Shown piece after piece: positions 1 to 64,000 of a stretch of DNA of 64,000 nt (its first letter is position 1; each line of letters opens with the position of its first letter). Source of the DNA: Nocardioides aurantiacus. GTDB lineage: Bacteria; Actinomycetota; Actinomycetes; Propionibacteriales; Nocardioidaceae. The position numbers and the translations under genes are program-made. Under the pieces are notes generated by a model. It searched no databases. It was not told the origin of the DNA and worked only from the letters and a program-made list of their open reading frames with translations. The stretch is taken from positions 1,178,001 to 1,242,000 of the forward strand of contig NZ_RKHO01000001.1 in assembly GCF_003752505.1 (NCBI RefSeq), read 5' to 3'.

Positions 1-584
1 GCCAGCAGGACGGCGGCGACCACGTCGCTGGGCCGGTGCCAGCGCAGCATCACGGTCGCGGCCCCGGCCACCGCGGCGGCGGCCGTGCCGGCGAGCAGCG
101 CGGTGCCGTTGAGCAGCCGCGGCACGGCCAGCACCAGCCCGGCCGCGAGCCCCGCCACGGCCGCGGTGTGGCCGCTCGGCAGCGAGTTGCCGGCCGCCCC
201 GGCAACCAGCTCGGGCCGGTCGAGCAGCAGCTTGAGCAGCCGCGCCAGCACCGGCGTCGCGCCGACCGTGGCGACGACCGCCAGCGCGCGCCGGGGGCCG
301 TGGACGGCCAGGGCCAGCAGCCCGAGCGCCAGGCCGGCGAGCAGCACGGTCCCGGCCGAGACCAGCGCCAGCAGCTCCGCCGAGGTGCCGCGCCCCGGGA
401 GGGTGTCGGCCGCCCAGACCATCAGCCGGTCGTCGAGGTACTGCCCCTCCGGCGTGAGCACCGCCGCGGCGTACACCCCGGCGAGCGCGAGCGCCGCCAC
501 CACCGCGAGCAGCACGCCCCTTCGCACGTCACGGCGCACGTCACGGCCGCGCCCGGTGGGTGCGGGGGAGCGGTCGTGCGTCAC
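1..584 (-). CDS. PAP2-family membrane phosphatase (3' end outside window)
   Basis: Lipid-phosphate or related phosphatase of the PAP2 superfamily, expected in the cytoplasmic membrane. Only the first ~194 codons are visible because the frame runs off the left edge. The GTG start at 582-584 follows a strong AGGAGG Shine-Dalgarno on the minus strand. The second superfamily motif reads SLPSGHTA, with His near residue 139. The third reads RWHRPSDVV near residue 180. Its Arg-x5-His-x3-Asp spacing is not classic, but HRPSDV is common in actinobacterial members. Several Ala/Leu/Val-rich segments look transmembrane. It is divergent from the PadR gene and shares the promoter gap at 585-759. Substrate unknown. 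Confidence 0.85.
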   Translation of the reverse strand, partial: MTHDRSPAPTGRGRDVRRDVRRGVLLAVVAALALAGVYAAAVLTPEGQYLDDRLMVWAADTLPGRGTSAELLALVSAGTVLLAGLALGLLALAVHGPRRALAVVATVGATPVLARLLKLLLDRPELVAGAAGNSLPSGHTAAVAGLAAGLVLAVPRLLNGTALLAGTAAAAVAGAATVMLRWHRPSDVVAAVLL

Positions 585-674
585 GGGGACCTCCTGGGCC
601 GGTCGGGGTCGTCGATCATCCCCGGTCGACCTGAGACGACCCTGTGCGAGGCGGGGCTTGTCTGGCGAACACTC

Positions 675-695
675 ACGATATATCGTCGACATATC
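675..695. promoter_or_regulatory. AT-rich inverted repeat, probable PadR operator
   Basis: The 12-bp perfect palindrome ACGATATATCGT (675-686) overlaps GATAT-N9-ATATC (677-681/691-695). It is conspicuously AT-rich in GC-rich surroundings and lies 65-85 bp upstream of the PadR-like gene. PadR-family regulators often bind such ATAT-flanked repeats at their own promoters. Autoregulation is inferred. Confidence 0.6.
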
Positions 696-759
696 AAGAA
701 CGTGTCGGTGAGTCCGTGACCGAACCCGGACCCGACACCCCCGACGAAGGAGATCCCCC

Positions 760-1533
760 ATGAGACACCCCCTCTTCAGCTCCGATGACGAGCCCGTACG
801 CCGCCAGCGCGGCGGGAGCGGGCGAGGTCGCGGCTACCGCGGCCACGAGGGCTGGGCCGGCCCCTGGGGCGCCGCCCTCGGCGGTCCGCCGCCGTGGGTC
901 GCGCAGATGTTCGGCCCCGACCTGACCGGGATGCACCGCCGCGGCGGTGGCCCCGGTGGCGGTCGCGGGCGGCCGCGCGCCCGTCGGGGCGACGTGCGCT
1001 CCGCGATCCTCGACGTGCTGGCCACCTCGCCCGAGGGCATGAACGGCTACCAGGTCATCCAGCAGATCGCCGAGCGCTCCCACCACCAGTGGAAGCCCAG
1101 CCCGGGGTCGGTCTACCCGACGATCTCGCAGCTGGAGGACGAGGGCCTCGTCGAGGACGCGCCCTCGGGCCGCAAGGCGCTGCAGCTGACCGCCGAGGGC
1201 CGGGCCTACGTCGTCGACCACCCCGAGGAGCTGGCGGCCGTGTGGGCGCCGTTCGTGCCGGAGGAGGACGACCACGAGGCCGTCAACTTCAAGCAGGTGA
1301 TCGGCCAGACCGTCGGCGCGATCGTGCAGGTCGTCAGCACCGGCACGCCCGACCAGCGGGAGAAGGCGTTGCACATCCTCGCCGAGACGCGGCGCCAGAT
1401 GTACGGCCTGCTCGCCGAGGGCCCGGACGACCTCGACGAGGACCTCGAGGGCGACCTCGACGCCCCCGACGAGCTCGACGAGCTCGACGAGCTCGACGAG
1501 ACCCACGACGGCACGGACCCGCGGGAGCGGTGA
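760..1533 (+). CDS. PadR-family transcriptional regulator
   Basis: DNA-binding repressor of the PadR family. A Gly/Arg-rich N-terminal ~75 residues precede the winged helix (about residues 77-155), which includes the family pattern NGYQVIQQI, SVYPTISQLEDEGL and LTAEG. A helical C-terminal region for dimerisation follows, then an acidic tail with repeated ELD units. The ATG follows GAAGGAG. It overlaps the next gene as TGATG, so the two are translationally coupled. PadR/DUF1707 pairs are common in actinobacteria. An AT-rich inverted repeat upstream suggests autoregulation. The ligand cannot be told from sequence. Confidence 0.88.
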   Translation: MRHPLFSSDDEPVRRQRGGSGRGRGYRGHEGWAGPWGAALGGPPPWVAQMFGPDLTGMHRRGGGPGGGRGRPRARRGDVRSAILDVLATSPEGMNGYQVIQQIAERSHHQWKPSPGSVYPTISQLEDEGLVEDAPSGRKALQLTAEGRAYVVDHPEELAAVWAPFVPEEDDHEAVNFKQVIGQTVGAIVQVVSTGTPDQREKALHILAETRRQMYGLLAEGPDDLDEDLEGDLDAPDELDELDELDETHDGTDPRER

Positions 1534-1967
1534 TGGCCGAGCTGCGCATCGGTGACGGCGAGCGCGAGTCCGCGGTGGCGGCCCTGGGGGAGCACTACGC
1601 CCAGGGCCGCCTCACCAAGGACGAGTACGACGAGCGCAGCGACGCCGCCTGGACCGCCCGCACCGCCGGCGACCTGCGACCGCTGTTCGCCGACCTGCCC
1701 GCCTCCGCGGCGGGACCGGTCGCGCCGCGCCCGGGGCCAGGTGGGGTGGCGACCCCGCCCCCTCGTCGCCAGGTGCCCTGGAAGGCGCTGCTGATCGCCC
1801 TGGCGGTGCTCGGCGTGCTCACCAACGGCAAGCTGGTCCTGGTGGCGCTGCTGCTGTGGTTCGTGCTCGCCCGGCACCGCGCGGTGCCGCACCCGCCGTG
1901 GGTCCACCGCGGCCCGGCTGCCCCGCCCCCGCCGCCGTGGGGCAGCGGAGGTGGTCACCGCCGCTGA
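1533..1967 (+). CDS. DUF1707 (SHOCT-like) membrane protein
   Basis: A 144-residue protein. Residues 1-55 match the DUF1707 pattern seen at the N terminus of many actinobacterial proteins: RIGDGERE at the start, then LGEHYAQGRLTKDEYDER, a Trp and LFADLP. One hydrophobic segment (about 90-115) is probably transmembrane, followed by a short Pro/His-rich tail. The start overlaps the PadR stop by one base (TGATG), so the pair is expressed together. Function is unknown; a membrane partner or sensor acting with the PadR regulator is only a guess. Confidence 0.85.
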   Translation: MAELRIGDGERESAVAALGEHYAQGRLTKDEYDERSDAAWTARTAGDLRPLFADLPASAAGPVAPRPGPGGVATPPPRRQVPWKALLIALAVLGVLTNGKLVLVALLLWFVLARHRAVPHPPWVHRGPAAPPPPPWGSGGGHRR

Positions 1968-2021
1968 TCGCTGCCAGGGTGGGCGAGTCCCGACCGGGAC
2001 GCGTCCTGCAAGGAGCACCCC

Positions 2022-3455
2022 GTGGCACAGACGGAAACCACCGACGCCCCCGCCGAGCGCGGGCTGGCGCGCTTCGCCCAACGACTGGCCGGCTGGACCG
2101 AGCGCTGGTTCCCCGACGCCTACGTCTTCGCCCTCATCGGCGTCGTCGTGGTCTCGCTGGCGGCGCTGCTCAACGGCACCAGCCCCAAGGGCGTCGCGGA
2201 GGCGTTCGGCGGCGGGTTCTGGGACCTGACGGCGTTCACGCTCCAGATGGCCATGGTGGTGCTGACCGGCTACGTCGTGGCGACCTCGCCGCCCGCCGCG
2301 AAGCTGATCGATCGCATCGCGCAGGTGCCGAGCACCGCTCGCGGCGCGGTCGCGTTCGTCGCGCTGATCTCGTGCCTGGTCTCGATGCTCAACTGGGGCC
2401 TGAGCCTGGTCTTCAGCGGGCTGCTGGCCCGGGCCATCGCCCGCCGACCCGACCTGCGGGCGGACTACCGCGCGCTGGGCGCCGCGGCGTACATGGGGCT
2501 CGGCGCCGTCTGGGCCCTCGGCCTGTCCTCCTCGGCCGCCCAGCTGCAGGCCACCGCCGCCTCGCTCCCGCCCGAGCTGCTCGAGATCACCGGTGTGCTC
2601 GACTTCGGCGACACCATCCTGACCTGGCAGTCGCTGACGATGGCGCTGATCCTGATCGTGCTGACCGTCGCCATCTCGTGGCTCTCGGCGCCCCAGGGGG
2701 CCTCGATCAAGACGGCCGAGGACATGGACATCGACCTCGACGACACGGTGGCGAAGCCGGGTCCGCGCACCCGGCCCGGCGAGTACCTCGAGCGCTCGCC
2801 CGTGCTGCCGATGCTGGTCGGCCTGCTGGCGCTGATCTGGCTGGTCTACCAGTTCCTGGACAACCCGTTCCTGACCGTCGTCAGCAACCTCAACACCTAC
2901 CTGCTGGTCTTCGTGATCCTCGGCCTGGTGCTCCACGGCACGCCGCGCAACTTCCTCGACGCCGTCAGCAAGGCGGTGCCCACCACGGCGGGCGTGCTGG
3001 TGCAGTACCCCCTGTACGCCGCCATGGCCGCCGTCCTGACCCGCGCGACCGGCAACGGCGGCCTCACCGTCTCCGAGCACCTCGCCGACCTCTTCACCAA
3101 CCTCGGCGGGGGCGGCGGCTTCGCGGTCGTGATCGCGATCTACACCGCCCTGCTCGGCCTGCTGGTGCCCTCGGGTGGCGGCAAGTGGCTCGTCGAGGCG
3201 CCGTACGTCATGCAGTCGGCCACCGACGTGGGCATGAACCTCGGCTGGACCGTCCAGATCTACAACGCGGCCGAGGCGCTGCCCAACCTGGTCAACCCGT
3301 TCTTCATGCTCCCGCTCCTCGCCGTGCTGGGGCTGCGGGCACGCGACCTGGTCGGGTTCACGTTCCTGCAGTTCCTCTTCCACCTGCCGGTGGTGCTGCT
3401 GCTGCTCTGGCTGCTCGGCATGACCTTCGAGTTCGAGCCACCCGTCATCCCCTAG
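2022..3455 (+). CDS. atoE: Short-chain fatty acid transporter (AtoE family)
   Basis: Integral membrane permease related to AtoE, which takes up short-chain fatty acids such as acetoacetate or butyrate. The 477-residue length is typical. About 10-12 hydrophobic segments are visible. Family-like features include the early RWFPDAYVFALIGV, SMLNWGLSLVFSGLLAR in the first third, and PSGGGKWLVEAPYV near residue 390. The GTG start follows AAGGAG. There is a charged loop at about residues 225-255. It follows the PadR/DUF1707 pair by 54 bases, so a PadR-responsive operon is possible but not shown. Confidence 0.88.
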   Translation: MAQTETTDAPAERGLARFAQRLAGWTERWFPDAYVFALIGVVVVSLAALLNGTSPKGVAEAFGGGFWDLTAFTLQMAMVVLTGYVVATSPPAAKLIDRIAQVPSTARGAVAFVALISCLVSMLNWGLSLVFSGLLARAIARRPDLRADYRALGAAAYMGLGAVWALGLSSSAAQLQATAASLPPELLEITGVLDFGDTILTWQSLTMALILIVLTVAISWLSAPQGASIKTAEDMDIDLDDTVAKPGPRTRPGEYLERSPVLPMLVGLLALIWLVYQFLDNPFLTVVSNLNTYLLVFVILGLVLHGTPRNFLDAVSKAVPTTAGVLVQYPLYAAMAAVLTRATGNGGLTVSEHLADLFTNLGGGGGFAVVIAIYTALLGLLVPSGGGKWLVEAPYVMQSATDVGMNLGWTVQIYNAAEALPNLVNPFFMLPLLAVLGLRARDLVGFTFLQFLFHLPVVLLLLWLLGMTFEFEPPVIP

Positions 3456-3533
3456 GGCCGCCGCCCGGTCGGGCCTTCTCGCAGTGCGGGCACCCGACGT
3501 AACCCCCTGCGGGGCCCCTGCGTTGGCGGGGGC

Positions 3534-3656
3534 GTGGACCACGCACCCCTCGGCTACTCGCACCGCGGCGACCCCGGCCTGCGCGGGCTGCTCGCGCGCT
3601 GGTGGTTCGCCCGTCGCAGCGCCCGGGTCCGGGCCGCCCTCCGGCGGCTGCCGTGA
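3534..3656 (+). CDS. Possible 40-residue basic small protein
   Basis: Small open frame starting at GTG 3534 and ending at TGA 3654-3656. It encodes 40 residues rich in Arg, with a short hydrophobic/Trp stretch (GLLARWWFARR). No family is recognised. The only support is its tight GTGA overlap with the next small frame, on the same strand. Its Shine-Dalgarno is weak (gcgggggc). It may simply be chance in GC-rich DNA. Confidence 0.3.
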   Translation: MDHAPLGYSHRGDPGLRGLLARWWFARRSARVRAALRRLP

Positions 3657-3826
3657 GGCGGCTGCGGCGGGGGCAGCCGCCGGTGAGGCGGGCGCGACCG
3701 ACGAGCGCGCGGCGGGCGCTGCTGACCGGGCTGCTCCGCGGAGTGATCGTGTGGGCGCTGTTCGCGGTCAGCTACGTCGTGCCCACGGTCCTCCTGGCGC
3801 CGTCGCTGGGAGTGCGCCTGCTCTGA
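3653..3826 (+). CDS. Possible 57-residue single-pass membrane protein
   Basis: GTG start at 3653, overlapping the preceding small frame as GTGA. The product has a strongly basic N terminus (RRLRRG, RRARP, SARR), then one convincing transmembrane helix (about residues 25-48, GVIVWALFAVSYVVPTVLLA) and a short tail. The positive-inside pattern is what a genuine small membrane protein would show. No family is recognised. It ends just before the ArsR operator. Confidence 0.4.
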   Translation: MRRLRRGQPPVRRARPTSARRALLTGLLRGVIVWALFAVSYVVPTVLLAPSLGVRLL

Positions 3827-3836
3827 GGTCCCTCGC

Positions 3837-3867
3837 GCAAAGAAATCCTTGCAAAGAAGTCTTTGCA
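3837..3867. promoter_or_regulatory. Overlapping double inverted repeat, probable ArsR-family operator
   Basis: A perfect 8-bp-arm inverted repeat TGCAAAGA-AG-TCTTTGCA lies at 3850-3867. An imperfect copy, GCAAAGA-AA-TCCTTGC, lies at 3837-3852 and shares its last bases with the first. The pair ends 16 bp before the start of the 48-residue ORF that is coupled to the winged-helix regulator. The layout suggests cooperative binding by that regulator to its own promoter (inference). Confidence 0.7.
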
Positions 3868-3883
3868 CACGTACGGTCGCGGC

Positions 3884-4030
3884 ATGGACCAGCTCGACGA
3901 AGCCCTCGCCCGCACCCGCCGCGACGACCTCGTGGCCGCCGCCACCCGACCCGTGCGCAGCCCGGTGGCCACCCTCCGCCGCACCCGCGCGGCCCGTCCG
4001 CAGCGCACGCCGCGGGCCGACGAGCTGTGA
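3884..4030 (+). CDS. 48-residue Arg-rich protein upstream of ArsR regulator
   Basis: Starts at ATG 3884, 16 bp after the operator, and ends at TGA 4028-4030. It overlaps the regulator start as GTGA, so translation is coupled. The sequence has an acidic/basic first half (DQLDEALARTRRDDL) and an Arg/Pro-rich second half. I recognise no family. It could be a small partner protein or a leader whose translation sets expression of the regulator. Its placement between operator and regulator supports its being real. Confidence 0.5.
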   Translation: MDQLDEALARTRRDDLVAAATRPVRSPVATLRRTRAARPQRTPRADEL

Positions 4031-4623
4031 GCGCGTCCCGGCCCGTACGCCGCGTCGACCGGCAGGCCCTCCAGGGACTCGCCCACCCGCTCCGCGTCCA
4101 GCTGTACGACGCGCTGGTCTCCGAGGGCGCGGCCACGGCCTCCGAGCTCGGCCGTCGGCTGGGGGAGTCGAGCGGGTCGACGAGCTACCACCTGCGCCAG
4201 CTGGAGCGGCACGGGTTCGTGGAGACCGACCCCGCCCGCGGCACCGGCCGCGAGCGCTGGTGGCGGGCCACCGAGGAGGACCTCCGCACCCGCGGTGCCG
4301 ACTTCGAGGACGACCCCTCCGCCGCCGAGGCCTACCGCATCCTCGACACCGAGTGGGCCCGCTCGCGTCGGGGCCGCCACGAGTCGTGGCGGGCCTCCCG
4401 ACGGGAGTGGCCGATGCCGTGGCGCGAAGCGGCTGGCGAGTCGACCAGCCACCTCCGCCTCGACGTCGAGGAGACCGCCGAGCTGATGGCCGAGGTGGTC
4501 GCACTGATGTCGTCCTGGGCCGAGCGCACCGACGGCCGCGACGGCGACCCGCGCTACCGCTCGGTGGAGGTCCAGGCCAACGTGTTCCCCAACGGGCGGC
4601 CGCCGGGGGTGTCGACGGACTAG
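4027..4623 (+). CDS. ArsR-like winged-helix transcriptional regulator
   Basis: A 198-residue regulator. The N-terminal helix-turn-helix (about residues 12-85) contains LAHPLRVQLYDALV, ASELGRRLGESSGSTSYHLRQLERHGFVE and a wing RGTGRERWW. This is the pattern of HTH_20 ArsR-like proteins common in actinobacteria. The C-terminal half is Trp/Arg-rich and probably forms a ligand or dimer domain. No metal-binding Cys cluster is present, so it is unlikely to be a classic arsenic or metal sensor. The start overlaps the 48-residue ORF (GTGA). The double operator upstream suggests autoregulation. Targets are unknown. Confidence 0.85.
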   Translation: MSASRPVRRVDRQALQGLAHPLRVQLYDALVSEGAATASELGRRLGESSGSTSYHLRQLERHGFVETDPARGTGRERWWRATEEDLRTRGADFEDDPSAAEAYRILDTEWARSRRGRHESWRASRREWPMPWREAAGESTSHLRLDVEETAELMAEVVALMSSWAERTDGRDGDPRYRSVEVQANVFPNGRPPGVSTD

Positions 4624-5483
4624 ATGAGCGGCAGCCGCTTCTGCGAGCGCGGCAGGTGCTCGTAGCCGCGGCGCACCGCGTGGGCCAGGTCCTCGGCCGG
4701 GTAGGGCCACTGGCCCGCCGCGAGCGCCTCGGACGCGGGTACGCCGCGCGAGGCGAGGTCGCGGATCGTCTCGGCCACCACGCCGATCGACGAGCGCTGC
4801 TCGAAGACGAAGTCGCGGTCCACCGGCGACCCGTGCCCCGGCACCACCACCGTGGCCGGGCCGACCAGCTCGAGCGCGAGGTCGAGGCTCAGTGGCCACT
4901 CCATCGGCCAGGAGTCCTCGCCCCACACCGGCGTCCCCGACTCCTCGACCAGGTCGCCGGCGACCAGCACGTCGGCGTCCTCGACCCGGGCGAGGAGGTC
5001 GCCGTCGGTGTGGCCGCGGCCGGGGTGGACCAGCTCGACGACCCGGTCGCCCAGGTCGATCGCGGTCACCGAGGAGAACGTGCGGTCGGGCGGCGAGACG
5101 ACCGCGGCTGCGGCCTCCTCGGCCCGCGGCCCGTCGTACGCCGCCACCGAGCGCGGCAGGTGCCCCTCCCAGTCACCCGCCTCGTGGCCGGTCACCACCA
5201 CACCCTCGCCGGCGGCGCGGGCGGCGGCGTTGCCGAGCACGTGGTCGAGGTGCGCGTGCGTGTTGACCACCTCCACGAGCGGCGCCCGCGTGGCGCGGCG
5301 CACGACCTCGAGGACCTCGGCGAAGGAGGCGTCCGAGGTGTGGGTGTCGACGAGCAGCAGGCCGCGCTGGCCCTCGACGGCGGTGACGTTGACGTCCCAC
5401 CAGGGGTGGCGCACCACCCAGACACGGTCGGCCAGCTCGGTCAGGGTGGGCTCGCCGTGGGGGCGTGGCGTGGCGTCGGACAC
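4620..5483 (-). CDS. MBL-fold metallo-hydrolase
   Basis: Metallo-beta-lactamase-fold hydrolase of 287 residues. The zinc motif THAHLDH lies near residue 76, followed by GHEAGDW, a later GRGHTDGDL, LVAGDLVE, and PGHGSPV near residue 220. Together these supply the expected His/Asp ligands. The GTG start at 5481-5483 lies 6 nt after a TACGCT -10 box on the minus strand, so the transcript is probably leaderless. It is divergent from hrcA, and the two share a ~100-bp promoter region containing CIRCE. It converges on the ArsR-like gene with a 4-bp overlap of 3' ends. Substrate unknown. Confidence 0.85.
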   Translation of the reverse strand: MSDATPRPHGEPTLTELADRVWVVRHPWWDVNVTAVEGQRGLLLVDTHTSDASFAEVLEVVRRATRAPLVEVVNTHAHLDHVLGNAAARAAGEGVVVTGHEAGDWEGHLPRSVAAYDGPRAEEAAAAVVSPPDRTFSSVTAIDLGDRVVELVHPGRGHTDGDLLARVEDADVLVAGDLVEESGTPVWGEDSWPMEWPLSLDLALELVGPATVVVPGHGSPVDRDFVFEQRSSIGVVAETIRDLASRGVPASEALAAGQWPYPAEDLAHAVRRGYEHLPRSQKRLPLI

Positions 5484-5512
5484 CCCGCGAGCGTATGACG
5501 CGGCGCGTAGAC

Positions 5513-5539
5513 TTGGCACTCGGAAACCCGGAGTGCCAA
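5513..5539. promoter_or_regulatory. CIRCE element, HrcA operator
   Basis: Perfect inverted repeat TTGGCACTC-N9-GAGTGCCAA, differing from the consensus TTAGCACTC-N9-GAGTGCTAA by one compensated pair. It lies ~50 bp before hrcA. HrcA, the product of the next gene, is known to bind this element and repress chaperone genes until heat stress. It may also affect the divergent metallo-hydrolase gene. Confidence 0.95.
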
Positions 5540-5591
5540 CCTGGCCGCGGAGCCACCCGACGGGTGGACCGGACACGTGGACGGAGGAGCT

Positions 5592-6614
5592 GTGCAGGAG
5601 GACCGTCGGCTCGCCGTGCTGCGCGCCATCGTCGAGGACTACGTCGCCACCCGTGAGCCCGTGGGCAGCAAGGCGCTGGTCGAGCGGCACGCGCTCGGTG
5701 TCTCCCCGGCCACCGTCCGCAACGACATGGCCGCGCTGGAGGAGGAGGGGCTGATCGCCCAGCCGCACACCAGCGCGGGCCGGATCCCCACCGACAAGGG
5801 CTACCGCTTCTTCGTCGACCGGCTGACCCAGGTCAAGCCGATGTCGGCGGCCGAGAAGCGCGCCATCGCACGCTTCCTCGAGGGTGCCCACGACCTCGAC
5901 GACGTGATCTCGCGCTCGGTCCGGCTGCTGGCGCAGCTGACCCAGCAGGTCGCGATCGTGCAGTACCCCACGCTCGCCCGCTCCACGGTCCGTCACGTCG
6001 AGCTGGTCTCGCTGACCGAGACCCGCGTGCTGCTGGTGCTGATCCTCTCCACCGGTCGGGTCGAGCAGCGCGTGGTCGAGCTGCCCGAGGGCCTGGACGC
6101 CGCCGCCCTGGCCGAGCTGCGGGGCAAGATCCTGCGCGCGGCCGTGGGGGAGCGCATCACCGAGGCGGCCACCGCGCTGGGCCGCCTCACCGAGCAGGTC
6201 GAGCCCGGCGACCGCACCCCGGTCGCCGTGATCGGCGCCGCGCTGGTCGAGGCGATGAGCAACGAGCGCACCGACGAGCGGGTCGTGGTCGGCGGCACCG
6301 CCAACCTGGCCCGCTTCGGCGACGGCTTCGACCGCTCCATCAAGCCGATGCTCGAGGCGCTGGAGGAGCACGTCGTGCTGCTGCAGCTGTTGGGCGAGGC
6401 GACCTCCGCCGGCTCGGTGACGGTGCGGATCGGGGCCGAGGGGCCCTACCGCGAGCTCGCCACCACCTCGGTCGTGGCCACCGGCTACGGCCCCGGCGAG
6501 GAGGTCGTCGGCTCGCTCGGCGTGGTCGGCCCGACCCGCATGGACTACCCCGGCTCGATGGCGGCGGTGCGCGCGGTCGCGCGCTACGTCTCCACGATCC
6601 TCGACCAGGCCTGA
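5592..6614 (+). CDS. hrcA: Heat-inducible transcription repressor HrcA
   Basis: Repressor of class I heat-shock genes acting through CIRCE. The 340-residue length fits the family. The N-terminal winged helix contains [42 protein letters not shown] and [13 protein letters not shown], all hallmarks of HrcA. The C-terminal effector domain ends with the conserved [11 protein letters not shown] near residue 315. I chose GTG 5592, four bases after a GGAGGAG ribosome site; an upstream in-frame GTG at 5577 lacks one. The gene is followed after ~70 bases by dnaJ, the usual actinobacterial hrcA-dnaJ pair. Confidence 0.95.
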
Positions 6615-6686
6615 GCCCGCCCGACCTCCTTCCCGCCCACCGACTGCTGCCCACCGGCCGCCCACCCCGACACGAAAGAGACTTCG

Positions 6687-7859
6687 TTGAGCCAGGACCC
6701 CTACGAGATCCTCGGCGTCTCCCGCGACGCCGAGGCCGACGAGATCAAGAAGGCCTACCGCCGTCTGGCCCGTCAGCTGCACCCCGACGTGAACCCCGAC
6801 CCGGCGACCCAGGAGCGGTTCAAGGAGGTCTCCGCGGCCTACGAGGTGCTCGCGGACCCCGAGAAGCGCCGGATGTACGACCTCGGCGGCGACCCCTTCG
6901 GTCGCGGCGGTGCCGGGGCCGGCCAGGGCGCGGGCTTCTCCTTCACCGACATCATGGACGCCTTCTTCGGCGGCCAGGCCGGTGGCGCCGGGCAGGGTCG
7001 CGGCCCCCGGCCGCGGTCGCGGCGCGGCCAGGACGCCCTGGTGCGGCTCGAGGTCGACCTGGCCGAGGCGGCGTTCGGCGTCTCCCGCGAGCTCAAGGTC
7101 GACACGGCCGTGCTCTGCACCGTCTGCGAGGGCAGCGGCGCGGCCCAGGGCTCCACCCCGGTCACCTGCGAGACCTGCCACGGCCGTGGCGAGGTGCAGC
7201 AGGTGCAGCGCTCGTTCCTGGGCGAGGTCCGCACGCTGCGGGCCTGCCCGGCCTGCCGCGGCTTCGGCGAGATCATCCCCGAGCCGTGCCGCGAGTGCTC
7301 CGGCGACGGCCGGGTCCGGTCGCGTCGCACGCTCACCGTCAAGATCCCGCCGGGCGTCGACACCGGCACCCGCGTGCAGCTCGCCGGTGAGGGAGAGACC
7401 GGTCCCGGCGGCGGCCCCGCGGGCGACCTCTACGTCGAGATCCAGGTCGCGCCCCACGAGGTGTTCAGCCGTGACGGCACCGACCTGCGCTGCCACGTCA
7501 CCGTCCCGATGACGGCCGCCGCGCTCGGCACCACGATCAAGATGCCGCTGCTCCAGGCCGACGTGGCCGAGGCCGACTCCGAGATGGACCTGTGGGTCGA
7601 CGTCGAGGTCCGTCCCGGCACCCAGTCGGGCCAGGAGCAGGTGCTGCGCGGCCGCGGCATCCCGCACCTGCGCTCGCAGGTGCGCGGCGACCTCGTGATC
7701 ACGATCGACGTCGAGACCCCCGCGCGCCTCGACGACCGCCAGACCGAGCTGCTCCAGGAGCTGGCCCGGCTGCGTCACGAGGAGTCGCCCGACGGCCGGA
7801 TCCAGCAGCCCCACAAGGGCATGTTCGGCCGGCTGCGCGACGCCTTCCACCCCCGCTAG
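6687..7859 (+). CDS. dnaJ: Molecular chaperone DnaJ (Hsp40)
   Basis: Co-chaperone that delivers unfolded proteins to DnaK and stimulates its ATPase. The J domain (residues 4-70) has the HPD triad in LHPDVNP. A Gly-rich region follows, with [11 protein letters not shown]. Four zinc-binding repeats come next: [24 protein letters not shown] and CRECSGDG. The C-terminal substrate-binding domains complete a normal 390-residue protein. The start is a TTG preceded by AAAGAG. Transcription is presumably from the CIRCE-controlled hrcA promoter. This is the hrcA-linked DnaJ2 type of actinobacteria. Confidence 0.96.
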
Positions 7860-7868
7860 GCCGACCGC

Positions 7869-8621
7869 GTGAGCCTGCCCGTCTTCCTCGGACCGGTCAC
7901 CGACGCCCGCGTCGGTGACCGGGTCCGGGTCGAGGGCGACGAGGCCCGTCACGCCGTCGTGGTGCGGCGCACGCGCACGGGCGAGCAGGTGGTCCTCACC
8001 GACGGCGAGGGCACCGCGGCCACCGGTGAGGTGGTCGAGGCCCAGAAGAACGCGTTCGTGGTCGCGGTGACCGAGGTCCGCCACGAGGACCGCGCCACCC
8101 CCCACGTCACCGTCGTCCAGGCCGTCCCCAAGGGCGACCGCGGCGAGCTGGCCGTCGAGGTCCTGACCGAGGTCGGGGTCGACCGCGTGGTCCCCTGGGC
8201 CGCCGCACGCTGCGTCGGGGTCTGGCGCGGGGAGCGGGCCGAGAAGTCGCTGGCCAAGTGGCGCGCCACCGCCCGCGAGGCGGGCAAGCAGTCGCGCCGC
8301 GCCTGGTTGCCGGAGGTACGCCGCCTCGCCACCACCGCCGACGTCGTCGCCCTGCTCAAGGAGGCCGACCTCGGGGTGGTGCTCCACGAGGCGGCCGACA
8401 CGGCGTTCGCCGCGCTGCCGGTGGCGAGCGACGGCGTCGACGTGGCGTCGGTCGTCGTGGTCGTGGGCCCCGAGGGCGGCCTGACCGACGAGGAGGTCGC
8501 GGCGTTCGCCGCGGTCGCGGGCACCCACGTCGTCACCGTCGGCCGGTCGGTGCTCCGCACCTCGACGGCCGGCGTCGTCGCGGTCGCAGCGCTGCTGTCC
8601 CGGACGGGCCGCTGGGCCTAG
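7869..8621 (+). CDS. rsmE: 16S rRNA (uracil1498-N3)-methyltransferase RsmE
   Basis: SPOUT-fold methyltransferase that uses SAM to methylate U1498 of 16S rRNA. The 250 residues contain an N-terminal PUA-like part (EGDEARHAVVVRR) and the C-terminal knot signatures VVVVGPEGGLTDEEV and VGRSVLRTSTAGV. In between, KSLAKWRATAREAGKQSRRAWLPEV matches the usual EQS/RR motif region. It starts at GTG 10 bases after dnaJ, so the two are probably one operon, the normal order in actinobacteria. The stop codon lies inside a short tandem repeat shared with the converging gene. Confidence 0.94.
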   Translation: MSLPVFLGPVTDARVGDRVRVEGDEARHAVVVRRTRTGEQVVLTDGEGTAATGEVVEAQKNAFVVAVTEVRHEDRATPHVTVVQAVPKGDRGELAVEVLTEVGVDRVVPWAAARCVGVWRGERAEKSLAKWRATAREAGKQSRRAWLPEVRRLATTADVVALLKEADLGVVLHEAADTAFAALPVASDGVDVASVVVVVGPEGGLTDEEVAAFAAVAGTHVVTVGRSVLRTSTAGVVAVAALLSRTGRWA

Positions 8622-8669
8622 TCGGGGCCTAGTCGGGGCCGGTCGGGGCCCGGTCGGGGTCCGGTCGGG
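8617..8669. repeat. Short tandem repeat (10-11 bp unit) between convergent genes
   Basis: Five tandem copies of a unit like CCTAGTCGGGG / CCGGTCGGGG. The first holds the rsmE stop codon. The second holds the minus-strand stop of the 98-residue gene, whose C-terminal Asp/Pro/Thr-rich tail is encoded by the remaining copies. It looks like a slippage-prone microsatellite. Confidence 0.75.
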
Positions 8670-8925
8670 TCTCGACGCCCGCCAGGAAGTCGACCACCAC
8701 CGCGAGCGGCATCTCGCACGGCTTGAGCACCCACCCCTCGCCCAGGGCGTAGGCGTTGGTGCTGACCACCGCCGAACCGTCCAGCGCCTCGGCGTACACG
8801 CTGGCGCTGCGGCCGCCCGCACGGGTGGTGCGGGTGACCGACCAGCGACGGCCGTCGTACGACGCCTGCGACCAGCCCTCGGGCACCCGGGCCAGCAGTG
8901 CGGCCACGGCGTCGGGACCGCTCAC
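8629..8925 (-). CDS. Hypothetical protein, 98 residues
   Basis: Small soluble protein with no recognised domain. The main body (residues 1-80) has an alternating strand-like pattern (GWSQASYDGRRWSVTRTT, SASVYAEALDGS, GWVLKPCEMPLAVVVDFL). It ends in a low-complexity tail encoded by the tandem repeat. The GTG start overlaps the stop of the upstream GerM-domain gene as GTGA on the minus strand, so the two form a translationally coupled pair and probably act together. No catalytic motif is visible. Confidence 0.7.
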   Translation of the reverse strand: MSGPDAVAALLARVPEGWSQASYDGRRWSVTRTTRAGGRSASVYAEALDGSAVVSTNAYALGEGWVLKPCEMPLAVVVDFLAGVETRPDPDRAPTGPD

Positions 8926-9815
8926 CGGACCTGCAGCCGCTTGGTCTCGCGGCTCCCGCCGGCCAGCGAGACCACGAGGATGAAGTCGCCGACGGGGGAG
9001 GAGACGTCGAAGTCGTAGGCCGCGACCTCGCCGGGCCGCTCCGCCTCCGCCGTGCCCTCGCGCACCACCACCTCCTCGTCGTCCACCAGCCGCCACGCCA
9101 GCCGGCCGTCCTCGGAGCGCGCCCACCCCCGCACCGTGAACGCGCTGCTGACCACGGCACCGTCGGCGGGGCTGTCGACCAGCACCCGGGAGACCGCCCC
9201 GTCCTCGGCCACCACGGGGTCGCCGAGCGGGACGCCCCACAGCGCGTCGGCCGGGGCGCCGTCCAGCAGCACCTCGACGGGCAGCCGGCTACGGGTGGCG
9301 GTGTCGACCGTCCACACCAGGGCCTGCAGCGCGGTGGCCGCCTGCGCCCGGCCGACGTCGGCGTCGGTGTCGAGCCCGGCGAGGTCCACCGTCACGCGGT
9401 CGCTGCCCACGCGGGTGGCCACCCGCGCCTCCACCTCGGGCCACCCCGGGGCGAGGTCGTCGTCGACCACCTGCCGGCTGACCAGCTGCTGGACCGCCAC
9501 CTGCACGTCGTCGCCGGTCGCGTCCTCGACGAGGTGGCGGTCGGCGAAGAGCAGGGTGCCGCCGCGCGCCACGGCGTACGTCGTCACCGCGAGGTCGCGT
9601 GGCTCCTCCTGGCCGCCCGTCGCACCGACGGACCGCGTCTCGTCGACGGCCCCGTCGGTGGGCGGCGCGGGCCGGTCGCGGTCCGCGGCCCAGGAGATGC
9701 CCCCGATGACCACGGTCGTCGCCGTGGCGGCGGCCAGCACGCGCGGCACCCACCAGGCGGGGCGCTGCTCGTCGGGCTGCTGCTCAGGGCGCGCGAGCCG
9801 GGGGAGCGCGGGCAT
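8922..9815 (-). CDS. GerMN / Gmad2-domain membrane-anchored protein
   Basis: A 297-residue exported or anchored protein. After a Pro/Arg-rich start comes one transmembrane helix (about residues 27-46). A GerMN-like domain (about 75-200) includes TLLFADRHLVEDATGDDV and a central ATALQALVWTV. It is followed by a C-terminal immunoglobulin-like Gmad2 domain (VLVDSPADGAVVSSAFTVRG through FDVSSPVGDFILVV). These domains are named from spore-germination proteins, but they are widespread in non-sporulating actinobacteria as extracytoplasmic proteins of unknown role. The ATG is preceded by AGGAGG. It is operonic with the small downstream gene. Confidence 0.8.
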   Translation of the reverse strand: MPALPRLARPEQQPDEQRPAWWVPRVLAAATATTVVIGGISWAADRDRPAPPTDGAVDETRSVGATGGQEEPRDLAVTTYAVARGGTLLFADRHLVEDATGDDVQVAVQQLVSRQVVDDDLAPGWPEVEARVATRVGSDRVTVDLAGLDTDADVGRAQAATALQALVWTVDTATRSRLPVEVLLDGAPADALWGVPLGDPVVAEDGAVSRVLVDSPADGAVVSSAFTVRGWARSEDGRLAWRLVDDEEVVVREGTAEAERPGEVAAYDFDVSSPVGDFILVVSLAGGSRETKRLQVR

Positions 9816-9908
9816 GGGACCTCCTGCGGCCACGGTACGACGCTCCCGCTGTCCGCGAACGGCCCACGAGGGGTCGTGGCCACCGCGGGCGTCGGTCATA
9901 GTGGGGCC

Positions 9909-10268
9909 ATGAGCGCGTCGAGCCCTGTCGAGGACTGCCTGTTCTGCCGCATCGTCGCCGGGGAGGTGCCCGCCGAGGTGGTCCACCGCGGCGACACGAC
10001 GCTGGCCTTCCGCGACGTCAACCCGCAGGCGCCCACCCACGTGCTCGTCGTGCCGCAGGCCCACCACGCCGACGCGGCCGCGCTCGCCCAGGACGACCCC
10101 GCCACCCTGGCCCGGCTCGTCGACGCGGCCCGTGAGGTCGCTGCGGCCGAGGGCCTCGACGACGGCTACCGGCTGGTCTTCAACACCGGCGCCCAGGCCG
10201 GCCAGACCGTCTTCCACGTCCATCTGCACCTGCTCGGCGGTCGCGACCTGGGCTGGCCGCCCGGATGA
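9909..10268 (+). CDS. HIT-family nucleotide-binding hydrolase
   Basis: Histidine-triad protein of 119 residues, probably an HINT-type purine nucleoside phosphoramidase. An N-terminal CLFCRIVAGEVPAEVV precedes FRDVNPQAPTHVLVVP. The catalytic triad motif lies near the C terminus as TVFHVHLHLLGG (HxHxH). The ATG lies 6 nt after a CATAGT -10 box (9897-9902), which suggests a leaderless message. It lies between rsmE and phoH, as in many actinobacteria. The stop overlaps the start of the next ORF as ATGA, but a strong hairpin there may separate the two units. Confidence 0.93.
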   Translation: MSASSPVEDCLFCRIVAGEVPAEVVHRGDTTLAFRDVNPQAPTHVLVVPQAHHADAAALAQDDPATLARLVDAAREVAAAEGLDDGYRLVFNTGAQAGQTVFHVHLHLLGGRDLGWPPG

Positions 10269-11572
10269 CGGTCTCCCGCGGCCGCGCCCAGGACGGACCG
10301 GTCCTGGGCTCGGGAGACCGTGGCACCCGCCACCCTCTCCCGAGTCCCACCCGACCTGCCGCCCCGCACGTCGCGGTCGTGGCCGCGCTGGCCGTGCTCG
10401 CCCTGCTGCTCGGCGGTTGCGGCTCCACCGGGTCCGGCGGGACGGACGCCCCGGCGCGAGCCGGGCGGTCGGCGGTCACGCCGTCGCCGACCGGGGAGCC
10501 GGAGGCCGGCCACTCCGGCCACACCGCCGCCGCTGACGACACCCCACCCCGCCCGCTGCGGGCGGGGGAGCGGCGTGCCGGGCTGCGGATGCCGGCCGCC
10601 TACACGCCCTCGGCGCCCTACGGCCGCGGCACGGACGACTACCGCTGCTTCCTGCTCGACCCCCGGCTGGCCTCGGACCAGGTGATCACCGGCTTCGACG
10701 TGCGTCCGGGCAACCCCGACGTCGTCCACCACGTGATCCTGTTCCGGGTGCCGGCCGAGCAGGTCGACGCGGCGCAGCGGGAGGACGCGACGACCGAGGG
10801 CGAGGGCTGGACCTGCTTCGGGGACACCGGCCTCGGCGGCGGACCCGGCGCCGGCCTCGACGACGCCCCGTGGCTCGGCGCCTGGGCTCCGGGCGGCCGG
10901 GAGCAGGTGCACCCCCGCGGGCTCGGCGTCGAGCTCGACCGCGGCTCGCGGATCGTGATGCAGGTCCACTACAACCTGGTCGGCGGCGCCGAGCCGGACC
11001 GCAGTGGCGTCGACCTCCGTCTCGCCCCGCGCACGCCGGCCACGACCCTGCTCCACACCCGGCTGCTCCCCGCGCCGGTCGAGCTGCCCTGCCGCCCCGG
11101 ACGCGACGACGCGGCGCTGTGCGAGCGCGCCACCGCGGTCGCCGACGTCAAGGAGCGCTTCGGTGAGGGTCCCGGGTCGACCGCCGACCTGCTGCACCTG
11201 CTGTGCGGCGAGGTGCGACCGGGGCCCGTGCAGACCTGCGACCGGCCGGTGACCCAGCCCGAGACGGTGCGCGGCGTGGCCGGCCACATGCACCTGCTCG
11301 GCCGCCAGATCCGGATCGAGGTCAACCCCGGCACGCCCCGGGCGAGGACCCTGCTCGACGTGCCGGTCTGGAACTTCGACGACCAGGGCAGCCGCACCGT
11401 CCGTCCCACCCGGCTCGTGCCCGGCGACACCGTCCGCGTCACCTGCCGCCACACCCAGCGGCTGCGCGACCAGCTCCCGTCCTTCGAGGGCGTCACCGAG
11501 CGCTACGTCGTCTGGGGCGAGGGCAGCACCGACGAGATGTGCCTCGGCATCCTCCAGGTCACCCGCCCCTGA
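10265..11572 (+). CDS. Copper type II ascorbate-dependent monooxygenase-like lipoprotein
   Basis: Exported protein resembling the catalytic core of peptidylglycine/dopamine beta monooxygenases. A lipobox LLLGGC ends a hydrophobic stretch at about residues 37-52, so the mature protein should be lipid-anchored outside. Candidate copper ligands appear in family order: HH in DVVHHVILF (~158), His in MQVHYN (~238), HxH in GHMHLLG (~341) and Met in DEMCLG near the C terminus. Paired Cys residues also fit. Start uncertain: ATG 10265 overlaps the HIT stop, but the first ~18 codons lie in a terminator-like hairpin; the next in-frame candidate is GTG 10379. Substrate unknown. Confidence 0.75.
   Translation: MTVSRGRAQDGPVLGSGDRGTRHPLPSPTRPAAPHVAVVAALAVLALLLGGCGSTGSGGTDAPARAGRSAVTPSPTGEPEAGHSGHTAAADDTPPRPLRAGERRAGLRMPAAYTPSAPYGRGTDDYRCFLLDPRLASDQVITGFDVRPGNPDVVHHVILFRVPAEQVDAAQREDATTEGEGWTCFGDTGLGGGPGAGLDDAPWLGAWAPGGREQVHPRGLGVELDRGSRIVMQVHYNLVGGAEPDRSGVDLRLAPRTPATTLLHTRLLPAPVELPCRPGRDDAALCERATAVADVKERFGEGPGSTADLLHLLCGEVRPGPVQTCDRPVTQPETVRGVAGHMHLLGRQIRIEVNPGTPRARTLLDVPVWNFDDQGSRTVRPTRLVPGDTVRVTCRHTQRLRDQLPSFEGVTERYVVWGEGSTDEMCLGILQVTRP
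10268..10321. terminator. Strong two-tier hairpin downstream of the HIT gene
   Basis: Outer arms ACGGTCTCCCG/CGGGAGACCGT (10268-10278 and 10311-10321) enclose inner arms GCCCAGGAC/GTCCTGGGC with a 6-base loop. No T-tract follows. The position right after the HIT stop suggests transcript termination. The outer GGTCTCCC/GGGAGACC arms resemble the dispersed hairpins at 22.1 and 29.7 kb. Confidence 0.6.
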
Positions 11573-11676
11573 CCGGTCCGGCCGGGAAGGAACCCGGGTG
11601 ACCGCGTGTTCGGCCTCCCGTAGCATCGAGACGATCATCGCCACCACACCGAAGGGCGGCCCACCGTGGGCCAGCA

Positions 11677-12794
<1,118 letters not shown>

Positions 12795-12798
<4 letters not shown>

Positions 12799-13304
12799 GC
12801 ATCGAGGTCCAGAACGAGTCGCAGGTCCAGCTCGACGAGCACCGGCTGCAACGGCTGGCCCGCTCCGTCCTCGACCGGATGCGCGTCCACCCGCTCGCCG
12901 AGCTCTCGGTGACCGCGGTCGACGAGGCCACCATCGCCGAGCTGAACGCGAAGTGGATGGAGAAGACCGGGCCCACCGACGTGCTGGCCTTCCCGATGGA
13001 CGAGCTGCGCCCGGGCCTGGTCAACGCCGAGCCCGAGGAGGGCGTCCTCGGCGACCTCGTGCTGTGCCCGGCCGTCGCCGCCCAGCAGGCCGAGGCGGCC
13101 GGTCACACCACGCAGGACGAGCTCGACCTGCTCACCGTCCACGGCATCCTGCACCTCCTCGGCTACGACCACGGCGAGCCCGACGAGCACCGCGAGATGT
13201 TCGCGCTCCAGGCCCAGCTGCTCGGGGAGTTCCTCGGCCACGAGTCGGACGCGGCGCAGCACGCCGCCCGACAACCGGCGCCCACGCCCGACGACCGCGG
13301 CTGA
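12795..13304 (+). CDS. ybeY: Endoribonuclease YbeY (rRNA maturation factor)
   Basis: Metal-dependent single-strand endoribonuclease needed for 16S rRNA 3' maturation and ribosome quality control. The zinc site is [11 protein letters not shown] near residue 115-125 (H-x3-H-x5-H). Upstream [10 protein letters not shown] and GDLVLCP match the family. 169 residues is normal. The GTG start overlaps the phoH stop by 4 bp. The next gene, a CNNM protein, begins 8 bases after its stop. Confidence 0.95.
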
Positions 13305-13312
13305 GCGGCCCG

Positions 13313-14692
13313 ATGGACGGTCACGGCCCGGCACTGATCCTCACGGTGGTCGCCCTCGTCGCCCTCGCGGCGGTGCTCGCCAGCACCGAGGCCGCGACGA
13401 CGTCGTTCTCGCGCGCCCGGGCCCTCGAGCTGGCGCACGAGCAGCGTCCCGGCGCGGTCCACCTGCTGCGGGTCCTCGACGACCCCGCCCGCCACCTCAA
13501 CGCCCTGCTCTTCCTGCGGCTGCTGAGCGAGACCGCCGCGGTGGTGCTCGCCACCGCGGTCGCGATGAGCCTGCTGGGCCGCAACGACTGGTCCACGGCG
13601 CTGGTCGCCACGGTCGTGATGTTCGTGGTCCTCTTCGTCGTCATCGGGGTCGGTCCGCGCACCATCGGCCGGCAGCGCGCCGAGGCGGTCTCCCTGGCCA
13701 CCGCGGGCGCCGTGCTGGCGCTGTCGCGGGTGCTCGGCCCGCTGCCCCGCCTGCTCATCCTCGTCGGCAACGCCCTCACCCCGGGCAAGGGTTTCTCCGA
13801 GGGCCCGTTCGGCTCCGAGGCCGAGCTGCGCGAGATGGTCGACCTCGCGGAGGCGTCGAGCCTGATCGAGTCCGACGAGAGCCGGATGATCCACTCCGTC
13901 TTCGAGCTCGGCGACACCTCGGTGCGCGAGGTGATGGTGCCGCGCACCGACGTGGTCTACATCGAGCGGCAGAAGACGCTGCGCCAGGCGATGTCGCTGT
14001 TCCTGCGCAGCGGCTACTCCCGGGTGCCGGTCGTGGGGGAGAGCCTCGACGACATCATCGGCTTCGTCTACCTCAAGGACGTCAGCAAGCGGGTCTTCGA
14101 CCGCAAGGCCGCCGAGAGCACCGAGGACGTCGAGCACCTGATGCGACCCGTGCTCCACGTCCCCGACTCCAAGCCCGCCGACGACCTGCTCCGCGAGATG
14201 CAGGCGCAGCGGCGCCACATCGCCGTGGTCGTCGACGAGTACGGCGGCACCGCCGGCATCGTGACCATCGAGGACGTGCTGGAGGAGATCGTCGGCGAGA
14301 TCACCGACGAGTTCGACGCCGAGGAGACCGGCGTCGAGATCCTGCCCGACGGCGCCCGCCGGGTGCCGGCACGCTTCCCCGTCGACGACCTCGAGGACCT
14401 CGTCGGCGTGGCCGTGGAGGACGAGGACGTCGACTCCGTGGGCGGGCTGATGGCCAAGCACCTCGGCGTGGTCCCCATCCCCGGCTCCACGGTCGAGGTC
14501 GAGGGTCTGCAGCTGACCGCCGAGGAGGCCAAGGGCCGCCGCAAGAAGATCGGCACGGTGCTGGTGCGGCGCCTCGAGCCGGTCCCGGACCCCGAGGACG
14601 ACGACGTCCCCGAGGAGCGCTGGTCCCGCTCCGAGCGCCGCGAGCGCGAGCGGGAGGACCGGGGCGACCGCGTCCGCTCCTCGCAGACCTAG
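13313..14692 (+). CDS. CNNM/CorC-family (hemolysin C-like) membrane protein
   Basis: A 459-residue integral membrane protein with N-terminal DUF21 (about residues 5-190, four hydrophobic segments). A tandem CBS pair follows (about 205-330, containing VMVPRTDVV, GYSRVPVVGESLDDIIGFVYLKD and VDEYGGTAGIVTIEDVLEEIVGEI), then a C-terminal CorC_HlyC domain. Family members are linked to Mg2+/Co2+ export. It sits between ybeY and the deaminase-like gene as in most actinobacteria, so co-transcription from phoH is likely. The C-terminal tail is Arg/Glu-rich. Two further CNNM genes occur at 41.7-44.2 kb. Confidence 0.92.
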   Translation: MDGHGPALILTVVALVALAAVLASTEAATTSFSRARALELAHEQRPGAVHLLRVLDDPARHLNALLFLRLLSETAAVVLATAVAMSLLGRNDWSTALVATVVMFVVLFVVIGVGPRTIGRQRAEAVSLATAGAVLALSRVLGPLPRLLILVGNALTPGKGFSEGPFGSEAELREMVDLAEASSLIESDESRMIHSVFELGDTSVREVMVPRTDVVYIERQKTLRQAMSLFLRSGYSRVPVVGESLDDIIGFVYLKDVSKRVFDRKAAESTEDVEHLMRPVLHVPDSKPADDLLREMQAQRRHIAVVVDEYGGTAGIVTIEDVLEEIVGEITDEFDAEETGVEILPDGARRVPARFPVDDLEDLVGVAVEDEDVDSVGGLMAKHLGVVPIPGSTVEVEGLQLTAEEAKGRRKKIGTVLVRRLEPVPDPEDDDVPEERWSRSERREREREDRGDRVRSSQT

Positions 14693-14702
14693 ACTCCGGC
14701 GC

Positions 14703-15086
14703 GTGGACGACACGGACGGCTGGCAGCCGCTGACCGACGACCTCGCCGACCAGCCCGGCGCGGAGGACCGCAAGCTCGCCGTGCTGGCCAAGGCGACCCG
14801 CGCCCGGGCCCGCGCCGCCGAGGGGGCCGCGCTGCGCGACCTCGACGGCCGCACCTACGCCGCCGCGACGGTCGACCTGCCCCACCTGCGGCTCAGCGCC
14901 CTGGGGGCCGCGGTCGCGATGGCGGTGGCCAGCGGGGCCGCCGGCCTCGAGGCGGCCGTGCTGCTGACCGGGTCCGACACCGTCGGCGACGACGAGCTCG
15001 CGGTGGTCGGCGACCTCGGCGGCGGCGGGGTCCTGGTGCTGCTCGGCGACCCGGCCGGACGGTTGCGGGCGCGGCGTACGACCTGA
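14703..15086 (+). CDS. Degenerate cytidine deaminase-like protein
   Basis: A 127-residue protein holding the place of the cytidine-deaminase-like gene found before era in actinobacteria. It keeps the fold-level pattern (AEGAALRDLDGRTYAAATVDLPHLRLSALGAAVAMAVASGA). It lacks the catalytic HAE/CAE and PCxxC zinc residues; I see no Cys at all. Deaminase activity is therefore unlikely, and a structural or regulatory role is possible. The GTG start lies 7 nt after TAGACT, which overlaps the preceding stop, so a leaderless internal promoter is plausible. Confidence 0.75.
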   Translation: MDDTDGWQPLTDDLADQPGAEDRKLAVLAKATRARARAAEGAALRDLDGRTYAAATVDLPHLRLSALGAAVAMAVASGAAGLEAAVLLTGSDTVGDDELAVVGDLGGGGVLVLLGDPAGRLRARRTT

Positions 15087-15150
15087 CGCGGCGCGGGGTG
15101 GTGCGCCAGACCCCGGTCGCTGGCAGGGTGGGGGTGTCGACGTGCCATGA

Positions 15151-15191
15151 TGGTTGCGATGAGCAACCACCCCAGGAGGTGTCCGGCATGA
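15151..15191 (+). promoter_or_regulatory. Inverted repeat and possible 10-codon leader ORF before the 10-methyl fatty-acid genes
   Basis: The perfect inverted repeat TGGTTGC-N5-GCAACCA (15151-15169) lies just upstream of the AGGAGG ribosome site. Inside it, ATG 15159 opens a 10-codon frame (MSNHPRRCPA) whose TGA overlaps the main start as ATGA. A CATGAT -10-like box (15146-15151) would place the transcript start at or near that ATG. The sequence shows the repeat and the frame; operator or leader function is inference. Confidence 0.4.
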
Positions 15192-16603
15192 CCGCCCTGC
15201 TGCCCCCGGCGTCACGGCGCCCGGCCAGCACCACCGGCCGCGCGGCCCACGCCGCCGCTGTCCGCCGCCTCCAGCAGTCGTACGCCGCCCTCCCGCCCGG
15301 ATCGCCGGTCCGCCTGGCCAAGCGCACCTCCAACCTGTTCCGCCCGCGCGAGACCGTGGCCGGCTCGGGGCTCGACGTCTCCGGGCTGACCGGGGTGATC
15401 GAGGTCGACCCGGGCGCCCGCACCGCCGACGTCCAGGGGATGTGCACCTACGAGGACCTCGTCGACGTCACGCTGGCCCACGGCCTGGTCCCGCTGGTGG
15501 TGCCGCAGCTGCGCACCATCACCCTCGGTGGCGCCGTCACCGGTCTCGGCATCGAGTCCACGTCGTTACGCCACGGCCTGCCCCACGAGTCCGTGCTCGA
15601 GATGGACGTCTTCACCGGCGCCGGTGAGGTCGTCACGACGAGCCCGACCGAGCACGCCGACCTGTTCACCACCTTCCCCAACTCCTACGGCTCGCTCGGC
15701 TACGCCACCCGGCTGCGCATCGAGCTGATGCCGGTCACCTCCCACGTGGCGCTGCGCCACGTGCGGTTCGAGGAGACCGGCCCGCTCGAGCGGGCCATCG
15801 CCGAGATCACCGACACCGGCGCCCTCGACGGCGAGCCGGTCGACCTGCTCGACGGCACCTCCTTCGAGCCCGGCCACCACGTGCTCACCGTGGGCCGGTT
15901 CGTCGACAGCGACCAGCCGGGCTCGGACTACACCGGCGCCGGGGTCTACTGGCGCTCGGTGGCCGAGCGCACCACCGACCTGATGACGGTCCGCGACTAC
16001 CTCTGGCGCTGGGACACCGACTGGTTCTGGTGCTCCCGCGCCTTCGGGGCCCAGCACCCGCTCGTGCGCCGGCTGTGGCCGCGCCGGCTGCGCCGCTCCG
16101 ACACCTACCACCGGCTCGTGGGCCTCGACCAGCGCTTCGGCGTCGTCGACCGGCTCGACGAGCGCGCCGGCCGCCCGGCCCGCGAGCGCGTCGTGCAGGA
16201 CGTCGAGGTGCCGGTCGAGCGGCTGGGGGAGTTCCTCGACTGGTTCGACGAGGCCGTCGGCATGCGCCCGGTCTGGCTGTGCCCGCTGCGACTGCGCGAC
16301 TCCGTGCCCGGGACGAACCCGTGGCCGACGTACCCCCTGGAGCCGGGGCGCACCTACGTCAACGTCGGCTTCTGGGGGGCGGTCCCCGTCGGCCCCGAGG
16401 CCCCCGACGCGCCGCTCAACCGGGCGATCGAGGCGCGCGTCGCCGAGCTCGACGGCCACAAGTCCCTCTACTCCGAGTCCTTCTACGACCGCGAGACCTT
16501 CGACCGTCTCTACGACGGTCCCCACCTGGCTGCGGTGAAGCAGCGCTACGACCCCCACGACCGGCTCACGAGCCTCTACGACAAGGCGGTGCGACGACGA
16601 TGA
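15188..16603 (+). CDS. tmsA: FAD-binding oxidoreductase, probable 10-methylene fatty-acyl reductase (TmsA/BfaA-like)
   Basis: Flavoprotein of 471 residues with an FAD_binding_4 (VAO-type) domain. The recognisable stretch VIEVDPGARTADVQGMCTYEDLVD is followed by LVVPQLRTITLGGAVTGLGIESTS (about residues 75-130). Homologues adjacent to a CFA-type methyltransferase reduce 10-methylene-stearoyl groups to 10-methyl-stearate (tuberculostearic acid). Here the methyltransferase follows with an ATGA overlap, so the assignment rests largely on the pairing. ATG 15188 is chosen because AGGAGG lies 8 bases upstream. An inverted repeat in the leader may be an operator. Confidence 0.82.
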   Translation: MTALLPPASRRPASTTGRAAHAAAVRRLQQSYAALPPGSPVRLAKRTSNLFRPRETVAGSGLDVSGLTGVIEVDPGARTADVQGMCTYEDLVDVTLAHGLVPLVVPQLRTITLGGAVTGLGIESTSLRHGLPHESVLEMDVFTGAGEVVTTSPTEHADLFTTFPNSYGSLGYATRLRIELMPVTSHVALRHVRFEETGPLERAIAEITDTGALDGEPVDLLDGTSFEPGHHVLTVGRFVDSDQPGSDYTGAGVYWRSVAERTTDLMTVRDYLWRWDTDWFWCSRAFGAQHPLVRRLWPRRLRRSDTYHRLVGLDQRFGVVDRLDERAGRPARERVVQDVEVPVERLGEFLDWFDEAVGMRPVWLCPLRLRDSVPGTNPWPTYPLEPGRTYVNVGFWGAVPVGPEAPDAPLNRAIEARVAELDGHKSLYSESFYDRETFDRLYDGPHLAAVKQRYDPHDRLTSLYDKAVRRR

Positions 16604-17916
16604 CGACCCTCAAGGACCTCGGTGGCGCAGCCCTCGGGACCACGGCCCCGAAGCTGACCATCGCGCAGATGTTCGAGACCCTGCTGCTCCGCCCGGCGCC
16701 GATCCGGTTCACGGCGTACGACGGCAGCAGCTACGGCCCCGCCGACGCCCCCTTCGGGCTGGACCTCAAGACCGAGCGCGGCCTGGCCTACCTGGTCACC
16801 GCCCCCGGTGACCTCGGACTGGCCCGCGCCTACGTCTCCGGCGACCTCGACGTGCACGGCGTCCACCCGGGCGACCCCTACGCCGGCATGGTCACGCTGC
16901 TGCGCTCGATGCGCTTCCGTCGGCCCAGCCCCGGCCAGGCGGTGGCCCTGATGCGCTCGATCGGCCTCTCGCAGCTGCTGCCCCCGCCCCCGCCGCCGCA
17001 GGAGCACCTGCCGCGCTGGCGCCGGGTGATGGAGGGGCTGCGCCACTCCTCCGAGCGCGACTCCCAGGTGATCTCGCACCACTACGACGTCTCCAACCGG
17101 TTCTACGAGATGGTCCTCGGGCCCTCCATGACCTACACCTGCGCGCTGTTCGAGACCGAGGACAGCTCGCTCGAGGAGGCCCAGCGCGCGAAGTACGAGC
17201 TCGTCGCCCGCAAGCTCGCGCTGCAGCCGGGCCAGCGGCTGCTCGACGTCGGCTGCGGCTGGGGTGGCATGGTGCGCCACGCCGCCCGCGAGCACGGCGC
17301 CCGCGCGCTCGGCGTGACGCTCTCGCGCGAGCAGGCCGAGTGGGCGCAGGAGAAGATCCGCGAGGAGGGTCTGGAGCACCTCGCCGAGGTCCGCCACCTC
17401 GACTACCGCGCGGTCCAGGAGACCGGCTTCGACGCGGTCAGCTCGATCGGCCTGACCGAGCACATCGGTGTCGACCAGTACCCCGTCTACTTCGGCTTCC
17501 TGCGCGACAAGCTGGTCCCCGGCGGGCGGCTGCTCAACCACTGCATCACCCGCCCGACCAACAGGCCGACGGCGACCGGAGCGTTCATCGACCGCTACGT
17601 CTTCCCCGACGGCGAGCTGACCGGCTCGGGCCGCATCATCACCGAGGCCCAGGACGCCGGCCTGGAGGTGCAGCACGAGGAGAACCTCCGGGTCCACTAC
17701 GCCCACACCCTCGCCGGCTGGTGCCGCAACCTCGAGGCGCACTGGGACGAGGCCGTCGCCGAGGTCGGCGAGGGCACGGCCCGCGTCTGGGGCCTCTACA
17801 TGGCCGGCTCCCGGATGGGCTTCGAGCGCAACGAGATCCAGCTCCACCAGGTGCTGGCCACGCGCACCGACGAGGAGGGCCGCAGCGGGTTCCCGCTGCG
17901 CCCCGACTGGGTGTGA
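16600..17916 (+). CDS. tmsB: CFA-synthase-type SAM methyltransferase (TmsB/UfaA1-like)
   Basis: SAM-dependent methyltransferase of 438 residues in the cyclopropane-fatty-acyl-phospholipid synthase family. Motif I is LLDVGCGWGGM near residue 217, preceded by HHYDVSNRFYEMVLGPSMTY and followed by GVTLSREQAEWA and SSIGLTEHIG. A Pro-rich linker (~128-135) separates the N-terminal domain. With the preceding flavoprotein it would add a methylene group at C10 of membrane-bound oleate, later reduced to the 10-methyl form. The start overlaps the tmsA stop (ATGA). A cyclopropane synthase is the alternative, but the flavoprotein partner argues for methyl branching. Confidence 0.88.
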   Translation: MTTLKDLGGAALGTTAPKLTIAQMFETLLLRPAPIRFTAYDGSSYGPADAPFGLDLKTERGLAYLVTAPGDLGLARAYVSGDLDVHGVHPGDPYAGMVTLLRSMRFRRPSPGQAVALMRSIGLSQLLPPPPPPQEHLPRWRRVMEGLRHSSERDSQVISHHYDVSNRFYEMVLGPSMTYTCALFETEDSSLEEAQRAKYELVARKLALQPGQRLLDVGCGWGGMVRHAAREHGARALGVTLSREQAEWAQEKIREEGLEHLAEVRHLDYRAVQETGFDAVSSIGLTEHIGVDQYPVYFGFLRDKLVPGGRLLNHCITRPTNRPTATGAFIDRYVFPDGELTGSGRIITEAQDAGLEVQHEENLRVHYAHTLAGWCRNLEAHWDEAVAEVGEGTARVWGLYMAGSRMGFERNEIQLHQVLATRTDEEGRSGFPLRPDWV

Positions 17917-17944
17917 GACCGGCACCGGCGGATAGCCTCCGGGG

Positions 17945-18712
17945 ATGACCTCTGCCCGTACGACGCACCGCGCCGTCGTGCGCTCGCGACGGCAGGTCTC
18001 CGAGCACCTGCTCCGGCTCGAGCTCACCACCGACGGGACGCTGGCCTCGACCGGCGTCGCCGACGAGTGGCTGGCCCTGACGGTGCCCGGGCAGTTCCAG
18101 ACGCGCTACTACACGGTCCGCTCGCTCGAGGGTGACGACCTGGTGCTCGACGTGGTCGTCCACGACGAGGGCCTGGTGACCGGTTGGGCGCAGACCGACT
18201 GCGTCGGCGACGAGGTCGGCCTCGGGGCGCCCAAGGGCTCCTTCGAGCTGCCGCCCGACGCCGGCTGGGTGGTGCTGGCCGGTGACCTGACGGCGTTGCC
18301 CGCGATGGCCCGGATCGCCTCCTCGGTCGCCGGCTCGCTCCCGCTGACGGTGCACGCCGAGACGCCCGACGGGCCGCTGCCCGACTACCTCGGTGTCGAG
18401 GCCACCTGGCACCACGCCGAGCCGGGCAGCAGCGAGCTCGCCCGCACCGTCGCCGGCCTGGACTGGCCCGACGGCCCGGGCTACTTCTGGATGGCCGGGG
18501 AGTCCGCGCAGATGCGCGACATCCGGCGTCACGTGCGTCGGGACCTCGGGTGGGACTCCAAGCACCACGAGGTGATGGGCTACTGGAGCGGCAGCCGCGG
18601 TCGTCAGGCGCGGCGCGTCGACCCCGGTCCGCTCTACGCCCGCGGCCGCGCGGCTGGCAAGACCGACGAGCAGATCTGGGCCGAGTACGACGAGAGCAGG
18701 GACCGAGCATGA
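17945..18712 (+). CDS. Siderophore-interacting-protein-like FAD/NAD(P)H reductase
   Basis: A 255-residue protein of the SIP/ViuB flavin-reductase type. The N-terminal FAD-binding barrel has QFQTRYYTVRSL. A C-terminal NAD(P)-binding part has GDLTALPAMARI, FWMAGESAQMRDIRRHVRRDLG and YWSGSRG. Family members use NAD(P)H to reduce ferric siderophores. Here it sits directly after the methyl-branching genes, so it may instead supply reducing equivalents to TmsA (inference). TAGCCT lies 6 nt before the ATG, giving a possible leaderless internal promoter. The stop overlaps the era start by ATGA. Confidence 0.82.
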   Translation: MTSARTTHRAVVRSRRQVSEHLLRLELTTDGTLASTGVADEWLALTVPGQFQTRYYTVRSLEGDDLVLDVVVHDEGLVTGWAQTDCVGDEVGLGAPKGSFELPPDAGWVVLAGDLTALPAMARIASSVAGSLPLTVHAETPDGPLPDYLGVEATWHHAEPGSSELARTVAGLDWPDGPGYFWMAGESAQMRDIRRHVRRDLGWDSKHHEVMGYWSGSRGRQARRVDPGPLYARGRAAGKTDEQIWAEYDESRDRA

Positions 18713-19659
18713 CCACCCCACCCACCGCACCCCCCGAGGGCGCGGCACCGCACCGGTCGGGGTTCGCCTGCTTCGTCGGCCGCCCCAACGCCGGCAAGTC
18801 GACGCTGACCAACGCGATCGTCGGCACCAAGGTGGCGATCACCTCCTCCAAGCCGCAGACCACCCGCACCGTCGTGCGCGGCATCGTGCACCGGCCCGAC
18901 GCGCAGCTCGTGCTCGTCGACACCCCCGGGCTGCACAAGCCCCGCACGCTGCTGGGCGAGCGGCTCAACGACCTGGTCGTCACCACGTGGGCCGAGGTCG
19001 ACGTGGTGGCCGTCTGCTTCCCGGCCGACCAGAAGCCGGGTCCCGGCGACCGGTTCCTGGTCGACGAGCTGGCCAAGGTCCGGCGTACGACGAAGTTCGC
19101 GATCGCCACCAAGACCGACCTCGTCACGCCCGAGCAGCTCGGCCAGCACCTGCTGGCCATCGACCGCCTCGGTCGCGAGACCGGCACCGAGTGGGCCGAG
19201 ATCGTGCCCGTCTCGGCCGTCAACGGCGACCAGGTGCAGCTGCTGGCCGACCTGCTGGTGCAGCGGCTGCCCGAGGGGCCGCAGCTCTACCCCGACGGCG
19301 ACCTGACCGACGCACCCGAGGAGGCGATCGTCGCGGAGCTGATCCGCGAGGCCGCGCTCGAGGGCGTGCGCGACGAGCTGCCGCACTCGATCGCGGTCGT
19401 GGTCGAGGAGATGGGCCTGCGCGAGGGTCGCCCCGCGGACAAGCCGCTGCTGGAGATCCACGCCAACCTGTTCGTGGAGCGCTCCTCCCAGAAGGGCATC
19501 GTGATCGGCCACAAGGGCTCGCGCCTGAAGGAGGTGGGCACCGCCGCCCGCCACCAGATCACCGCGATGCTCGGCACCCCGGTCTACCTCGACCTGCACG
19601 TCAAGATCGCCAAGGACTGGCAGCGCGACCCCAAGCAGCTGCGCCGGCTCGGCTTCTAG
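18709..19659 (+). CDS. era: GTPase Era
   Basis: Essential GTPase that binds 16S rRNA near its 3' end during 30S assembly. G motifs: GRPNAGKS (about residue 24), SSKPQTTR, DTPGLHKP and TKTD. The C-terminal KH domain contains KGIVIGHKGSRLKEVG. 316 residues is normal. The ATG overlaps the stop of the flavin-reductase gene, so era translation is coupled to the fatty-acid genes rather than to its usual upstream neighbour, the deaminase-like gene, which lies 3.6 kb away. Confidence 0.96.
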   Translation: MTTPPTAPPEGAAPHRSGFACFVGRPNAGKSTLTNAIVGTKVAITSSKPQTTRTVVRGIVHRPDAQLVLVDTPGLHKPRTLLGERLNDLVVTTWAEVDVVAVCFPADQKPGPGDRFLVDELAKVRRTTKFAIATKTDLVTPEQLGQHLLAIDRLGRETGTEWAEIVPVSAVNGDQVQLLADLLVQRLPEGPQLYPDGDLTDAPEEAIVAELIREAALEGVRDELPHSIAVVVEEMGLREGRPADKPLLEIHANLFVERSSQKGIVIGHKGSRLKEVGTAARHQITAMLGTPVYLDLHVKIAKDWQRDPKQLRRLGF

Positions 19660-19713
19660 AGGCGCCCCCCGGGGCGGGGTGGCGGCGTCGGTGGCGGCCG
19701 GTAGCGTCGCCGC

Positions 19714-20985
19714 GTGACCGCCACGACCGCTCCCACCTGGGAGGAGCTCTACGACGCGCGTGCCCGCGCGCGGTGGGTCGAGGAGCCGGCCAAGCGGGTC
19801 AGCGCGCCCGAGCGGACGCCCTTCGAGCGCGACCGGGCACGGGTCGTCCACGCCGCGTCGCTGCGCCGGCTCGCGGCCAAGACGCAGGTGCTCGGGCCCG
19901 GCACCGACGACTTCGTCCGCAACCGGCTGACCCACAGCCTCGAGGTGGCCCAGGTCGCGCGCGACCTCGCCCACCCGCTGGGGTGCCACCCCGACCTCGC
20001 CGAGACCGCGGCGCTGGCCCACGACCTCGGGCACCCGCCGTTCGGCCACAACGGCGAGACCGTGCTCGACGAGCTCGGCGCCGCGGCCGGCGGCTTCGAG
20101 GGCAACGCCCAGACGCTGCGCATCCTGACCCGGCTGGAGGCCAAGTCCTTCGCCGCCGACGGCCGCTCGGTGGGGCTCAACCTGACCCGCGCGACGCTCG
20201 ACGCCTGCACCAAGTACCCCTGGACCCGCTCCGACGCCCCGACCGACCGCCCCGGCAAGTTCGGCGTCTACGACGACGACCGGGCCGTCTTCGGGTGGCT
20301 GCGCGAGGGGGTCGGCGGCGCCCGCCGCGCGGTCGAGGCGCAGGTGATGGACGTCGCCGACGACATCGCCTACTCCGTGCACGACCTCGAGGACGGCGTC
20401 GTGCTGGGCGGCATCGACCTGGCGCTGCTCGACGACCCGGGGGAGCGGGCCGCGGTCTTCGCCACGGTGCGCGAGCTCTACCTGCCCGACGTCGACGAGG
20501 CGGCGCTCGAGGAGGCCCTGGGGCGGGTGCGCTCGGTCGGCTCGTGGCCCGGCACGGCGTACGACGGGTGCCGGCGGGCGCTGGCGTCGCTGAAGAACCT
20601 CACCAGCGACCTCATCGGGGTCTTCTGCGGCGAGGTCCACCGCGCGACCGTCGAGCGGCACGGCCCCGGGCCGCTGGCGCGCCACCGCGCCGACCTGGTG
20701 GTGCCCGACGGGACGCTCGCCGAGGTCTCGGTGCTCAAGGGGGTCGCGGCCCACTACGTCATGCGCTCGGCGGCCCGGCTGGGCGTGATGGAGCGTCAGC
20801 GCGAGCTGGTCGGCGAGCTCCACGAGGCGCTCGCCCGCCGCGGCGAGGACGCGCTCGACCCGGCGCACGCGGCGGACTTCCGCGACGCGGCCGACGACCA
20901 CGGCCGCACCCGGGTCCTGCTCGACCAGCTGGCCAGCCTCACCGACGCCTCGGCGGTCGCCTGGCACGCGCGGCTGTGCCGTTGA
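19714..20985 (+). CDS. dgt: Deoxyguanosinetriphosphate triphosphohydrolase (Dgt family)
   Basis: HD-domain enzyme that cleaves dNTPs to deoxynucleoside plus triphosphate. The metal motif is spread over NRLTHSLEVAQVAR and AHDLGHPPFGHNGE (about residues 70-115), with a later DVADDIAYSVHDLEDG. RRLAAKTQV near residue 50 is the usual N-terminal signature. 423 residues is typical for the actinobacterial type. The GTG start lies 6 nt after TAGCGT (19702-19707), so it is probably leaderless. dgt is normally next to dnaG; here a dehydrogenase and a four-gene membrane operon separate them. Confidence 0.94.
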   Translation: MTATTAPTWEELYDARARARWVEEPAKRVSAPERTPFERDRARVVHAASLRRLAAKTQVLGPGTDDFVRNRLTHSLEVAQVARDLAHPLGCHPDLAETAALAHDLGHPPFGHNGETVLDELGAAAGGFEGNAQTLRILTRLEAKSFAADGRSVGLNLTRATLDACTKYPWTRSDAPTDRPGKFGVYDDDRAVFGWLREGVGGARRAVEAQVMDVADDIAYSVHDLEDGVVLGGIDLALLDDPGERAAVFATVRELYLPDVDEAALEEALGRVRSVGSWPGTAYDGCRRALASLKNLTSDLIGVFCGEVHRATVERHGPGPLARHRADLVVPDGTLAEVSVLKGVAAHYVMRSAARLGVMERQRELVGELHEALARRGEDALDPAHAADFRDAADDHGRTRVLLDQLASLTDASAVAWHARLCR

Positions 20986-21028
20986 CCCGGGGCACCCGCC
21001 CGCTCGCGCGCCGCGCGAGGATGGGGCC

Positions 21029-21946
21029 ATGAGCGATCGTCTGGTCTGGCTGCCCTTCGACCCCGCCGAGCTGGGGGAGCTGCCCGAGGGGCTGCGCTAC
21101 GAGCACGTCGACCCCGACAGCGACGAGGTGCCGGCGAGCGTCGAGGAGGTGACGTTCGTGGTGATGCACTACCGGTTCAGCAGGTCCGACGGCGAGCTGC
21201 TGGCCCGGATGCCGCGCCTGGAGGTCCTGCAGACCCAGACGGCCGGGGTCGAGCACGTCCGCCCCTACCTGCCCGAGGGCGTCACGATGTGCAACGGTCG
21301 GGGCATCCACGACACCTCGACCGCCGAGCTCGCCCTGACCCTGACGCTGGCCTCGCTGCGCGGGATCCCCGGGTTCGTCCGTGCGCAGGACCGCGGCGCC
21401 TGGGCGGCCGAGCGCCGGGAGTCGCTGGCCGACAAGACGGTGCTGATCGTGGGCTACGGCCAGATCGGTGCCGCCATCGAGGAGCGGGTCCGCGCCTTCG
21501 AGGCAGACGTGGTGCGGGTCGCCCGCAGCGCCCGGGACGGCGTCCACCCCATCGGCGACCTGCCCTCGCTGCTGCCGTCCGCGGACGTCGTGATCGTCGT
21601 GGTGCCCGGCACCGAGGAGACCGTCGGCCTCTTCGACGCGGCCATGCTGGCCCGGATGCGCGACGGCGCCCTGCTGGTCAACGTCGCCCGCGGCCCCGTC
21701 GTCGACACCGACGCGCTCCTCGCCGAGCTCACCAGCGGCCGCCTGCACGCCGGCCTCGACGTCACCGACCCCGAGCCGCTGCCCGAGGGACACCCCCTGT
21801 GGGACGCCCCCGGCCTGCTGCTCACCCCGCACGTCGGCGGCGCCAGCAGCGCCATGCAGCCCCGCGCCCGCCGGCTCGTCCGCGAGCAGCTCGAGCGGTA
21901 CGCCGCCGGCGACGACCTCGCCAACGTGGTGACGGGCGACTACTAG
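21029..21946 (+). CDS. D-2-hydroxyacid dehydrogenase
   Basis: NAD-dependent oxidoreductase of 305 residues. The nucleotide-binding core has VLIVGYGQIGAAIEERVRAF (about 139). Catalytic-domain landmarks are NVARGPVVDTDALLAEL (conserved Arg), DVTDPEPLPEGHPLW (Glu) and LLTPHVGG (His). All three catalytic residues of the family are present. The ATG at 21029 has only a weak ribosome site, and GAGGATG upstream may act as a -10. It is alone between dgt and a terminator-rich gap. The exact acid (glycerate, lactate or other) cannot be told. Confidence 0.9.
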   Translation: MSDRLVWLPFDPAELGELPEGLRYEHVDPDSDEVPASVEEVTFVVMHYRFSRSDGELLARMPRLEVLQTQTAGVEHVRPYLPEGVTMCNGRGIHDTSTAELALTLTLASLRGIPGFVRAQDRGAWAAERRESLADKTVLIVGYGQIGAAIEERVRAFEADVVRVARSARDGVHPIGDLPSLLPSADVVIVVVPGTEETVGLFDAAMLARMRDGALLVNVARGPVVDTDALLAELTSGRLHAGLDVTDPEPLPEGHPLWDAPGLLLTPHVGGASSAMQPRARRLVREQLERYAAGDDLANVVTGDY

Positions 21947-22124
21947 GCGGTTTCTCCCCGGCGCGGTTCCGGAGGGGCCCCGGCTGTTCCAGCGCCCCCG
22001 GCGGAGCGCTGGTCGGAGAGCGAGGGTGCGCACGGGGACCGGGCCCGGTCGCGGGTGCTTCTCGGCGTACGTCGCCCCGCGGGCCGCTGCGCCGGAGAGC
22101 CTGTCGCTGCGCGGGGGTCGTGGT

Positions 22125-22167
22125 CCCGGCGCAGTGCCGGTCTCCCAGGCCACCTTGGGAGACCGTC
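22125..22167 (-). repeat. Dispersed hairpin repeat, copy 1
   Basis: Read on the minus strand, this 43-bp element is a GGTCTCCC/GGGAGACC hairpin with an internal AGG/CCT stem. It is followed by CACTGCGCCGGG. It matches the element at 29738-29780 at about 37 of 43 positions, including the 12 flanking bases. One stem pair has changed from C-G to T-A, preserving pairing. Confidence 0.75.
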
Positions 22168-22203
22168 GACCCGACCCGACCCACCCGAGACCCACGACAA
22201 GCA

Positions 22204-22234
22204 AGGACCGACCCGGCACAGCCGGGTCGGTCCT
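22204..22234. terminator. Hairpin terminator between convergent genes
   Basis: Perfect 14-bp arms AGGACCGACCCGGC/GCCGGGTCGGTCCT with loop ACA, lying between convergent genes. It has no T-tract, but the long GC stem is typical of actinobacterial bidirectional terminators. Confidence 0.8.
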
Positions 22235-22268
22235 CGCGTCGAGCAGGTCGAGCAGGTGGTGCGTCAGC

Positions 22269-22679
22269 TCAGGGCAGGTCGCCCTTCGGGCCGGTGTCCT
22301 CGCCGGCGCGCAGGCGCTCGGGGTTGAGCTCACCGTCGGCCTTGCTCTCCGAGGCCGCACCCGTGGGGGTGGAGGTGGAGACCACGCCGGTGGGGCCCGA
22401 GGTGGAGGAGGACGAGGAGCTGACCTTGTCCTTGGCCGCACCCGAGGCGTCCTTGGCGGCGTCGGCGGCGGAGCTCGCGGTGTCGGCGACCTTCTCCTTC
22501 ACCAGCGGGGCCTTCTCGCGGGCGAGGTCGGCGGCCTGGTGCGCCTTCTCCTGCACGCGGGGGTCGTTCTTGACCTTCTCGTAGGACTGACGGAGCTGCT
22601 CGTAGCGCTCGCGTCCGGCCTTGGCGCCGAGCACGTAGCCGACGCCTCCTGCGGCCAGGACTACCAACTTGCCGATCAT
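22269..22679 (-). CDS. YtxH-like small membrane-anchored protein
   Basis: A 136-residue protein: an N-terminal hydrophobic segment with a Gly-rich GGVGYVLGAKAGRERYEQL motif (YtxH-like), then a Lys/Glu/Ala-rich amphipathic region and a Ser-rich disordered tail. Such proteins are general-stress associated in several bacteria. The ATG overlaps the stop of the YihY gene upstream on the minus strand, and the YihY 3' end supplies the GGAGG ribosome site. It is the last gene of a four-gene operon. Confidence 0.8.
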   Translation of the reverse strand: MIGKLVVLAAGGVGYVLGAKAGRERYEQLRQSYEKVKNDPRVQEKAHQAADLAREKAPLVKEKVADTASSAADAAKDASGAAKDKVSSSSSSTSGPTGVVSTSTPTGAASESKADGELNPERLRAGEDTGPKGDLP

Positions 22680-23800
22680 GGGGTTCCCTCCTTCTGCTCC
22701 CGGTGGGGAGCGTCTGTGGCGGCCGACGCGTCGTCGCGCTGGCCCGCCTCGCGCCGGATCTTGCGCCCGATCGCGGCGTCCTTGTCACGCTGCTTGCGCA
22801 GCTTCTTGATGTTGCGGGTGTCGCGCGGGGGCAGCTGCAGGTCCTCCTCGGCGGGCAGACCGGCCTGCAGCTGACGCCCCCGCTCCAGCTCGGAGTCGAG
22901 CTCGGCGCCGAAGAGCAGCGCCAGGTTGGTGATCCACACGAACAGCAGCGCCACGATGACCGAGGCGGCTGCGCCGTAGGTCTTGCTGTAGTTGGCGAAC
23001 GTCGCCAGGTAGAGACCGAAGGCGACCGAGGCGACGATCCAGATGCCGATGGCCGCCGCGGCGCCCACCGAGATCCACTTGAACTTCGGCTGCTGGATGT
23101 TGGGGGTGACGTAGTAGAGCAGGCCCACCAGCACCACGACCATGACCAGCACGAGGGGCCACTTCACGATCGCGAAGGTGGTCACGGCCGCGTCGCCGAG
23201 GCCCACCACGTTGCCGATCGACTGCAGGATCGGCCCGGAGACCACCAGCAGCACGAGGACCGTCGCGGCGAGGAGGACCGAGACGAAGGTCAGCAGCAGC
23301 ATCACGGGGCGGAGCTTCCAGAACGGACGCCCCTCCTCGATCTCGTAGATCTTGTTCATCGCCCGGCTGAACGCGCCGACGTAGCCCGAGGCGGACCACA
23401 GCGCGGCGACCAGACCGACGACGAGGCCGACGCCGGCGGCGTCGGACTGGGCCACCGAGGTCAGGAACGGCTCGATCGTGCCGAGGATCTGCGAGGACAC
23501 GAGCGGGCGCAGGATCTTGAGCACGTTGTCGACCGCCGCGGCCGGGTCCGCGAAGACGCCGATCGTCGAGATGAGCGCGATCGCGGCCGGGAAGACGGCC
23601 AGCACGGCGTAGTAGGTCAGCGCCGCCGCGAGGTCGGTGCACTGGTCCTCGGTGAACTCGTGCAGCGTCTTGCGCAGCACGAAGCCCCACGACTGCTTGT
23701 GCAGGTCGGTGGGCGACTCGGGCTTGTCCTCGTGGGAGGCCCCCTCGGGGGTCGCGGTCGAGACGTCGTCGCTGCTGCGGCGTACGTCGGCCCCGCTCAA
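22676..23800 (-). CDS. YihY/BrkB-family inner membrane protein
   Basis: A 374-residue protein with about six transmembrane segments. The family signature DLAAALTYYAVLAVFPAAIAL lies near residue 57, with LWSASGYVGAFSRAMNKIYE, a central PNIQQPKFKW loop and WITNLALLFGAELDSELER near residue 300. The cytoplasmic ends are charged and disordered. BrkB-type proteins were once called RNase BN, but the function is unknown. It overlaps both neighbours by 4 bp within the minus-strand operon DUF1469-DUF3618-YihY-YtxH, a common actinobacterial grouping. Confidence 0.92.
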   Translation of the reverse strand: MSGADVRRSSDDVSTATPEGASHEDKPESPTDLHKQSWGFVLRKTLHEFTEDQCTDLAAALTYYAVLAVFPAAIALISTIGVFADPAAAVDNVLKILRPLVSSQILGTIEPFLTSVAQSDAAGVGLVVGLVAALWSASGYVGAFSRAMNKIYEIEEGRPFWKLRPVMLLLTFVSVLLAATVLVLLVVSGPILQSIGNVVGLGDAAVTTFAIVKWPLVLVMVVVLVGLLYYVTPNIQQPKFKWISVGAAAAIGIWIVASVAFGLYLATFANYSKTYGAAASVIVALLFVWITNLALLFGAELDSELERGRQLQAGLPAEEDLQLPPRDTRNIKKLRKQRDKDAAIGRKIRREAGQRDDASAATDAPHREQKEGTP

Positions 23801-24045
23801 CGCCGGCTCCGCCAGGCGATGATCAGCAGCGCGAGCAGGACGCCGGCCGCGGCGCCTGCACCGGCACCGAGGAGCGCGGGCTCGGGGGAGCCGTCGTCGG
23901 TCGTGGCGCGGTTCTTCACGTCGGCGACCTTGTGCTTGGCCTGGGCCTTGACGTCGAGCTTCTGGGTCAGCTGGTCGACGGTGCCGGCCAGCTGCTCGCG
24001 CTGCCGCTCGATGTCGGCCTGGATCTCCTGGGGGGTCTGGCTCAT
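23797..24045 (-). CDS. DUF3618 family protein
   Basis: 82 residues. The DUF3618 signature SQTPQEIQADIERQREQLAG and TVDQLTQKLD occupies the first 35 residues. A Lys-rich linker and one C-terminal transmembrane helix (about 58-78) with a basic end follow. It overlaps the upstream holin-like gene and the downstream YihY gene by 4 bp each. It probably works as a membrane-associated partner in the same envelope operon; no biochemical function is known. Confidence 0.85.
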   Translation of the reverse strand: MSQTPQEIQADIERQREQLAGTVDQLTQKLDVKAQAKHKVADVKNRATTDDGSPEPALLGAGAGAAAGVLLALLIIAWRSRR

Positions 24046-24485
24046 GCGCGCTGTCCCTTCACGGTGGCGATGTCGTCCTTGAGGCCCTGCTGGGCCTTCT
24101 CGGGGGCGAGCGGGGTGGCCTGCTGGACCTTGCCCTTGCCGGTGAGGGCGAGGATCCCTGCGATGGCGAAGAGCACGACCGCGACGATCAGGGCGGCGAG
24201 CCAGCCGTCGAGCACGAGGCTGAGCGCGAGGACGGCAGTGGCGACGAGGGTGCCGAAGCCGAAGAAGGCGAGCAGCCCGGCGGCGCTGAACATGCCGATG
24301 CCGACGCCGACCTTCTTGCCCTTCTGGGCCAGCTCGGCCTGGGCGAGGCGCATCTCGGAGCGGATCAGCTCGGGCACCTGGGTGGTCAGCTGGTTGACCA
24401 GGGCGCCCAGCGTGGGGTCGGCTCCCTGGCGGGGGTCGTGGGTCTGGGTGGTGGGCACCGCTGTGGAGCCCGACTGGTCGGTCAT
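24042..24485 (-). CDS. Phage holin-like / DUF1469 (Act_holin) membrane protein
   Basis: 147 residues with an amphipathic N-terminal region (LGALVNQLTTQVPELIRSEM, then RLAQAELAQKGKKVG). Two closely spaced transmembrane helices follow (about 75-130), then a charged tail. This pattern defines the actinobacterial putative holin superfamily III (DUF1469); despite the name it is not phage-derived here. I chose ATG 24483-24485; an upstream in-frame TTG would add 11 residues. It is the first gene of the four-gene minus-strand operon and is divergent from dnaG. Confidence 0.83.
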   Translation of the reverse strand: MTDQSGSTAVPTTQTHDPRQGADPTLGALVNQLTTQVPELIRSEMRLAQAELAQKGKKVGVGIGMFSAAGLLAFFGFGTLVATAVLALSLVLDGWLAALIVAVVLFAIAGILALTGKGKVQQATPLAPEKAQQGLKDDIATVKGQRA

Positions 24486-24580
24486 GGGTGTCCCGTAGCC
24501 CGTTTGCCCCCCGCTCAAACCCCGGACGCCCCCGCCACGGCCGGGGCGGGGTGTCGGCCGGCCCCCGTAGACTCCGCGTC

Positions 24581-26428
24581 GTGGCAGGGCGGATCAAGGA
24601 CGAGGACATCGCGGAGGTCCGCGAGAAGACCCGCATCGACGACGTCGTCGCCTCCTACGTCACGCTCCGCAACGCCGGCGGCGGTTCGATGAAGGGTCTG
24701 TGCCCCTTCCACGACGAGAAGTCCGCCTCGTTCCACGTCACCCCTTCCCGCGGCTTCTACCACTGCTTCGGCTGCGGTGCCGGTGGCGACGTCATCAACT
24801 TCGTGATGGAGATGGACGGCCTCTCCTTCAGCGAGACCGTCGAGCGGCTGGCCGAGAAGGTCGGCATCCAGCTCCGCTACGAGGAGGGTGGCCCGGCCCG
24901 CCCCAAGGGTGGCCCGCAGCGGCCCCGGCTGGTGGAGGCCCACAAGGTCACCGCCCAGTGGTACGCCGAGCAGCTCGCCACCCCCGCCGCGCTCCAGGCC
25001 CGCCAGTTCCTCGACTCCCGCGGGTTCGATGCCGAGGCGGCCGCCCACTTCGGGGTGGGCTTCTCCCCGCGCGGCGGCGAGGACCTCTACCGCCACCTGC
25101 ACCAGCTGGGCTTCACCGACGACGAGGTGGTCACCGCCGGGCTGGTCGGCCGGGGGCGCGGCCTCTACGACCGGTTCCGCGGCCGGTTGATGTGGCCGAT
25201 CCGCGACAGCAGCGGCGACGTGATCGGCTTCGGCGCCCGACGCATCTTCGACGACGACCGCATCGAGGCGAAGTACCTCAACACCCCCGAGACGCCGATC
25301 TACAAGAAGAGCCAGGTCCTCTACGGCATCGACCTGGCCCGCCGCGAGATCGCCCGCTCGAGCCAGGCCGTGATCGTCGAGGGCTACACCGACGTGATGG
25401 CCTGCCACCTCGCCGGGGTCAAGACGGCCGTGGCGACCTGCGGCACCGCGTTCGGCGACGACCACGCCCGCGTCGTACGCCGGCTGCTGCACGACCACGA
25501 CGACTTCCGCGGCGAGGTGATCTTCACCTTCGACGGCGACGAGGCCGGTCAGAAGGCCGCGCTGCGCGCCTTCGAGGGTGACCAGGTCTTCGCCGGGCAG
25601 ACCTACGTCGCCGTCGAGCCGACCGGCATGGACCCCTGCGACCTGCGGCTGAAGTCCGGTGACGCCGAGGTGCGCGAGCTGGTGGCCCGCCGGGTGCCGC
25701 TCTACCGCTTCGTGCTGGCCAACGTGGTGCAGCGCTACGACCTGGACCGCGCCGACGGCCGCATCGACGCGATGCGCGAGGCGGCCAAGCTGGTGACGGC
25801 GATCCGCGACCGCTCCAAGGTCGACGCCTTCGCCCGCGAGCTGGCCGGCATGCTCGGCATCGAGCCGGCAGACGTGCAGCGCGCCGTGCGCACCGCCGCC
25901 TCCCGCGGCTCGGCCCCCGCCGACGTCGCGCCGCGGCAGGCCCAGGCCGACCTGCCCGACCCCCGCGACCCGCGGCTCTACCTCGAGCGCGAGGTCCTCA
26001 AGCTCGTGGTGCAGCACCCCACGTCGGTCCGCAGCACCGCCGGCGACGTCGACGGCACCGACTTCACCCACGGCGCCTACCGCGCGCTCTGGGCGGCCGT
26101 GAGCGCCGTCGGGGGGCTCGCCGCCGCCGACGCCCAGTGGGCCGCCCGGCTGCGCGACGGCGTCGAGGACGAGCGGCTCAAGACGCTGGTCAGCCAGCTC
26201 GCCGTCGAGCCGTTGCGCGCCACCGAGCCCGACGCGGCCTACGTCGCCCAGCACGTCCACCGGCTGCGCGAGCTGACCGCCCAGCGGCGCATCGCCGAGC
26301 TCAAGTCCAAGCTGCAGCGCACCAACCCCGTCGAGCACGCCGCCGACTACAACCGGATGTTCGGTGAGCTGGTTGCCCTCGAGCAGCACCGCCGCGGCCT
26401 GCGCGAGAAAGCGCTGGAGAGCCAGTGA
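24581..26428 (+). CDS. dnaG: DNA primase DnaG
   Basis: Synthesises RNA primers at the replication fork. The zinc-binding domain has CPFHDEKSASFHV and CFGCGAGGD (CHC2 type, about residues 40-65). TOPRIM motifs include VIVEGYTDVMACHLAG, TFDGDEAGQKA and DPCDLR. A C-terminal helicase-interaction domain ends in LERE..LRE-rich helices. 615 residues is normal for actinobacteria. GTG 24581 begins AGRIKDEDI and lies 7 nt after TAGACT (24568-24573), implying a leaderless transcript. An in-frame extension upstream is probably not translated. It overlaps the next gene as GTGA. Confidence 0.95.
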   Translation: MAGRIKDEDIAEVREKTRIDDVVASYVTLRNAGGGSMKGLCPFHDEKSASFHVTPSRGFYHCFGCGAGGDVINFVMEMDGLSFSETVERLAEKVGIQLRYEEGGPARPKGGPQRPRLVEAHKVTAQWYAEQLATPAALQARQFLDSRGFDAEAAAHFGVGFSPRGGEDLYRHLHQLGFTDDEVVTAGLVGRGRGLYDRFRGRLMWPIRDSSGDVIGFGARRIFDDDRIEAKYLNTPETPIYKKSQVLYGIDLARREIARSSQAVIVEGYTDVMACHLAGVKTAVATCGTAFGDDHARVVRRLLHDHDDFRGEVIFTFDGDEAGQKAALRAFEGDQVFAGQTYVAVEPTGMDPCDLRLKSGDAEVRELVARRVPLYRFVLANVVQRYDLDRADGRIDAMREAAKLVTAIRDRSKVDAFARELAGMLGIEPADVQRAVRTAASRGSAPADVAPRQAQADLPDPRDPRLYLEREVLKLVVQHPTSVRSTAGDVDGTDFTHGAYRALWAAVSAVGGLAAADAQWAARLRDGVEDERLKTLVSQLAVEPLRATEPDAAYVAQHVHRLRELTAQRRIAELKSKLQRTNPVEHAADYNRMFGELVALEQHRRGLREKALESQ

Positions 26429-27018
26429 GCCCGACCTGGCACCTGCCGTGGTCCTCCCGCGACCCCGGGGCCGCCGCGCCGCCCGCCGAGGTGCTCGCCC
26501 GGGCCGGCCTGCCCCGGGGCGAGAAGGTGCTGGCCGCGGCCACGACCGCCGACGGCACCTGGCTGCTCGGCACCCGCGAGCGGCTCGTGCTGGTCGAGGA
26601 GCGCGGCATGACCTGGTTGGCCTGGGAGCGCGTCGAGGACGCCGCCTGGGACAGCGAGGCCGGTCGGCTGCGCCTGCGCGGGGTCGGCGACTACGGCCGT
26701 CGGCGTCCCGAGTGGTCCTGGGAGATGGAGGAGCCGCCGCTGCTCCTGCAGCTGCTGCGCGAGCGCGTGACGGCCAGCATCGTGCTCCAGCGCAAGGTCC
26801 CCGTGCGCGCCGGCCAGGGCGTCACCGTCATCGCCCGCCGCAGTCCGGTGGGGGGCCCGGTGGCCTGGATGCACGGCTACGACGCCGGCCTGGACCCCGA
26901 CGACCCCGAGGTGCAGGCGGTCGCCGACCTGGCCCTCGCGCAGGCCCGGTCCGAGCTCGGCGAGGCCGCCGACGGCACCTCGCTGACCGACCGCGTCGAG
27001 CGGCCCGGCCCGATTTAG
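26425..27018 (+). CDS. Hypothetical protein coupled to dnaG
   Basis: A 197-residue soluble protein. The first 100 residues look like a PH-like beta-rich domain (EKVLAAATTADGTWLLGTRERLVLVEE, then MTWLAWERVEDAAWDSEAGRLRL). A helical C-terminal part follows (VQAVADLALAQARSELGEA). Similar proteins follow dnaG in related actinobacteria. The GTG start overlaps the dnaG stop (GTGA). The function is unknown; the conserved linkage hints at a replication-associated or simply co-expressed role. tRNA-Asn follows ~40 bases later. Confidence 0.8.
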   Translation: MSPTWHLPWSSRDPGAAAPPAEVLARAGLPRGEKVLAAATTADGTWLLGTRERLVLVEERGMTWLAWERVEDAAWDSEAGRLRLRGVGDYGRRRPEWSWEMEEPPLLLQLLRERVTASIVLQRKVPVRAGQGVTVIARRSPVGGPVAWMHGYDAGLDPDDPEVQAVADLALAQARSELGEAADGTSLTDRVERPGPI

Positions 27019-27056
27019 CGTGCGCGGTCGTGGGTTGCTAGGGTTTGCGGGCGCGA

Positions 27057-27129
27057 TCCCCTGTAGCTCAATTGGCAGAGCATTCGACTGTTAATCGGAG
27101 GGTTGTTGGTTCGAGTCCAACCGGGGGAG
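27057..27129 (+). tRNA. tRNA-Asn (GTT)
   Basis: A 73-nt cloverleaf. The acceptor stem TCCCCTG/CGGGGGA has one G-U pair. A D-arm beginning GCTC, an anticodon loop with GTT, a TTCGAGT loop and discriminator G are present. CCA is not encoded. tRNA-Asn next to dnaG is a common actinobacterial arrangement. Confidence 0.96.
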
Positions 27130-27137
27130 CACAGCAG

Positions 27138-27172
27138 CGAAGGCCCTGATCCACTGCGGATCAGGGCCTTCG
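27138..27172. terminator. Terminator after tRNA-Asn
   Basis: Perfect 15-bp inverted repeat CGAAGGCCCTGATCC/GGATCAGGGCCTTCG with loop ACTGC, 9 bases after the tRNA. Its position and stability fit a transcription terminator serving the tRNA and probably the converging PIG-L gene. Confidence 0.88.
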
Positions 27173-27206
27173 TCGTACGCCGGGGGAGCCGGCCAGACGA
27201 CCGGGC

Positions 27207-27959
27207 TCAGTCGCCCCAGCCCATCGGGAAGACCTCGAAGGGCGCGGCCAGCGCCACCCCGAGCCGCTGTCCGGTGGGCCGGGCCATCCCCTCGAGGAAC
27301 TCCCGGGCGTCCCAGTCGGCCCAGCCGAGCCCGTCGATGTAGGCGCCGTGGGCCTCCAGCGAGGCCACCCCGGCGTCGAAGGTGTCGGTGGTGTCGACGG
27401 CGTGGGTGGACTCCGGCGAGCCGAACGCCCACACCTCGCGGACGCCGCCCCAGGGCTCGAGGTCCCCGCCCTGGCCGGTCAGCTGCTCGCCGAAGACCCA
27501 GCGGTTGCCGGCGTCGCGCACCGCGTCGACGACCGCGCGGCCCACCGCGACGTGGTCGGCCTGGTTGAGGTTGCGGCCGCCCCAGGTCTCGCGGAAGTTG
27601 CCGGTGACGACGACGTCGGGCCGGTGCCGGCGGACCTGCTCGGCCAGCAGGCGGCGCAGCGGCACGCCGTACTCCAGGACCCCGTCGGGCTGGTGCAGGA
27701 AGTCCACGACGTCGACCCCGACGATGCGGCCCGACTCGACCTGCTCGGCCTCGCGGACGGCGCGGCAGTCGCCGGGCGCCAGCGCGTCGATGCCGGCCTC
27801 GCCGCTGGTCACCATGGTGTAGCCGACCCACTTGCCCTGCCCGGTCCAGCGGGCGACCGCGGCGGCCGCCCCGAACTCCATGTCGTCGGGGTGGGCCACG
27901 ATGCACAGCGCCCGCTCCCAGGTCTCGTCGAGGGGCTCCAGGGGTGTGGGACGGTCCAT
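27207..27959 (-). CDS. PIG-L/LmbE-family deacetylase
   Basis: Zinc-dependent N-deacetylase family, 250 residues. The metal-binding motif AHPDDMEFG is near residue 22, with GEAGIDALAPGDCRAVREAEQ, DFLHQPDG, TGNFRETWGGRNLNQADHVAVGRAVVDAV (second His ligand) and a C-terminal HGAYI. The family includes MshB and Mca of mycothiol metabolism, but this protein looks like a general LmbE-type member and the substrate is unknown. The ATG lies 6 nt after TAGCGT on the minus strand, so it is probably leaderless. Divergent from the RNA helicase. Confidence 0.9.
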   Translation of the reverse strand: MDRPTPLEPLDETWERALCIVAHPDDMEFGAAAAVARWTGQGKWVGYTMVTSGEAGIDALAPGDCRAVREAEQVESGRIVGVDVVDFLHQPDGVLEYGVPLRRLLAEQVRRHRPDVVVTGNFRETWGGRNLNQADHVAVGRAVVDAVRDAGNRWVFGEQLTGQGGDLEPWGGVREVWAFGSPESTHAVDTTDTFDAGVASLEAHGAYIDGLGWADWDAREFLEGMARPTGQRLGVALAAPFEVFPMGWGD

Positions 27960-28045
27960 GTCCCGACGCTAGTGGCTGGCTCCGGGTGCGCAAGGGCACA
28001 GTCGGTCTGGTAAACGCGGCCCCGGCGGGGCACTACGCTTGGCCG

Positions 28046-29731
28046 GTGAACGAGAGCATCGAAGCAGTGGACGGCCTGAGGTTCGACGAGCTGGGTCTGG
28101 ACCCCCGGGTGGAGAAGGTCCTCAAGGACGTCGGTTACGAGAGCCCCTCGGCGATCCAGGCGCAGGCGATCCCCCCGCTCCTCGACGGCCAGCACGTCGT
28201 GGGCCTGGCCCAGACCGGCACCGGCAAGACCGCGGCCTTCGCGCTGCCGATCCTCTCGCGCATCGACGTGAGCGAGGCCTCCCCGCAGGTGCTGGTGCTC
28301 GCGCCCACCCGTGAGCTGGCGCTGCAGGTCTCCGAGGCGTTCGGCCGCTACGCCGCCCACATCAAGGGCCTGCACGTGCTCCCGGTCTACGGCGGCCAGG
28401 GCTACGGCGTCCAGCTGTCCGCGCTGCGTCGGGGCGTGCACGTCGTCGTCGGTACGCCGGGCCGCGTGATGGACCACCTCGAGAAGGGCACCCTCGACCT
28501 CAGCGGGCTGCGATTCGTCGTGCTCGACGAGGCCGACGAGATGCTCAACATGGGCTTCGCCGAGGACGTCGAGACGATCTTGGCCCGCACCCCCGAGGGC
28601 AAGCAGCTGGCGCTGTTCAGCGCGACGATGCCCTCGCAGATCCGCCGCATCATCAAGCGCTACGCGCCGGGCGCCACCGAGATCACGGTGAAGAGCTCCT
28701 CGGGCACCGCCACCAACGTGACGCAGCGCTACCTCAAGGTGCCGCACCCGCGGAAGATCGACGCCCTCACGCGCATCCTCGAGGTCGAGAACTTCGACGG
28801 CATGATCATCTTCGTCCGCACCAAGCACGCCACCGAGGAGCTCGCCGAGCGGCTCCGCGCCCGCGGGTTCGCCGCCCAGGCGATCAACGGCGACGTCGCC
28901 CAGGTGCAGCGCGAGCGCACCATCGACCAGCTGCGCAAGGGCAAGCTCGACATCCTCGTCGCCACCGACGTCGCGGCCCGTGGCCTGGACGTCGAGCGGA
29001 TCAGCCACGTCGTCAACTACGACATCCCCACCGACACCGAGTCCTACGTCCACCGCATCGGACGCACGGGTCGCGCCGGGCGCAGCGGCGACGCGATCTC
29101 CTTCATCACCCCGCGCGAGAACTACCTGCTGCGCTCGATCGAGAAGGCCAACCGCACCACGCTGGTCCAGATGCAGCTCCCGACCGTGGAGGACGTCAAC
29201 GCCTTCCGGGTCACCAAGTTCACCCAGGCGATCACGCAGGCGCTCGGCGACAGCCAGCTCGGCGTCTTCCGCGAGCTGGTGGAGTCCTACGCCTCCGAGC
29301 ACGACGTCCCCGTCGCCGACGTGGCCGCCGCGATCGCGGTCCTCGCCCAGGACGGCGAGCCGCTGTTCGTCGAGGACGTCCCCGAGGTGACCCCCGAGCG
29401 CCGCGAGCGTCGCGAGAGCGGCAGCAACCTGGTGCCGTGGAAGATCCAGGTCGGCAAGCGCCACCGCGTCGAGCCGCGCATGATCGTCGGCGCGCTGGCC
29501 AACGAGGGCGGCCTGAAGCGCTCGGACTTCGGCCGCATCGACATCAAGCCGGCCTTCACCGTCGTCGAGCTCCCCGCCGACCTGTCGCAGGAGACGCTCG
29601 CCAAGCTCTCGGAGACTCGCATCTCCGGGGTGCTCATCGACCTCCAGCCCGACCGCGGCCCCCGGCGCCCCTCCGGCCCGCCCCGCAAGCACGACGGCGC
29701 GCCCCACAAGAAGCCGCGCCACAAGGGCTGA
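28046..29731 (+). CDS. DEAD-box ATP-dependent RNA helicase (DeaD/CsdA-like)
   Basis: RNA helicase of 561 residues. Motifs in order: Q motif (FDELGLDPRVEKVL, SAIQAQAIPPLL), Walker A AQTGTGKT, PTRELA, TPGR, DEAD as VLDEADEMLNMGF, SAT, IIFVRTKHATEEL, ATDVAARGLDVERI and HRIGRTGRAGR. The C-terminal ~70 residues form a DbpA/CsdA-type RNA-binding domain (PRMIVGALANEGG, FGRIDI). The role is probably cold adaptation, ribosome assembly or mRNA decay. GTG 28046 is 6 nt after TACGCT with no Shine-Dalgarno, fitting a leaderless transcript; the longer upstream frame is not needed. Confidence 0.94.
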   Translation: MNESIEAVDGLRFDELGLDPRVEKVLKDVGYESPSAIQAQAIPPLLDGQHVVGLAQTGTGKTAAFALPILSRIDVSEASPQVLVLAPTRELALQVSEAFGRYAAHIKGLHVLPVYGGQGYGVQLSALRRGVHVVVGTPGRVMDHLEKGTLDLSGLRFVVLDEADEMLNMGFAEDVETILARTPEGKQLALFSATMPSQIRRIIKRYAPGATEITVKSSSGTATNVTQRYLKVPHPRKIDALTRILEVENFDGMIIFVRTKHATEELAERLRARGFAAQAINGDVAQVQRERTIDQLRKGKLDILVATDVAARGLDVERISHVVNYDIPTDTESYVHRIGRTGRAGRSGDAISFITPRENYLLRSIEKANRTTLVQMQLPTVEDVNAFRVTKFTQAITQALGDSQLGVFRELVESYASEHDVPVADVAAAIAVLAQDGEPLFVEDVPEVTPERRERRESGSNLVPWKIQVGKRHRVEPRMIVGALANEGGLKRSDFGRIDIKPAFTVVELPADLSQETLAKLSETRISGVLIDLQPDRGPRRPSGPPRKHDGAPHKKPRHKG

Positions 29732-29737
29732 GCAGGC

Positions 29738-29780
29738 AGCGGTTTCCCAAGGTCGCCTGGGAAACCGTCACTGCGCCGGG
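29738..29780 (+). repeat. Dispersed hairpin repeat, copy 2
   Basis: CGGTTTCCC, a bulged A, AGG, loop TCG, CCT, then GGGAAACCG, followed by the conserved flank TCACTGCGCCGGG. It begins 7 bases after the helicase stop and could terminate that transcript. It pairs with copy 1 at 22125-22167 in opposite orientation, with a compensatory stem change. Confidence 0.78.
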
Positions 29781-29841
29781 GTTGCGATCCCGGCCATGCA
29801 GCAACAGCTCCGGCCAGGTGGTCGTGCGGGCGTACGACGAT

Positions 29842-29876
29842 GGAGGATCCGAGTCACCAGGTGACTCGGATCCTCC
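29842..29876. repeat. 35-bp near-perfect palindrome
   Basis: Arms of 17 bp (GGAGGATCCGAGTCACC and its exact reverse complement) flank a single A. This is much longer than a protein operator needs. It could be a bidirectional terminator after the helicase or a recombination/regulatory site; no T-tract follows. It is unlike the other hairpins in the window. Confidence 0.8.
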
Positions 29877-30062
29877 GCTGTCACTCGTCCCCGGCTGCCG
29901 TACGCCGCCCGCACCGGCGAACCTCCCAGTGTCACCCCGTCGGCCGCTCGGCGACGGGCCGGGATAGACCGCCTCCCGCCAGGAGGACCGCTGGACGGTA
30001 CGACGCTGGTCGCCGCACCCGGTGACTGCTCGAATGGCCGCAGCCCAGGTGGGAGTCCGGCC

Positions 30063-32219
30063 ATGCACCACGTCCTACGACCCGCCGGCGTCGTCGCCGG
30101 CCTCGTCCTCGTCGCCCTGCTCTGCCTGCCCGCCCCGGCGATCGCCGTAGACGTGTCCAGCCCTCGGTGCGCGGAGGCGGAGAGCCTGACCACGGCGGGC
30201 GAGCCACGTGACGCGGCGAAGCTCATCGACGACATCCGGGCGCAGTACAAGGACCCGACACTGTGCGCGGACGAGGCCGCCGACGCTGACGAGGCCATCC
30301 GCACCCCTGCTGCTCCCACACCCCTGACCCCCGCATCGTGGTTGGACGCGACCGCCGAGCGCTGGACCGGGTTCGCCGACGGTGCCGGCAAGGACCTGGC
30401 CACCCTGGGTGGGGTGGCGGCCGCCGCGATCGCACTGGCGGTGCTGCTCGGTCGGCTGCTGCTGCTGGTGCCGTTCTCGAGCAGCCGGGTCGCCCGGAGC
30501 CTCGCCGAGCCCGGTGCACGTGCCCGCACCGGGGTCGACCTCGTCACGGCGTACGTCGTGCTGGCGCTGCTGGCTGCCGTGTCCGTGCCGGAGACGCTCA
30601 CCGCGCCAACGACGTCGACGTCGGTGACGCTGCTGGTGGCGACCGCGCTCGCGCTGGCGGCAGCGGCGTTGCTGACCTGGGCACTGCTGCTGACCCGACG
30701 TCGGGTCCGGATCGAGATCACCGACAAGGGGGCCGAGGCCGAGGCCGGAGCCGCCGCGATCGTGGCCCACGTGCGCGCCATGGGCTCCGGCCCGCCGCGA
30801 GGGCTCGAGGTCCCGATCGGCAGCGATGTGCAGACCCTCAGCGGCGCCAACATCACCGCCGGGGTGAAGGGACCGTTCGGCACGCTCGTATCGGTGCTGC
30901 AGTCGTTCCTCGCGGTCACGCCCTGGCGGGTGCTGGTCGACCGCGAGAGCGATGACCAGGCCGTGGTGGTGATCAGCCGGCACGGACGCGTCGTGGACAC
31001 GGCGGTGGTGCGTCACCGTCCCTGGGCCGTTCCGGGACAGGACGGCTCGCCGGCGGTCGACATCAACGTGATGGTCGCCGCCCGTGTGCTGATGACCTTG
31101 CTCGACGCAGAGGAGAGCCACGCGGGTCTGTCCGGCGCACGGGACTGGCGCAGCGTCGGCTGGCAGTACGACGGAGCGACGATGCCGCACAGCCCGGAGG
31201 AACGGCTCGTCATCTACGCGAAGGCCGGGGCCGCAGACCCCGCGAACGTGGCGGCGCTGCTGAGCTACCGGCTGGAGCGGTATCGCGACTCCGACGATCC
31301 GCGGGACCTGCGGCACCTCATCTGCTGGCTCACGCTCCAGGCCGACCGCATGTCCCACAGCAACGACGAGACCGCCCTGGTGGCCCGCATGCGTTTCGCG
31401 GCGTACGTGACCATGCTCAACCGCAACACCCTGCCCCACGAGACCGAGGACCCGGTCGACAGGAGGAGCGGCCTGACGACCCTGGCCGACTTGCACTCCT
31501 TGCTGACGTCGTCGGTGGAGGCCCTCGAGGACCCCGTGTTCAAGAACCGGCTCCAGTCGTCGGTCGACCTGCTCCAGCCCGCGGCCCGTCACCACCCGAA
31601 GCCCGGCGAACCACTGGATCTGCAGCCCGTGACGGCCTACTCGTTGGCTTGCTTCGCGGCGGAGGAGGGAGGAGTCGAGGGGTGGAGGCGCGCAGTTGGG
31701 TACCTCGAGTTCGCCGGTCCGTACGCCCTCGAGCACGCGCCGAGAGATCCCAGTCTCAAGGCGCTCCGCGGCAGTCAGGAGTACCGGAAGGCCTTCGGTC
31801 CAGCTCCTCGCGAGCTGCTCGAGGTCGAGCCCTTCGCGTCGGTCGCCGATCGGCTCCGTTTCTCCGCCCTCACGACAGCGCCACGCATCGCCGCCTGCGG
31901 GGCGCAGCAACTGTCGCTGTCGCTGGCGGTGTCGGGGTCGCAGGCGCGCGAGCTCGTCGGTGCGGCTGAGCTGGCGCTCGACGTGCCAGAGGCGCTCGGC
32001 GCCCACCGTGCCGAGCTCGTGACCGCCCTGGTCGCGCACGGGGTGAAGGACGTGAACGACCTCCGCTCGCGCACGCGCCGCGGGCGGGATCACACCACGC
32101 GCCGGGCCGTGGAGGCGGCGTACGCCGACCGGGGGGCCGCGCTGCCTCCCCGTGCTGACCTCCGCAGGTGGCTCTACGCCTATCCTGCGTCCTCGAGGGG
32201 CGGTAGCTCAGCTGGTTAG
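30063..32219 (+). CDS. Orphan 718-residue membrane protein with large cytoplasmic domain
   Basis: Not recognised. A cleavable signal-like segment (residues 1-28, ending APAIA) precedes a short extracytoplasmic part with three Cys. Then come three hydrophobic helices (about 114-138, 158-176, 185-210) and a long soluble C-terminal region with no recognised motif. It has helical, TPR-like stretches (AALLSYRLERYRDSDDPRDL, AVGYLEFAGPYALEHAPRD). Codon choice is less extreme than in neighbours. The last seven codons and the stop lie inside the following tRNA (32197-32219). ATG 30063 is preceded by GGGAG. Possibly horizontally acquired; function unknown. Confidence 0.7.
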   Translation: MHHVLRPAGVVAGLVLVALLCLPAPAIAVDVSSPRCAEAESLTTAGEPRDAAKLIDDIRAQYKDPTLCADEAADADEAIRTPAAPTPLTPASWLDATAERWTGFADGAGKDLATLGGVAAAAIALAVLLGRLLLLVPFSSSRVARSLAEPGARARTGVDLVTAYVVLALLAAVSVPETLTAPTTSTSVTLLVATALALAAAALLTWALLLTRRRVRIEITDKGAEAEAGAAAIVAHVRAMGSGPPRGLEVPIGSDVQTLSGANITAGVKGPFGTLVSVLQSFLAVTPWRVLVDRESDDQAVVVISRHGRVVDTAVVRHRPWAVPGQDGSPAVDINVMVAARVLMTLLDAEESHAGLSGARDWRSVGWQYDGATMPHSPEERLVIYAKAGAADPANVAALLSYRLERYRDSDDPRDLRHLICWLTLQADRMSHSNDETALVARMRFAAYVTMLNRNTLPHETEDPVDRRSGLTTLADLHSLLTSSVEALEDPVFKNRLQSSVDLLQPAARHHPKPGEPLDLQPVTAYSLACFAAEEGGVEGWRRAVGYLEFAGPYALEHAPRDPSLKALRGSQEYRKAFGPAPRELLEVEPFASVADRLRFSALTTAPRIAACGAQQLSLSLAVSGSQARELVGAAELALDVPEALGAHRAELVTALVAHGVKDVNDLRSRTRRGRDHTTRRAVEAAYADRGAALPPRADLRRWLYAYPASSRGGSSAG

Positions 32220-32270
32220 AGCAGAGGACTCATAATCCTTCGGCCGTGGGTTCAAGTCCCACCCGCCCTA
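32197..32270 (+). tRNA. tRNA with CAT anticodon (elongator Met or Ile2)
   Basis: A 74-nt cloverleaf: acceptor GGGGCGG/CCGCCCT (position 1-72 is a G-U wobble), D-arm GCTC..GAGC, anticodon arm GAGGA-CTCATAA-TCCTT, T-arm GTGGG-TTCAAGT-CCCAC, discriminator A, no encoded CCA. The anticodon CAT plus the AGAGCAG..CTCATAA context resembles tRNA-Ile2 (whose C34 is modified by TilS) at least as much as elongator tRNA-Met. It is not an initiator tRNA, because the anticodon stem lacks three G-C pairs. Its 5' end overlaps the upstream ORF. Confidence 0.92.
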
Positions 32271-32287
32271 CGAGGCGTTGCTACGCG

Positions 32288-33316
32288 TCAGACCCGAGCC
32301 ACCCGCGGCGCGACCTCGGTGCCGAGCAGCTCGATGCCGCGCAGCAGGTCGTCGTGGGCCAGGCGTGGGTTGGTCATCTGCATCGAGAGCCGGTCGACGC
32401 CGCCGAGCTGGTCGGCGACGCGGCTGATCTTGTCGGCGAGGGTGTCGGGGTCGCCCATGAAGAAGGCGCCGTCGGGGCCGGAGGTGGCGTCGAACTGGCC
32501 GCGGGTGGGGGCGCGGAAGCCGCGCTCGCGGGAGATGGTGCTGAACATCTGGTGCCAGCCGGGGTAGATCGTGTCGGCCGCCTGCTGCACCGACTCGGCG
32601 ACGTAGCCGAAGACGTGCAGCCCGACCTGGAGCTTCTCGGGCGGGTGGCCCGCCTGGGCGCCGGCGCGGCGGTAGAGCTCGACGAGCGGGGCGAACTGAC
32701 GCGGCTCGCCGCCGATGATCGCGATCATCAGCGGCAGGCCGAGCAGGCCCGCGCGGGCGAACGACTCCGGGGTTCCGCCGACACCGACCCAGATGGGCAG
32801 CGGGTCCTGGAGCGGGCGGGGGTAGACCGTCTGGCGGACCAGCGGCGGCCGGTGCCGACCCGACCAGGTCACCTCATGCTCGTCGCGCAGCCGCAGCAGC
32901 AGCTCGAGCTTCTCGGTGAACAGCGAGTCGTAGTCGGCGAGGTCGAGCCCGAACAGCGGGAACGCCTCGGTGAAGGACCCGCGCCCGACCACGAGGTCGA
33001 TCCGGCCCTTGCTGATCAGGTCGAGGGTCGCGAACTGCTGGAAGACGCGCACCGGGTCGTCGGCGCTGAGCACCTTGACCGCGCTGCCGAGGCGGATGCG
33101 GGAGGTGCGGGCCGCGGCGGCGGCCAGGATGATCGGGGGCGCGGAGTCGTAGTACTCGCGGCGGTGGTGCTCGCCGATCCCGAAGGAGTACAGCCCCGAC
33201 GTCTCGGCGAGGGTGATCTCCTCGAGCAGGTGCTCCATGCGCTCCGCGGGGCCGACCACGTGGCCGGTGGTCGGGTCGGTGACCTCTGCGACGAAGCTGT
33301 CGATGCCGATGTGCAC
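32288..33316 (-). CDS. LLM-class flavin-dependent oxidoreductase
   Basis: Luciferase-like monooxygenase family, 342 residues, using FMN or F420. Recognisable stretches are HIGIDSFVAEV at the start, FGIGEHHRREYYDSAPPIILAAAAART (~residue 50), RIRLGSAVKVLSADDPVRVFQQFATLD, GRIDLVVGRGSF and PIWVGVGGTPESFARAG. I chose GTG 33314-33316 with GGAGAGG upstream; an earlier in-frame start would add 18 low-quality residues. It is divergent from the SDR gene. Substrate unknown; family proteins near SDRs often oxidise alkanals or xenobiotics. Confidence 0.9.
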   Translation of the reverse strand: MHIGIDSFVAEVTDPTTGHVVGPAERMEHLLEEITLAETSGLYSFGIGEHHRREYYDSAPPIILAAAAARTSRIRLGSAVKVLSADDPVRVFQQFATLDLISKGRIDLVVGRGSFTEAFPLFGLDLADYDSLFTEKLELLLRLRDEHEVTWSGRHRPPLVRQTVYPRPLQDPLPIWVGVGGTPESFARAGLLGLPLMIAIIGGEPRQFAPLVELYRRAGAQAGHPPEKLQVGLHVFGYVAESVQQAADTIYPGWHQMFSTISRERGFRAPTRGQFDATSGPDGAFFMGDPDTLADKISRVADQLGGVDRLSMQMTNPRLAHDDLLRGIELLGTEVAPRVARV

Positions 33317-33393
33317 GGGTGCCTCTCCAGCGGGTCGGGCGGTCCGCCCCGTCGGAGACGATTCAACCACCCGCTCGCCTAGGCTCCGGAGGC

Positions 33394-34179
33394 ATGGACC
33401 TCCAGCTGCGCGACTCCCTCGTCCTCGTCACCGGTGGCAGCAAGGGCATCGGCCTCGCCGTCGCCCAGGTCGCGCTCGAGGAGGGCGCCCGCGTCGCCCT
33501 GGTCTCCCGCGGTCAGGACCACCTCGACGCCGCGGCGGCCACCCTGGCCGCCGGCGACCGCGTCACGACGTACGCCGCGGACCTGCAGGACGCGCAGCAG
33601 GCGGTCGACGTCGTCGGCCGGGTGGAGCAGCAGGCCGGCCCGATCGAGGTCCTCGTCAGCTCGGCCGGCGCCGCGCGTCGTACGCCGTTCGCGGAGCTCG
33701 ACGCCGCGGCCTGGCACGCCGCCATGCAGGCGAAGTTCTTCAGCTACGTCCACGTCATCGACCCGGTGGTCAAGCTGATGGCCGAGCGCGGCCGGGGCAG
33801 CATCGTCAACGTGATCGGGTTCGGCGGCAAGCGCGCGGCGCCGACCCACCTGGCCGGGGGAGCCGCCAACGCGGCGCTGATGCTGGCCACCGCGGGGCTG
33901 GCCCAGGCCTACGGCCCGAGCGGGGTGCGGGTCAACGCCGTCAACCCGGCGGGCACCCTCACCGAGCGCCAGAGCGAGGGCATCAAGGCCACCGCCCGGT
34001 TGGAGGGCATCACCGAGGACGAGGCGCTGGCCCGCCAGGTCGGCAGCGCGCCCCTCGGCCGTCTCGCGGACCCCCGGGAGGTCGCCGAGACGGTCGTCTA
34101 CCTCGCCTCGGCCCGGGCGAGCTACGTCAACGGCGCGATCGTGTCGATGGACGGCGGGGCGACACCGATCGTGGTGTGA
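33394..34179 (+). CDS. Short-chain dehydrogenase/reductase
   Basis: Classical SDR of 261 residues. The cofactor motif is TGGSKGIG (residues 13-20), with SSAGAARRTPF in place of the NNAG motif. The catalytic region is poor: after IVNVIGFGGKRAAPTHLAGG there is no obvious YxxxK (the expected Tyr position reads His/Leu), so it may be a divergent SDR. The C terminus NPAGT..LGRLADPREVAETVVYLAS and SYVNGAIVSMDGG is typical. The ATG lies 9 bases after TAGGCT. Its 3' end overlaps the converging TetR gene by 58 bp. Confidence 0.88.
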   Translation: MDLQLRDSLVLVTGGSKGIGLAVAQVALEEGARVALVSRGQDHLDAAAATLAAGDRVTTYAADLQDAQQAVDVVGRVEQQAGPIEVLVSSAGAARRTPFAELDAAAWHAAMQAKFFSYVHVIDPVVKLMAERGRGSIVNVIGFGGKRAAPTHLAGGAANAALMLATAGLAQAYGPSGVRVNAVNPAGTLTERQSEGIKATARLEGITEDEALARQVGSAPLGRLADPREVAETVVYLASARASYVNGAIVSMDGGATPIVV

Positions 34180-34760
34180 CGCTCCACCGCCGCGCGGGCG
34201 AGCGCCCGGGCGGTGTCCAGGGGCAGCCTGCCATCCCCGGCGAGGGAGCCGCGGGCGCGGGCGGCCAGCGCCCCGTCGTACACCAGGAGGAGCTCGGTCG
34301 CGAGCGCCTCCGCATCGGCCGCACCGGTCGCCGCCGCCTGCGCGTGCAGGCGCTCGTGGAGCAGCCGCGTGTCGGCGGCCACCACCTCGTGGGCGGGGTG
34401 CGCGGCGTCGACCACCTCGACCGAGGCGGCGAGGAAGGCGCAGCCGCGGGCGCTGCCGGGGGAGCGCTGGAACTCCTCGAGGGCGTCGAGCACCGACAGC
34501 GCGCGGGCGGTCGGGTCGTCGCCGCACCGCTCGAGGACGGTGTCCCAGGTGGTCCGCCAGCGCTCGAGGCGTCGGGTGAGGTACGCCGCGACCAGGTGGT
34601 CCTTGCTGGGGAAGTGGGCGTAGAGCGTGGCCGGCGCCACGCCCGCCCGGCGCAGCACCGCGTCGACCCCGGTGGCAGCGATGCCGTGCTCGTAGAACAG
34701 CTCCTCGGCGGCGTCGAGCAGCCGCTCGCGTGCCGGTGCCCGGGTCTCGGTGGTGGCCAT
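34122..34760 (-). CDS. TetR-family transcriptional regulator
   Basis: A 212-residue repressor. The N-terminal helix-turn-helix (about residues 8-55) reads ERLLDAAEELFYEHGIAATGVD, then AVLRRAGVAPATLYAHFPSKDHL, a textbook TetR DNA-binding domain. The C-terminal ligand domain is Ala/Leu-rich with a single Cys. The ATG at 34758-34760 is 7 nt from a TACAGT box. It is divergent from an MFS transporter, with a perfect operator-like palindrome over the transporter start, so it probably represses that gene and itself. The 3' end overlaps the SDR gene. Confidence 0.9.
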   Translation of the reverse strand: MATTETRAPARERLLDAAEELFYEHGIAATGVDAVLRRAGVAPATLYAHFPSKDHLVAAYLTRRLERWRTTWDTVLERCGDDPTARALSVLDALEEFQRSPGSARGCAFLAASVEVVDAAHPAHEVVAADTRLLHERLHAQAAATGAADAEALATELLLVYDGALAARARGSLAGDGRLPLDTARALARAAVERHTTIGVAPPSIDTIAPLT

Positions 34761-34785
34761 GGGGGGTACTGTAACGATCACTATG

Positions 34786-35976
34786 ATGAAACGAACGTTT
34801 CAGTCGGGGCCGACGAGCGTCGTCGCCGCCGGGACCGGGCTGGTCGCGATCACCTACGGCGTCGTCCGCTACGGCTTCGGGCTGCAGCTGCCCGTGCTCG
34901 CCCGGGAGTTCTCGCTCTCCTCCGGGGTGGCCGGGCTGGTGGCGGCGGGCAGCTTCGCGGCGTACTGCGTGGCCGCGCTCGCCGCCCAGCGGCTGATCGA
35001 CCACCGCGGTGCCCGGGTCGTGCTCCGGCTCGCCGCGTTCCTGGCGGCCGCGGGTGCGACGACCGTGGCGCTCGCGTCGACCACCCCCGTGCTCGCCGCC
35101 GGGGTGCTCGTGGCCGGGAGCGCGGCCGGGGCGACCTCGCCGGCGATGGTGGTCGCGGTCGCCTCGTCCGTACGCCGCCCGCTCGCCGCCCGCGCGCAGG
35201 CGGTCGTCAACGCCGGGACCGGCGTCGGCGTGGCCGTGACCGGGGTCGCCGTGCTGGCCGCGCCGCAGGCCTGGCGCCCGGTGTGGGCGGCGGCCGCCGT
35301 GGGCGCGCTGCTCGCCGCCCTGGTCGTCGACCGGCGCACGGCGTGGCCCGGGCCGGTCCCGCCTCCGCCCGACCACGCCCGCGGCGCGAGCCTGCGGCGG
35401 GCGTGCGCCGCCGCGGTGGTGGCCGGGCTCGGCAGCGCCGCCTTCTGGACCTTCGGCCGCGACCTCGTCACCACCACGGGCGGCCTCCCGGGGCGCACCA
35501 CGGCCGCGCTGTGGGTGCTGCTCGGCACCGCCGCCGTGCTCGGGGCGCTGAGCGGGGACGCGGTGCGCGTGCTCGGTCTGCGTCACGCCTGGACGCTGAC
35601 GGCGGGCCTCAGCGCGCTCGGCACGGCGCTGCTGGCGCTCGCACCGGACCAGGTGGCCGTGGTCGCGCTGGCCGCGGCGCTGTTCGGCGGCGCCTACACC
35701 GCGCTCAGCGGCGTCCTCATCGCGTGGGCGGGCGCCGTGCGGCCCGGCACGGCCGGCCAGGCGACGGCGACGCTGTTCGTGGCGCTGACCGGCGGTCAGG
35801 CGCTGGGCGCCGCGGCGACCGGCCTGCTGGCCGACCGTGCCGGCGCCCTGGCGGCGTTCTGGGTGTGCGCCGTCGTGCTGCTGGCGGCGGCCGGGATCCG
35901 GCCGGTGGGTCAGGCCAGTCCGAGCCGGTCCAGCACCCAGGCGAGCGTGAACGCCCGGCGGGCCCAGGCCTGGTAG
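34786..35976 (+). CDS. MFS transporter
   Basis: A 396-residue, Ala/Val/Leu-rich permease with about 12 transmembrane segments. The MFS loop 2-3 motif appears as AAQRLIDHRGARVVLRLA (~residue 65). The second half carries a related LADRAGALAAF. It is probably an efflux or uptake carrier controlled by the divergent TetR regulator. Two adjacent ATGs (34783, 34786) are possible; the second lies 7 nt after AACGAT, fitting a leaderless start. The 3' end overlaps the converging S9 peptidase gene by 67 bp. Confidence 0.87.
   Translation: MKRTFQSGPTSVVAAGTGLVAITYGVVRYGFGLQLPVLAREFSLSSGVAGLVAAGSFAAYCVAALAAQRLIDHRGARVVLRLAAFLAAAGATTVALASTTPVLAAGVLVAGSAAGATSPAMVVAVASSVRRPLAARAQAVVNAGTGVGVAVTGVAVLAAPQAWRPVWAAAAVGALLAALVVDRRTAWPGPVPPPPDHARGASLRRACAAAVVAGLGSAAFWTFGRDLVTTTGGLPGRTTAALWVLLGTAAVLGALSGDAVRVLGLRHAWTLTAGLSALGTALLALAPDQVAVVALAAALFGGAYTALSGVLIAWAGAVRPGTAGQATATLFVALTGGQALGAAATGLLADRAGALAAFWVCAVVLLAAAGIRPVGQASPSRSSTQASVNARRAQAW
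34787..34802. promoter_or_regulatory. TetR-type operator overlapping the MFS start codon
   Basis: Perfect inverted repeat TGAAACG-AA-CGTTTCA. It begins inside the ATG at 34786 of the MFS gene and lies 27 bp from the divergent tetR start. Binding here would block initiation of a leaderless MFS transcript. The regulator assignment is inferred from adjacency. Confidence 0.75.
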
Positions 35977-38030
35977 CGCCCCGACACCCCGCCGTGGCCG
36001 GCCGACATCTCGGTCTTGAGCAGCACGTCGGGCCGCCGGTCGGGCGCGGTCGAGCGCAGCCGGGCGACCCACTTGGCGGGCTCGACGTAGAGCACCCGGG
36101 TGTCGTTGAGCGAGGTCTCGGCCAGGATCGGCGGGTAGTCCTGCTCGGTCACGTTGTCGTAGGGCGCGTAGGAGGCGATGTAGTCGTAGACGTCCGCGTC
36201 GGCCTCGGGGTTGCCCCACTCGTCGTACTCCGTGACCGTGAGCGGCAGCGTGGCGTCGAGCATCGTGGTCAGGTTGTCCACGAACGGCACCCCGGCCACG
36301 ATCCCGTCGAACAGCGCCGGTGCCTCGTTGGCCACCACGCCCATCAGCAGCCCGCCGGCGCTCCCGCCCTCGGCGACCAGCCGGCTGGCCCAGCCCTCGG
36401 CCCGCAGGTGCTCGCCGCAGGCGACGAAGTCGGTGAAGGTGTTGCGCTTGCGGAGCAACTTGCCGTCGTCATACCAGCGCCGGCCGAGCTCGCCGCCGCC
36501 ACGGACGTGGGCGATCGCGAACGCCGCGCCCCGGTCGAGCAGGGAGAGCCGCGCCACCGAGAAGTAGGGGTCCATCGAGGCCTCGTAGGAGCCGTAGCCG
36601 TAGAGCAGGGTCGGCACCGGCCCGTGCGCCCGCGCGTCGCGACGCACGACCAGCGAGATCGGCACCTGCTCCCCGTCGGGGGCGGTGGCCCACAGCCGGT
36701 GCTCCTCGTAGGCGTCGGCGTCGAAGTCGCCCAGCACGGGCGTACGCCGCAGCAGCGTCAGCGACCGCGACGCGACGTCGAAGTCGTAGATCGACGCCGG
36801 CACCGCGAGCGAGGCGAAGCCCAGCCGCACCACCGGGGCGTCGAACTCGCGGTTGCCGCGCAGCCCCACGGTGTAGACCTCGCGGTCGAAGGGCACCAGG
36901 AAGTCCTCGGCGACGCCGCTGTCGTCGAGCGTCAGCACGCGCAGCCGGGACAGGCCGCCGCTGCGCTGGCTGATGACGAGGTGGCCGGCGAAGGCGTCGA
37001 CGTCCTCGATGCGGGTGGCCGGGTCGTGCGCGACCAGCGGCTGCCACGCCTGCACCGGCGTCGGGTCGACGGGCGAGGTCGCGACGGCGAAGTCGGGCCC
37101 GTCGGCGTTGTGGGTGATCACGAACCGGTCCTCGCCGCCGATGACGGCGTGCTCGAGGCTGTAGTCGAGGTCGTCGCGGCGGGGCAGGAAGACCCGCAGC
37201 CCGAGCTCGGGGCGGGTGACGTCGAGGACGGCGTACTCCGCCGTCGTCTTGGAGTGCGACACGACCATGACGAACCGCTCCGAGCGGGTGCGTCCCACCC
37301 CGACGGCGAAGCGCTGGTCGGTCTCGTGGTGGACCAGCTCGTCGGCGTCCTGCGCGGTGCCGAGCACGTGGCGCCACACCTTGTCGGCGCGCCAAGAGTC
37401 GTCGACGGTGACGTAGTAGAGCGCGTTCCCGGCGGGGTCCCAGGTGACGCTGCCGGCGGTGCCGACCAGCCGGTCGGGCAGCTCCGTCCCGGTGCGCAGG
37501 TCCTTGACCCGCACCTCGTAGCGCTCGTCGCCGACGACGTCGGTGGCCCACGCCAGCAGGTGCTCGTCGGGGCTGACGGTGGAGGCGCCGAGGGAGAAGA
37601 ACTCGTGCCCCTGGGCCAGGGCGTCGAGGTCGAGCAGCACCTGCTCGCCGGGCAGCGCGGGCCGGTCGGGCGCGGTGTCGGCCGGCACGGGCGGGGTCCA
37701 GTCGGCCTGGTCCGCGACGGGGACGCGGCAGGAGGCGCCGTACTCCCGGCCCTCGAAGGAGCGGCCGTAGTACCAGTGCGTGCCCCGGCGCACGGGCACC
37801 GAGAGGTCGGTCTCCTGGGTGCGGGAGCGGATCTCCTCGACCAGGCTGTCGCGGAGGCCCGCGAGGTGGGCGGTCGCCCGCTCGGTCCAGGCGTTCTCGG
37901 CCTCCAGCAGCCCCAGCACCTCGGGGTCGTCCTTGGCGCGCAGCCACTCGAGGTCGTCGTGGCGCTCGCGGCCGTGGATCACGCGGGTCGTGGGGCGGGC
38001 GGGGGCCAGCGGCGGCAGGGAGTCAGGCAC
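35910..38030 (-). CDS. ptrB: Oligopeptidase B-like S9 serine peptidase
   Basis: Cytoplasmic serine peptidase of 706 residues, cutting short peptides after basic residues in the known family. An N-terminal beta-propeller (about 70-400; GTHWYYGRSFEGREY near the start) precedes the alpha/beta-hydrolase domain with LLYGYGSYEASMDPYF, HVRGGGELGRRWYDDGK and the nucleophile elbow VAEGGSAGGLLMG. The acid and His come in the C-terminal region (DVLLKTEMSAGHGGVSG). The GTG lies 6 nt after TAGGCT, so it is probably leaderless. It converges on and overlaps the MFS gene. Confidence 0.92.
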   Translation of the reverse strand: MPDSLPPLAPARPTTRVIHGRERHDDLEWLRAKDDPEVLGLLEAENAWTERATAHLAGLRDSLVEEIRSRTQETDLSVPVRRGTHWYYGRSFEGREYGASCRVPVADQADWTPPVPADTAPDRPALPGEQVLLDLDALAQGHEFFSLGASTVSPDEHLLAWATDVVGDERYEVRVKDLRTGTELPDRLVGTAGSVTWDPAGNALYYVTVDDSWRADKVWRHVLGTAQDADELVHHETDQRFAVGVGRTRSERFVMVVSHSKTTAEYAVLDVTRPELGLRVFLPRRDDLDYSLEHAVIGGEDRFVITHNADGPDFAVATSPVDPTPVQAWQPLVAHDPATRIEDVDAFAGHLVISQRSGGLSRLRVLTLDDSGVAEDFLVPFDREVYTVGLRGNREFDAPVVRLGFASLAVPASIYDFDVASRSLTLLRRTPVLGDFDADAYEEHRLWATAPDGEQVPISLVVRRDARAHGPVPTLLYGYGSYEASMDPYFSVARLSLLDRGAAFAIAHVRGGGELGRRWYDDGKLLRKRNTFTDFVACGEHLRAEGWASRLVAEGGSAGGLLMGVVANEAPALFDGIVAGVPFVDNLTTMLDATLPLTVTEYDEWGNPEADADVYDYIASYAPYDNVTEQDYPPILAETSLNDTRVLYVEPAKWVARLRSTAPDRRPDVLLKTEMSAGHGGVSGRYQAWARRAFTLAWVLDRLGLA

Positions 38031-38050
38031 CCGACGAGCCTAGACAGGCC

Positions 38051-38635
38051 TCACCCGGCCACGAGCTGCCGGATGACCGCCGCCGGGTTGCCCACGGCCA
38101 GCACGCCGGCCGGCAGGTCGCGCGTGACGACCGAGCCGGCGCCCACGACGGTGCCGGCCCCGATGGTGACGCCGGGGAGCACCGTCACGCCGTCCCCGAG
38201 CCAGACGTCCGGCCCGATCGTGACCGGCCGGGCGACCCGCCAGCCGTCGCGGCGCTGGCCGGCGTCGAGGGGGAGGGTGACCGTGAGCAGCCGCACGTCG
38301 TGGCCGATCCGCACGTCGTCGCCCACCGTCACCGGCGCGGCGTCCTCGACCACCAGCCCACCCGCGACGACCACCCGGTCGCCGAGCCGGAGCTGCTCGC
38401 CGAGCCCGACGCGCAGCGGGCCGCGGACCTCCACGTCGGTGCCGACCTGGCCGAGCAGGTCCTCCAGCAGCGAGCGGCGGGTGTCGCGGGCGCTGGCCGG
38501 GGTCGCGGCGTACGTCGCCGCCAGGTCGGCCGCGCGGTCCGCGCGGGTGGTGAGGTCGCGGTCCACGGCGTACGGCTCACCGGCGAGCATGCGGTCGTGC
38601 ATCGTGCGCGGGGAGCCGAGGGTCTCTGCAGGCAT
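38051..38635 (-). CDS. Sugar O-acetyltransferase (maltose acetyltransferase type)
   Basis: Left-handed beta-helix acetyltransferase of 194 residues. The N-terminal Mac domain is TMHDRMLAGEPYAVDRDL. Hexapeptide repeats follow (VTVGDDVRIGHDVRL, PVTIGPDVWLGDGVTVLPGV, TIGAGTVVGAGSVVTRDL). The C terminus AVGNPAAVIR is the CoA-binding end of the maa/lacA/nodL group. The usual catalytic His of this group (in NxNH/HP) is not obvious; the nearest His is in RIGHDV. The acceptor sugar is unknown. It is divergent from the HAD gene, ~30 bases apart. Confidence 0.88.
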   Translation of the reverse strand: MPAETLGSPRTMHDRMLAGEPYAVDRDLTTRADRAADLAATYAATPASARDTRRSLLEDLLGQVGTDVEVRGPLRVGLGEQLRLGDRVVVAGGLVVEDAAPVTVGDDVRIGHDVRLLTVTLPLDAGQRRDGWRVARPVTIGPDVWLGDGVTVLPGVTIGAGTVVGAGSVVTRDLPAGVLAVGNPAAVIRQLVAG

Positions 38636-38666
38636 GGGGACACGCTAGGCGTGGAACGATGGGTCC

Positions 38667-39467
38667 ATGGACACCGTGCGGCCGATCGAGACCTGGCTCA
38701 CCGACATGGACGGCGTGCTCGTCCACGAGGAGGACGCGATCGTCGGCGCGAGCGACTTCGTCGAGGCGCTCAAGGCGTCGGGCAAGAAGTTCCTCGTGCT
38801 GACCAACAACTCCATCTTCACCCCGCGCGACCTGCGGGCCCGGCTGCTCGGCAGCGGCATCGACGTGCCCGAGGAGTCGATCTGGACCTCGGCGCTGGCC
38901 ACCGCCGACTTCCTGGCCGACCAGCGGCCCGAGGGCACGGCGTACGTCGTGGGGGAGGCGGGCATGACCAACGCGCTGCACGACATCGGCTACGTCATGA
39001 CCGAGCGCAGCCCCGACTACGTCGTGCTGGGCGAGACCCGCACCTACTCCTTCGAGGCGATCACCAAGGCGATCCGGCTGATCGAGTCCGGCGCCCGCTT
39101 CATCGCCACCAACCCCGACCCGAGCGGTCCCAGCCCCCAGGGCACGCTGCCGGCGACCGGTTCGGTGGCCGCCCTGATCACCCGCGCGACCGGCCGCGAG
39201 CCCTACTACATCGGCAAGCCGAACCCGCTGATGATGCGCAGCGCGCTCAACCGGCTCGAGGCCCACTCCGAGACCACGGTGATGGTCGGCGACCGGATGG
39301 ACACCGACATCATCAGCGGTCTCGAGGCGGGGATCCGCACCGTCCTGGTCACCACCGGCTCGACCCGACCCGACATGATCGACACCTTCCCCTACCGTCC
39401 GACCCGCGTCGTCGACTCCGTCGCCGACCTCGTCGAGCTCGCCTCCGCCCACGCCGGCGAGATGTAG
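38667..39467 (+). CDS. HAD-IIA family phosphatase (NagD-like)
   Basis: Phosphatase of 266 residues. Catalytic motif I is DMDGVLVHEEDAI, motif II LTNNS near residue 52, and the late motif MVGDRMDTDI near residue 209. ATNPDPSGPSPQGTLPATG and YYIGKPNPLMMRSAL are hallmarks of the NagD/PNP-phosphatase group. The likely role is dephosphorylation of nucleoside monophosphates or phosphoglycolate-like metabolites (house-cleaning). A possible -10 (AACGAT) lies 6 nt before the ATG. The gene stands alone between the acetyltransferase and the sensor kinase. Confidence 0.92.
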   Translation: MDTVRPIETWLTDMDGVLVHEEDAIVGASDFVEALKASGKKFLVLTNNSIFTPRDLRARLLGSGIDVPEESIWTSALATADFLADQRPEGTAYVVGEAGMTNALHDIGYVMTERSPDYVVLGETRTYSFEAITKAIRLIESGARFIATNPDPSGPSPQGTLPATGSVAALITRATGREPYYIGKPNPLMMRSALNRLEAHSETTVMVGDRMDTDIISGLEAGIRTVLVTTGSTRPDMIDTFPYRPTRVVDSVADLVELASAHAGEM

Positions 39468-39573
39468 CCCGCCCCCGAGCTGCCCGCGAGTTCGGCGAAG
39501 TGCGGGGTGGAGGGGGCCCAGGGGTCCTAGAGTCCGACGTCGTGACGACCCCCGCCGAACCCCGGTCCACCGG

Positions 39574-41709
39574 GTGACGGCCACCCTGCCCGCGCGAGCG
39601 CCGGCCCCGCCGGCACCCGCCACGAGCCAGGACGTCGGCGGGGGTGTCGGGCACGACGAGGTCGCCGTCGGGGAGGGTGCGATGCGGGCAGGGAGCGGAC
39701 GGGTGGTCGCCACCCTCGTGGTCGGGACCGTGGCGTTCCTGCTCATGGGCCTCGTCGGTCGGGCCGCGACCTTCCCCGGGGCGACGCTGAGCCTGGTGTG
39801 GCCGGCCGCCGGCGGGGCGGTCCTGGTGCTCGCACTGGTGCCGCGGCGCTGGTGGCCCGCGGCGGGGGCGCTCCTGGCCGCCGCGACCTTCGGCGTCAAC
39901 GTCCTCACCGGCGTCGACGCGCTGCGCTCGCTGGTCTTCGTGGTCCCCAACGTGGTGCAGGCGTTCGTCGGCGCCGTGCTGCTGCGCTGGTCGGCGCCGA
40001 CGCTGCTCGTCGGCGGGGGCCGGCAGCCGATGGTGCACCTGCGCGACTTCCTCGCCCTGGCCGGTGCGTGCCTGCTGTCCTCGGTCGCCGCGGTGCTCGC
40101 CGGGACGGTCGGCCTGCTGGCGCTGGGGGTCCCTTGGGAGGCGCTCGACGCGCTGCTGTGGTGGGGCCGCAACAGCGCCGGCGCCCTGGTCGTGGTCACG
40201 CTGGCCGCCCTGCTCGTGCCGGCGTGGCTGGTCGGCCGGCCCGGGGTCCGCGTCGAGCGCGACGAGCCCCCGACCCGTCCGGTGGAGCTGCTGGCCCTGG
40301 TGCTGGTCTCCGCGGGCCTCTACCTCGCGGTGTTCGGCTGGTGGTCCGGCCTGCCGCTCGCGTTCCCGCTGCTGGTGCCGACCGTCTGGGCCGGGACGCG
40401 CTTCAGCCCGCGCGTGGTGGCCCTGCACTCGCTCGCGCTGAGCGTCGTGGTCGCGGCCTGCACGCTGGCCGACGTCGGGCCCTTCGCCCAGGCCGACACC
40501 CGGGCGGTGCAGGCGCTGGTCTCGCAGGTGTTCATCGGGCTGCTGTTCGGGCTCGGTGTGCTGCTGGCGCTCGGCGCGACGGAGCGGCGGGCGCTGCACC
40601 GCGGCCTGGCGGCGGCGCGTGACGCCGCGGCCAACCAGGCCGCGCTGCTGAGCACCGTCATCGACTCGATGCACGAGGGGCTGACGGTGGTCGACGAGCA
40701 GGGGACGGTGCTGCTGCAGAACCCCGCGGGCGAGGAGCTGCTGCACCACAGCGTGGGCCCGCGCGAGCGCCTGGCCGAGTCCCCGGCGCGGCTCCGGACC
40801 GCCGACGGCCAGCCACTGCCGCCGTCCGAACTGCCCTTCGTGCGGGCGCTGCGCGGCGAGGAGGTGCAGGCCGACGAGGTCCACCTCTCGGTGCCCGAGC
40901 GCGGCCCCGACCGGGTGCTCTCGGTGAGCGCCAGGCGGCTGCCGTTCGTGACCGACGACGGTCTGCCGCAGGCCGTGGTGATCTACCACGACGTCACCGC
41001 GCAGCGGGCCCAGCGGCACGCGCTGGAGTCCTTCGCCCGGGTGCTGGCCCACGACCTCAAGGGTCCGCTGAGCGTCGTCGAGGGCTGGACGGAGCTCCTC
41101 GTCCACCAGGCCGAGGAGGTGCCCAGCGTGCCGTCGGGGGACGTGCTCGCGACCCTCGACCGGGTCACCGGCGCGGCCGCCGGCATGCGCCGCCTGATCC
41201 GTGACCTCCTCGAGTCCTCGACCGCCCGCGACCAGCAGCTGCGTCTCGCCGACGTCGACCTGCACGCCCTCGCCGCGTCCGTGGTCGCCGTCCACCTCGA
41301 CCGCGCCCGCGGGGCCGAGGCGTCGGTCGAGGTGGGGGAGCTGCCCCCGGTGCACGCCGACGAGGCGCTGGTGCGGCAGCTGCTGGACAACCTCGTGGGC
41401 AACGCCGTGAAGTACGTCGTCCCGGGCACGCGCGCCGAGGTCGAGGTCCGGGGCCGGCGCCTGGCCGACCTCGTCGAGGTGACCGTGGCCGACCGCGGCA
41501 TCGGCATCCCCGCGGCCGATCGGGAGGCGGTGTTCACCACGTTCCACCGGGCGGGCGGGTCCAGCGGCTTCGAGGGACACGGGATCGGGCTCTCGGTGTG
41601 CCAGACCATCGTCGAGCGGCACGGCGGCACCATCGTGGCGCGCGACCGGGACGACGGCCCGGGCACCGCGTTCGTGCTGACGCTGCCGGCCGCACGCCGC
41701 GCGGGCTGA
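39574..41709 (+). CDS. MASE1-PAS hybrid-free sensor histidine kinase
   Basis: A 711-residue membrane sensor kinase. An N-terminal MASE1-like domain has about eight hydrophobic helices (residues 45-340). A PAS domain follows (~355-480; LSTVIDSMHEGLTVVDEQGTVLLQNPAG region), then HisKA with phospho-acceptor His in FARVLAHDLKGPLSVVEG (~490). The ATPase domain has LLDNLVGNAVKYV (N box), ADRGIGIP (G1) and GHGIGLSV (G2). No response regulator is adjacent, so it is an orphan kinase. The GTG at 39574 has a poor ribosome site, and an internal ATG at 39682 (MRAGSGRVV) is a good alternative start. Confidence 0.88.
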   Translation: MTATLPARAPAPPAPATSQDVGGGVGHDEVAVGEGAMRAGSGRVVATLVVGTVAFLLMGLVGRAATFPGATLSLVWPAAGGAVLVLALVPRRWWPAAGALLAAATFGVNVLTGVDALRSLVFVVPNVVQAFVGAVLLRWSAPTLLVGGGRQPMVHLRDFLALAGACLLSSVAAVLAGTVGLLALGVPWEALDALLWWGRNSAGALVVVTLAALLVPAWLVGRPGVRVERDEPPTRPVELLALVLVSAGLYLAVFGWWSGLPLAFPLLVPTVWAGTRFSPRVVALHSLALSVVVAACTLADVGPFAQADTRAVQALVSQVFIGLLFGLGVLLALGATERRALHRGLAAARDAAANQAALLSTVIDSMHEGLTVVDEQGTVLLQNPAGEELLHHSVGPRERLAESPARLRTADGQPLPPSELPFVRALRGEEVQADEVHLSVPERGPDRVLSVSARRLPFVTDDGLPQAVVIYHDVTAQRAQRHALESFARVLAHDLKGPLSVVEGWTELLVHQAEEVPSVPSGDVLATLDRVTGAAAGMRRLIRDLLESSTARDQQLRLADVDLHALAASVVAVHLDRARGAEASVEVGELPPVHADEALVRQLLDNLVGNAVKYVVPGTRAEVEVRGRRLADLVEVTVADRGIGIPAADREAVFTTFHRAGGSSGFEGHGIGLSVCQTIVERHGGTIVARDRDDGPGTAFVLTLPAARRAG

Positions 41710-41739
41710 GCCTCGGGCGGGTCCTGCGCCGGTCGGGCC

Positions 41740-42786
41740 CTAGCGTCCCTCGGCGTGGGCCGCGTCGCGGATCTCGCCGACCAGCTCCTCGATGACGTCC
41801 TCGAGGGTGGCCACGCCCACGACCTCGCCCTGCGGGTCGACCACGCGGGCCATGTGGGCGCCGCGGGCCTGGATGGTCTGCAGCGCGCCCACCAGGGTGT
41901 CCTCGGTGCGGACGGTCGCGAAGGGGCGGATCCACTTGTCCTCGACGATCCGGGCCCGGCCCTGCGGGTCGGACTGGAGCACGTCCTTGATGTGCAGGTA
42001 GCCGACGAGCGCGCCGTCGTCGGCGGCCACCGGGAAGCGGGAGAAGCCCGTGCGGGCGCACACCACCTCCACGTCGGAGGCGCGGGCGCCGCGGCGTACG
42101 GTCTCCAGGTCCGCGAGGGGCAGCAGCACGTCGGCGACGGTGCGCGAGGTGAAGCCCAGGGCTCCGGAGAGGCGCTCGTACTCCCGCTCCTCCAGCAGCC
42201 CCTCGGCCCGCGACTCGTCGACCATCGCCTCCACCTGCTCGCGGGTGAAGGACGAGCTGACCTCGTCGCGCGGCTCGATGCGCAGCAGCCGGATCAGGCC
42301 GTTGGCGATGGCGTTGAACAGCCACACCACGGGCCGCAGCACGGTGATGACGAGCATCATCGGCGGGCCGAACAGCAGCGCGGCCCGCTCGGGCCCGGCG
42401 AGCGCGAGGTTCTTGGGCACCATCTCGCCGAGCACGACGTGGAGGTAGACCACCACGACCAGGGCGATCACGAAGGCGACCGGGTGCACCCACGACTCGG
42501 GGACGCCGACGGCGTGCGCGAGCGGCTCGAGGAGGTGCGCCAGCGCCGGCTCGGCGACCGCGCCGAGGCCCAGCGAGCACACGGTGATGCCGAGCTGGGC
42601 GCCCGCCATGACCAGCGAGACCTTCTCCATCGCCTGGAGGGTCGAGCGCGCCATCCGCGAGCCCTGCTTGGCCCGTGGCTCGATCTGGGTACGCCGCGCG
42701 GAGACGAGCGCGAACTCCGCGCCGACGAAGAACGCGTTGGCGAGCAGCAGCGCGACGCCGAGCAGCAGGGCGGCCTGGGTGCTCAT
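41740..42786 (-). CDS. CNNM/CorC-family membrane protein (second of pair)
   Basis: 348 residues: DUF21 membrane domain (residues 1-185, containing FVGAEFALVSARRTQIEPRA and VLGEMVPKNLALAGPE), then a CBS pair (about 200-340, GFSRFPVAADDGALVGYLHIKD and GVATLEDVIEELVGEI). It lacks the C-terminal CorC_HlyC domain of its longer neighbour, so it is a shorter form. The ATG overlaps the stop of the upstream CNNM gene (ATGA on the minus strand). Tandem paired CNNM genes of this kind are common in actinobacteria, perhaps forming a heterodimeric ion exporter. Confidence 0.92.
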   Translation of the reverse strand: MSTQAALLLGVALLLANAFFVGAEFALVSARRTQIEPRAKQGSRMARSTLQAMEKVSLVMAGAQLGITVCSLGLGAVAEPALAHLLEPLAHAVGVPESWVHPVAFVIALVVVVYLHVVLGEMVPKNLALAGPERAALLFGPPMMLVITVLRPVVWLFNAIANGLIRLLRIEPRDEVSSSFTREQVEAMVDESRAEGLLEEREYERLSGALGFTSRTVADVLLPLADLETVRRGARASDVEVVCARTGFSRFPVAADDGALVGYLHIKDVLQSDPQGRARIVEDKWIRPFATVRTEDTLVGALQTIQARGAHMARVVDPQGEVVGVATLEDVIEELVGEIRDAAHAEGR

Positions 42787-44198
42787 CGGGCCACCTCCCC
42801 GTCGCTGCGGGAGGACCGGGTGGCCGGGGTGTCGACGGACGTCTGGTCGTCGTCGTCGGGCAGCAGCCGCCGGATCGAGATCCGGTCGACGCGCAGCCCG
42901 TCCATCCGCTCCACGCGCAGCACCACGTGCTCCTGCACCGGGGCCTCGTCGTCGTCCTCGGGCACCTCGACCGGCAGCGGCACCAGTGCCCGGTCGCCGC
43001 GCTCGGGGATGCGGCCCAGCTCGCGCACCAGGAGGCCCGCGATCGTGTCGTAGTCCTCGTCCTCGGGGAGCTCCAGGCCGGTGGCGGCGGCGACCTCGTC
43101 GGGCCGCAGCAGGCCGGAGACGATCCAGGACCCGTCGGGCCGCTGCCGCAGCCGGGAGCCGTAGCGGTCGTGCTCGTCGGCGATGTCGCCCACGATCTCC
43201 TCGACGACGTCCTCGAGCGTCACCACGCCCGCCGTCCCGCCGTACTCGTCGGAGACGATCGCCATCTGGAACCCCTCGCCGCGCAGCAGCGAGAGCAGCG
43301 GGTCGAGCCGCAGCGACTCGGGCACGACGGTGGCCTCCACCATCACCTCGCGGATCAGGGTGTCGCTGCGCTCCGAGCGCGGGACCGCCACGGCCTGCTT
43401 GACGTGGACCGAGCCGACCACGTTGTCCGAGGTGCCCTTGATGACGGGGAACTTCGAGAACCCCGTCGAGCTCGACAGGTCGATGATCTCGCTGACCGGG
43501 TCGGTGGCGTCGACGCAGGCCATCTGCACCCGCGGCGTCATGATCTCGCCGGCGGTGCGCGGGCCGAAGGCCACCGAGCGCTCCACCAGGTTGGCCGTCT
43601 CGCTGTCCAGGGTGCCCTCGGTGGCGCTGCGCTTGGTCAGCGACGCGAGCTCGTCGACGGAGCGCGCCGAGCGCAGCTCCTCCTGCGGCTCGGCACCCAG
43701 CGCGCGGACGATCGCGTTGGCCGAGCCGTTCAGCAGCCGGATCGGGCCACGCATCGCGGTGGTGAAGAACCGCATCGGGACCTGGGTGGCCTTGGCCGTG
43801 GCGAGCGGCAGGGCGATGGCGAGGTTCTTGGGCACCAGCTCGCCGAAGATCATCGTCAGGCCGGTGGCCAGCACGAGGCCCGCGGCCACCGCGATCGGCG
43901 TCACCGCCGACTCCGGGGTGCCGACCAGCTCCAGCGGTCCGCGGATCAGCTCCGAGATCGCCGGCTCGGCGAGGAAGCCGATCGCCAGGTTGGTCAGCGT
44001 GATGCCGACCTGGGCCCCTGAGAGCTGGGTCGAGAGCGACTTCAGCGCGACGCGGACACCCTCGGCGCCCTTGTCGCCCTCGGCGGCCGCCTTCTCCACG
44101 CTCGAGCGGTCGACGGTGACGAAGCTGAACTCGGCTGCCACGAAGACGCCGCAGGCCAGCACGAGGCCGGCCGAGACCGCCAGCAGGAGCCATTCCAT
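42783..44198 (-). CDS. CNNM/CorC-family membrane protein (first of pair)
   Basis: 471 residues with DUF21 (about 1-195; FVAAEFSFVTVDRSSVEKAA, GELVPKNLAIALPLA). The CBS pair (~215-340) contains IMTPRVQMACVDA, GFSKFPVIKGTSDNVVGSVHVKQ and SDEYGGTAGVVTLEDVVEEIVGDI. A CorC_HlyC transporter-associated domain follows, then a charged C-terminal tail. The ATG starts the two-gene minus-strand operon and is divergent from the PP2C phosphatase ~120 bases away. The known family role is Mg2+ or other divalent-cation export. Confidence 0.93.
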   Translation of the reverse strand: MEWLLLAVSAGLVLACGVFVAAEFSFVTVDRSSVEKAAAEGDKGAEGVRVALKSLSTQLSGAQVGITLTNLAIGFLAEPAISELIRGPLELVGTPESAVTPIAVAAGLVLATGLTMIFGELVPKNLAIALPLATAKATQVPMRFFTTAMRGPIRLLNGSANAIVRALGAEPQEELRSARSVDELASLTKRSATEGTLDSETANLVERSVAFGPRTAGEIMTPRVQMACVDATDPVSEIIDLSSSTGFSKFPVIKGTSDNVVGSVHVKQAVAVPRSERSDTLIREVMVEATVVPESLRLDPLLSLLRGEGFQMAIVSDEYGGTAGVVTLEDVVEEIVGDIADEHDRYGSRLRQRPDGSWIVSGLLRPDEVAAATGLELPEDEDYDTIAGLLVRELGRIPERGDRALVPLPVEVPEDDDEAPVQEHVVLRVERMDGLRVDRISIRRLLPDDDDQTSVDTPATRSSRSDGEVAR

Positions 44199-44316
44199 GC
44201 CCCTATTGTGGGGGGTCCCGACCGCGCCGGTGACCGCGCCCGTGCGTGCGGGTCACCCGCCGGAACACGTCGGTACCCCCGGGCGTTGACCAGGTGTCGG
44301 GGAGAGGTGGTCGACC

Positions 44317-45129
44317 GTGCTGAGGTTCACCGGTGCTGCAGCCAGCGATCGCGGTCGGGTGCGCGACCACAACGAGGACTCGGGGTACGCCGGTCCCGGC
44401 CTGCTCGTCGTCGCCGACGGCGTCGGGGGAGCGGCCGCCGGAGAGGTCGCCTCGGCGACCGCCGTCTACGTGCTCTCGGCGCTCGCCCTCCAGGGGGCGT
44501 ACGCCGACCCGCTGGCCGCGCTGCGCAGCGGCGTACGACTGGCGCAGGAGCAGGTGGCCCTCGGTGTCGCCCAGGACGAGCGCCGCGCCGGGATGGCCAC
44601 GACCCTGACCGCCGTCCTCGGCGACGGTCGTCGGTTCGCGCTGGCCCACCTCGGCGACTCCCGGGCCTACGTCTGGCGGGGGAGCGCCCTGACCCGCGTG
44701 ACCCGGGACCACACCTACGTCCAGGACCTGGTCGACGACGGTCGGCTGACCCCTGCCGAGGCCCGCGAGCACCCGTGGCGCCACGTGGTGGTGCGCAGCC
44801 TGGGCGGCGACCCCGCGGAGACCGGCGACCTGACCTGGCTCGACGTGCGCCGCGGCGACCGGGTGCTGCTGTGCAGCGACGGGCTCACCGACCTCGTCGA
44901 CGAGGCGGCGATCGCCGCTGTGCTCGCCGCCCACCGCTCCGACGACGCCGCCGTGACCGCCCTGGTGGCGGCGGCCAACGCCGCCGGGGGCCGCGACAAC
45001 GTCACCTGCGTGCTGGCCACCGTCGTGCCCGGCGTGCCGGCCAGTCCCGAGGGAGTGCTCGTCGGGGCCGGGCGCGACCCGCGCCTGGTGGTCGACGCCG
45101 CGGCGGTGCACGTGCGGCGCAGCGCCTGA
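44317..45129 (+). CDS. PP2C-family serine/threonine phosphatase
   Basis: Metal-dependent protein phosphatase of 270 residues, soluble. Motifs: SDRGRVRDHNEDSG (motif 1), LLVVADGVGGAAAGEVAS (motif 2, metal-binding Asp-Gly), MATTLTAVL, AHLGDSRAYVWR, RVTRDHTYVQDLV, VLLCSDGLTDLV and GGRDNVTCVL. All metal-binding aspartates are present. It resembles PstP without the transmembrane tail. The GTG start has only a moderate GGGGAGAGG upstream. No kinase is adjacent; the nearest is at 58.3 kb. It may counter Ser/Thr kinases generally. Confidence 0.93.
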   Translation: MLRFTGAAASDRGRVRDHNEDSGYAGPGLLVVADGVGGAAAGEVASATAVYVLSALALQGAYADPLAALRSGVRLAQEQVALGVAQDERRAGMATTLTAVLGDGRRFALAHLGDSRAYVWRGSALTRVTRDHTYVQDLVDDGRLTPAEAREHPWRHVVVRSLGGDPAETGDLTWLDVRRGDRVLLCSDGLTDLVDEAAIAAVLAAHRSDDAAVTALVAAANAAGGRDNVTCVLATVVPGVPASPEGVLVGAGRDPRLVVDAAAVHVRRSA

Positions 45130-45275
45130 GTTTCCGCGTTCTGCTGGTCACGGCCGTGCCCATGCGTCACAATGGGCGCACAAGTCCACATCTGCACCGC
45201 ACGTCATGTGACCTGCCTGCTCGTTCGAGTCCGCTGGGGAAGGCGTACCTCGACGCCGAGCCTGAGGAGGTCCCC

Positions 45276-45791
45276 GTGAGTGCTGCAGCCAACCGTCCCA
45301 CCACGCGTGGTGTGCTCTACGTGCACTCCACGCCCTCTGCGCTGTGCCCGCACGTCGAGTGGGCCGTCGGCGGTGTGCTGGGCATCGCCCCCCGCGTCGA
45401 GTGGACCCCCCAGCCGGCCCAGGCCGGCCACTACCGCACGGAGTACTCCTGGTCCGGCGACACCGGCACCGCCGCCGCCATCACCTCGGCGCTGCGCGGC
45501 TGGAACCACCTGCGCTTCGAGGTCACCGAGGAGGCGACGTCGTCGACCGAGGGCGCGCGCTACTCCGTCACCCCGACGCTCGGCGTCTTCCACGCCGTCA
45601 CCGGCCTCCACGGCGACGTGATGATCCCCGAGGACCGGCTCAAGGCCGCCGTCGTGAAGGCGGCCCTGGGGGAGACCACGCTCGAGCTCGAGGTCGACAA
45701 GCTGCTCGGCAAGGCGTGGGACGCCGAGCTGGAGACCTTCCGGCACGCCGGCGAGGGCGTCGCGGTGCGCTGGCTGCACCACGTCGTCTGA
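45276..45791 (+). CDS. DUF3145 family protein
   Basis: A 171-residue protein conserved across actinobacteria. The sequence TTRGVLYVHSTPSALCPHVEWAVGGVLG at the start, WNHLRFEVTEEAT in the middle, and an acidic C terminus with WLHHV identify DUF3145. Its function is unknown. In Streptomyces it follows the fatty-acid synthase genes fabD-fabH-acpP-fabF; here only an ACP gene is near. GTG 45276 follows GAGGAGG at good spacing. Upstream, 45130-45275 holds the promoter region only. Confidence 0.92.
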   Translation: MSAAANRPTTRGVLYVHSTPSALCPHVEWAVGGVLGIAPRVEWTPQPAQAGHYRTEYSWSGDTGTAAAITSALRGWNHLRFEVTEEATSSTEGARYSVTPTLGVFHAVTGLHGDVMIPEDRLKAAVVKAALGETTLELEVDKLLGKAWDAELETFRHAGEGVAVRWLHHVV

Positions 45792-45807
45792 GGCTGCACG
45801 CGGAACC

Positions 45808-46179
45808 TCAGCTCCCCGGCGTACGACGCTCCTGGTGCGCCAGGAAGTCGACGAGGTCGCCGACGTGGACCAGCTCGCGGGTGACCGCGTCGGGCACGCG
45901 CACGCCCAGCCGGCGCTCGCAGCCCTCCAGCACCTCGATCATCGACAGCGAGTCGACCCGCAGGTCGTCGACGAACCGGTGCTCGGGCCGCACGTCGCCC
46001 GCAGCCGTGCCGGTCACCAGCTCCACCAGCTCCGCCACCTGGCGCAACCGCGTGGGGTCGACCGCGGAGGTCCGCTCCGGGTGGGGCGCGGCCGTCCCGC
46101 CGGGCGGACGGCGTCGGCCGGGCCGGGGCGAGGGTCGGAGCGCCGGTCTCGCGGCGGGGCGGGTGAAGCGGGGCGGCAC
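45808..46179 (-). CDS. Stand-alone acyl carrier protein
   Basis: 123 residues. A Pro/Arg-rich, probably disordered N-terminal extension (about 1-40) precedes an ACP domain (about 42-118). The phosphopantetheine Ser lies in DDLRVDSLSMIEVLEGCE (~residue 79). Helix 1 is RLRQVAELVELVTG. FAS ACPs have no such N-terminal extension, so this is a divergent ACP. The GTG at 46177-46179 lies 6 nt after TACGAT on the minus strand and is probably leaderless. It lies convergent with DUF3145, where a full FAS-II cluster is expected. Partners unknown. Confidence 0.8.
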   Translation of the reverse strand: MPPRFTRPAARPALRPSPRPGRRRPPGGTAAPHPERTSAVDPTRLRQVAELVELVTGTAAGDVRPEHRFVDDLRVDSLSMIEVLEGCERRLGVRVPDAVTRELVHVGDLVDFLAHQERRTPGS

Positions 46180-46371
46180 CCGCGGATCGTACCCGTCGAG
46201 ACGGCTCGCAGTCGTACCCCGATCGGGCCCCTCGCAACCGAGAATCGCCCACCAGGACAGGGGATTCGCCCCTACCGTCCACCTGTCGGCCCCGTCGCGC
46301 GGCGACCGACCGGAACCCGACCGTGCGTGGTTGACTCTGCTCGGGAGGCCCGCCGAACCCCAGGAGTGTGC

Positions 46372-47355
46372 ATGACCACGGAGCCCGACGCGGCTTTCGA
46401 GCTGCAGCGCGTGACCATCCACGGTCACGAGCGCGCCTTCGTGCGCGCCGGTTCGGGCCCGGCGCTGCTGCTGCTCCACGGGCTCGGCTGCGACCACACG
46501 ACGTGGTTCCCGGCCATCCGCGACCTCGCGCGCCACTTCACCGTCATCGCACCCGACCTGCTGGGCCACGGCGTGAGCGCCAAGCCCCGGGCCGACTACT
46601 CCGTCGGCGGCTACGCCAACGGCATGCGCGACCTGCTGACCGTGCTCGGCGTCGACAAGGTCACCGTGGTCGGCCACAGCTTCGGCGGCGGGGTCGCGAT
46701 GCAGTTCGCCTACCAGTTCCCCGAGCGCACCGAGCGGATGATCCTGGTCGCCCCCGGCGGCCTGGGCCCCGAGGTGACGCCGCTGATCCGGCTGATCACG
46801 CTCCCCGGCTTCCACCAGGCGATGGGCCTGGCCACCCTCCCGGGGGTGCGCCACGTCGGCAAGGCCGGCCTGCGGGCGCTCTCGCGCACCGGCCTGCACG
46901 GCACCCGCGACCTGGGCGAGGTCGCCGACATCTACGAGTCGTTCAAGGACCCCCGGGCCCGGGCCGCGATCGCCCACGTGGTGCGCGCCGTGGTCGACAT
47001 GAAGGGCCAGATCGTCACCATGGTCGACCGTGCCTACCTGACGCAGGCGATGCCGATGCTGGTGGTCTGGGGCACCGACGACATGGTCATCCCGGCCACG
47101 CACGCGAACAACGCCGCGCGCACCGCGCCGGGCGCGGTCGTGGAGATCGTGCCCAACGCCGGGCACTTCCCGCACAAGGACCACCCGGAGCGGTTCGTTC
47201 GGGTCGTCCAGGAGTTCGTCCGGGCGACCCACCCCGCGTCCTACCACCGCGGGCGCTGGCGCACCCTGCTCCGCAACGGGCCGGCGCTGCCGTCCAACCG
47301 GGCCGAGGCCGGCGAGTCGCCGATGACCCCGGTCGCCCAGCTGCCCGGCGCCTGA
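46372..47355 (+). CDS. Alpha/beta-fold hydrolase
   Basis: 327 residues. The oxyanion region is LLLLHGLGCDHTTW, the nucleophile elbow VVGHSFGGGVAMQFAYQFPER (Ser ~residue 104), the acid is in VVWGTDDMVIP, and the His is in PNAGHFPHKDHPERF. A mobile cap lies between. It resembles haloperoxidase or lipase-like hydrolases of actinobacteria. The C-terminal ~45 residues are an extra basic extension. ATG 46372 follows CCCAGGAG, 4 bases upstream of GTGC. It lies between the ACP and aceE, divergent from the ACP gene. Substrate unknown; esterase or thioesterase are both possible. Confidence 0.88.
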   Translation: MTTEPDAAFELQRVTIHGHERAFVRAGSGPALLLLHGLGCDHTTWFPAIRDLARHFTVIAPDLLGHGVSAKPRADYSVGGYANGMRDLLTVLGVDKVTVVGHSFGGGVAMQFAYQFPERTERMILVAPGGLGPEVTPLIRLITLPGFHQAMGLATLPGVRHVGKAGLRALSRTGLHGTRDLGEVADIYESFKDPRARAAIAHVVRAVVDMKGQIVTMVDRAYLTQAMPMLVVWGTDDMVIPATHANNAARTAPGAVVEIVPNAGHFPHKDHPERFVRVVQEFVRATHPASYHRGRWRTLLRNGPALPSNRAEAGESPMTPVAQLPGA

Positions 47356-47397
47356 CCCTCCCGACTCGCGGGCGGCCAGGCGCCGGATCGCGGGACC

Positions 47398-50244
47398 TCA
47401 GGCGTCCCCGCCCTCCTGGGCGACGTCGGAGACGGCGGTCGGGTCGTCGATGCGGTACTTCTCGAACGCCTCGGTCACCAGCTCCGGCTTGACCTCGCCG
47501 CGCTGGGCCAGGGCCCGCAGGGTGGCCACGACGACGCTCTCGGCGTCGACCTGGAAGTAGCGACGGGCGGCCGGGCGGGTGTCGGCGAAGCCGAACCCGT
47601 CGGTGCCGAGCACGTGGTAGTCCTCGGGCACCCAGTGGGCGATCTGCATCGGCACCGCGCGCATGTAGTCGCTGACCGCGACGACGGGGCCGATGGCCCC
47701 CTCGAGCTTGGTGGTGACGTAGGCGTCGCGGGCCTTCTCGCCGGGGTGGTTCAGCGACCAGCGCTCGCAGTCGACCGCCTCGCGGGCCAGCTCGTTCCAC
47801 GAGGTCACCGACCACACGTCGGCGGCCACGCCCCACTCTTCGGCGAGCAGCTGCTGGGCCTTGAGCACCCACGGGAAGCCGATGCCCGAGGCGAGCAGCT
47901 GGGCCCGCGGGGCCTCGCGGTCGCCCGAGACCTCGGGGGCGTCGTTGAACTTGTAGATGCCCTTGAGCAGACCCTCGAGGTCGAGGTCCTCGGGCTCCTT
48001 GGGCTGGCTCACCGGCTCGTTGTAGACGGTCATGTAGAAGATGACGTCCTCGCCGTGCGGGTGCTCCTCGCTGGAGGTGTACATCCGGCGCAGGCCGTCC
48101 TGCATGATGTGCGCGACCTCGTAGGAGGTGGCCGGGTCGTAGTGCACGACGGCCGGGTTGGTCGCCGCGAGCAGCGGCGAGTGGCCGTCGGCGTGCTGCA
48201 GGCCCTCACCGGTGAGCGTCGTACGGCCGGCCGTGGCGCCGATGAGGAAGCCGCGGGCCAGCTGGTCGGCCATCGCCCAGATCGAGTCGCCGGTGCGCTG
48301 GAACCCGAACATCGAGTAGAAGATGTAGAACGGGATCATCACCTCGCCGTGCGTGGAGTACGACGAGCCGGCGGCCGTGGCCGAGGCCATCGCGCCCGCC
48401 TCGGAGATGCCCTCGTGGAGCAGCTGGCCGTCGACGTCCTCGCGCCACTTCAGCAGCAGCTTGCGGTCGACCGACTCGTAGCGCTGGCCGAAGGGGTTGT
48501 AGACCTTCGCGCTCGGGAACATCGAGTCCATGCCGAAGGTGCGGTACTCGTCGGGGGCGATCGGCACGATGCGCTTGCCGATCTCCTTGTCCTTCATCCA
48601 GTCGCGCAGCAGGCGCACGACGGCCATCGTGGTCGCGACCTTCGACTTGCCCGACCCGGCCTTGAGCTCCTTGTAGCTCTCGTCCCCGGGGACCTTGAGC
48701 TCCTTGGCGCGGATCACCCGGCGGGGGATCGAGCCACCGAGCTGGCGGCGCCGCTCGAGCATGTACTGGATCTCGTCGGAGTCCTTGCCCGGGTGGAAGA
48801 ACGGCGCGGTGCCGTCGGCCTCGTAGGCCGCGGTCAGCTCCTTGTCCGACATCGGCAGGTAGAGCCGGTCGCGGAACTTCTTGAGGTCGTCGAGCTTGAG
48901 CTTCTTCATCTGGTGGCTGGCGTTCTTGCCCTCCAGCCCCTCGATGGTCCAGCCCTTGACGGTGTGGGCCAGGATCACGGTCGGCTGGCCGGCGTGCTTG
49001 GCGGCGGCCTCGAAGGCGGCGTACACCTTGCGGTAGTCGTGACCACCGCGCGGCAGCTTCTCGATCTGCTTGTCGGTCATGTGCTCGACCATCTTCTTCA
49101 GGCGCGGGTCGCGGCCGAAGAAGTGCTCGCGGTTGTAGGCGCCGTCCTCGACCGAGTAGGTCTGGAACTGGCCGTCGGGGGTGCTGTTCATCGCGTTGAC
49201 GAGCACGCCGTCGACGTCGCGGGCGAGCAGGTCGTCCCACTCGCGGCCCCAGATCACCTTGATGACGTTCCAGCCGGCGCCGCGGAAGTTGGACTCCAGC
49301 TCCTGGATGATCTTGCCGTTGCCGCGCACCGGACCGTCGAGCTGCTGCAGGTTGCAGTTGATGACCCAGGTCAGGTTGTCGAGCTCCTCGCGGGCGGCGA
49401 CGGTGATCGCGCCCAGCGACTCGGGCTCGGCCATCTCGCCGTCGCCGAGGAAGGCCCAGACCGACTGCTGCGAGGTGTCCTTGATGCCGCGGTTCTGCAG
49501 GTAGCGGTTGAAGCGCGCCTGGTAGATCGAGTTGATGCCGGTGAGGCCCATCGAGACGGTGGGGAACTCCCAGAAGTCCGGCATCAGGCGCGGGTGGGGG
49601 TAGGACGGCAGGCCCTTGCCGATGCCGTGCTGCACCTCCTGGCGGAAGTGGAGCAGCTGCTGCTCGGTCAGCCGGCCCTCGAGGTAGGCGCGGGCGTAGA
49701 CGCCCGGCGAGCCGTGGCCCTGGATGTAGACCTGGTCGCCGCCACCGGGGTGGTCGTGGCCGCGGAAGAAGTGGTTGAAGCCGACCTCGTAGAGCGAGGC
49801 GGAGGACTGGTAGGTCGCGATGTGGCCGCCGACCTCGAGGCCGGGGCGGTTGGCGTCGGAGACGGTGACGGCGGCGTTCCAGCGGATGAACGCGCGGATC
49901 CGGCGCTCGATGTCCTCGTCGCCGGGGAACCACGGCTCCCGCTCGGGCGGGATCGTGTTGATGTAGTCGGTGCTGCGCAGCGCCGGCACCCCCACGGAGC
50001 CCTCACGGGCCCGCTCCAGGAGCCGCAGCATCACGTAGCGCGCCCGGTCGCGACCGCGGTCGCCGAGCATCGCGTCGAACGAGTCCAGCCAGTCCTGGGT
50101 CTCGTCGGGATCGATGTCGGGGAGCTGCGTGGGCAGTCCCTCGTGGATGACGGAGGCGCGGGGTGCGGAGGCCTGCGGGGTGGGGGCCTGGGCCGGCACG
50201 ACCGTCTGCTCGGCCTGCGAAGAGGTCTTCTCGGAGTCGCTCAC
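47398..50244 (-). CDS. aceE: Pyruvate dehydrogenase E1 component, homodimeric type (AceE)
   Basis: Thiamin-diphosphate enzyme that decarboxylates pyruvate and acetylates the lipoyl domain of E2. The 948-residue single chain and the motifs [40 protein letters not shown] and [16 protein letters not shown] (ThDP-binding GDG..E) match AceE. So do [11 protein letters not shown] and [12 protein letters not shown]. An N-terminal ~35 residues rich in Ala/Pro are an extension. The GTG start is 6 nt after CACGAT on the minus strand. It is close to DUF3052 and peroxiredoxin genes, the conserved actinobacterial neighbourhood. Confidence 0.96.
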
Positions 50245-50306
50245 AGCCCAATCGTGCCACCGTCGGCGGCACGGGAGAATTTACTGGCGAGTACGCCGTC
50301 CCGACC

Positions 50307-51806
50307 TCACTCCACCGACGGCGGGCCGTCCTTGGTGACGGCGTTCTCCACGGTGCGCTTGATGAGCGCCTCGAGGTCGAGACCGGTCGAGGTCTTGAGC
50401 ATCGACAGCGTCTCGACGACGTTCTCGGTGACCTGCTTGGGGATCGCGCCTGCGCCGTCGGTGGAGACCACCGTCAGCTGGTCGATCGCGGCGATCGGGG
50501 CGGCGACCTCGCGCGCCACCTGGGGCAGCACCTCGATCAGCATCTGCAGCACCGCGGCGTCGTTGTAGTGCGCGAACGCCTCGGCGCGCTTGTCCATCGC
50601 CTCGGCCTCGGCCTGGCCGACGGCCAGCGTGGACGCGGCCTGCGCCTCGCCCTCGGCCCGGGTGGCCTCGGCCTCGGCGACACGGCGGGAGCGCTCGGCC
50701 TCGCCGCGCTTGAGGCCCTCGATGGCCTCGGCCTCGGCGAGCGCCGTACGCCGTGACTTCTCCGCCTCGCCGGACAGGCGGGCCTCCTCGGCCTTGGCCT
50801 GCGCGGCGGCGATGGAGGCGGCCTTGCGGGCCTCGGCACCGGCGATCTCGGCGGTGCGGTTGGCCTCGGCCTCCTGCTCCACCTTGTAGCGCGCGGCGTC
50901 GGCGGGCTTGCGCACCTGGGTCTCGAGCTGCCGCTCGGTCAGCGCGGCCTGACGCACCGCGACCTTCTCCTGCTCGAGCAGGATCGCCTGGTCGCGGTCG
51001 GCCTGCCGCAGCGGCCCGGCGGCCGCGGCCTGTGCCGAGGCCGCGTCGGTCTCGGCCTTGATCTCGGCCTGCTTCAACGCCAGCGTCCGCTGGGAGATCG
51101 CGATCTCCTCCTCGGCCTTGATGCGCGCCTGCTCGGCCGCCTGGCGGGCGTTGGCCTCGGCGATGGACGCGGCCTGGCCGATGCGCGCGGCCTCGGGGCG
51201 GCCGAGGTCGGCGAGGTAGCTGCCGTCGTCGGTGACGTCCTGGATCTGGAAGGTGTCGAGGATCAGGCCCTGGCCGGTGAGGGAGTTCTCCGACTCGTCG
51301 GCCACGCGCTGCGCGAAGGCGGCGCGGTCGCGGATGATCTGCTCGACCGTCAGCCCGCCGACGATCGAGCGCAGCGCGCCGGCCAGCACCTCCTGGGTGA
51401 ACGCCTCGACGTCCTGCTGCTGGGAGAGGAACCGCTGCGCGGCCAGCCGGATCTGGTCGGCGTTGCCGCCGACCTTGACGATGGCCACGCCCTCGACGTT
51501 GAGCTTGATGCCCTGCCCGGAGACGGCGCCACGGATCTGCACCGAGATCCGCCGGCTCGACAGGTCGAGCGTGGCGAGCTTCTGCACGAACGGGATCACG
51601 AAGGTGCCGCCGCCGAGGATGACCTTCTGGCCGGACAGGTCGGTCGACAGCGCGCCGGTCTCGGGGTTGAGCACCGCCTTGCCCTTGCGCCCGGTGACGA
51701 TGAAGGCCTGGTTGGGCCCGGCCACCTTGTAGCGGCTGGTGACGAGCAGCACGAGCAGGACCAGCAGGGCGACGAAGCCGAGCACGGGGATCAGGTAACC
51801 GGGCAC
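50307..51806 (-). CDS. Flotillin/SPFH-domain membrane protein
   Basis: 499 residues. An N-terminal membrane segment (residues 4-23) precedes an SPFH/Band-7 domain (about 25-200; GPNQAFIVTGRKG, GGTFVIPFVQKLATLDL, QDVTDDGSYLADLGRPEAAR). A very long Ala/Glu-rich coiled coil (about 205-430) with many EA repeats follows, then a C-terminal LLIEVLPQVAREVAAPIAAI region typical of flotillins. It probably scaffolds functional membrane microdomains. It is preceded by an NfeD-like gene on the same strand, the usual flotillin partner, separated by about 48 bases. Confidence 0.93.
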   Translation of the reverse strand: MPGYLIPVLGFVALLVLLVLLVTSRYKVAGPNQAFIVTGRKGKAVLNPETGALSTDLSGQKVILGGGTFVIPFVQKLATLDLSSRRISVQIRGAVSGQGIKLNVEGVAIVKVGGNADQIRLAAQRFLSQQQDVEAFTQEVLAGALRSIVGGLTVEQIIRDRAAFAQRVADESENSLTGQGLILDTFQIQDVTDDGSYLADLGRPEAARIGQAASIAEANARQAAEQARIKAEEEIAISQRTLALKQAEIKAETDAASAQAAAAGPLRQADRDQAILLEQEKVAVRQAALTERQLETQVRKPADAARYKVEQEAEANRTAEIAGAEARKAASIAAAQAKAEEARLSGEAEKSRRTALAEAEAIEGLKRGEAERSRRVAEAEATRAEGEAQAASTLAVGQAEAEAMDKRAEAFAHYNDAAVLQMLIEVLPQVAREVAAPIAAIDQLTVVSTDGAGAIPKQVTENVVETLSMLKTSTGLDLEALIKRTVENAVTKDGPPSVE

Positions 51807-51854
51807 GTGGGGCCTTTCCGAGGTGGGCGGTGGTGGGAGCTGGTCAGGGGGCCG

Positions 51855-52361
51855 TCAGGGGCCGAGCTCGCCCCACACGGGGGCGACGGTGACGGCGGTG
51901 GGGGAGAGGACGGCGGTGACGTGGACCGGCGTACCGGCCTCCAGGGGTGCCTCGGCCCGCGCGTTGAGGCGTACGACGTGCCCGCCGACCAGCACCCGGA
52001 CGGTGCCGTAGCCCTCGGCCGGGACGGCGCTGACGACCTGCCCCTCGCGTCCGAGGACGTCGTCGGCCTCGGGCGTGCCGTCGCTGCCGCCGTCGCGGAC
52101 CAGACGGGTGAGCCAGGCGGCGAACCAGCCGACGACCACGCCGGCCACGACGCCGACCGGGAGCGAGACGAGCACCGGTGCTCCGGCGGCCTCGGCCGCG
52201 GCGCCGCCGAAGCCGAGGGCGGCCAGGAAGCCTCCGGCGACCGCGGTCGAGAAGGCGTCGCCGGCGAGCGCGTCGAGGAGCCCGTCGAGCACGTCGCCGA
52301 GCAGCAGCGAGACGGCGAGCACGACCAGCCCGACGACGCCGACGACGAGGTACGCGGTCAC
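51855..52361 (-). CDS. NfeD-like membrane protein, flotillin partner
   Basis: 168 residues. Three hydrophobic segments (about 3-25, 35-60, 68-90) precede a C-terminal ~65-residue beta-rich OB-fold-like domain (LGREGQVVSAVPAEGYGTVRVLVGG; TPVHVTAVLSPTAVTV). This architecture is that of NfeD/YqiJ-type proteins, which are co-encoded with flotillins. The GTG at 52359-52361 is used; the longer upstream frame (25 more residues) is less likely because the hydrophobic helix starts immediately after this GTG. First gene of the two-gene minus-strand unit. Confidence 0.82.
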   Translation of the reverse strand: MTAYLVVGVVGLVVLAVSLLLGDVLDGLLDALAGDAFSTAVAGGFLAALGFGGAAAEAAGAPVLVSLPVGVVAGVVVGWFAAWLTRLVRDGGSDGTPEADDVLGREGQVVSAVPAEGYGTVRVLVGGHVVRLNARAEAPLEAGTPVHVTAVLSPTAVTVAPVWGELGP

Positions 52362-52575
52362 CGTGGCCCCCCTGCCGGTGCGTGGTGCCCGGACGATCCG
52401 ACCGGGCTGGACCCGGATCGTAGTCGCACACGGCATGTCACGACTCGGCTTCGGCGCGCCCGGGAGCGGGCGTGAGGCTTGCGTCCTGCGGGGAGGTCTA
52501 GTGGACTACACGCACATCACGCCCGGGAGGACCCGGCGCGTGCCACAGGGGGGACACGGATTTGGAGGCTGCAAG

Positions 52576-52992
52576 GTGAGCCCGAGCACAGGGGGCGACG
52601 TAGCGCTGGGCGACCGGTTGGGTCTGAAGCCCGGCACGGTCGTGCAGGAGCTCGGCTGGGACGAGGACGTCGACGACGACGTACGACGGGCGATCGAGGA
52701 CGCCATCGACGCCGACATGGTGGACGGCGACCACGGTGACGTCGTGGACGCCGTCGTGCTGTGGTGGCGCGACGACGACGGCGACCTGGTCGACGCGCTC
52801 GTGGACTCCCTCACCGACCTCGTGGGCGGCGGCGCGATCTGGCTGCTGTCCCCCAAGGTGGGCCGTCCCGGGGCGGTGGATCCGGCGGATGTCGCCGAAT
52901 CCGCTCCGATCGCGGGACTTTCCACCACCACGACCGTTGCTGTGGGTAGAGAGTGGACGGGCACCCGTTTGGTGGCGCCCAAGAGCCGCTGA
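52576..52992 (+). CDS. DUF3052 family protein
   Basis: 138 residues with the DUF3052 pattern: GDRLGLKPGTVVQELGWDEDVDDDVRR, then VVLWWRDDDGDLVDALVDSLTDL, then GGAIWLLSPK, followed by the family's AGLSTTTTVAVGREWTGTRLV. A small acidic cytoplasmic protein of unknown function, conserved next to aceE and a peroxiredoxin in many actinobacteria; here a flotillin pair and an acyl-CoA ligase have been inserted into that neighbourhood. GTG 52576 follows GGAGG at 7-base spacing. Confidence 0.93.
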   Translation: MSPSTGGDVALGDRLGLKPGTVVQELGWDEDVDDDVRRAIEDAIDADMVDGDHGDVVDAVVLWWRDDDGDLVDALVDSLTDLVGGGAIWLLSPKVGRPGAVDPADVAESAPIAGLSTTTTVAVGREWTGTRLVAPKSR

Positions 52993-53016
52993 CGCACCTA
53001 CAGGAGGCCCCGCTAG

Positions 53017-54747
53017 ATGCCCTCGTTCGACAAGCTCGGCAAGCAGGCACTACGTCAGACCCGGATGCTCAAGGTGATGGCCACGAGCGGGGTGATCCGG
53101 CCCTACGGCCCCCGCAAGCTGCTCGGCATCGCCACCACGCTCCAGAAGCGCGGCATCGGCTTCGCGGGCGGCATGGGGGCGCTCGCCGTCCGCAGCGGTG
53201 ACGAGATCGGTCTCGTCGACGAGCTCGGCGAGCTGACCTGGCGCGAGGTCGACGAGCGCGCCACCCGGCTGGCCCGGGGGCTGCACGGCGTCGGCGTCTC
53301 CGAGGGCGACAGCGTCGCGGTGCTGTGCCGCAACCACCGCTACTTCGTCGACGTCTCGACCGCGCTGTCCAAGCTCGGTGCCGACATCCTCTACCTCAAC
53401 ACCGCCTTCTCCGCCCCGCAGCTCGGCGAGGTGTGCGCGCGGGAGAAGCCGGTCGCGATCGTCTTCGACGACGAGTTCACCGAGCTGGTCGACAAGTCCG
53501 AGGTCGACCTCACCCGCGTGGTGGCCTGGCACGACGGCGAGCCCGACGGCTCCAGCACCCTGGTCGAGGACCTGATCGAGGGCGCCGGCACCGACGAGGT
53601 CGCCGTGCCCGGGCACACCACCCGCCCGGTGATCCTCACCTCCGGCACCACCGGCACCCCCAAGGGCGCGCCCCGCGACGAGGCCGGCATCGACGGAGCC
53701 GTGGCGCTGCTGTCGCGGATGCCCCTGAGGACCGGTGGTCGCACCTACATCGCCGCCCCGCTGTTCCACACCTGGGGCTGGGCCCACCTCAACCTCGCGA
53801 TGCTGCTCGGCTCCACGCTGGTGCTGCGCCGCAAGTTCGACCCTGCCGAGGCGCTGCAGACGCTGCGCGAGCAGGAGTGCGACGCGATGGTCGTGATCCC
53901 GGTGATGATGCAGCGCATCCTCAAGCTGCCCGAGTCCGAGCGCAGCGGCGACTGGTCCTTCCTCAAGGTGGTCGCCGCCTCCGGCTCCGCGCTCCCGGGC
54001 GACCTGGCCACGGAGTGGATGGACGCCTTCGGGGAGAACCTCTACAACACCTACGGCTCGACCGAGGTCGCCTGGGCCACCATCGCCCAGCCCCAGGACA
54101 TGCGTGACGCCCCGGGGACGGCCGGCAAGCCGCCGTACAACACCGTGGTGAAGATCTACGACGAGGACGGCAACCCCGTCGAGCAGGGTGACTCGGGCCG
54201 GATCTTCGTCGGCAACACGATGCTCTTCGGCGGCTACACCGGCGACACCGACGAGAAGAAGGACATGGTCGACGGCCTGATGTCGAGCGGCGACGTCGGT
54301 CGCTTCGACGACCAGGGCCGGCTCTTCGTGGAGGGTCGCGACGACGAGATGATCGTCTCGGGCGGCGAGAACGTCTTCCCGCAGGAGGTCGAGGACTGCC
54401 TCTCGCGCCACGAGGCGGTCTCCGACGTGGCGGCCATCGGCGTCGACGACGACGACTACGGCACGCGGTTGCGCGCCTTCGTGGTGACCAGCGGCGACGT
54501 CGACGAGGAGACCCTCAAGGGTCACGTCAAGGAGAACCTCGCCCGCTACAAGGTGCCCCGCGAGATCGTCTTCCTCGACGAGCTGCCCCGCAACGCCACC
54601 GGCAAGATCCTCAAGAAGGACCTCAAGGACTACGACGCCGAGGGCAACCCCGGCGCCGGGTCCGGGCAGGACTCCGGGCAGGACTCCGGGGAGGACTCCG
54701 GGCAGGACTCCGACGAGGCTCGCGGCGACGACGAGCAGGCCTCCTGA
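53017..54747 (+). CDS. Acyl-CoA synthetase / AMP-dependent ligase
   Basis: 576-residue ANL-superfamily ligase that activates a carboxylic acid (probably a fatty acid) with ATP and CoA. Motifs: P-loop VILTSGTTGTPKGAPR (~residue 206), APLFHTWGWAH, NTYGSTE (A5), SGDVGRFDDQGRLFVEGRDDEMIVSGGENVFPQEVE (A7-A8, stated in parts: GDVGRFDD, GRDDEMIVSGGEN), and C-terminal RNATGKILKKDL with the catalytic Lys. The last ~35 residues are a Gly/Gln/Asp/Ser repeat tail encoded by a 12-bp tandem repeat. ATG 53017 follows CAGGAGG. The ~60-residue N-terminal region is longer than in most ligases. Confidence 0.93.
   Translation: MPSFDKLGKQALRQTRMLKVMATSGVIRPYGPRKLLGIATTLQKRGIGFAGGMGALAVRSGDEIGLVDELGELTWREVDERATRLARGLHGVGVSEGDSVAVLCRNHRYFVDVSTALSKLGADILYLNTAFSAPQLGEVCAREKPVAIVFDDEFTELVDKSEVDLTRVVAWHDGEPDGSSTLVEDLIEGAGTDEVAVPGHTTRPVILTSGTTGTPKGAPRDEAGIDGAVALLSRMPLRTGGRTYIAAPLFHTWGWAHLNLAMLLGSTLVLRRKFDPAEALQTLREQECDAMVVIPVMMQRILKLPESERSGDWSFLKVVAASGSALPGDLATEWMDAFGENLYNTYGSTEVAWATIAQPQDMRDAPGTAGKPPYNTVVKIYDEDGNPVEQGDSGRIFVGNTMLFGGYTGDTDEKKDMVDGLMSSGDVGRFDDQGRLFVEGRDDEMIVSGGENVFPQEVEDCLSRHEAVSDVAAIGVDDDDYGTRLRAFVVTSGDVDEETLKGHVKENLARYKVPREIVFLDELPRNATGKILKKDLKDYDAEGNPGAGSGQDSGQDSGEDSGQDSDEARGDDEQAS
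54661..54711 (+). repeat. 12-bp tandem repeat at the end of the ligase gene
   Basis: Four near-identical copies of a 12-bp unit like CTCCGGGCAGGA encode repeating GQDS/GEDS tetrapeptides at the ligase C terminus. The in-frame unit length means copy-number change would lengthen or shorten the tail without a frameshift. Confidence 0.85.
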
Positions 54748-54779
54748 GGGCCCCCGAGCCCGACTGGCACGATGGCCGC

Positions 54780-55241
54780 ATGACCCTGGCCATCGGTGAG
54801 CCCGCGCCCGACTTCACCCTGACCGACCAGCACGGCCAGGACGTCACGCTGTCCGAGCACGCCCGCGGCAAGGCGGCGCTGGTCGTGTTCTACCCGTTCG
54901 CGTTCAGCGGTGTCTGCACCGGCGAGCTCACCGGCCTGCGCGACCGGCTGGGTGACTTCGAGACGCCGGGCTCGACGCTGCTCGCGATCAGCTGCGACCC
55001 GCTGTACGCCCAGAGGGCGCTCGCGGACCGCGACGGGATCTTCTTCCCGCTGCTCAGCGACTTCTGGCCGCACGGCGAGGTGTCCTCGGCGTACGGCGTC
55101 CTCGACCAGCGCTCGGGCGGCCCGACCCGCTCGTCCTTCGTGGTCGACCGCGACGGTGTGGTGCGGTGGCACGTACACCACCCCCGCGGTCGCGCGCGTG
55201 ATCTCGACGAGCACGCCCGGCAACTGGCCGCAGTGGTCTAG
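54780..55241 (+). CDS. AhpE/Bcp-type peroxiredoxin
   Basis: Thiol peroxidase of 153 residues. The peroxidatic Cys is in FAFSGVCTGEL (~residue 45), with upstream LVVFYPFAF. PLLSDFWPHGEVSSAYGVLD is the usual downstream conserved region. No second Cys forms a CxxxxC pair; a Cys in AISCDPL is the only other, so it is probably a 1-Cys AhpE-like enzyme reduced by mycothiol or mycoredoxin in actinobacteria. The ATG lies 6 nt after CACGAT. A terminator follows at 55306. Part of the conserved aceE-DUF3052-peroxiredoxin-tRNA-Val order. Confidence 0.92.
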   Translation: MTLAIGEPAPDFTLTDQHGQDVTLSEHARGKAALVVFYPFAFSGVCTGELTGLRDRLGDFETPGSTLLAISCDPLYAQRALADRDGIFFPLLSDFWPHGEVSSAYGVLDQRSGGPTRSSFVVDRDGVVRWHVHHPRGRARDLDEHARQLAAVV

Positions 55242-55305
55242 TGCTGTGGGACCAGATTCAACCAAGGGCTTGGATGGCGGACTTCCGTCGGGCAAGATTC
55301 CTCTT

Positions 55306-55343
55306 GTCGCGCCGCTGGTGACCCGAGACGCCAGCGGCGCGAC
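55306..55343. terminator. Terminator after the peroxiredoxin gene
   Basis: Perfect 13-bp arms GTCGCGCCGCTGG/CCAGCGGCGCGAC with a 12-base loop, followed by a T-rich stretch (TTCTTCGTT). It lies 64 bases after the peroxiredoxin stop and before tRNA-Val. Confidence 0.85.
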
Positions 55344-55424
55344 TTCTTCGTTCCCGGACGCGTCACGCCTCCGAAGACCCGCTCCACTAGGGTGAGCCCG
55401 CGTGCCGGGGCTCCCGGCACCCCA

Positions 55425-55496
55425 GGGCGTATAGCTCAGCGGTAGAGCCCCTCGCTTACAACGAGGTGGTCGGGGGTTCGATCCCCTCTGCGCCCA
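55425..55496 (+). tRNA. tRNA-Val (TAC)
   Basis: A 72-nt cloverleaf. Acceptor GGGCGTA/TGCGCCC, D-arm GCTC..GAGC, anticodon arm CCTCG-CTTACAA-CGAGG with anticodon TAC, T-arm GGGGG-TTCGATC-CCCTC (one mismatch or wobble) and discriminator A. ACC follows but a full CCA is not encoded. Confidence 0.95.
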
Positions 55497-55531
55497 CCGC
55501 GACGTGTCGGTCGGCGGGAGGAGCGGACCTG

Positions 55532-56068
55532 GTGGACGGGGTGTTCTCCCAGGTGCTGCAGGTCGGCGGCCGCTCGAACTCCCTGGGTCGCACCGCCGAG
55601 GTCGTCGATGCCGTCGTCGCCGAGCCAGTACGGCTGCGCGAGCTGCTCGACTGTGTCCACGACCAGGACGCGTGGGTCCGGATGCGGGCGGTCGACGCCG
55701 TCGAGAAGGTCTGCCGCGTCGACCCGGGTCGGGTGGCGCCGTACGTCGAGGAGCTGCTGACGACCTGGACCACGAGCGACCAGGCGTCGGTGCAGTGGCA
55801 CCTCGCCCAGGTGCTCCGGCAGGTCCGCCTGACCCCGGCACAGCAGGAGCGGGCGATCGCCTGGCTGGCCGCGCGGGTCGTCACCACCGACGCCGACTGG
55901 ATCGTCGCCGTCGAGACGATGCGGACGTTGCTCGTCCTCGTCGACGCGGGCGTCGTTCCCGCCGACGTGGTGGCGGGTCTGGTCGAGGTGCAGCGCGGTC
56001 ACCACTCCGCCTCGGTGCGCCGCAAGGCGGACCAGTTCCTCGAGCAGCTGCGCCGCACCGGGGGCTGA
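55532..56068 (+). CDS. HEAT-repeat-like protein
   Basis: 178 residues, wholly helical by pattern. Repeated HEAT-like units include LRELLDCVHDQDAWVRMRAVDAVEKVC, then VAPYVEELLTTWTTSDQASVQWHLAQVLRQV, and VVAGLVEVQRGHHSASVRRKADQFLEQL, each with the conserved D..VR..A spacing (the segments are described here by their starts only). Probably a scaffold or adaptor. I chose GTG 55532 with GGGAGGAG upstream; the longer frame would run back into tRNA-Val. It lies alone between tRNA-Val and the HNH gene. Confidence 0.78.
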   Translation: MDGVFSQVLQVGGRSNSLGRTAEVVDAVVAEPVRLRELLDCVHDQDAWVRMRAVDAVEKVCRVDPGRVAPYVEELLTTWTTSDQASVQWHLAQVLRQVRLTPAQQERAIAWLAARVVTTDADWIVAVETMRTLLVLVDAGVVPADVVAGLVEVQRGHHSASVRRKADQFLEQLRRTGG

Positions 56069-56129
56069 GGGCCTGCCGCTCGGTCCGAGCGTGCCTGGGA
56101 CCCGGGCCGAGGGTCCGGGTGGTGGGCGG

Positions 56130-57485
56130 TCAGGCTCTTCGGGCGTTCGCCGTCAGGGGCGCGCGGGTGACAGGGACGACGGTCGAGTGGTGGCCGGTGG
56201 GCGAGGTCCACTCGTAGGTCGCACGGCTGCCGTCGCCGCGGCGCTCGTAGGTCCAGCCGCCGTGGGTCTTGGCGTGGTGGTGGCGCCGGCACAGCGGTGC
56301 GAGGTTGGGGGCGGTGGTCTGGGCGGGCGGGCCGCCGTGGGCCGGGTCGAGGTAGGGCTGGATGTGGTCGAGGTCGCAGCGTCGGGAGTCGGTGCGGCAG
56401 CCGGGGAACACGCAGTGGGCGTCACGCAGCAGCACCTGCTCGCGCAGCAGCGGTGGCGGGTCGTGGGCGTCGACGGTGCGGGTGTCGGCGAGGTCGACCA
56501 CGGCCCGCACGCTGACCCGGCCGCCGGCGAGCCGGTGGCGGGCGAGCCAGTCGGCCAGCAGCCCGGTCGAGACCGCGCCGAGGCCTTCGACGGACGCGAC
56601 GCCGGGCTGATCGGTGAGGTCTGCGGGGGTGAGGTGGACGACGAGGTCGAGCGACCCGGTGCCGCCGGGACTGAGTGCGGCGTCGGGTCGACCGGACATG
56701 AGGTCCAGAGCGTGCTGGGGGTCGGCCAGGACACCCACGGCGCGAGCGCGGCGTACGTCCAGAGGGTCGGTGTCACCCAGCTGCTCCAGGTCGGCCACGA
56801 TCCGGGTCACGCTCTGGTCCAGCAGCTGCGCGTCGGGGGTGTCCAGGGTCATCACGACCTCGGTCGTCGCGGGCGCGGCGCCGTCACGGTGCAGCCACAC
56901 GCCGCGCTTGGCCAGGGCGTCGTCCTCCTCGGCGACCGCGCGGTCGGGGTCGGCGTGCAGCCGCGCCTCGTGGGCCAGTCGGCGGGCGTCGACCAGCCCG
57001 ATCCGGTCGGGGACGGCGCAGATCAGCCGGTCGGCGTGCAGGGCTGCGTCCAGGGACAGGTCGTGGGTCTCGCGGGAGATCAGCCGCGCCTGCCACACCC
57101 GCGGTCCGGTGAGCAGGGTGGCCTTGCCGAGCAGGGTCCACAGCCGCGGCAGCCGGAACGCGAGCTCGAGGGCGTCGGCGATCAGCTGCTGGGCGTGCAG
57201 CGCCGGCACCCCCAGCGCCGCGGCCAGCTCGACCGGCGCCTCCGGTGCCACCAGCGGCGCCCCCTCACCGGCCAGCGGTGTGATGGGGGCGGGGTCGCCG
57301 ACGAGGCGGAGCTCGCCCCACCCGGCGTGGTCGACCACCCCGTCGGCATCCACCGGCGCCGGGTGCAGCAGCGCCCACTGCAGCGCCAGCCGGAGCTGTC
57401 GCAGCTGGGCCTCGTGCTCGTCGGCTCGCGCCTCCCAGGCCGCGTCGATCAGACGCGCCTTCTGGGATCGGGGTGCTGCGGTCAT
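56130..57485 (-). CDS. DUF222/HNH endonuclease family protein
   Basis: 451 residues. A large N-terminal DUF222 domain (about 10-330) is followed by an HNH nuclease motif: CVFPGCRTDSRRCDLDHI, PNLAPLCRRHHHAKTHGGW. The paired Cys/His zinc ligands and the HNH catalytic His are present. These proteins are extremely abundant in actinobacteria and are sometimes linked to group II introns, 13E12 repeats or mobile DNA; the actual function is unknown. The ATG is 6 nt after TACGAT on the minus strand and is therefore probably leaderless. Divergent from the charged repeat protein gene. Confidence 0.9.
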   Translation of the reverse strand: MTAAPRSQKARLIDAAWEARADEHEAQLRQLRLALQWALLHPAPVDADGVVDHAGWGELRLVGDPAPITPLAGEGAPLVAPEAPVELAAALGVPALHAQQLIADALELAFRLPRLWTLLGKATLLTGPRVWQARLISRETHDLSLDAALHADRLICAVPDRIGLVDARRLAHEARLHADPDRAVAEEDDALAKRGVWLHRDGAAPATTEVVMTLDTPDAQLLDQSVTRIVADLEQLGDTDPLDVRRARAVGVLADPQHALDLMSGRPDAALSPGGTGSLDLVVHLTPADLTDQPGVASVEGLGAVSTGLLADWLARHRLAGGRVSVRAVVDLADTRTVDAHDPPPLLREQVLLRDAHCVFPGCRTDSRRCDLDHIQPYLDPAHGGPPAQTTAPNLAPLCRRHHHAKTHGGWTYERRGDGSRATYEWTSPTGHHSTVVPVTRAPLTANARRA

Positions 57486-57534
57486 AGGTTCATCGTAGCC
57501 GGTCGGACCGACACTAGCGAACATGTGTTCGACG

Positions 57535-57584
57535 TGTGAAACCGAGGTGAGAGCCCTCTCATCGCGGGCTCACGGCCGCCTCAC
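57535..57584. promoter_or_regulatory. Operator cluster with 11-bp-spaced half-sites upstream of the repeat-protein gene
   Basis: The inverted repeat TGAGAG-CC-CTCTCA (57548-57561) lies ~80 bp before the repeat-protein start. Half-sites continue at 11-bp intervals on both sides: TGAAAC at 57537 and TGAGAG at 57548; then CTCTCA ending 57561, GCTCAC (57568-57573) and CCTCAC (57579-57584), with TCA repeated every 11 bp. Such spacing is typical for OmpR/PhoB-type response regulators. The same core recurs at 61723-61736. Binding by the neighbouring regulator is inferred. Confidence 0.65.
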
Positions 57585-57639
57585 CGCCGGTGGCCAGAGT
57601 CGTCCTCGTCAGCCAGACACCACGACGAGAGGAACCACC

Positions 57640-58236
57640 ATGAAGCTCATCCCCACCACCGTCCTGGCCCTCAGCGGCTTCACCGCCCTGGGCGTCCTGG
57701 GCCTGCAGACCGTGGACGCGACCGCCGGCGATCGCACCGAGGCGGCGGCGTACGGCAAGCGCGACAGCGAGGTCGTCGAGCTCGCCCTCGTGGACGACGA
57801 CACCGACGACGACCGCGACCCCCAGACGCGCGACGGGCAGACGCGCGACGGCCAGACCCGGGACCCGCAGACGCGCGACGTCACCAAGGACACGGTCACC
57901 CGTGACCCGCAGACCCGCGACACCACCCGCGACACCACCCGCGACACCGTGACCCGCGACCCGCAGACCCGCGACGTCACCAAGGACACGATCACCCGTG
58001 ACCCGCAGACCCGCGACACCACCCGCGACACCGTGACCCGCGACCCGCAGACCCGCGACGTCACCAAGGACACGGTCACCCGTGACCCGCAGACCCGCGA
58101 CACCACCCGCGACACCGTGACCCGCGACCCGCAGACCCGCGACGACCAGACCCGCGACGACCAGACCCGTGACGACGACACGCGCGACGACGACACCCGC
58201 GACGACGACACGCGCGACGACGACACCCGCGACTGA
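57640..58236 (+). CDS. Secreted polyampholyte repeat protein (TRD repeats)
   Basis: 198 residues with a signal peptide (residues 1-28, hydrophobic core LALSGFTALGVLGLQT). After a short acidic linker come tandem 14-residue units alternating between DPQTRDVTKDTVTR and DPQTRDTTRDTVTR, then shorter QTRD and four DDTRD units to the end. The mature chain is almost only Asp, Arg, Thr, Gln, Pro and Lys, and strictly alternates acidic and basic residues. It has no Cys or aromatic in the repeats and must be disordered. ATG 57640 follows GAGAGGAA. A Ser/Thr kinase gene follows 24 bases downstream. No homologue recognised. Confidence 0.85.
   Translation: MKLIPTTVLALSGFTALGVLGLQTVDATAGDRTEAAAYGKRDSEVVELALVDDDTDDDRDPQTRDGQTRDGQTRDPQTRDVTKDTVTRDPQTRDTTRDTTRDTVTRDPQTRDVTKDTITRDPQTRDTTRDTVTRDPQTRDVTKDTVTRDPQTRDTTRDTVTRDPQTRDDQTRDDQTRDDDTRDDDTRDDDTRDDDTRD
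57815..58236 (+). repeat. In-frame tandem repeat array
   Basis: 42-bp units (14 codons) repeated about six times, with two alternating types, ending in 12- and 15-bp units. Copies are nearly identical at DNA level (cgcgacccgcagacccgcga recurs), showing recent expansion. Not a CRISPR: there are no unique spacers and the frame stays open throughout. Confidence 0.9.
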
Positions 58237-58260
58237 GCCGCCGCAGGAGGAGGAGCAGCG

Positions 58261-59139
58261 ATGACGCACGAGGACAGCTGGGACTTCGAGGCGGGGGACC
58301 AGGTCACCCCCGAGCTGGGCGTGGTCGAACGGCTCGGTGGTGGCGCCTCGTGCGAGGCCTACCTGTGCTTCGACGAGGTCACCCACGGCCCGGTCGTGGT
58401 GAAGGTGCTGCGGCCGGACCGCGTGGGCGAGGCCCGCGCGGCCCGGTCGCTCGAGCGGGAGGCCGAGGCGCTGCGGACGGTCAACCACCCGGTGGTGGTG
58501 CGGCTGCTCCGCGACGGACGCGACGACCCCCGCCCGCACCTCGTGCTCGAGGCGGCCGACGGGCCGCGGCTGTCCTCCCTGCTGCGACGGCACGGACCGC
58601 TGCAGCCGGAGCAGTACCTCCCGCTGGGCATCGACCTGGCGTCGGCGGCGGCGTACCTGCGCCACGTCGGGCACGTCCACCTCGACGTCAAGCCCGGCAA
58701 CGTGGTCATGGGCGCGCCCGCGCGCCTGATCGACCTCTCCGCCGCCCGGCCCGTGGCCGAGGCGGCGGCGCTGCTCGACGTGGTCGGCACGGACGCCTAC
58801 CTGGCTCCCGAGCAGTGCCTGCCGGGCCAGGTGGGTGTGCCGGGGCCGGCGAGCGACGTGTGGGGGATCGGGGCGACGCTGTTCGAGGCCGCGGCGGGCT
58901 ACCGGCCCTTCGACGAGGGCGACCCTGCGGCGTCCGCGCCGGAGGCGGTGTGGCCGCAGCTCGAGCAGGTGCCGTACGACGTGCCGCGTGCCGTCCCTGC
59001 GACGGTGGCAGACGCGCTGCTCGCCTGCCTGGCGAGGCGACCCGAGGACCGGCCCACGCCGGCCGAGCTCTCCGACGCCCTGGCCCCGACGTACGCCGCC
59101 CTGCCGAAGGGACGCCTCGCGGGGTTCCGGGTCCGGTGA
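58261..59139 (+). CDS. Soluble eukaryotic-type serine/threonine protein kinase
   Basis: 292 residues, kinase domain only, no transmembrane segment. Gly loop LGGGASCEAY (~residue 25), catalytic Lys in VVVKVLRP (~46), Glu in REAEAL, catalytic loop HLDVKPGN (~141, with Asp and Asn), metal-binding Asp in IDLSAA instead of DFG, and APEQ near 181. All catalytic residues are present, so it should be active. ATG 58261 follows GGAGGAGGAG. It is co-directional with the TRD-repeat gene (24-base gap) and converges end-to-end with the response-regulator gene, their stop codons touching. Confidence 0.92.
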   Translation: MTHEDSWDFEAGDQVTPELGVVERLGGGASCEAYLCFDEVTHGPVVVKVLRPDRVGEARAARSLEREAEALRTVNHPVVVRLLRDGRDDPRPHLVLEAADGPRLSSLLRRHGPLQPEQYLPLGIDLASAAAYLRHVGHVHLDVKPGNVVMGAPARLIDLSAARPVAEAAALLDVVGTDAYLAPEQCLPGQVGVPGPASDVWGIGATLFEAAAGYRPFDEGDPAASAPEAVWPQLEQVPYDVPRAVPATVADALLACLARRPEDRPTPAELSDALAPTYAALPKGRLAGFRVR

Positions 59140-59808
59140 TCAGCCGTCGAAGCGGTAGCCCATGCCGCGCACGGTGCTGATCGCGGCGGCGCCGAACTTG
59201 CGACGCAGGTAGCCGACGTAGACGTCGACGACGTTGGACCCGGGGTCGAAGTCGTAGCCCCACACGAACGACAGCAGCTGCTCGCGGGAGAGCACCTGCC
59301 CGGGGTTGAGCAGGAAGATCTCGGCCATCTTGAACTCGCGGGCCGAGAGGTCGACGACGCGACCGCCCACGGTCGCCTGCCGGGTGCGCAGGTCGAGGGC
59401 CACGCTGCCGACGGCGAGGCGGTCCTCGCGGCCGCCGGACTGGTCGTTGGCCTGACGCAGCCGGAGCCGCACCCGCGCGAGGAGCTCGGCGAAGCGGAAC
59501 GGCTTGGCCATGTAGTCGTCGGCACCGCCCTCCAGCGCCGACACGGTGTCGGTGACGCTGTCGCGGGCGGTCAGCACGATGACCGGCAGCGCGCTGCCCT
59601 GGGCCCGCATCTGGCGCAGCACCTCGAAGCCGTCGATCCCCGGCAGGCCGATGTCGAGCACGACCAGGTCGAAGTCGCCGGTCAGGACGTAGTCGAGTCC
59701 GGTGTGGCCGTCGGAGGCCACGGTGGTGGAGAAGCCGTCGGCCGTGAGGCCCTTGGCCAGGAACGAGGAGATGCGGTGCTCGTCCTCGACGATCAGGACA
59801 CGGGCCAC
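59140..59808 (-). CDS. OmpR-family response regulator
   Basis: 222 residues. The receiver domain has acidic pocket EDE near residue 9, phospho-acceptor Asp in LVVLDIGLPGIDG (~52), Thr in VLTARDS and Lys in YMAKPF (~103). A winged-helix DNA-binding domain follows (~128-222; REFKMAEIFLLNPGQVLSREQLL, VVDVYVGYLRRKF, VRGMGYRF). It probably binds the 11-bp-spaced TGAGAG sites at both ends of the locus. The GTG at 59806-59808 overlaps the kinase 3' end by 16 bp. Last gene of a three-gene minus-strand operon. Confidence 0.95.
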   Translation of the reverse strand: MARVLIVEDEHRISSFLAKGLTADGFSTTVASDGHTGLDYVLTGDFDLVVLDIGLPGIDGFEVLRQMRAQGSALPVIVLTARDSVTDTVSALEGGADDYMAKPFRFAELLARVRLRLRQANDQSGGREDRLAVGSVALDLRTRQATVGGRVVDLSAREFKMAEIFLLNPGQVLSREQLLSFVWGYDFDPGSNVVDVYVGYLRRKFGAAAISTVRGMGYRFDG

Positions 59809-61349
59809 GAGGTGGTTCCTTCCAGGGGGAGGTCGAGGACGAAGCGGGCGCCGCCGCCCGGGGCGTCCTCGACGCGGGCGGTGCCGTGGTGGGCCTCGGT
59901 GATGGCGCGCACGATCGACAGGCCGAGACCGAAGCCCTCGTCGCCCTCGGGCACCACGGCCCGGCCGAAGCGGTCGAAGATGCGCGTGCGGTCGGCGAGG
60001 TCGACGCCGGGGCCGGTGTCGGCGACGGCCAGGAGCAGCCGGTCGCCGACGACCTCGCCGGACAGCGTCACGGCGTCGCCCGGGCCGGTGTGCTTGACCG
60101 CGTTGTCGCACAGCTGGAGCAGCGCCTGGGTGAGCCGCTGCTCGTCGGCGGGCGCCTCGGTGGTCGCGGGCGGCAGCGGGCCGAGACGCCAGTCGCGCCC
60201 GGCGAGGCCCGTGGCCTTGCGGTGCACCTGCTCGAGCAGCGCCGCCACGGGGGTGGGACGCAGCCGGGCGAAGTCGGGGCGGTCGGACTTGGCGAGCAGG
60301 ATCAGCTCGTCGACCAGCCGCGACATCCGGTCGAGCTCGTCGAGCAGCAGCTCGGAGGTCTGCGCGACGTCGTCGGCGTCGTGCGGGTCGACGACCTCGA
60401 GGTGACCGCGCAGCACCGTGAGCGGGGTGCGCAGCTCGTGGCCGGCGTCGTCGAGGAACTGGCGCTGCGAGCCGAACCCGTGCTCGAGCCGCGCCAGCAT
60501 GTCGTTGAAGGTGCTGGTGAGCCGGGCGATGTCGTCGTCGCCGACCACGGGCAGCCGCCGGGAGAGGTCCGTGGCGCCGATCTCCTCCGCCGACGCGTGC
60601 AGCGAGCGGAGCGGTCGGAGCAGCCGGCCGGCCTGCAACCAGGCGGCGACGGCGATGAGGACCAGTAGCAGCACCGAGACGGCGGCGTAGGTGCGCATCG
60701 TGCTGCGGAGCTCGTCCTCCTCGTCGCTGAGGAAGTTCACGATCACCAGGGCGTCGGGGTCCTCCCCGGCGTCGCGTCCCGAGGCGGTGCTGACCGGCTG
60801 CACGGTCACGGAGTAGTCGCCGATGCCGTCCTGCTCGAGGTCGGCGGTGCCGCCGCGGGGGAGCAGGTCCGCGACCGCGGGGGCCAGCGCCGGGTCGGCG
60901 ACCAGGCGGGCGCCGTACGCGTGGCGGGTGCGCTCCTGGGGCCGGCCCGCCCACCAGCCGACGAGCAGCTCGTCGTCGTCGGGCACGTTGCGCACCAGGT
61001 AGGTGCTGAGCAGGGCCTGGGAGGAGGTGAACGCGCGGCCGGTCACCGGGTCGACGCCCTGCTGCTGGAGCCGGACGAGCTCCGCGATCTCCTGGGCGGT
61101 GTTCTCGGTCACGATCCGCTGGACCCGCTGCGACTCCAGCGTGTGGACGAGCAGGCCCGCGGCGCCCAGGGCGAAGGCGCTCACCACGGCCACCGACAGC
61201 GCGATCCGGGTGCGGACCGACGTACGCCGCAGCAGGGTGCGCAGGCTGCGGCGGGGAGGGGGCTCAGTCGTCGTCCCCGTCGTCGTCGTCACCGTCGTCC
61301 TCGTCGTCCCCGTCGTCGTCTGCTCCACCTGCTCCGTCGTCGTCATCAT
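59793..61349 (-). CDS. Two-component sensor histidine kinase
   Basis: 518 residues. A Thr-rich N terminus (1-33) precedes TM1 (about 50-70), an extracytoplasmic domain (~71-220), TM2 (~221-243) and HAMP. HisKA follows with His in DDAGHELRTPLTVLRG (~307), then the ATPase domain with LCDNAVKHTG (N), DTGPGV (G1) and GFGLGLSIV (G2). Everything needed for autophosphorylation is present. ATG 61349 makes an 86-bp overlap with the upstream polyacidic gene; a GTG near 61290 with GAGGA upstream is an alternative start. It probably senses an envelope signal and phosphorylates the adjacent regulator. Confidence 0.92.
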   Translation of the reverse strand: MMTTTEQVEQTTTGTTRTTVTTTTGTTTEPPPRRSLRTLLRRTSVRTRIALSVAVVSAFALGAAGLLVHTLESQRVQRIVTENTAQEIAELVRLQQQGVDPVTGRAFTSSQALLSTYLVRNVPDDDELLVGWWAGRPQERTRHAYGARLVADPALAPAVADLLPRGGTADLEQDGIGDYSVTVQPVSTASGRDAGEDPDALVIVNFLSDEEDELRSTMRTYAAVSVLLLVLIAVAAWLQAGRLLRPLRSLHASAEEIGATDLSRRLPVVGDDDIARLTSTFNDMLARLEHGFGSQRQFLDDAGHELRTPLTVLRGHLEVVDPHDADDVAQTSELLLDELDRMSRLVDELILLAKSDRPDFARLRPTPVAALLEQVHRKATGLAGRDWRLGPLPPATTEAPADEQRLTQALLQLCDNAVKHTGPGDAVTLSGEVVGDRLLLAVADTGPGVDLADRTRIFDRFGRAVVPEGDEGFGLGLSIVRAITEAHHGTARVEDAPGGGARFVLDLPLEGTTSWPVS

Positions 61350-61677
61350 CCACGGGCGCCGGAGCGGGGGTGACCACCCGGACGTCGTCGCGCCGCTCGG
61401 CGCGCTCGCGACGGCGCTCCTGCGCGAGCCGCTCGCGCCGCGCCTGGCGCTGCTCGGCGCGCTGGCGCCGCTCCGCCCGGGCGGCCTGGTCGCGCACGTC
61501 GTCCCCGGACTCGGTCGTCGGCCCGCCCGGCGGCTCCGTCGCGGAGTCGTCGACGACGATGTCCTGGCGCGGCGCGGGCGGGTCGACCGAGGAGCCGATC
61601 CCGCCGGCGGCGTACGCCCCCAGCGGGAGCAGCACCACCAGCACGGCGGCGAGGAGGACCTGGACCGGGCGGCTCAT
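61264..61677 (-). CDS. Secreted/anchored protein with Arg-Glu and polyacidic tail
   Basis: 137 residues. An N-terminal signal or anchor helix (about 5-25) precedes a Pro/Asp linker, an Arg/Glu/Ala helical stretch (about 65-100; ARAERRQRAEQRQARRERLA) and a C-terminal tail of almost pure Asp and Gly. It starts the minus-strand operon with the histidine kinase and response regulator, directly downstream of the TGAGAG-N2-CTCTCA operator. Its last 86 bases are read in another frame as the kinase's Thr-rich N terminus. Composition parallels the TRD-repeat protein at the other end. Function unknown; cation binding is possible. Confidence 0.8.
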   Translation of the reverse strand: MSRPVQVLLAAVLVVLLPLGAYAAGGIGSSVDPPAPRQDIVVDDSATEPPGGPTTESGDDVRDQAARAERRQRAEQRQARRERLAQERRRERAERRDDVRVVTPAPAPVDDDDDGAGGADDDGDDEDDGDDDDGDDD

Positions 61678-61710
61678 GCGGGGAGCCTGCCGGGCGCAGG
61701 TGGCAGCCGC

Positions 61711-61736
61711 GTGAGAGTCCGATGAGAGAGCTCTCA
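61711..61736. promoter_or_regulatory. Operator with 11-bp-spaced half-sites upstream of the two-component operon
   Basis: TGAGAG at 61712-61717 is repeated 11 bp later at 61723-61728. It then forms the inverted repeat TGAGAG-AG-CTCTCA (61723-61736). It lies 35 bp upstream of the polyacidic gene start (minus strand) and ~100 bp upstream of the divergent AMP ligase. It has the same core and spacing as the element at 57535-57584. Confidence 0.65.
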
Positions 61737-61833
61737 CGAAACCCGCGACCCGCCCGTCAGGACGGACGGGGCGCACTGTCACCCCGTCTGACTAGGGTGG
61801 CGGCAATCGTCTCTCGTGAGGGGGGTCACACCC

Positions 61834-63363
<1,530 letters not shown>

Positions 63364-63369
63364 ACGCCC

Positions 63370-63894
63370 GTGGCCACCTACCCACGCATCGAGGTCTCCG
63401 TCGACGTCGTGGCCCTCACCGCGGTCGAGCAGGTCCCGCACGTGCTGCTCGTACGCCGCGGCCGGCCGCCCTTCGAGGGTCGCTGGGCGCTGCCCGGGGG
63501 CTTCCTCGAGGTCGACGAGGACCTCGCACCCGCGGCCGCCCGCGAGCTGCACGTCGAGACCGGCATCGCGCTGCACCCCGACGAGCTCCGCCAGGTCGGG
63601 ACCTACGGCGACCCGCACCGCGACCCCCGTCGCCGCATCGTCAGCATCGCCCACCTCGCCGAGGTCGCGACCTTCGTCCACCCCGAGCCCGGCGACGGTG
63701 CCGTGCACGCCGCGTGGGTGCCGGTCGCCGAGATGCTGGGCGACGAGGCCGAGCCGATGGCCTTCGACCACGCCGAGATCCTGCGCGACGGCGTGCTCAC
63801 CAGCCGCTGGTCCCACCTCGCCCGCGAGACGGCCTCGCCCGAGACCGCCGAGGACGCGTGGCGGGCTCCCGAGTCCTGGGGCGAGCGCGGGTAG
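63370..63894 (+). CDS. NUDIX hydrolase
   Basis: 174 residues, hydrolysing a nucleoside diphosphate linked to another moiety (ADP-ribose type likely). The Nudix box runs from GGFLEVDEDL to RELHVETGI (~residues 47-70). The consensus REUXEEXGU has Val in place of the first Glu, but the remaining metal-binding Glu residues are there. VSVDVVALTAVEQVPHVLLVRRGRPPFEG and WALPG precede the box, as in the ADPR/NrtR-like group, but no DNA-binding domain follows. GTG 63370 lies 6 bases after the ligase stop. Confidence 0.92.
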   Translation: MATYPRIEVSVDVVALTAVEQVPHVLLVRRGRPPFEGRWALPGGFLEVDEDLAPAAARELHVETGIALHPDELRQVGTYGDPHRDPRRRIVSIAHLAEVATFVHPEPGDGAVHAAWVPVAEMLGDEAEPMAFDHAEILRDGVLTSRWSHLARETASPETAEDAWRAPESWGERG

Positions 63895-63904
63895 CCTCCG
63901 GCGC

Positions 63905-64000
63905 ATGCCGACCCTGGGTGAGCTCACCGCGCTGCTGGACCGTTGGTACCCGCCGCACCACGCCGACTCCTGGGACGCGGTCGGCCTGGTCTGCGGTGAC
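63905..64000 (+). CDS. Nif3-like dinuclear metal centre protein (5' part)
   Basis: Only the first 32 codons are in the window. The sequence TLGELTALLDRWYPPHHADSWD and AVGLVCGD match the conserved N terminus of Nif3/YbgI (DUF34) proteins, hexameric proteins with a two-metal centre; WDxVGL is diagnostic. The ATG lies 7 nt after TAGCCT (63892-63897), so the transcript is probably leaderless. In many actinobacteria it is followed by a zinc-ribbon domain protein. Continues beyond the right edge. Confidence 0.85.
   Translation, partial: MPTLGELTALLDRWYPPHHADSWDAVGLVCGD

Follow-up and report, generated by a model that had tools for sequence, protein, structure and literature searches.

Five neighbouring genes of Nocardioides aurantiacus (Nocardioidaceae), lying in the 64,000-nucleotide stretch of DNA analysed here (the window), raise two questions: whether a two-component system (TCS) and the unusual genes around it form one regulon, and what the kinase among them acts on. 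On the plus strand, the gene of a repeat protein, the TRD protein (57640..58236), is followed by that of a soluble eukaryotic-type Ser/Thr kinase (58261..59139). Converging on this pair, on the minus strand, are the genes of an acidic (poly-Asp) protein (61264..61677), a histidine kinase (59793..61349), and an OmpR-family response regulator (59140..59808). This five-gene layout had been read from the sequence alone in an earlier note, and all of its members were indeed found at the locus.

Judged by eye, the two outer proteins each carry a signal peptide, in agreement with the note. In the TRD protein, the signal peptide precedes a KR(D/E) plus acidic segment and then 26 TRD triplets (mean after shuffling its own residues, 2.0). 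It has no Pfam or NCBIfam match, and it is a divergent member of a family whose relatives share an N-terminal region and a C-terminal motif, often VSRDRDxSRGDKTRDWTRDGGDxTRDxxxNxTNDRSRNDTR. The acidic protein, which likewise has no Pfam match, is probably exported or membrane-anchored and has a hydrophobic N-terminus; it continues with (i) an R/E/P linker, (ii) an (E/R)VVxPxP-like motif, and (iii) an Asp-rich tail that is present in all 20 aligned acidic proteins. A composition "almost entirely" of Asp with Arg or Thr, as previously described, overstates the case, since from residue 32 onward Asp, Thr, and Arg together account for 70% of the TRD protein, and the acidic protein after residue 24 contains 25% Asp, 15% Arg, 11.5% Ala, and 10.6% Gly.

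The regulator comprises Response_reg and Trans_reg_C domains, and the histidine kinase a predicted PDC/Cache-like sensor followed by HAMP, HisKA, and HATPase domains, which is the domain composition of an OmpR/PhoB-family system. The sensor (residues ∼64 to 207) is predicted to be extracytoplasmic, between two presumed membrane helices, and its modelled fold would fit WalK, chemoreceptors, CusS, CzcS, and PhoQ without singling out any of them; WalK and the chemoreceptors score better than the other matches, and families beyond this list may fit as well. Pfam returned only chance matches for the sensor domain, and the results of a structure search with the full-length histidine kinase were filled by the catalytic core. 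The NCBIfam matches listed (25 of 102) all fell below their cut-offs, including the named regulators cztR_silR_copR (204.5 versus 279.2 bits) and CseB (189.1 versus 350 bits). A Thr run at the N-terminus of the histidine kinase was considered as a domain and rejected, as it arises from reading the poly-Asp codons in a shifted frame across the 86-nt overlap of the acidic gene and the histidine kinase gene.

A shared operator core with 11-bp-spaced half-sites had been claimed in front of both outer genes, and it is present at both. The operator of the TRD gene (57548..57584, plus strand) consists of TGAGAG-N2-CTCTCA with CTCAC half-sites at +21 and +32, and that of the acidic-histidine kinase-regulator operon (61700..61736, minus strand) has the same geometry with a degenerate last half-site; read gene-forward, the cores start at 57548 and 61736. 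A -10-like hexamer stands 47 bp from the operator start in each promoter, namely CAGAGT for the TRD gene (57595..57600, plus strand) and CAGGCT for the operon (61684..61689, minus strand). We compared these promoters with those of relatives, the window included, restricting the set to loci that are unique by sequence and have an exact gene-forward operator with a called kinase or histidine kinase gene 300 to 1300 bp downstream. A -10-like A....T occurs at offset +47 in 36/36 TRD promoters and 32/35 acidic promoters, the next best offset accounting for only 2 and 7 promoters, respectively. The +32 half-site CTCAC shows 94-100% per-base conservation in the 36 TRD promoters, the +21 half-site being fixed by their selection for an exact operator. 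Repeated half-sites in steps of ∼11 bp at a fixed distance from the -10 element mark these sites as probable OmpR/PhoB-type operators, and the fixed 47-bp spacing suggests direct, self-activating control of both promoters by the regulator.

The earlier note had named an operator standing before hundreds of unrelated genes as one threat to this reading. The core (TGAGAGNNCTCTCA) is rare, with 5 exact sites in the 4,060,008-base genome and 0 for the pattern written backwards, and at 5/5 of these sites TGAG sits 11 bp ahead of the core's TGAGAG on one strand. Three of the five lie elsewhere in the genome, so the regulon is not self-contained, contrary to what had been supposed; one precedes a PepSY lipoprotein gene, another an ABC exporter accompanied by a second kinase, and the third arsR. 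By eye, a ZnuB-like permease gene and a Fur-like gene were recognized at 1 to 3 kb from the PepSY site, and an ars operon behind another exact site. Some operators adjoin genes with no evident envelope role, such as a sigma-factor gene (L117) and arsR (L006 and L108).

Across the 197 genomes of the family that were common to the histidine kinase and operator surveys, per-genome counts placed operator and histidine kinase together in 79, the operator alone in 3, the histidine kinase alone in 26, and neither in 89, the exact operator thus being absent from 26 of the 105 genomes with the histidine kinase. The corresponding figures for the Ser/Thr kinase and the histidine kinase were 88, 2, 17, and 90, with no kinase match at the chosen cut-off in 17 of the 105. 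In 84 of the 88 genomes having both, the only ones in which positions were compared (best histidine kinase of each), the two genes converge within 6 kb. In one genome (G042), the best histidine kinase and the best kinase are 201 kb apart, and its TCS locus (L101) has no kinase or TRD gene among the called genes. Co-occurrence and promoter comparison together bear out the earlier proposal that a single regulator, its operator, and the two outer genes make up a unit kept across relatives. The locus is a genuine, conserved two-component regulon with an unusual output module: this sensor pair, present in actinobacteria of the soil, seems to govern two exported proteins, of which one ends in an Asp run and the other is made of Ser/Thr repeats. 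A single-family curiosity is ruled out, since 43 of 296 class genomes have the operator, 27 of them outside the family, and the 4 kinase matches outside the family among these 296 genomes all have a TRD-like gene nearby (4/4).

The link between the Ser/Thr kinase and the repeat protein is at least as strict. Of 91 matches to the pattern of the C-terminal motif, 51 were confirmed as TRD loci, a count that leaves aside members without the motif, such as the window's own. At 51/51 of these loci, the kinase gene directly follows the TRD gene in the same orientation, with estimated gaps of -131 to +122 bp, as determined by a six-frame HMM search with positions checked; this search recovered the kinases of L166, L173, and L176, which a codon-based gene caller had missed. 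A histidine kinase gene is present in the fetched stretch of 44 of the 45 TRD loci whose contig runs more than ∼2 kb past the kinase. In 43 of these 44, the histidine kinase and regulator are on the opposite strand within 6 kb, while in the exception (L158) both are encoded in an open frame overlapping the Ser/Thr kinase gene, and the gene calls are fragmentary. TRD proteins occurring without kinase and TCS, which the earlier note had set as a test, were thus not found as regards the kinase and were found once as regards the TCS, at L154, which has the kinase and TRD genes but no TCS within its 12 kb. Counted from the kinase, a repeat-type ORF lies directly upstream in 64 of 65 loci (median gap, 24 bp), a set that includes some genomes twice and yields 57 distinct repeat proteins. 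In 57/57 of these, [ST]x[DN] counts exceed the residue-shuffle mean (mean 10.6 versus 6.9). Gene linkage alone is no proof of a kinase substrate.

The kinase matches only PF00069 and PF07714 in Pfam, the former with an E value of 4.8e-33 and 115.1 bits against a gathering score of 31.7, and is by these features a eukaryotic-type Ser/Thr kinase, PknB being the nearest among solved structures by sequence. Its catalytic residues (K48, E67, H140-L141-D142, K144, N147, and D158-L159-S160) are all kept and are invariant in 16/16 aligned relatives. In another family, of which 22 genomes were searched, the place of the kinase is taken by an APH-type enzyme (PF01636, its only Pfam match; HGD and D-I/V-D motifs kept in 4/4 aligned), whose neighbour in 15 of 16 loci is an exported S/T-A-P-N repeat protein. 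The repeat proteins of L208 and L216 were missed by the gene caller and seen by frame translation, and L237 is the sole locus without one by the filter used; the operator lies within 3.6 kb in 8 of the 16. This exchange of one kinase fold for another beside a Ser/Thr-repeat gene suggests that the repeat protein is the enzyme's target, perhaps ahead of export. The earlier proposal that the kinase modifies the repeats before export thus gains from the 51/51 linkage and from the second fold beside a second type of repeat protein; the act itself is put forward here on sequence grounds.

Taken together, these observations are consistent with the following mechanism, to which, as a whole, we give not quite an even chance. 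The histidine kinase and regulator would form an envelope-sensing pair, and the phosphorylated regulator would bind the 11-bp-spaced half-sites across the -35 region and activate both promoters. The soluble kinase would phosphorylate the Ser/Thr repeats of its partner in the cytoplasm, either ahead of Sec export or while it proceeds, converting a near-neutral polyampholyte (or the mostly uncharged repeat of the APH lineage) into a polyanion outside the cell. There, the phosphorylated repeat protein and an anchored poly-Asp protein may together make an acidic, cation- or polycation-binding layer under control of the sensor. We know of no precedent in bacteria in which a kinase of the cytosol modifies a Sec substrate, and none was among the literature matches listed.

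Alternatively, the kinase may be a signalling branch that phosphorylates either protein of the TCS (or else a sigma or division protein), with the repeat protein serving as an extracellular signal or feedback element instead of a substrate. Phosphorylation of OmpR-type regulators by Ser/Thr kinases has precedents in actinobacteria, 88 of the 90 genomes with the kinase also have the histidine kinase, and the kinase and TCS genes converge. We nevertheless consider this unlikely, as the kinase is tied to the repeat protein (51/51) at least as tightly as to the TCS (44/45), L154 keeps kinase and TRD gene with no TCS in 12 kb, and the APH loci retain a repeat protein beside their enzyme. Equally improbable, in our judgment, is a repeat protein that acts as an O-glycosylated or unmodified wall spacer, the substrate of the kinase-fold enzyme being a small molecule (a sugar, lipid head group, or antibiotic) that the same envelope response requires. 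O-mannosylation in actinobacteria typically targets segments of the S/T-P-A kind, and the neighbouring enzyme of one lineage is of the APH family, whose members act mostly on small molecules; however, that of the main lineage is a PF00069 protein kinase closest to PknB, and the adjacency to an exported Ser/Thr-repeat gene (51/51 and 15/16) would be left unexplained.

The earlier note itself offered as a plausible role the sensing or buffering of divalent cations or of envelope charge; a divalent-cation system is a reading that we regard as quite doubtful. The invariable Asp-rich tail (20/20), a predicted sensor fold common to PhoQ, CzcS, and CusS among others, and the ZnuB-like, Fur-like, and ars genes near operator sites point toward it, but WalK and chemoreceptors of the same fold class score better, and only the ars site of the five precedes metal transport- or resistance-like genes in this genome. 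An ordinary TCS in a chance neighbourhood of unrelated low-complexity genes is scarcely credible, common as low-complexity GC-rich ORFs are in such genomes, given the shared N-terminal region and C-terminal motif, the fixed promoter geometry, and the 84/88 convergent neighbours.

Phosphorylation of the repeats by the neighbouring kinase remains our preferred reading, and it makes the locus a simple test case for a question rarely asked in bacteria, namely whether a dedicated kinase phosphorylates exported surface proteins before they leave the cell. The genes of the presumed substrate and enzyme are adjacent in 51/51 loci, two kinase folds occur in the same place, and the operator links them to a sensor. 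In addition, Pfam-less exported proteins that recur in Nocardioidaceae are placed in a functional context for the first time. No description of the locus was among the matches listed in searches of CC-licensed papers, for which the match lists were partial, and the regulon is apparently undescribed so far.

Among known systems, the OmpR/PhoB-type envelope regulons (WalKR, PhoPQ, CseBC, MprAB, and CutRS) share with this locus an OmpR-type regulator, a HAMP histidine kinase with an extracytoplasmic sensor (predicted here), and a repeated-half-site operator before the pair's own operon. To our knowledge, a poly-Asp protein encoded in the operon is found in none of them, and neither is an output that consists of a kinase and an exported Ser/Thr-repeat protein. 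According to the excerpts available of the respective papers, MprA of C. glutamicum binds TKTTAAGAAM (PMC12113857), and CutR controls htrA3, htrB, and a VKOR gene (PMC10433416). By sequence, the kinase has its closest relatives of solved structure among the PknB-type kinases; it differs from them in having no PASTA part (117.6 bits against a cut-off of 450 for the PASTA-kinase model) and only 292 residues. In the CotH module, as far as the excerpted source goes, a dedicated Ser/Thr kinase gene is likewise clustered with genes for Ser-rich repeat surface proteins, and phosphorylation patterns the outer layer, with no mention there of operator-defined two-component control. CotH is a different kinase family, and its substrates are spore-coat proteins, which are not Sec-exported; with matches to PF00069 and PF07714 for the kinase and to PF01636 for the APH enzymes, neither enzyme falls within the CotH family as generally understood. 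A recurrent actinobacterial module, in which a TCS that also makes an anchored poly-Asp protein governs a dedicated cytosolic enzyme (Pkinase or APH) and the Ser/Thr-repeat protein that it phosphorylates ahead of Sec export, could tentatively be placed beside CotH and Fam20C as their pre-secretory analogue, a generalization that we consider possible rather than probable. Fam20C (PMC3416761), which in animals modifies secreted acidic phosphoproteins inside the secretory pathway, is a eukaryotic Golgi kinase and offers an analogy of function only.

All five genes claimed for this locus in the earlier note were recovered, arranged as it described, by gene calling, translation, and Pfam searches in the window, which spans bases 1178001-1242000 of a one-contig genome of 4.06 Mb. 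On the forward strand, the TRD-repeat gene (57640-58236) encodes a signal peptide, recognized by eye, followed by a repeat rich in Asp, Thr, and Arg (26 TRD triplets in the protein vs 2.0 expected from its own composition), and the Ser/Thr kinase (58261-59139) has no Pfam matches other than protein-kinase models. Converging on these from the reverse strand are the genes for an OmpR-type response regulator, a histidine kinase with HAMP, HisKA, and HATPase parts, and an acidic protein (61264-61677) whose N-terminus is hydrophobic and whose tail is Asp-rich. The histidine kinase start and the poly-Asp codons overlap by 86 nt (61264-61349), so that the N-terminal Thr run of the histidine kinase is a shifted reading of the GAC repeats; the same overlap occurs in some relatives (e.g., loci L086, L087, and L098). 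The adjoining reverse-strand gene (56130-57485), which has no Pfam match, carries a C-terminal stretch that is HNH-like by eye (RCDLDHIQPY...CRRHHHAKTHGGW).

The operator, TGAGAGNNCTCTCA, occurs at five places in the whole 4.06-Mb genome, whereas its reversed pattern, the control, occurs at none in the same genome, and allowing up to three mismatches gave 14 rows for the operator vs 1 for the control. At all five exact sites, TGAG lies 11 bp ahead of the core, on one strand. Judged from sequence, then, the operator is specific. Two of these sites flank the TRD/kinase/two-component locus; the three remote ones lie (i) ahead of a lipoprotein that has a D-rich linker and two PepSY stretches, (ii) ahead of genes that by eye are arsR and an ars operon, with a phosphotransferase-like gene on the other side, and (iii) ahead of an ABC exporter accompanied by a second Ser/Thr kinase. 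The regulon therefore extends past the locus, contradicting the proposal that it is self-contained; as a candidate judged by its exact sites, it is small.

Both promoters share one layout, namely TGAGAG at 0, CTCTCA at +8, CTCA at +21, a half-site at +32, and an xAxxxT hexamer at +47 (CAGAGT and CAGGCT in the window). In this comparison of the window and its relatives, choosing exact-operator loci fixes the first three elements but leaves the +32 half-site and the hexamer free to vary. The latter stands at +47 in 36/36 TRD promoters and 32/35 acidic-operon promoters, vs 2 and 7, respectively, at the next best offset for xAxxxT. Direct activation by an OmpR/PhoB-type regulator has this look, with an operator spanning the -35 region and set at a constant spacing from the -10. 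Wherever an exact operator precedes the repeat gene (40 loci), it has this orientation; two of these loci, which represent a single genome, carry the reverse orientation too.

Operators in the window genome and its relatives also precede other genes. At L005 2036-4987 (genome 3021735-3024686), L106, L109, and L118, the operator is followed by an ABC exporter and then by a second Ser/Thr kinase. Between operator and exporter, G000 and G009 have a 55-aa ORF containing a run of Arg; the exporter-kinase pair behind operators in G001 and G228 is the same. Three genomes have a double-PepSY lipoprotein behind an exact operator (L007 4169-4789, reverse strand; L110; L113); its linker is acidic or rich in S/T/P, and its neighbors in G000 and G009 include, by eye, a Fur-like gene and a ZnuB-like permease. 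In two genomes, arsR-type and arsenate-resistance-like genes, by eye, follow the operator (L006 4244-4730 and L108 3065-3971). Four Nocardioidaceae genomes have it before a conserved exported protein with LIGSxDIKxNSxxSxDIK-type repeats (L111, L112, L119, and L122), and four genomes, one outside the family, before a pair of related glycosyltransferase-like genes, by eye (L107, L115, L125, and L214), with three starting near xALYSHDxxGLGHxRRN. In G401, from another family, an operator, a histidine kinase, and an Asp-rich ORF are found close to a second-kinase-like gene (L218 2474-3382). Some operators away from the locus adjoin genes with no evident envelope role, which counts against the envelope mechanism proposed below.

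The operator is present in 4/24 genomes of the genus, 169/341 of the family, and 43/296 of the class sample, 27 of those 43 lying outside the family. Among 197 family genomes, the histidine kinase occurs in 105 (20/26 genera) and the Ser/Thr kinase in 90 (18/26 genera). Operator and histidine kinase are both found in 79, the operator only in 3, the histidine kinase only in 26, and neither in 89 (Fisher 5.7e-28); for the two kinases, both are found in 88, the histidine kinase only in 17, the Ser/Thr kinase only in 2, and neither in 90 (Fisher 1.6e-35). Both Fisher values are inflated, because genomes are not independent lineages, and gene arrangement is the stronger evidence: the two kinase genes converge within 6 kb in 84/88 genomes having both, and lie on separate contigs in three of the others and 201 kb apart in one (G042). 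Also counting against the proposed mechanism, 17/105 histidine-kinase-positive genomes lack a kinase match at the cut-off used and 26/105 lack an exact operator.

Twenty repeat proteins align loosely over the signal peptide, KR(D/E), and an acidic segment, with 3 invariant columns, whereas 11 members picked for the C-terminal motif around SRGDKTRDWTRDGGDRTRD share 36; the window and G009 copies are divergent, repeat-expanded members. A scan for this motif in genomes of 84,980 species yielded 51 confirmed loci, with titles of Nocardioides, Mumia, Nocardioidaceae, Propionibacteriales, or Actinomycetes. The earlier note named TRD proteins lacking the kinase and two-component genes as grounds for refutation; in 51/51 of these loci, the kinase gene lies downstream of the repeat gene in the same orientation, and a histidine kinase was found in 44 and a regulator in 45. 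In six of the seven loci lacking the histidine kinase, the sequence stops ∼2 kb or less from the kinase; the seventh, L154, has room and contains no two-component system in its 12 kb.

Outside the family, the kinase was found in four class-sample genomes, with a TRD-like gene nearby in all four (in L206, at the opposite end of the two-component system). In another family, f21, an APH-family enzyme (PF01636) occupies a place comparable to that of the kinase in 16/22 genomes; four aligned APH-family enzymes, one from a further family (f45), keep the HGD and D-I/V-D motifs. An exported Ser/Thr-Ala-Pro-Asn repeat protein lies just downstream of the enzyme in 15/16 f21 loci, and an operator within 3.6 kb in 8/16; in three of the others, no more than 502 bases separate the enzyme from a contig end. 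The two-component system with its poly-Asp protein is recognizable in this setting at L208, L210, L221, and L222. The substitution of one kinase fold for another, next to a neighbor that is in either case an exported Ser/Thr-repeat protein, is our main argument for joint action of enzyme and repeat protein.

Linkage is tight, the promoters share their operator and geometry, the kinase residues are intact, and the N-termini resemble signal peptides. These features suggest a possible mechanism in which the regulator would bind the operator sites and the kinase-fold enzyme would phosphorylate the repeat protein, perhaps in the cytoplasm ahead of Sec export, to give, jointly with the poly-Asp protein, a polyanionic layer. 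After residue 30, the repeat protein has a median net charge of -5.5 and a median of 23 Ser/Thr, and is near neutral in most members, so phosphorylation would greatly shift its charge. The histidine kinase sensor is predicted to be a PDC/Cache-type domain (mean pLDDT 85), best matched by WalK in Foldseek and by TlpB and WalK in a second comparison; CusS, PhoQ, CpxA, and other receptors rank lower, with CzcS among Foldseek's first rows. Since these matches span many sensors, the signal is not readable from the fold.

Among the papers listed by searches of a CC-licensed full-text library, none is on this locus. The MprA (PMC12113857) and CutR (PMC10433416) systems, in the portions of those papers available, have a motif or target set unlike that of this locus. 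The closest parallel in its way of working is the CotH-CotB-CotG phosphorylation module (PMC7821199). The two have different kinase families, so the locus does not belong to that module.
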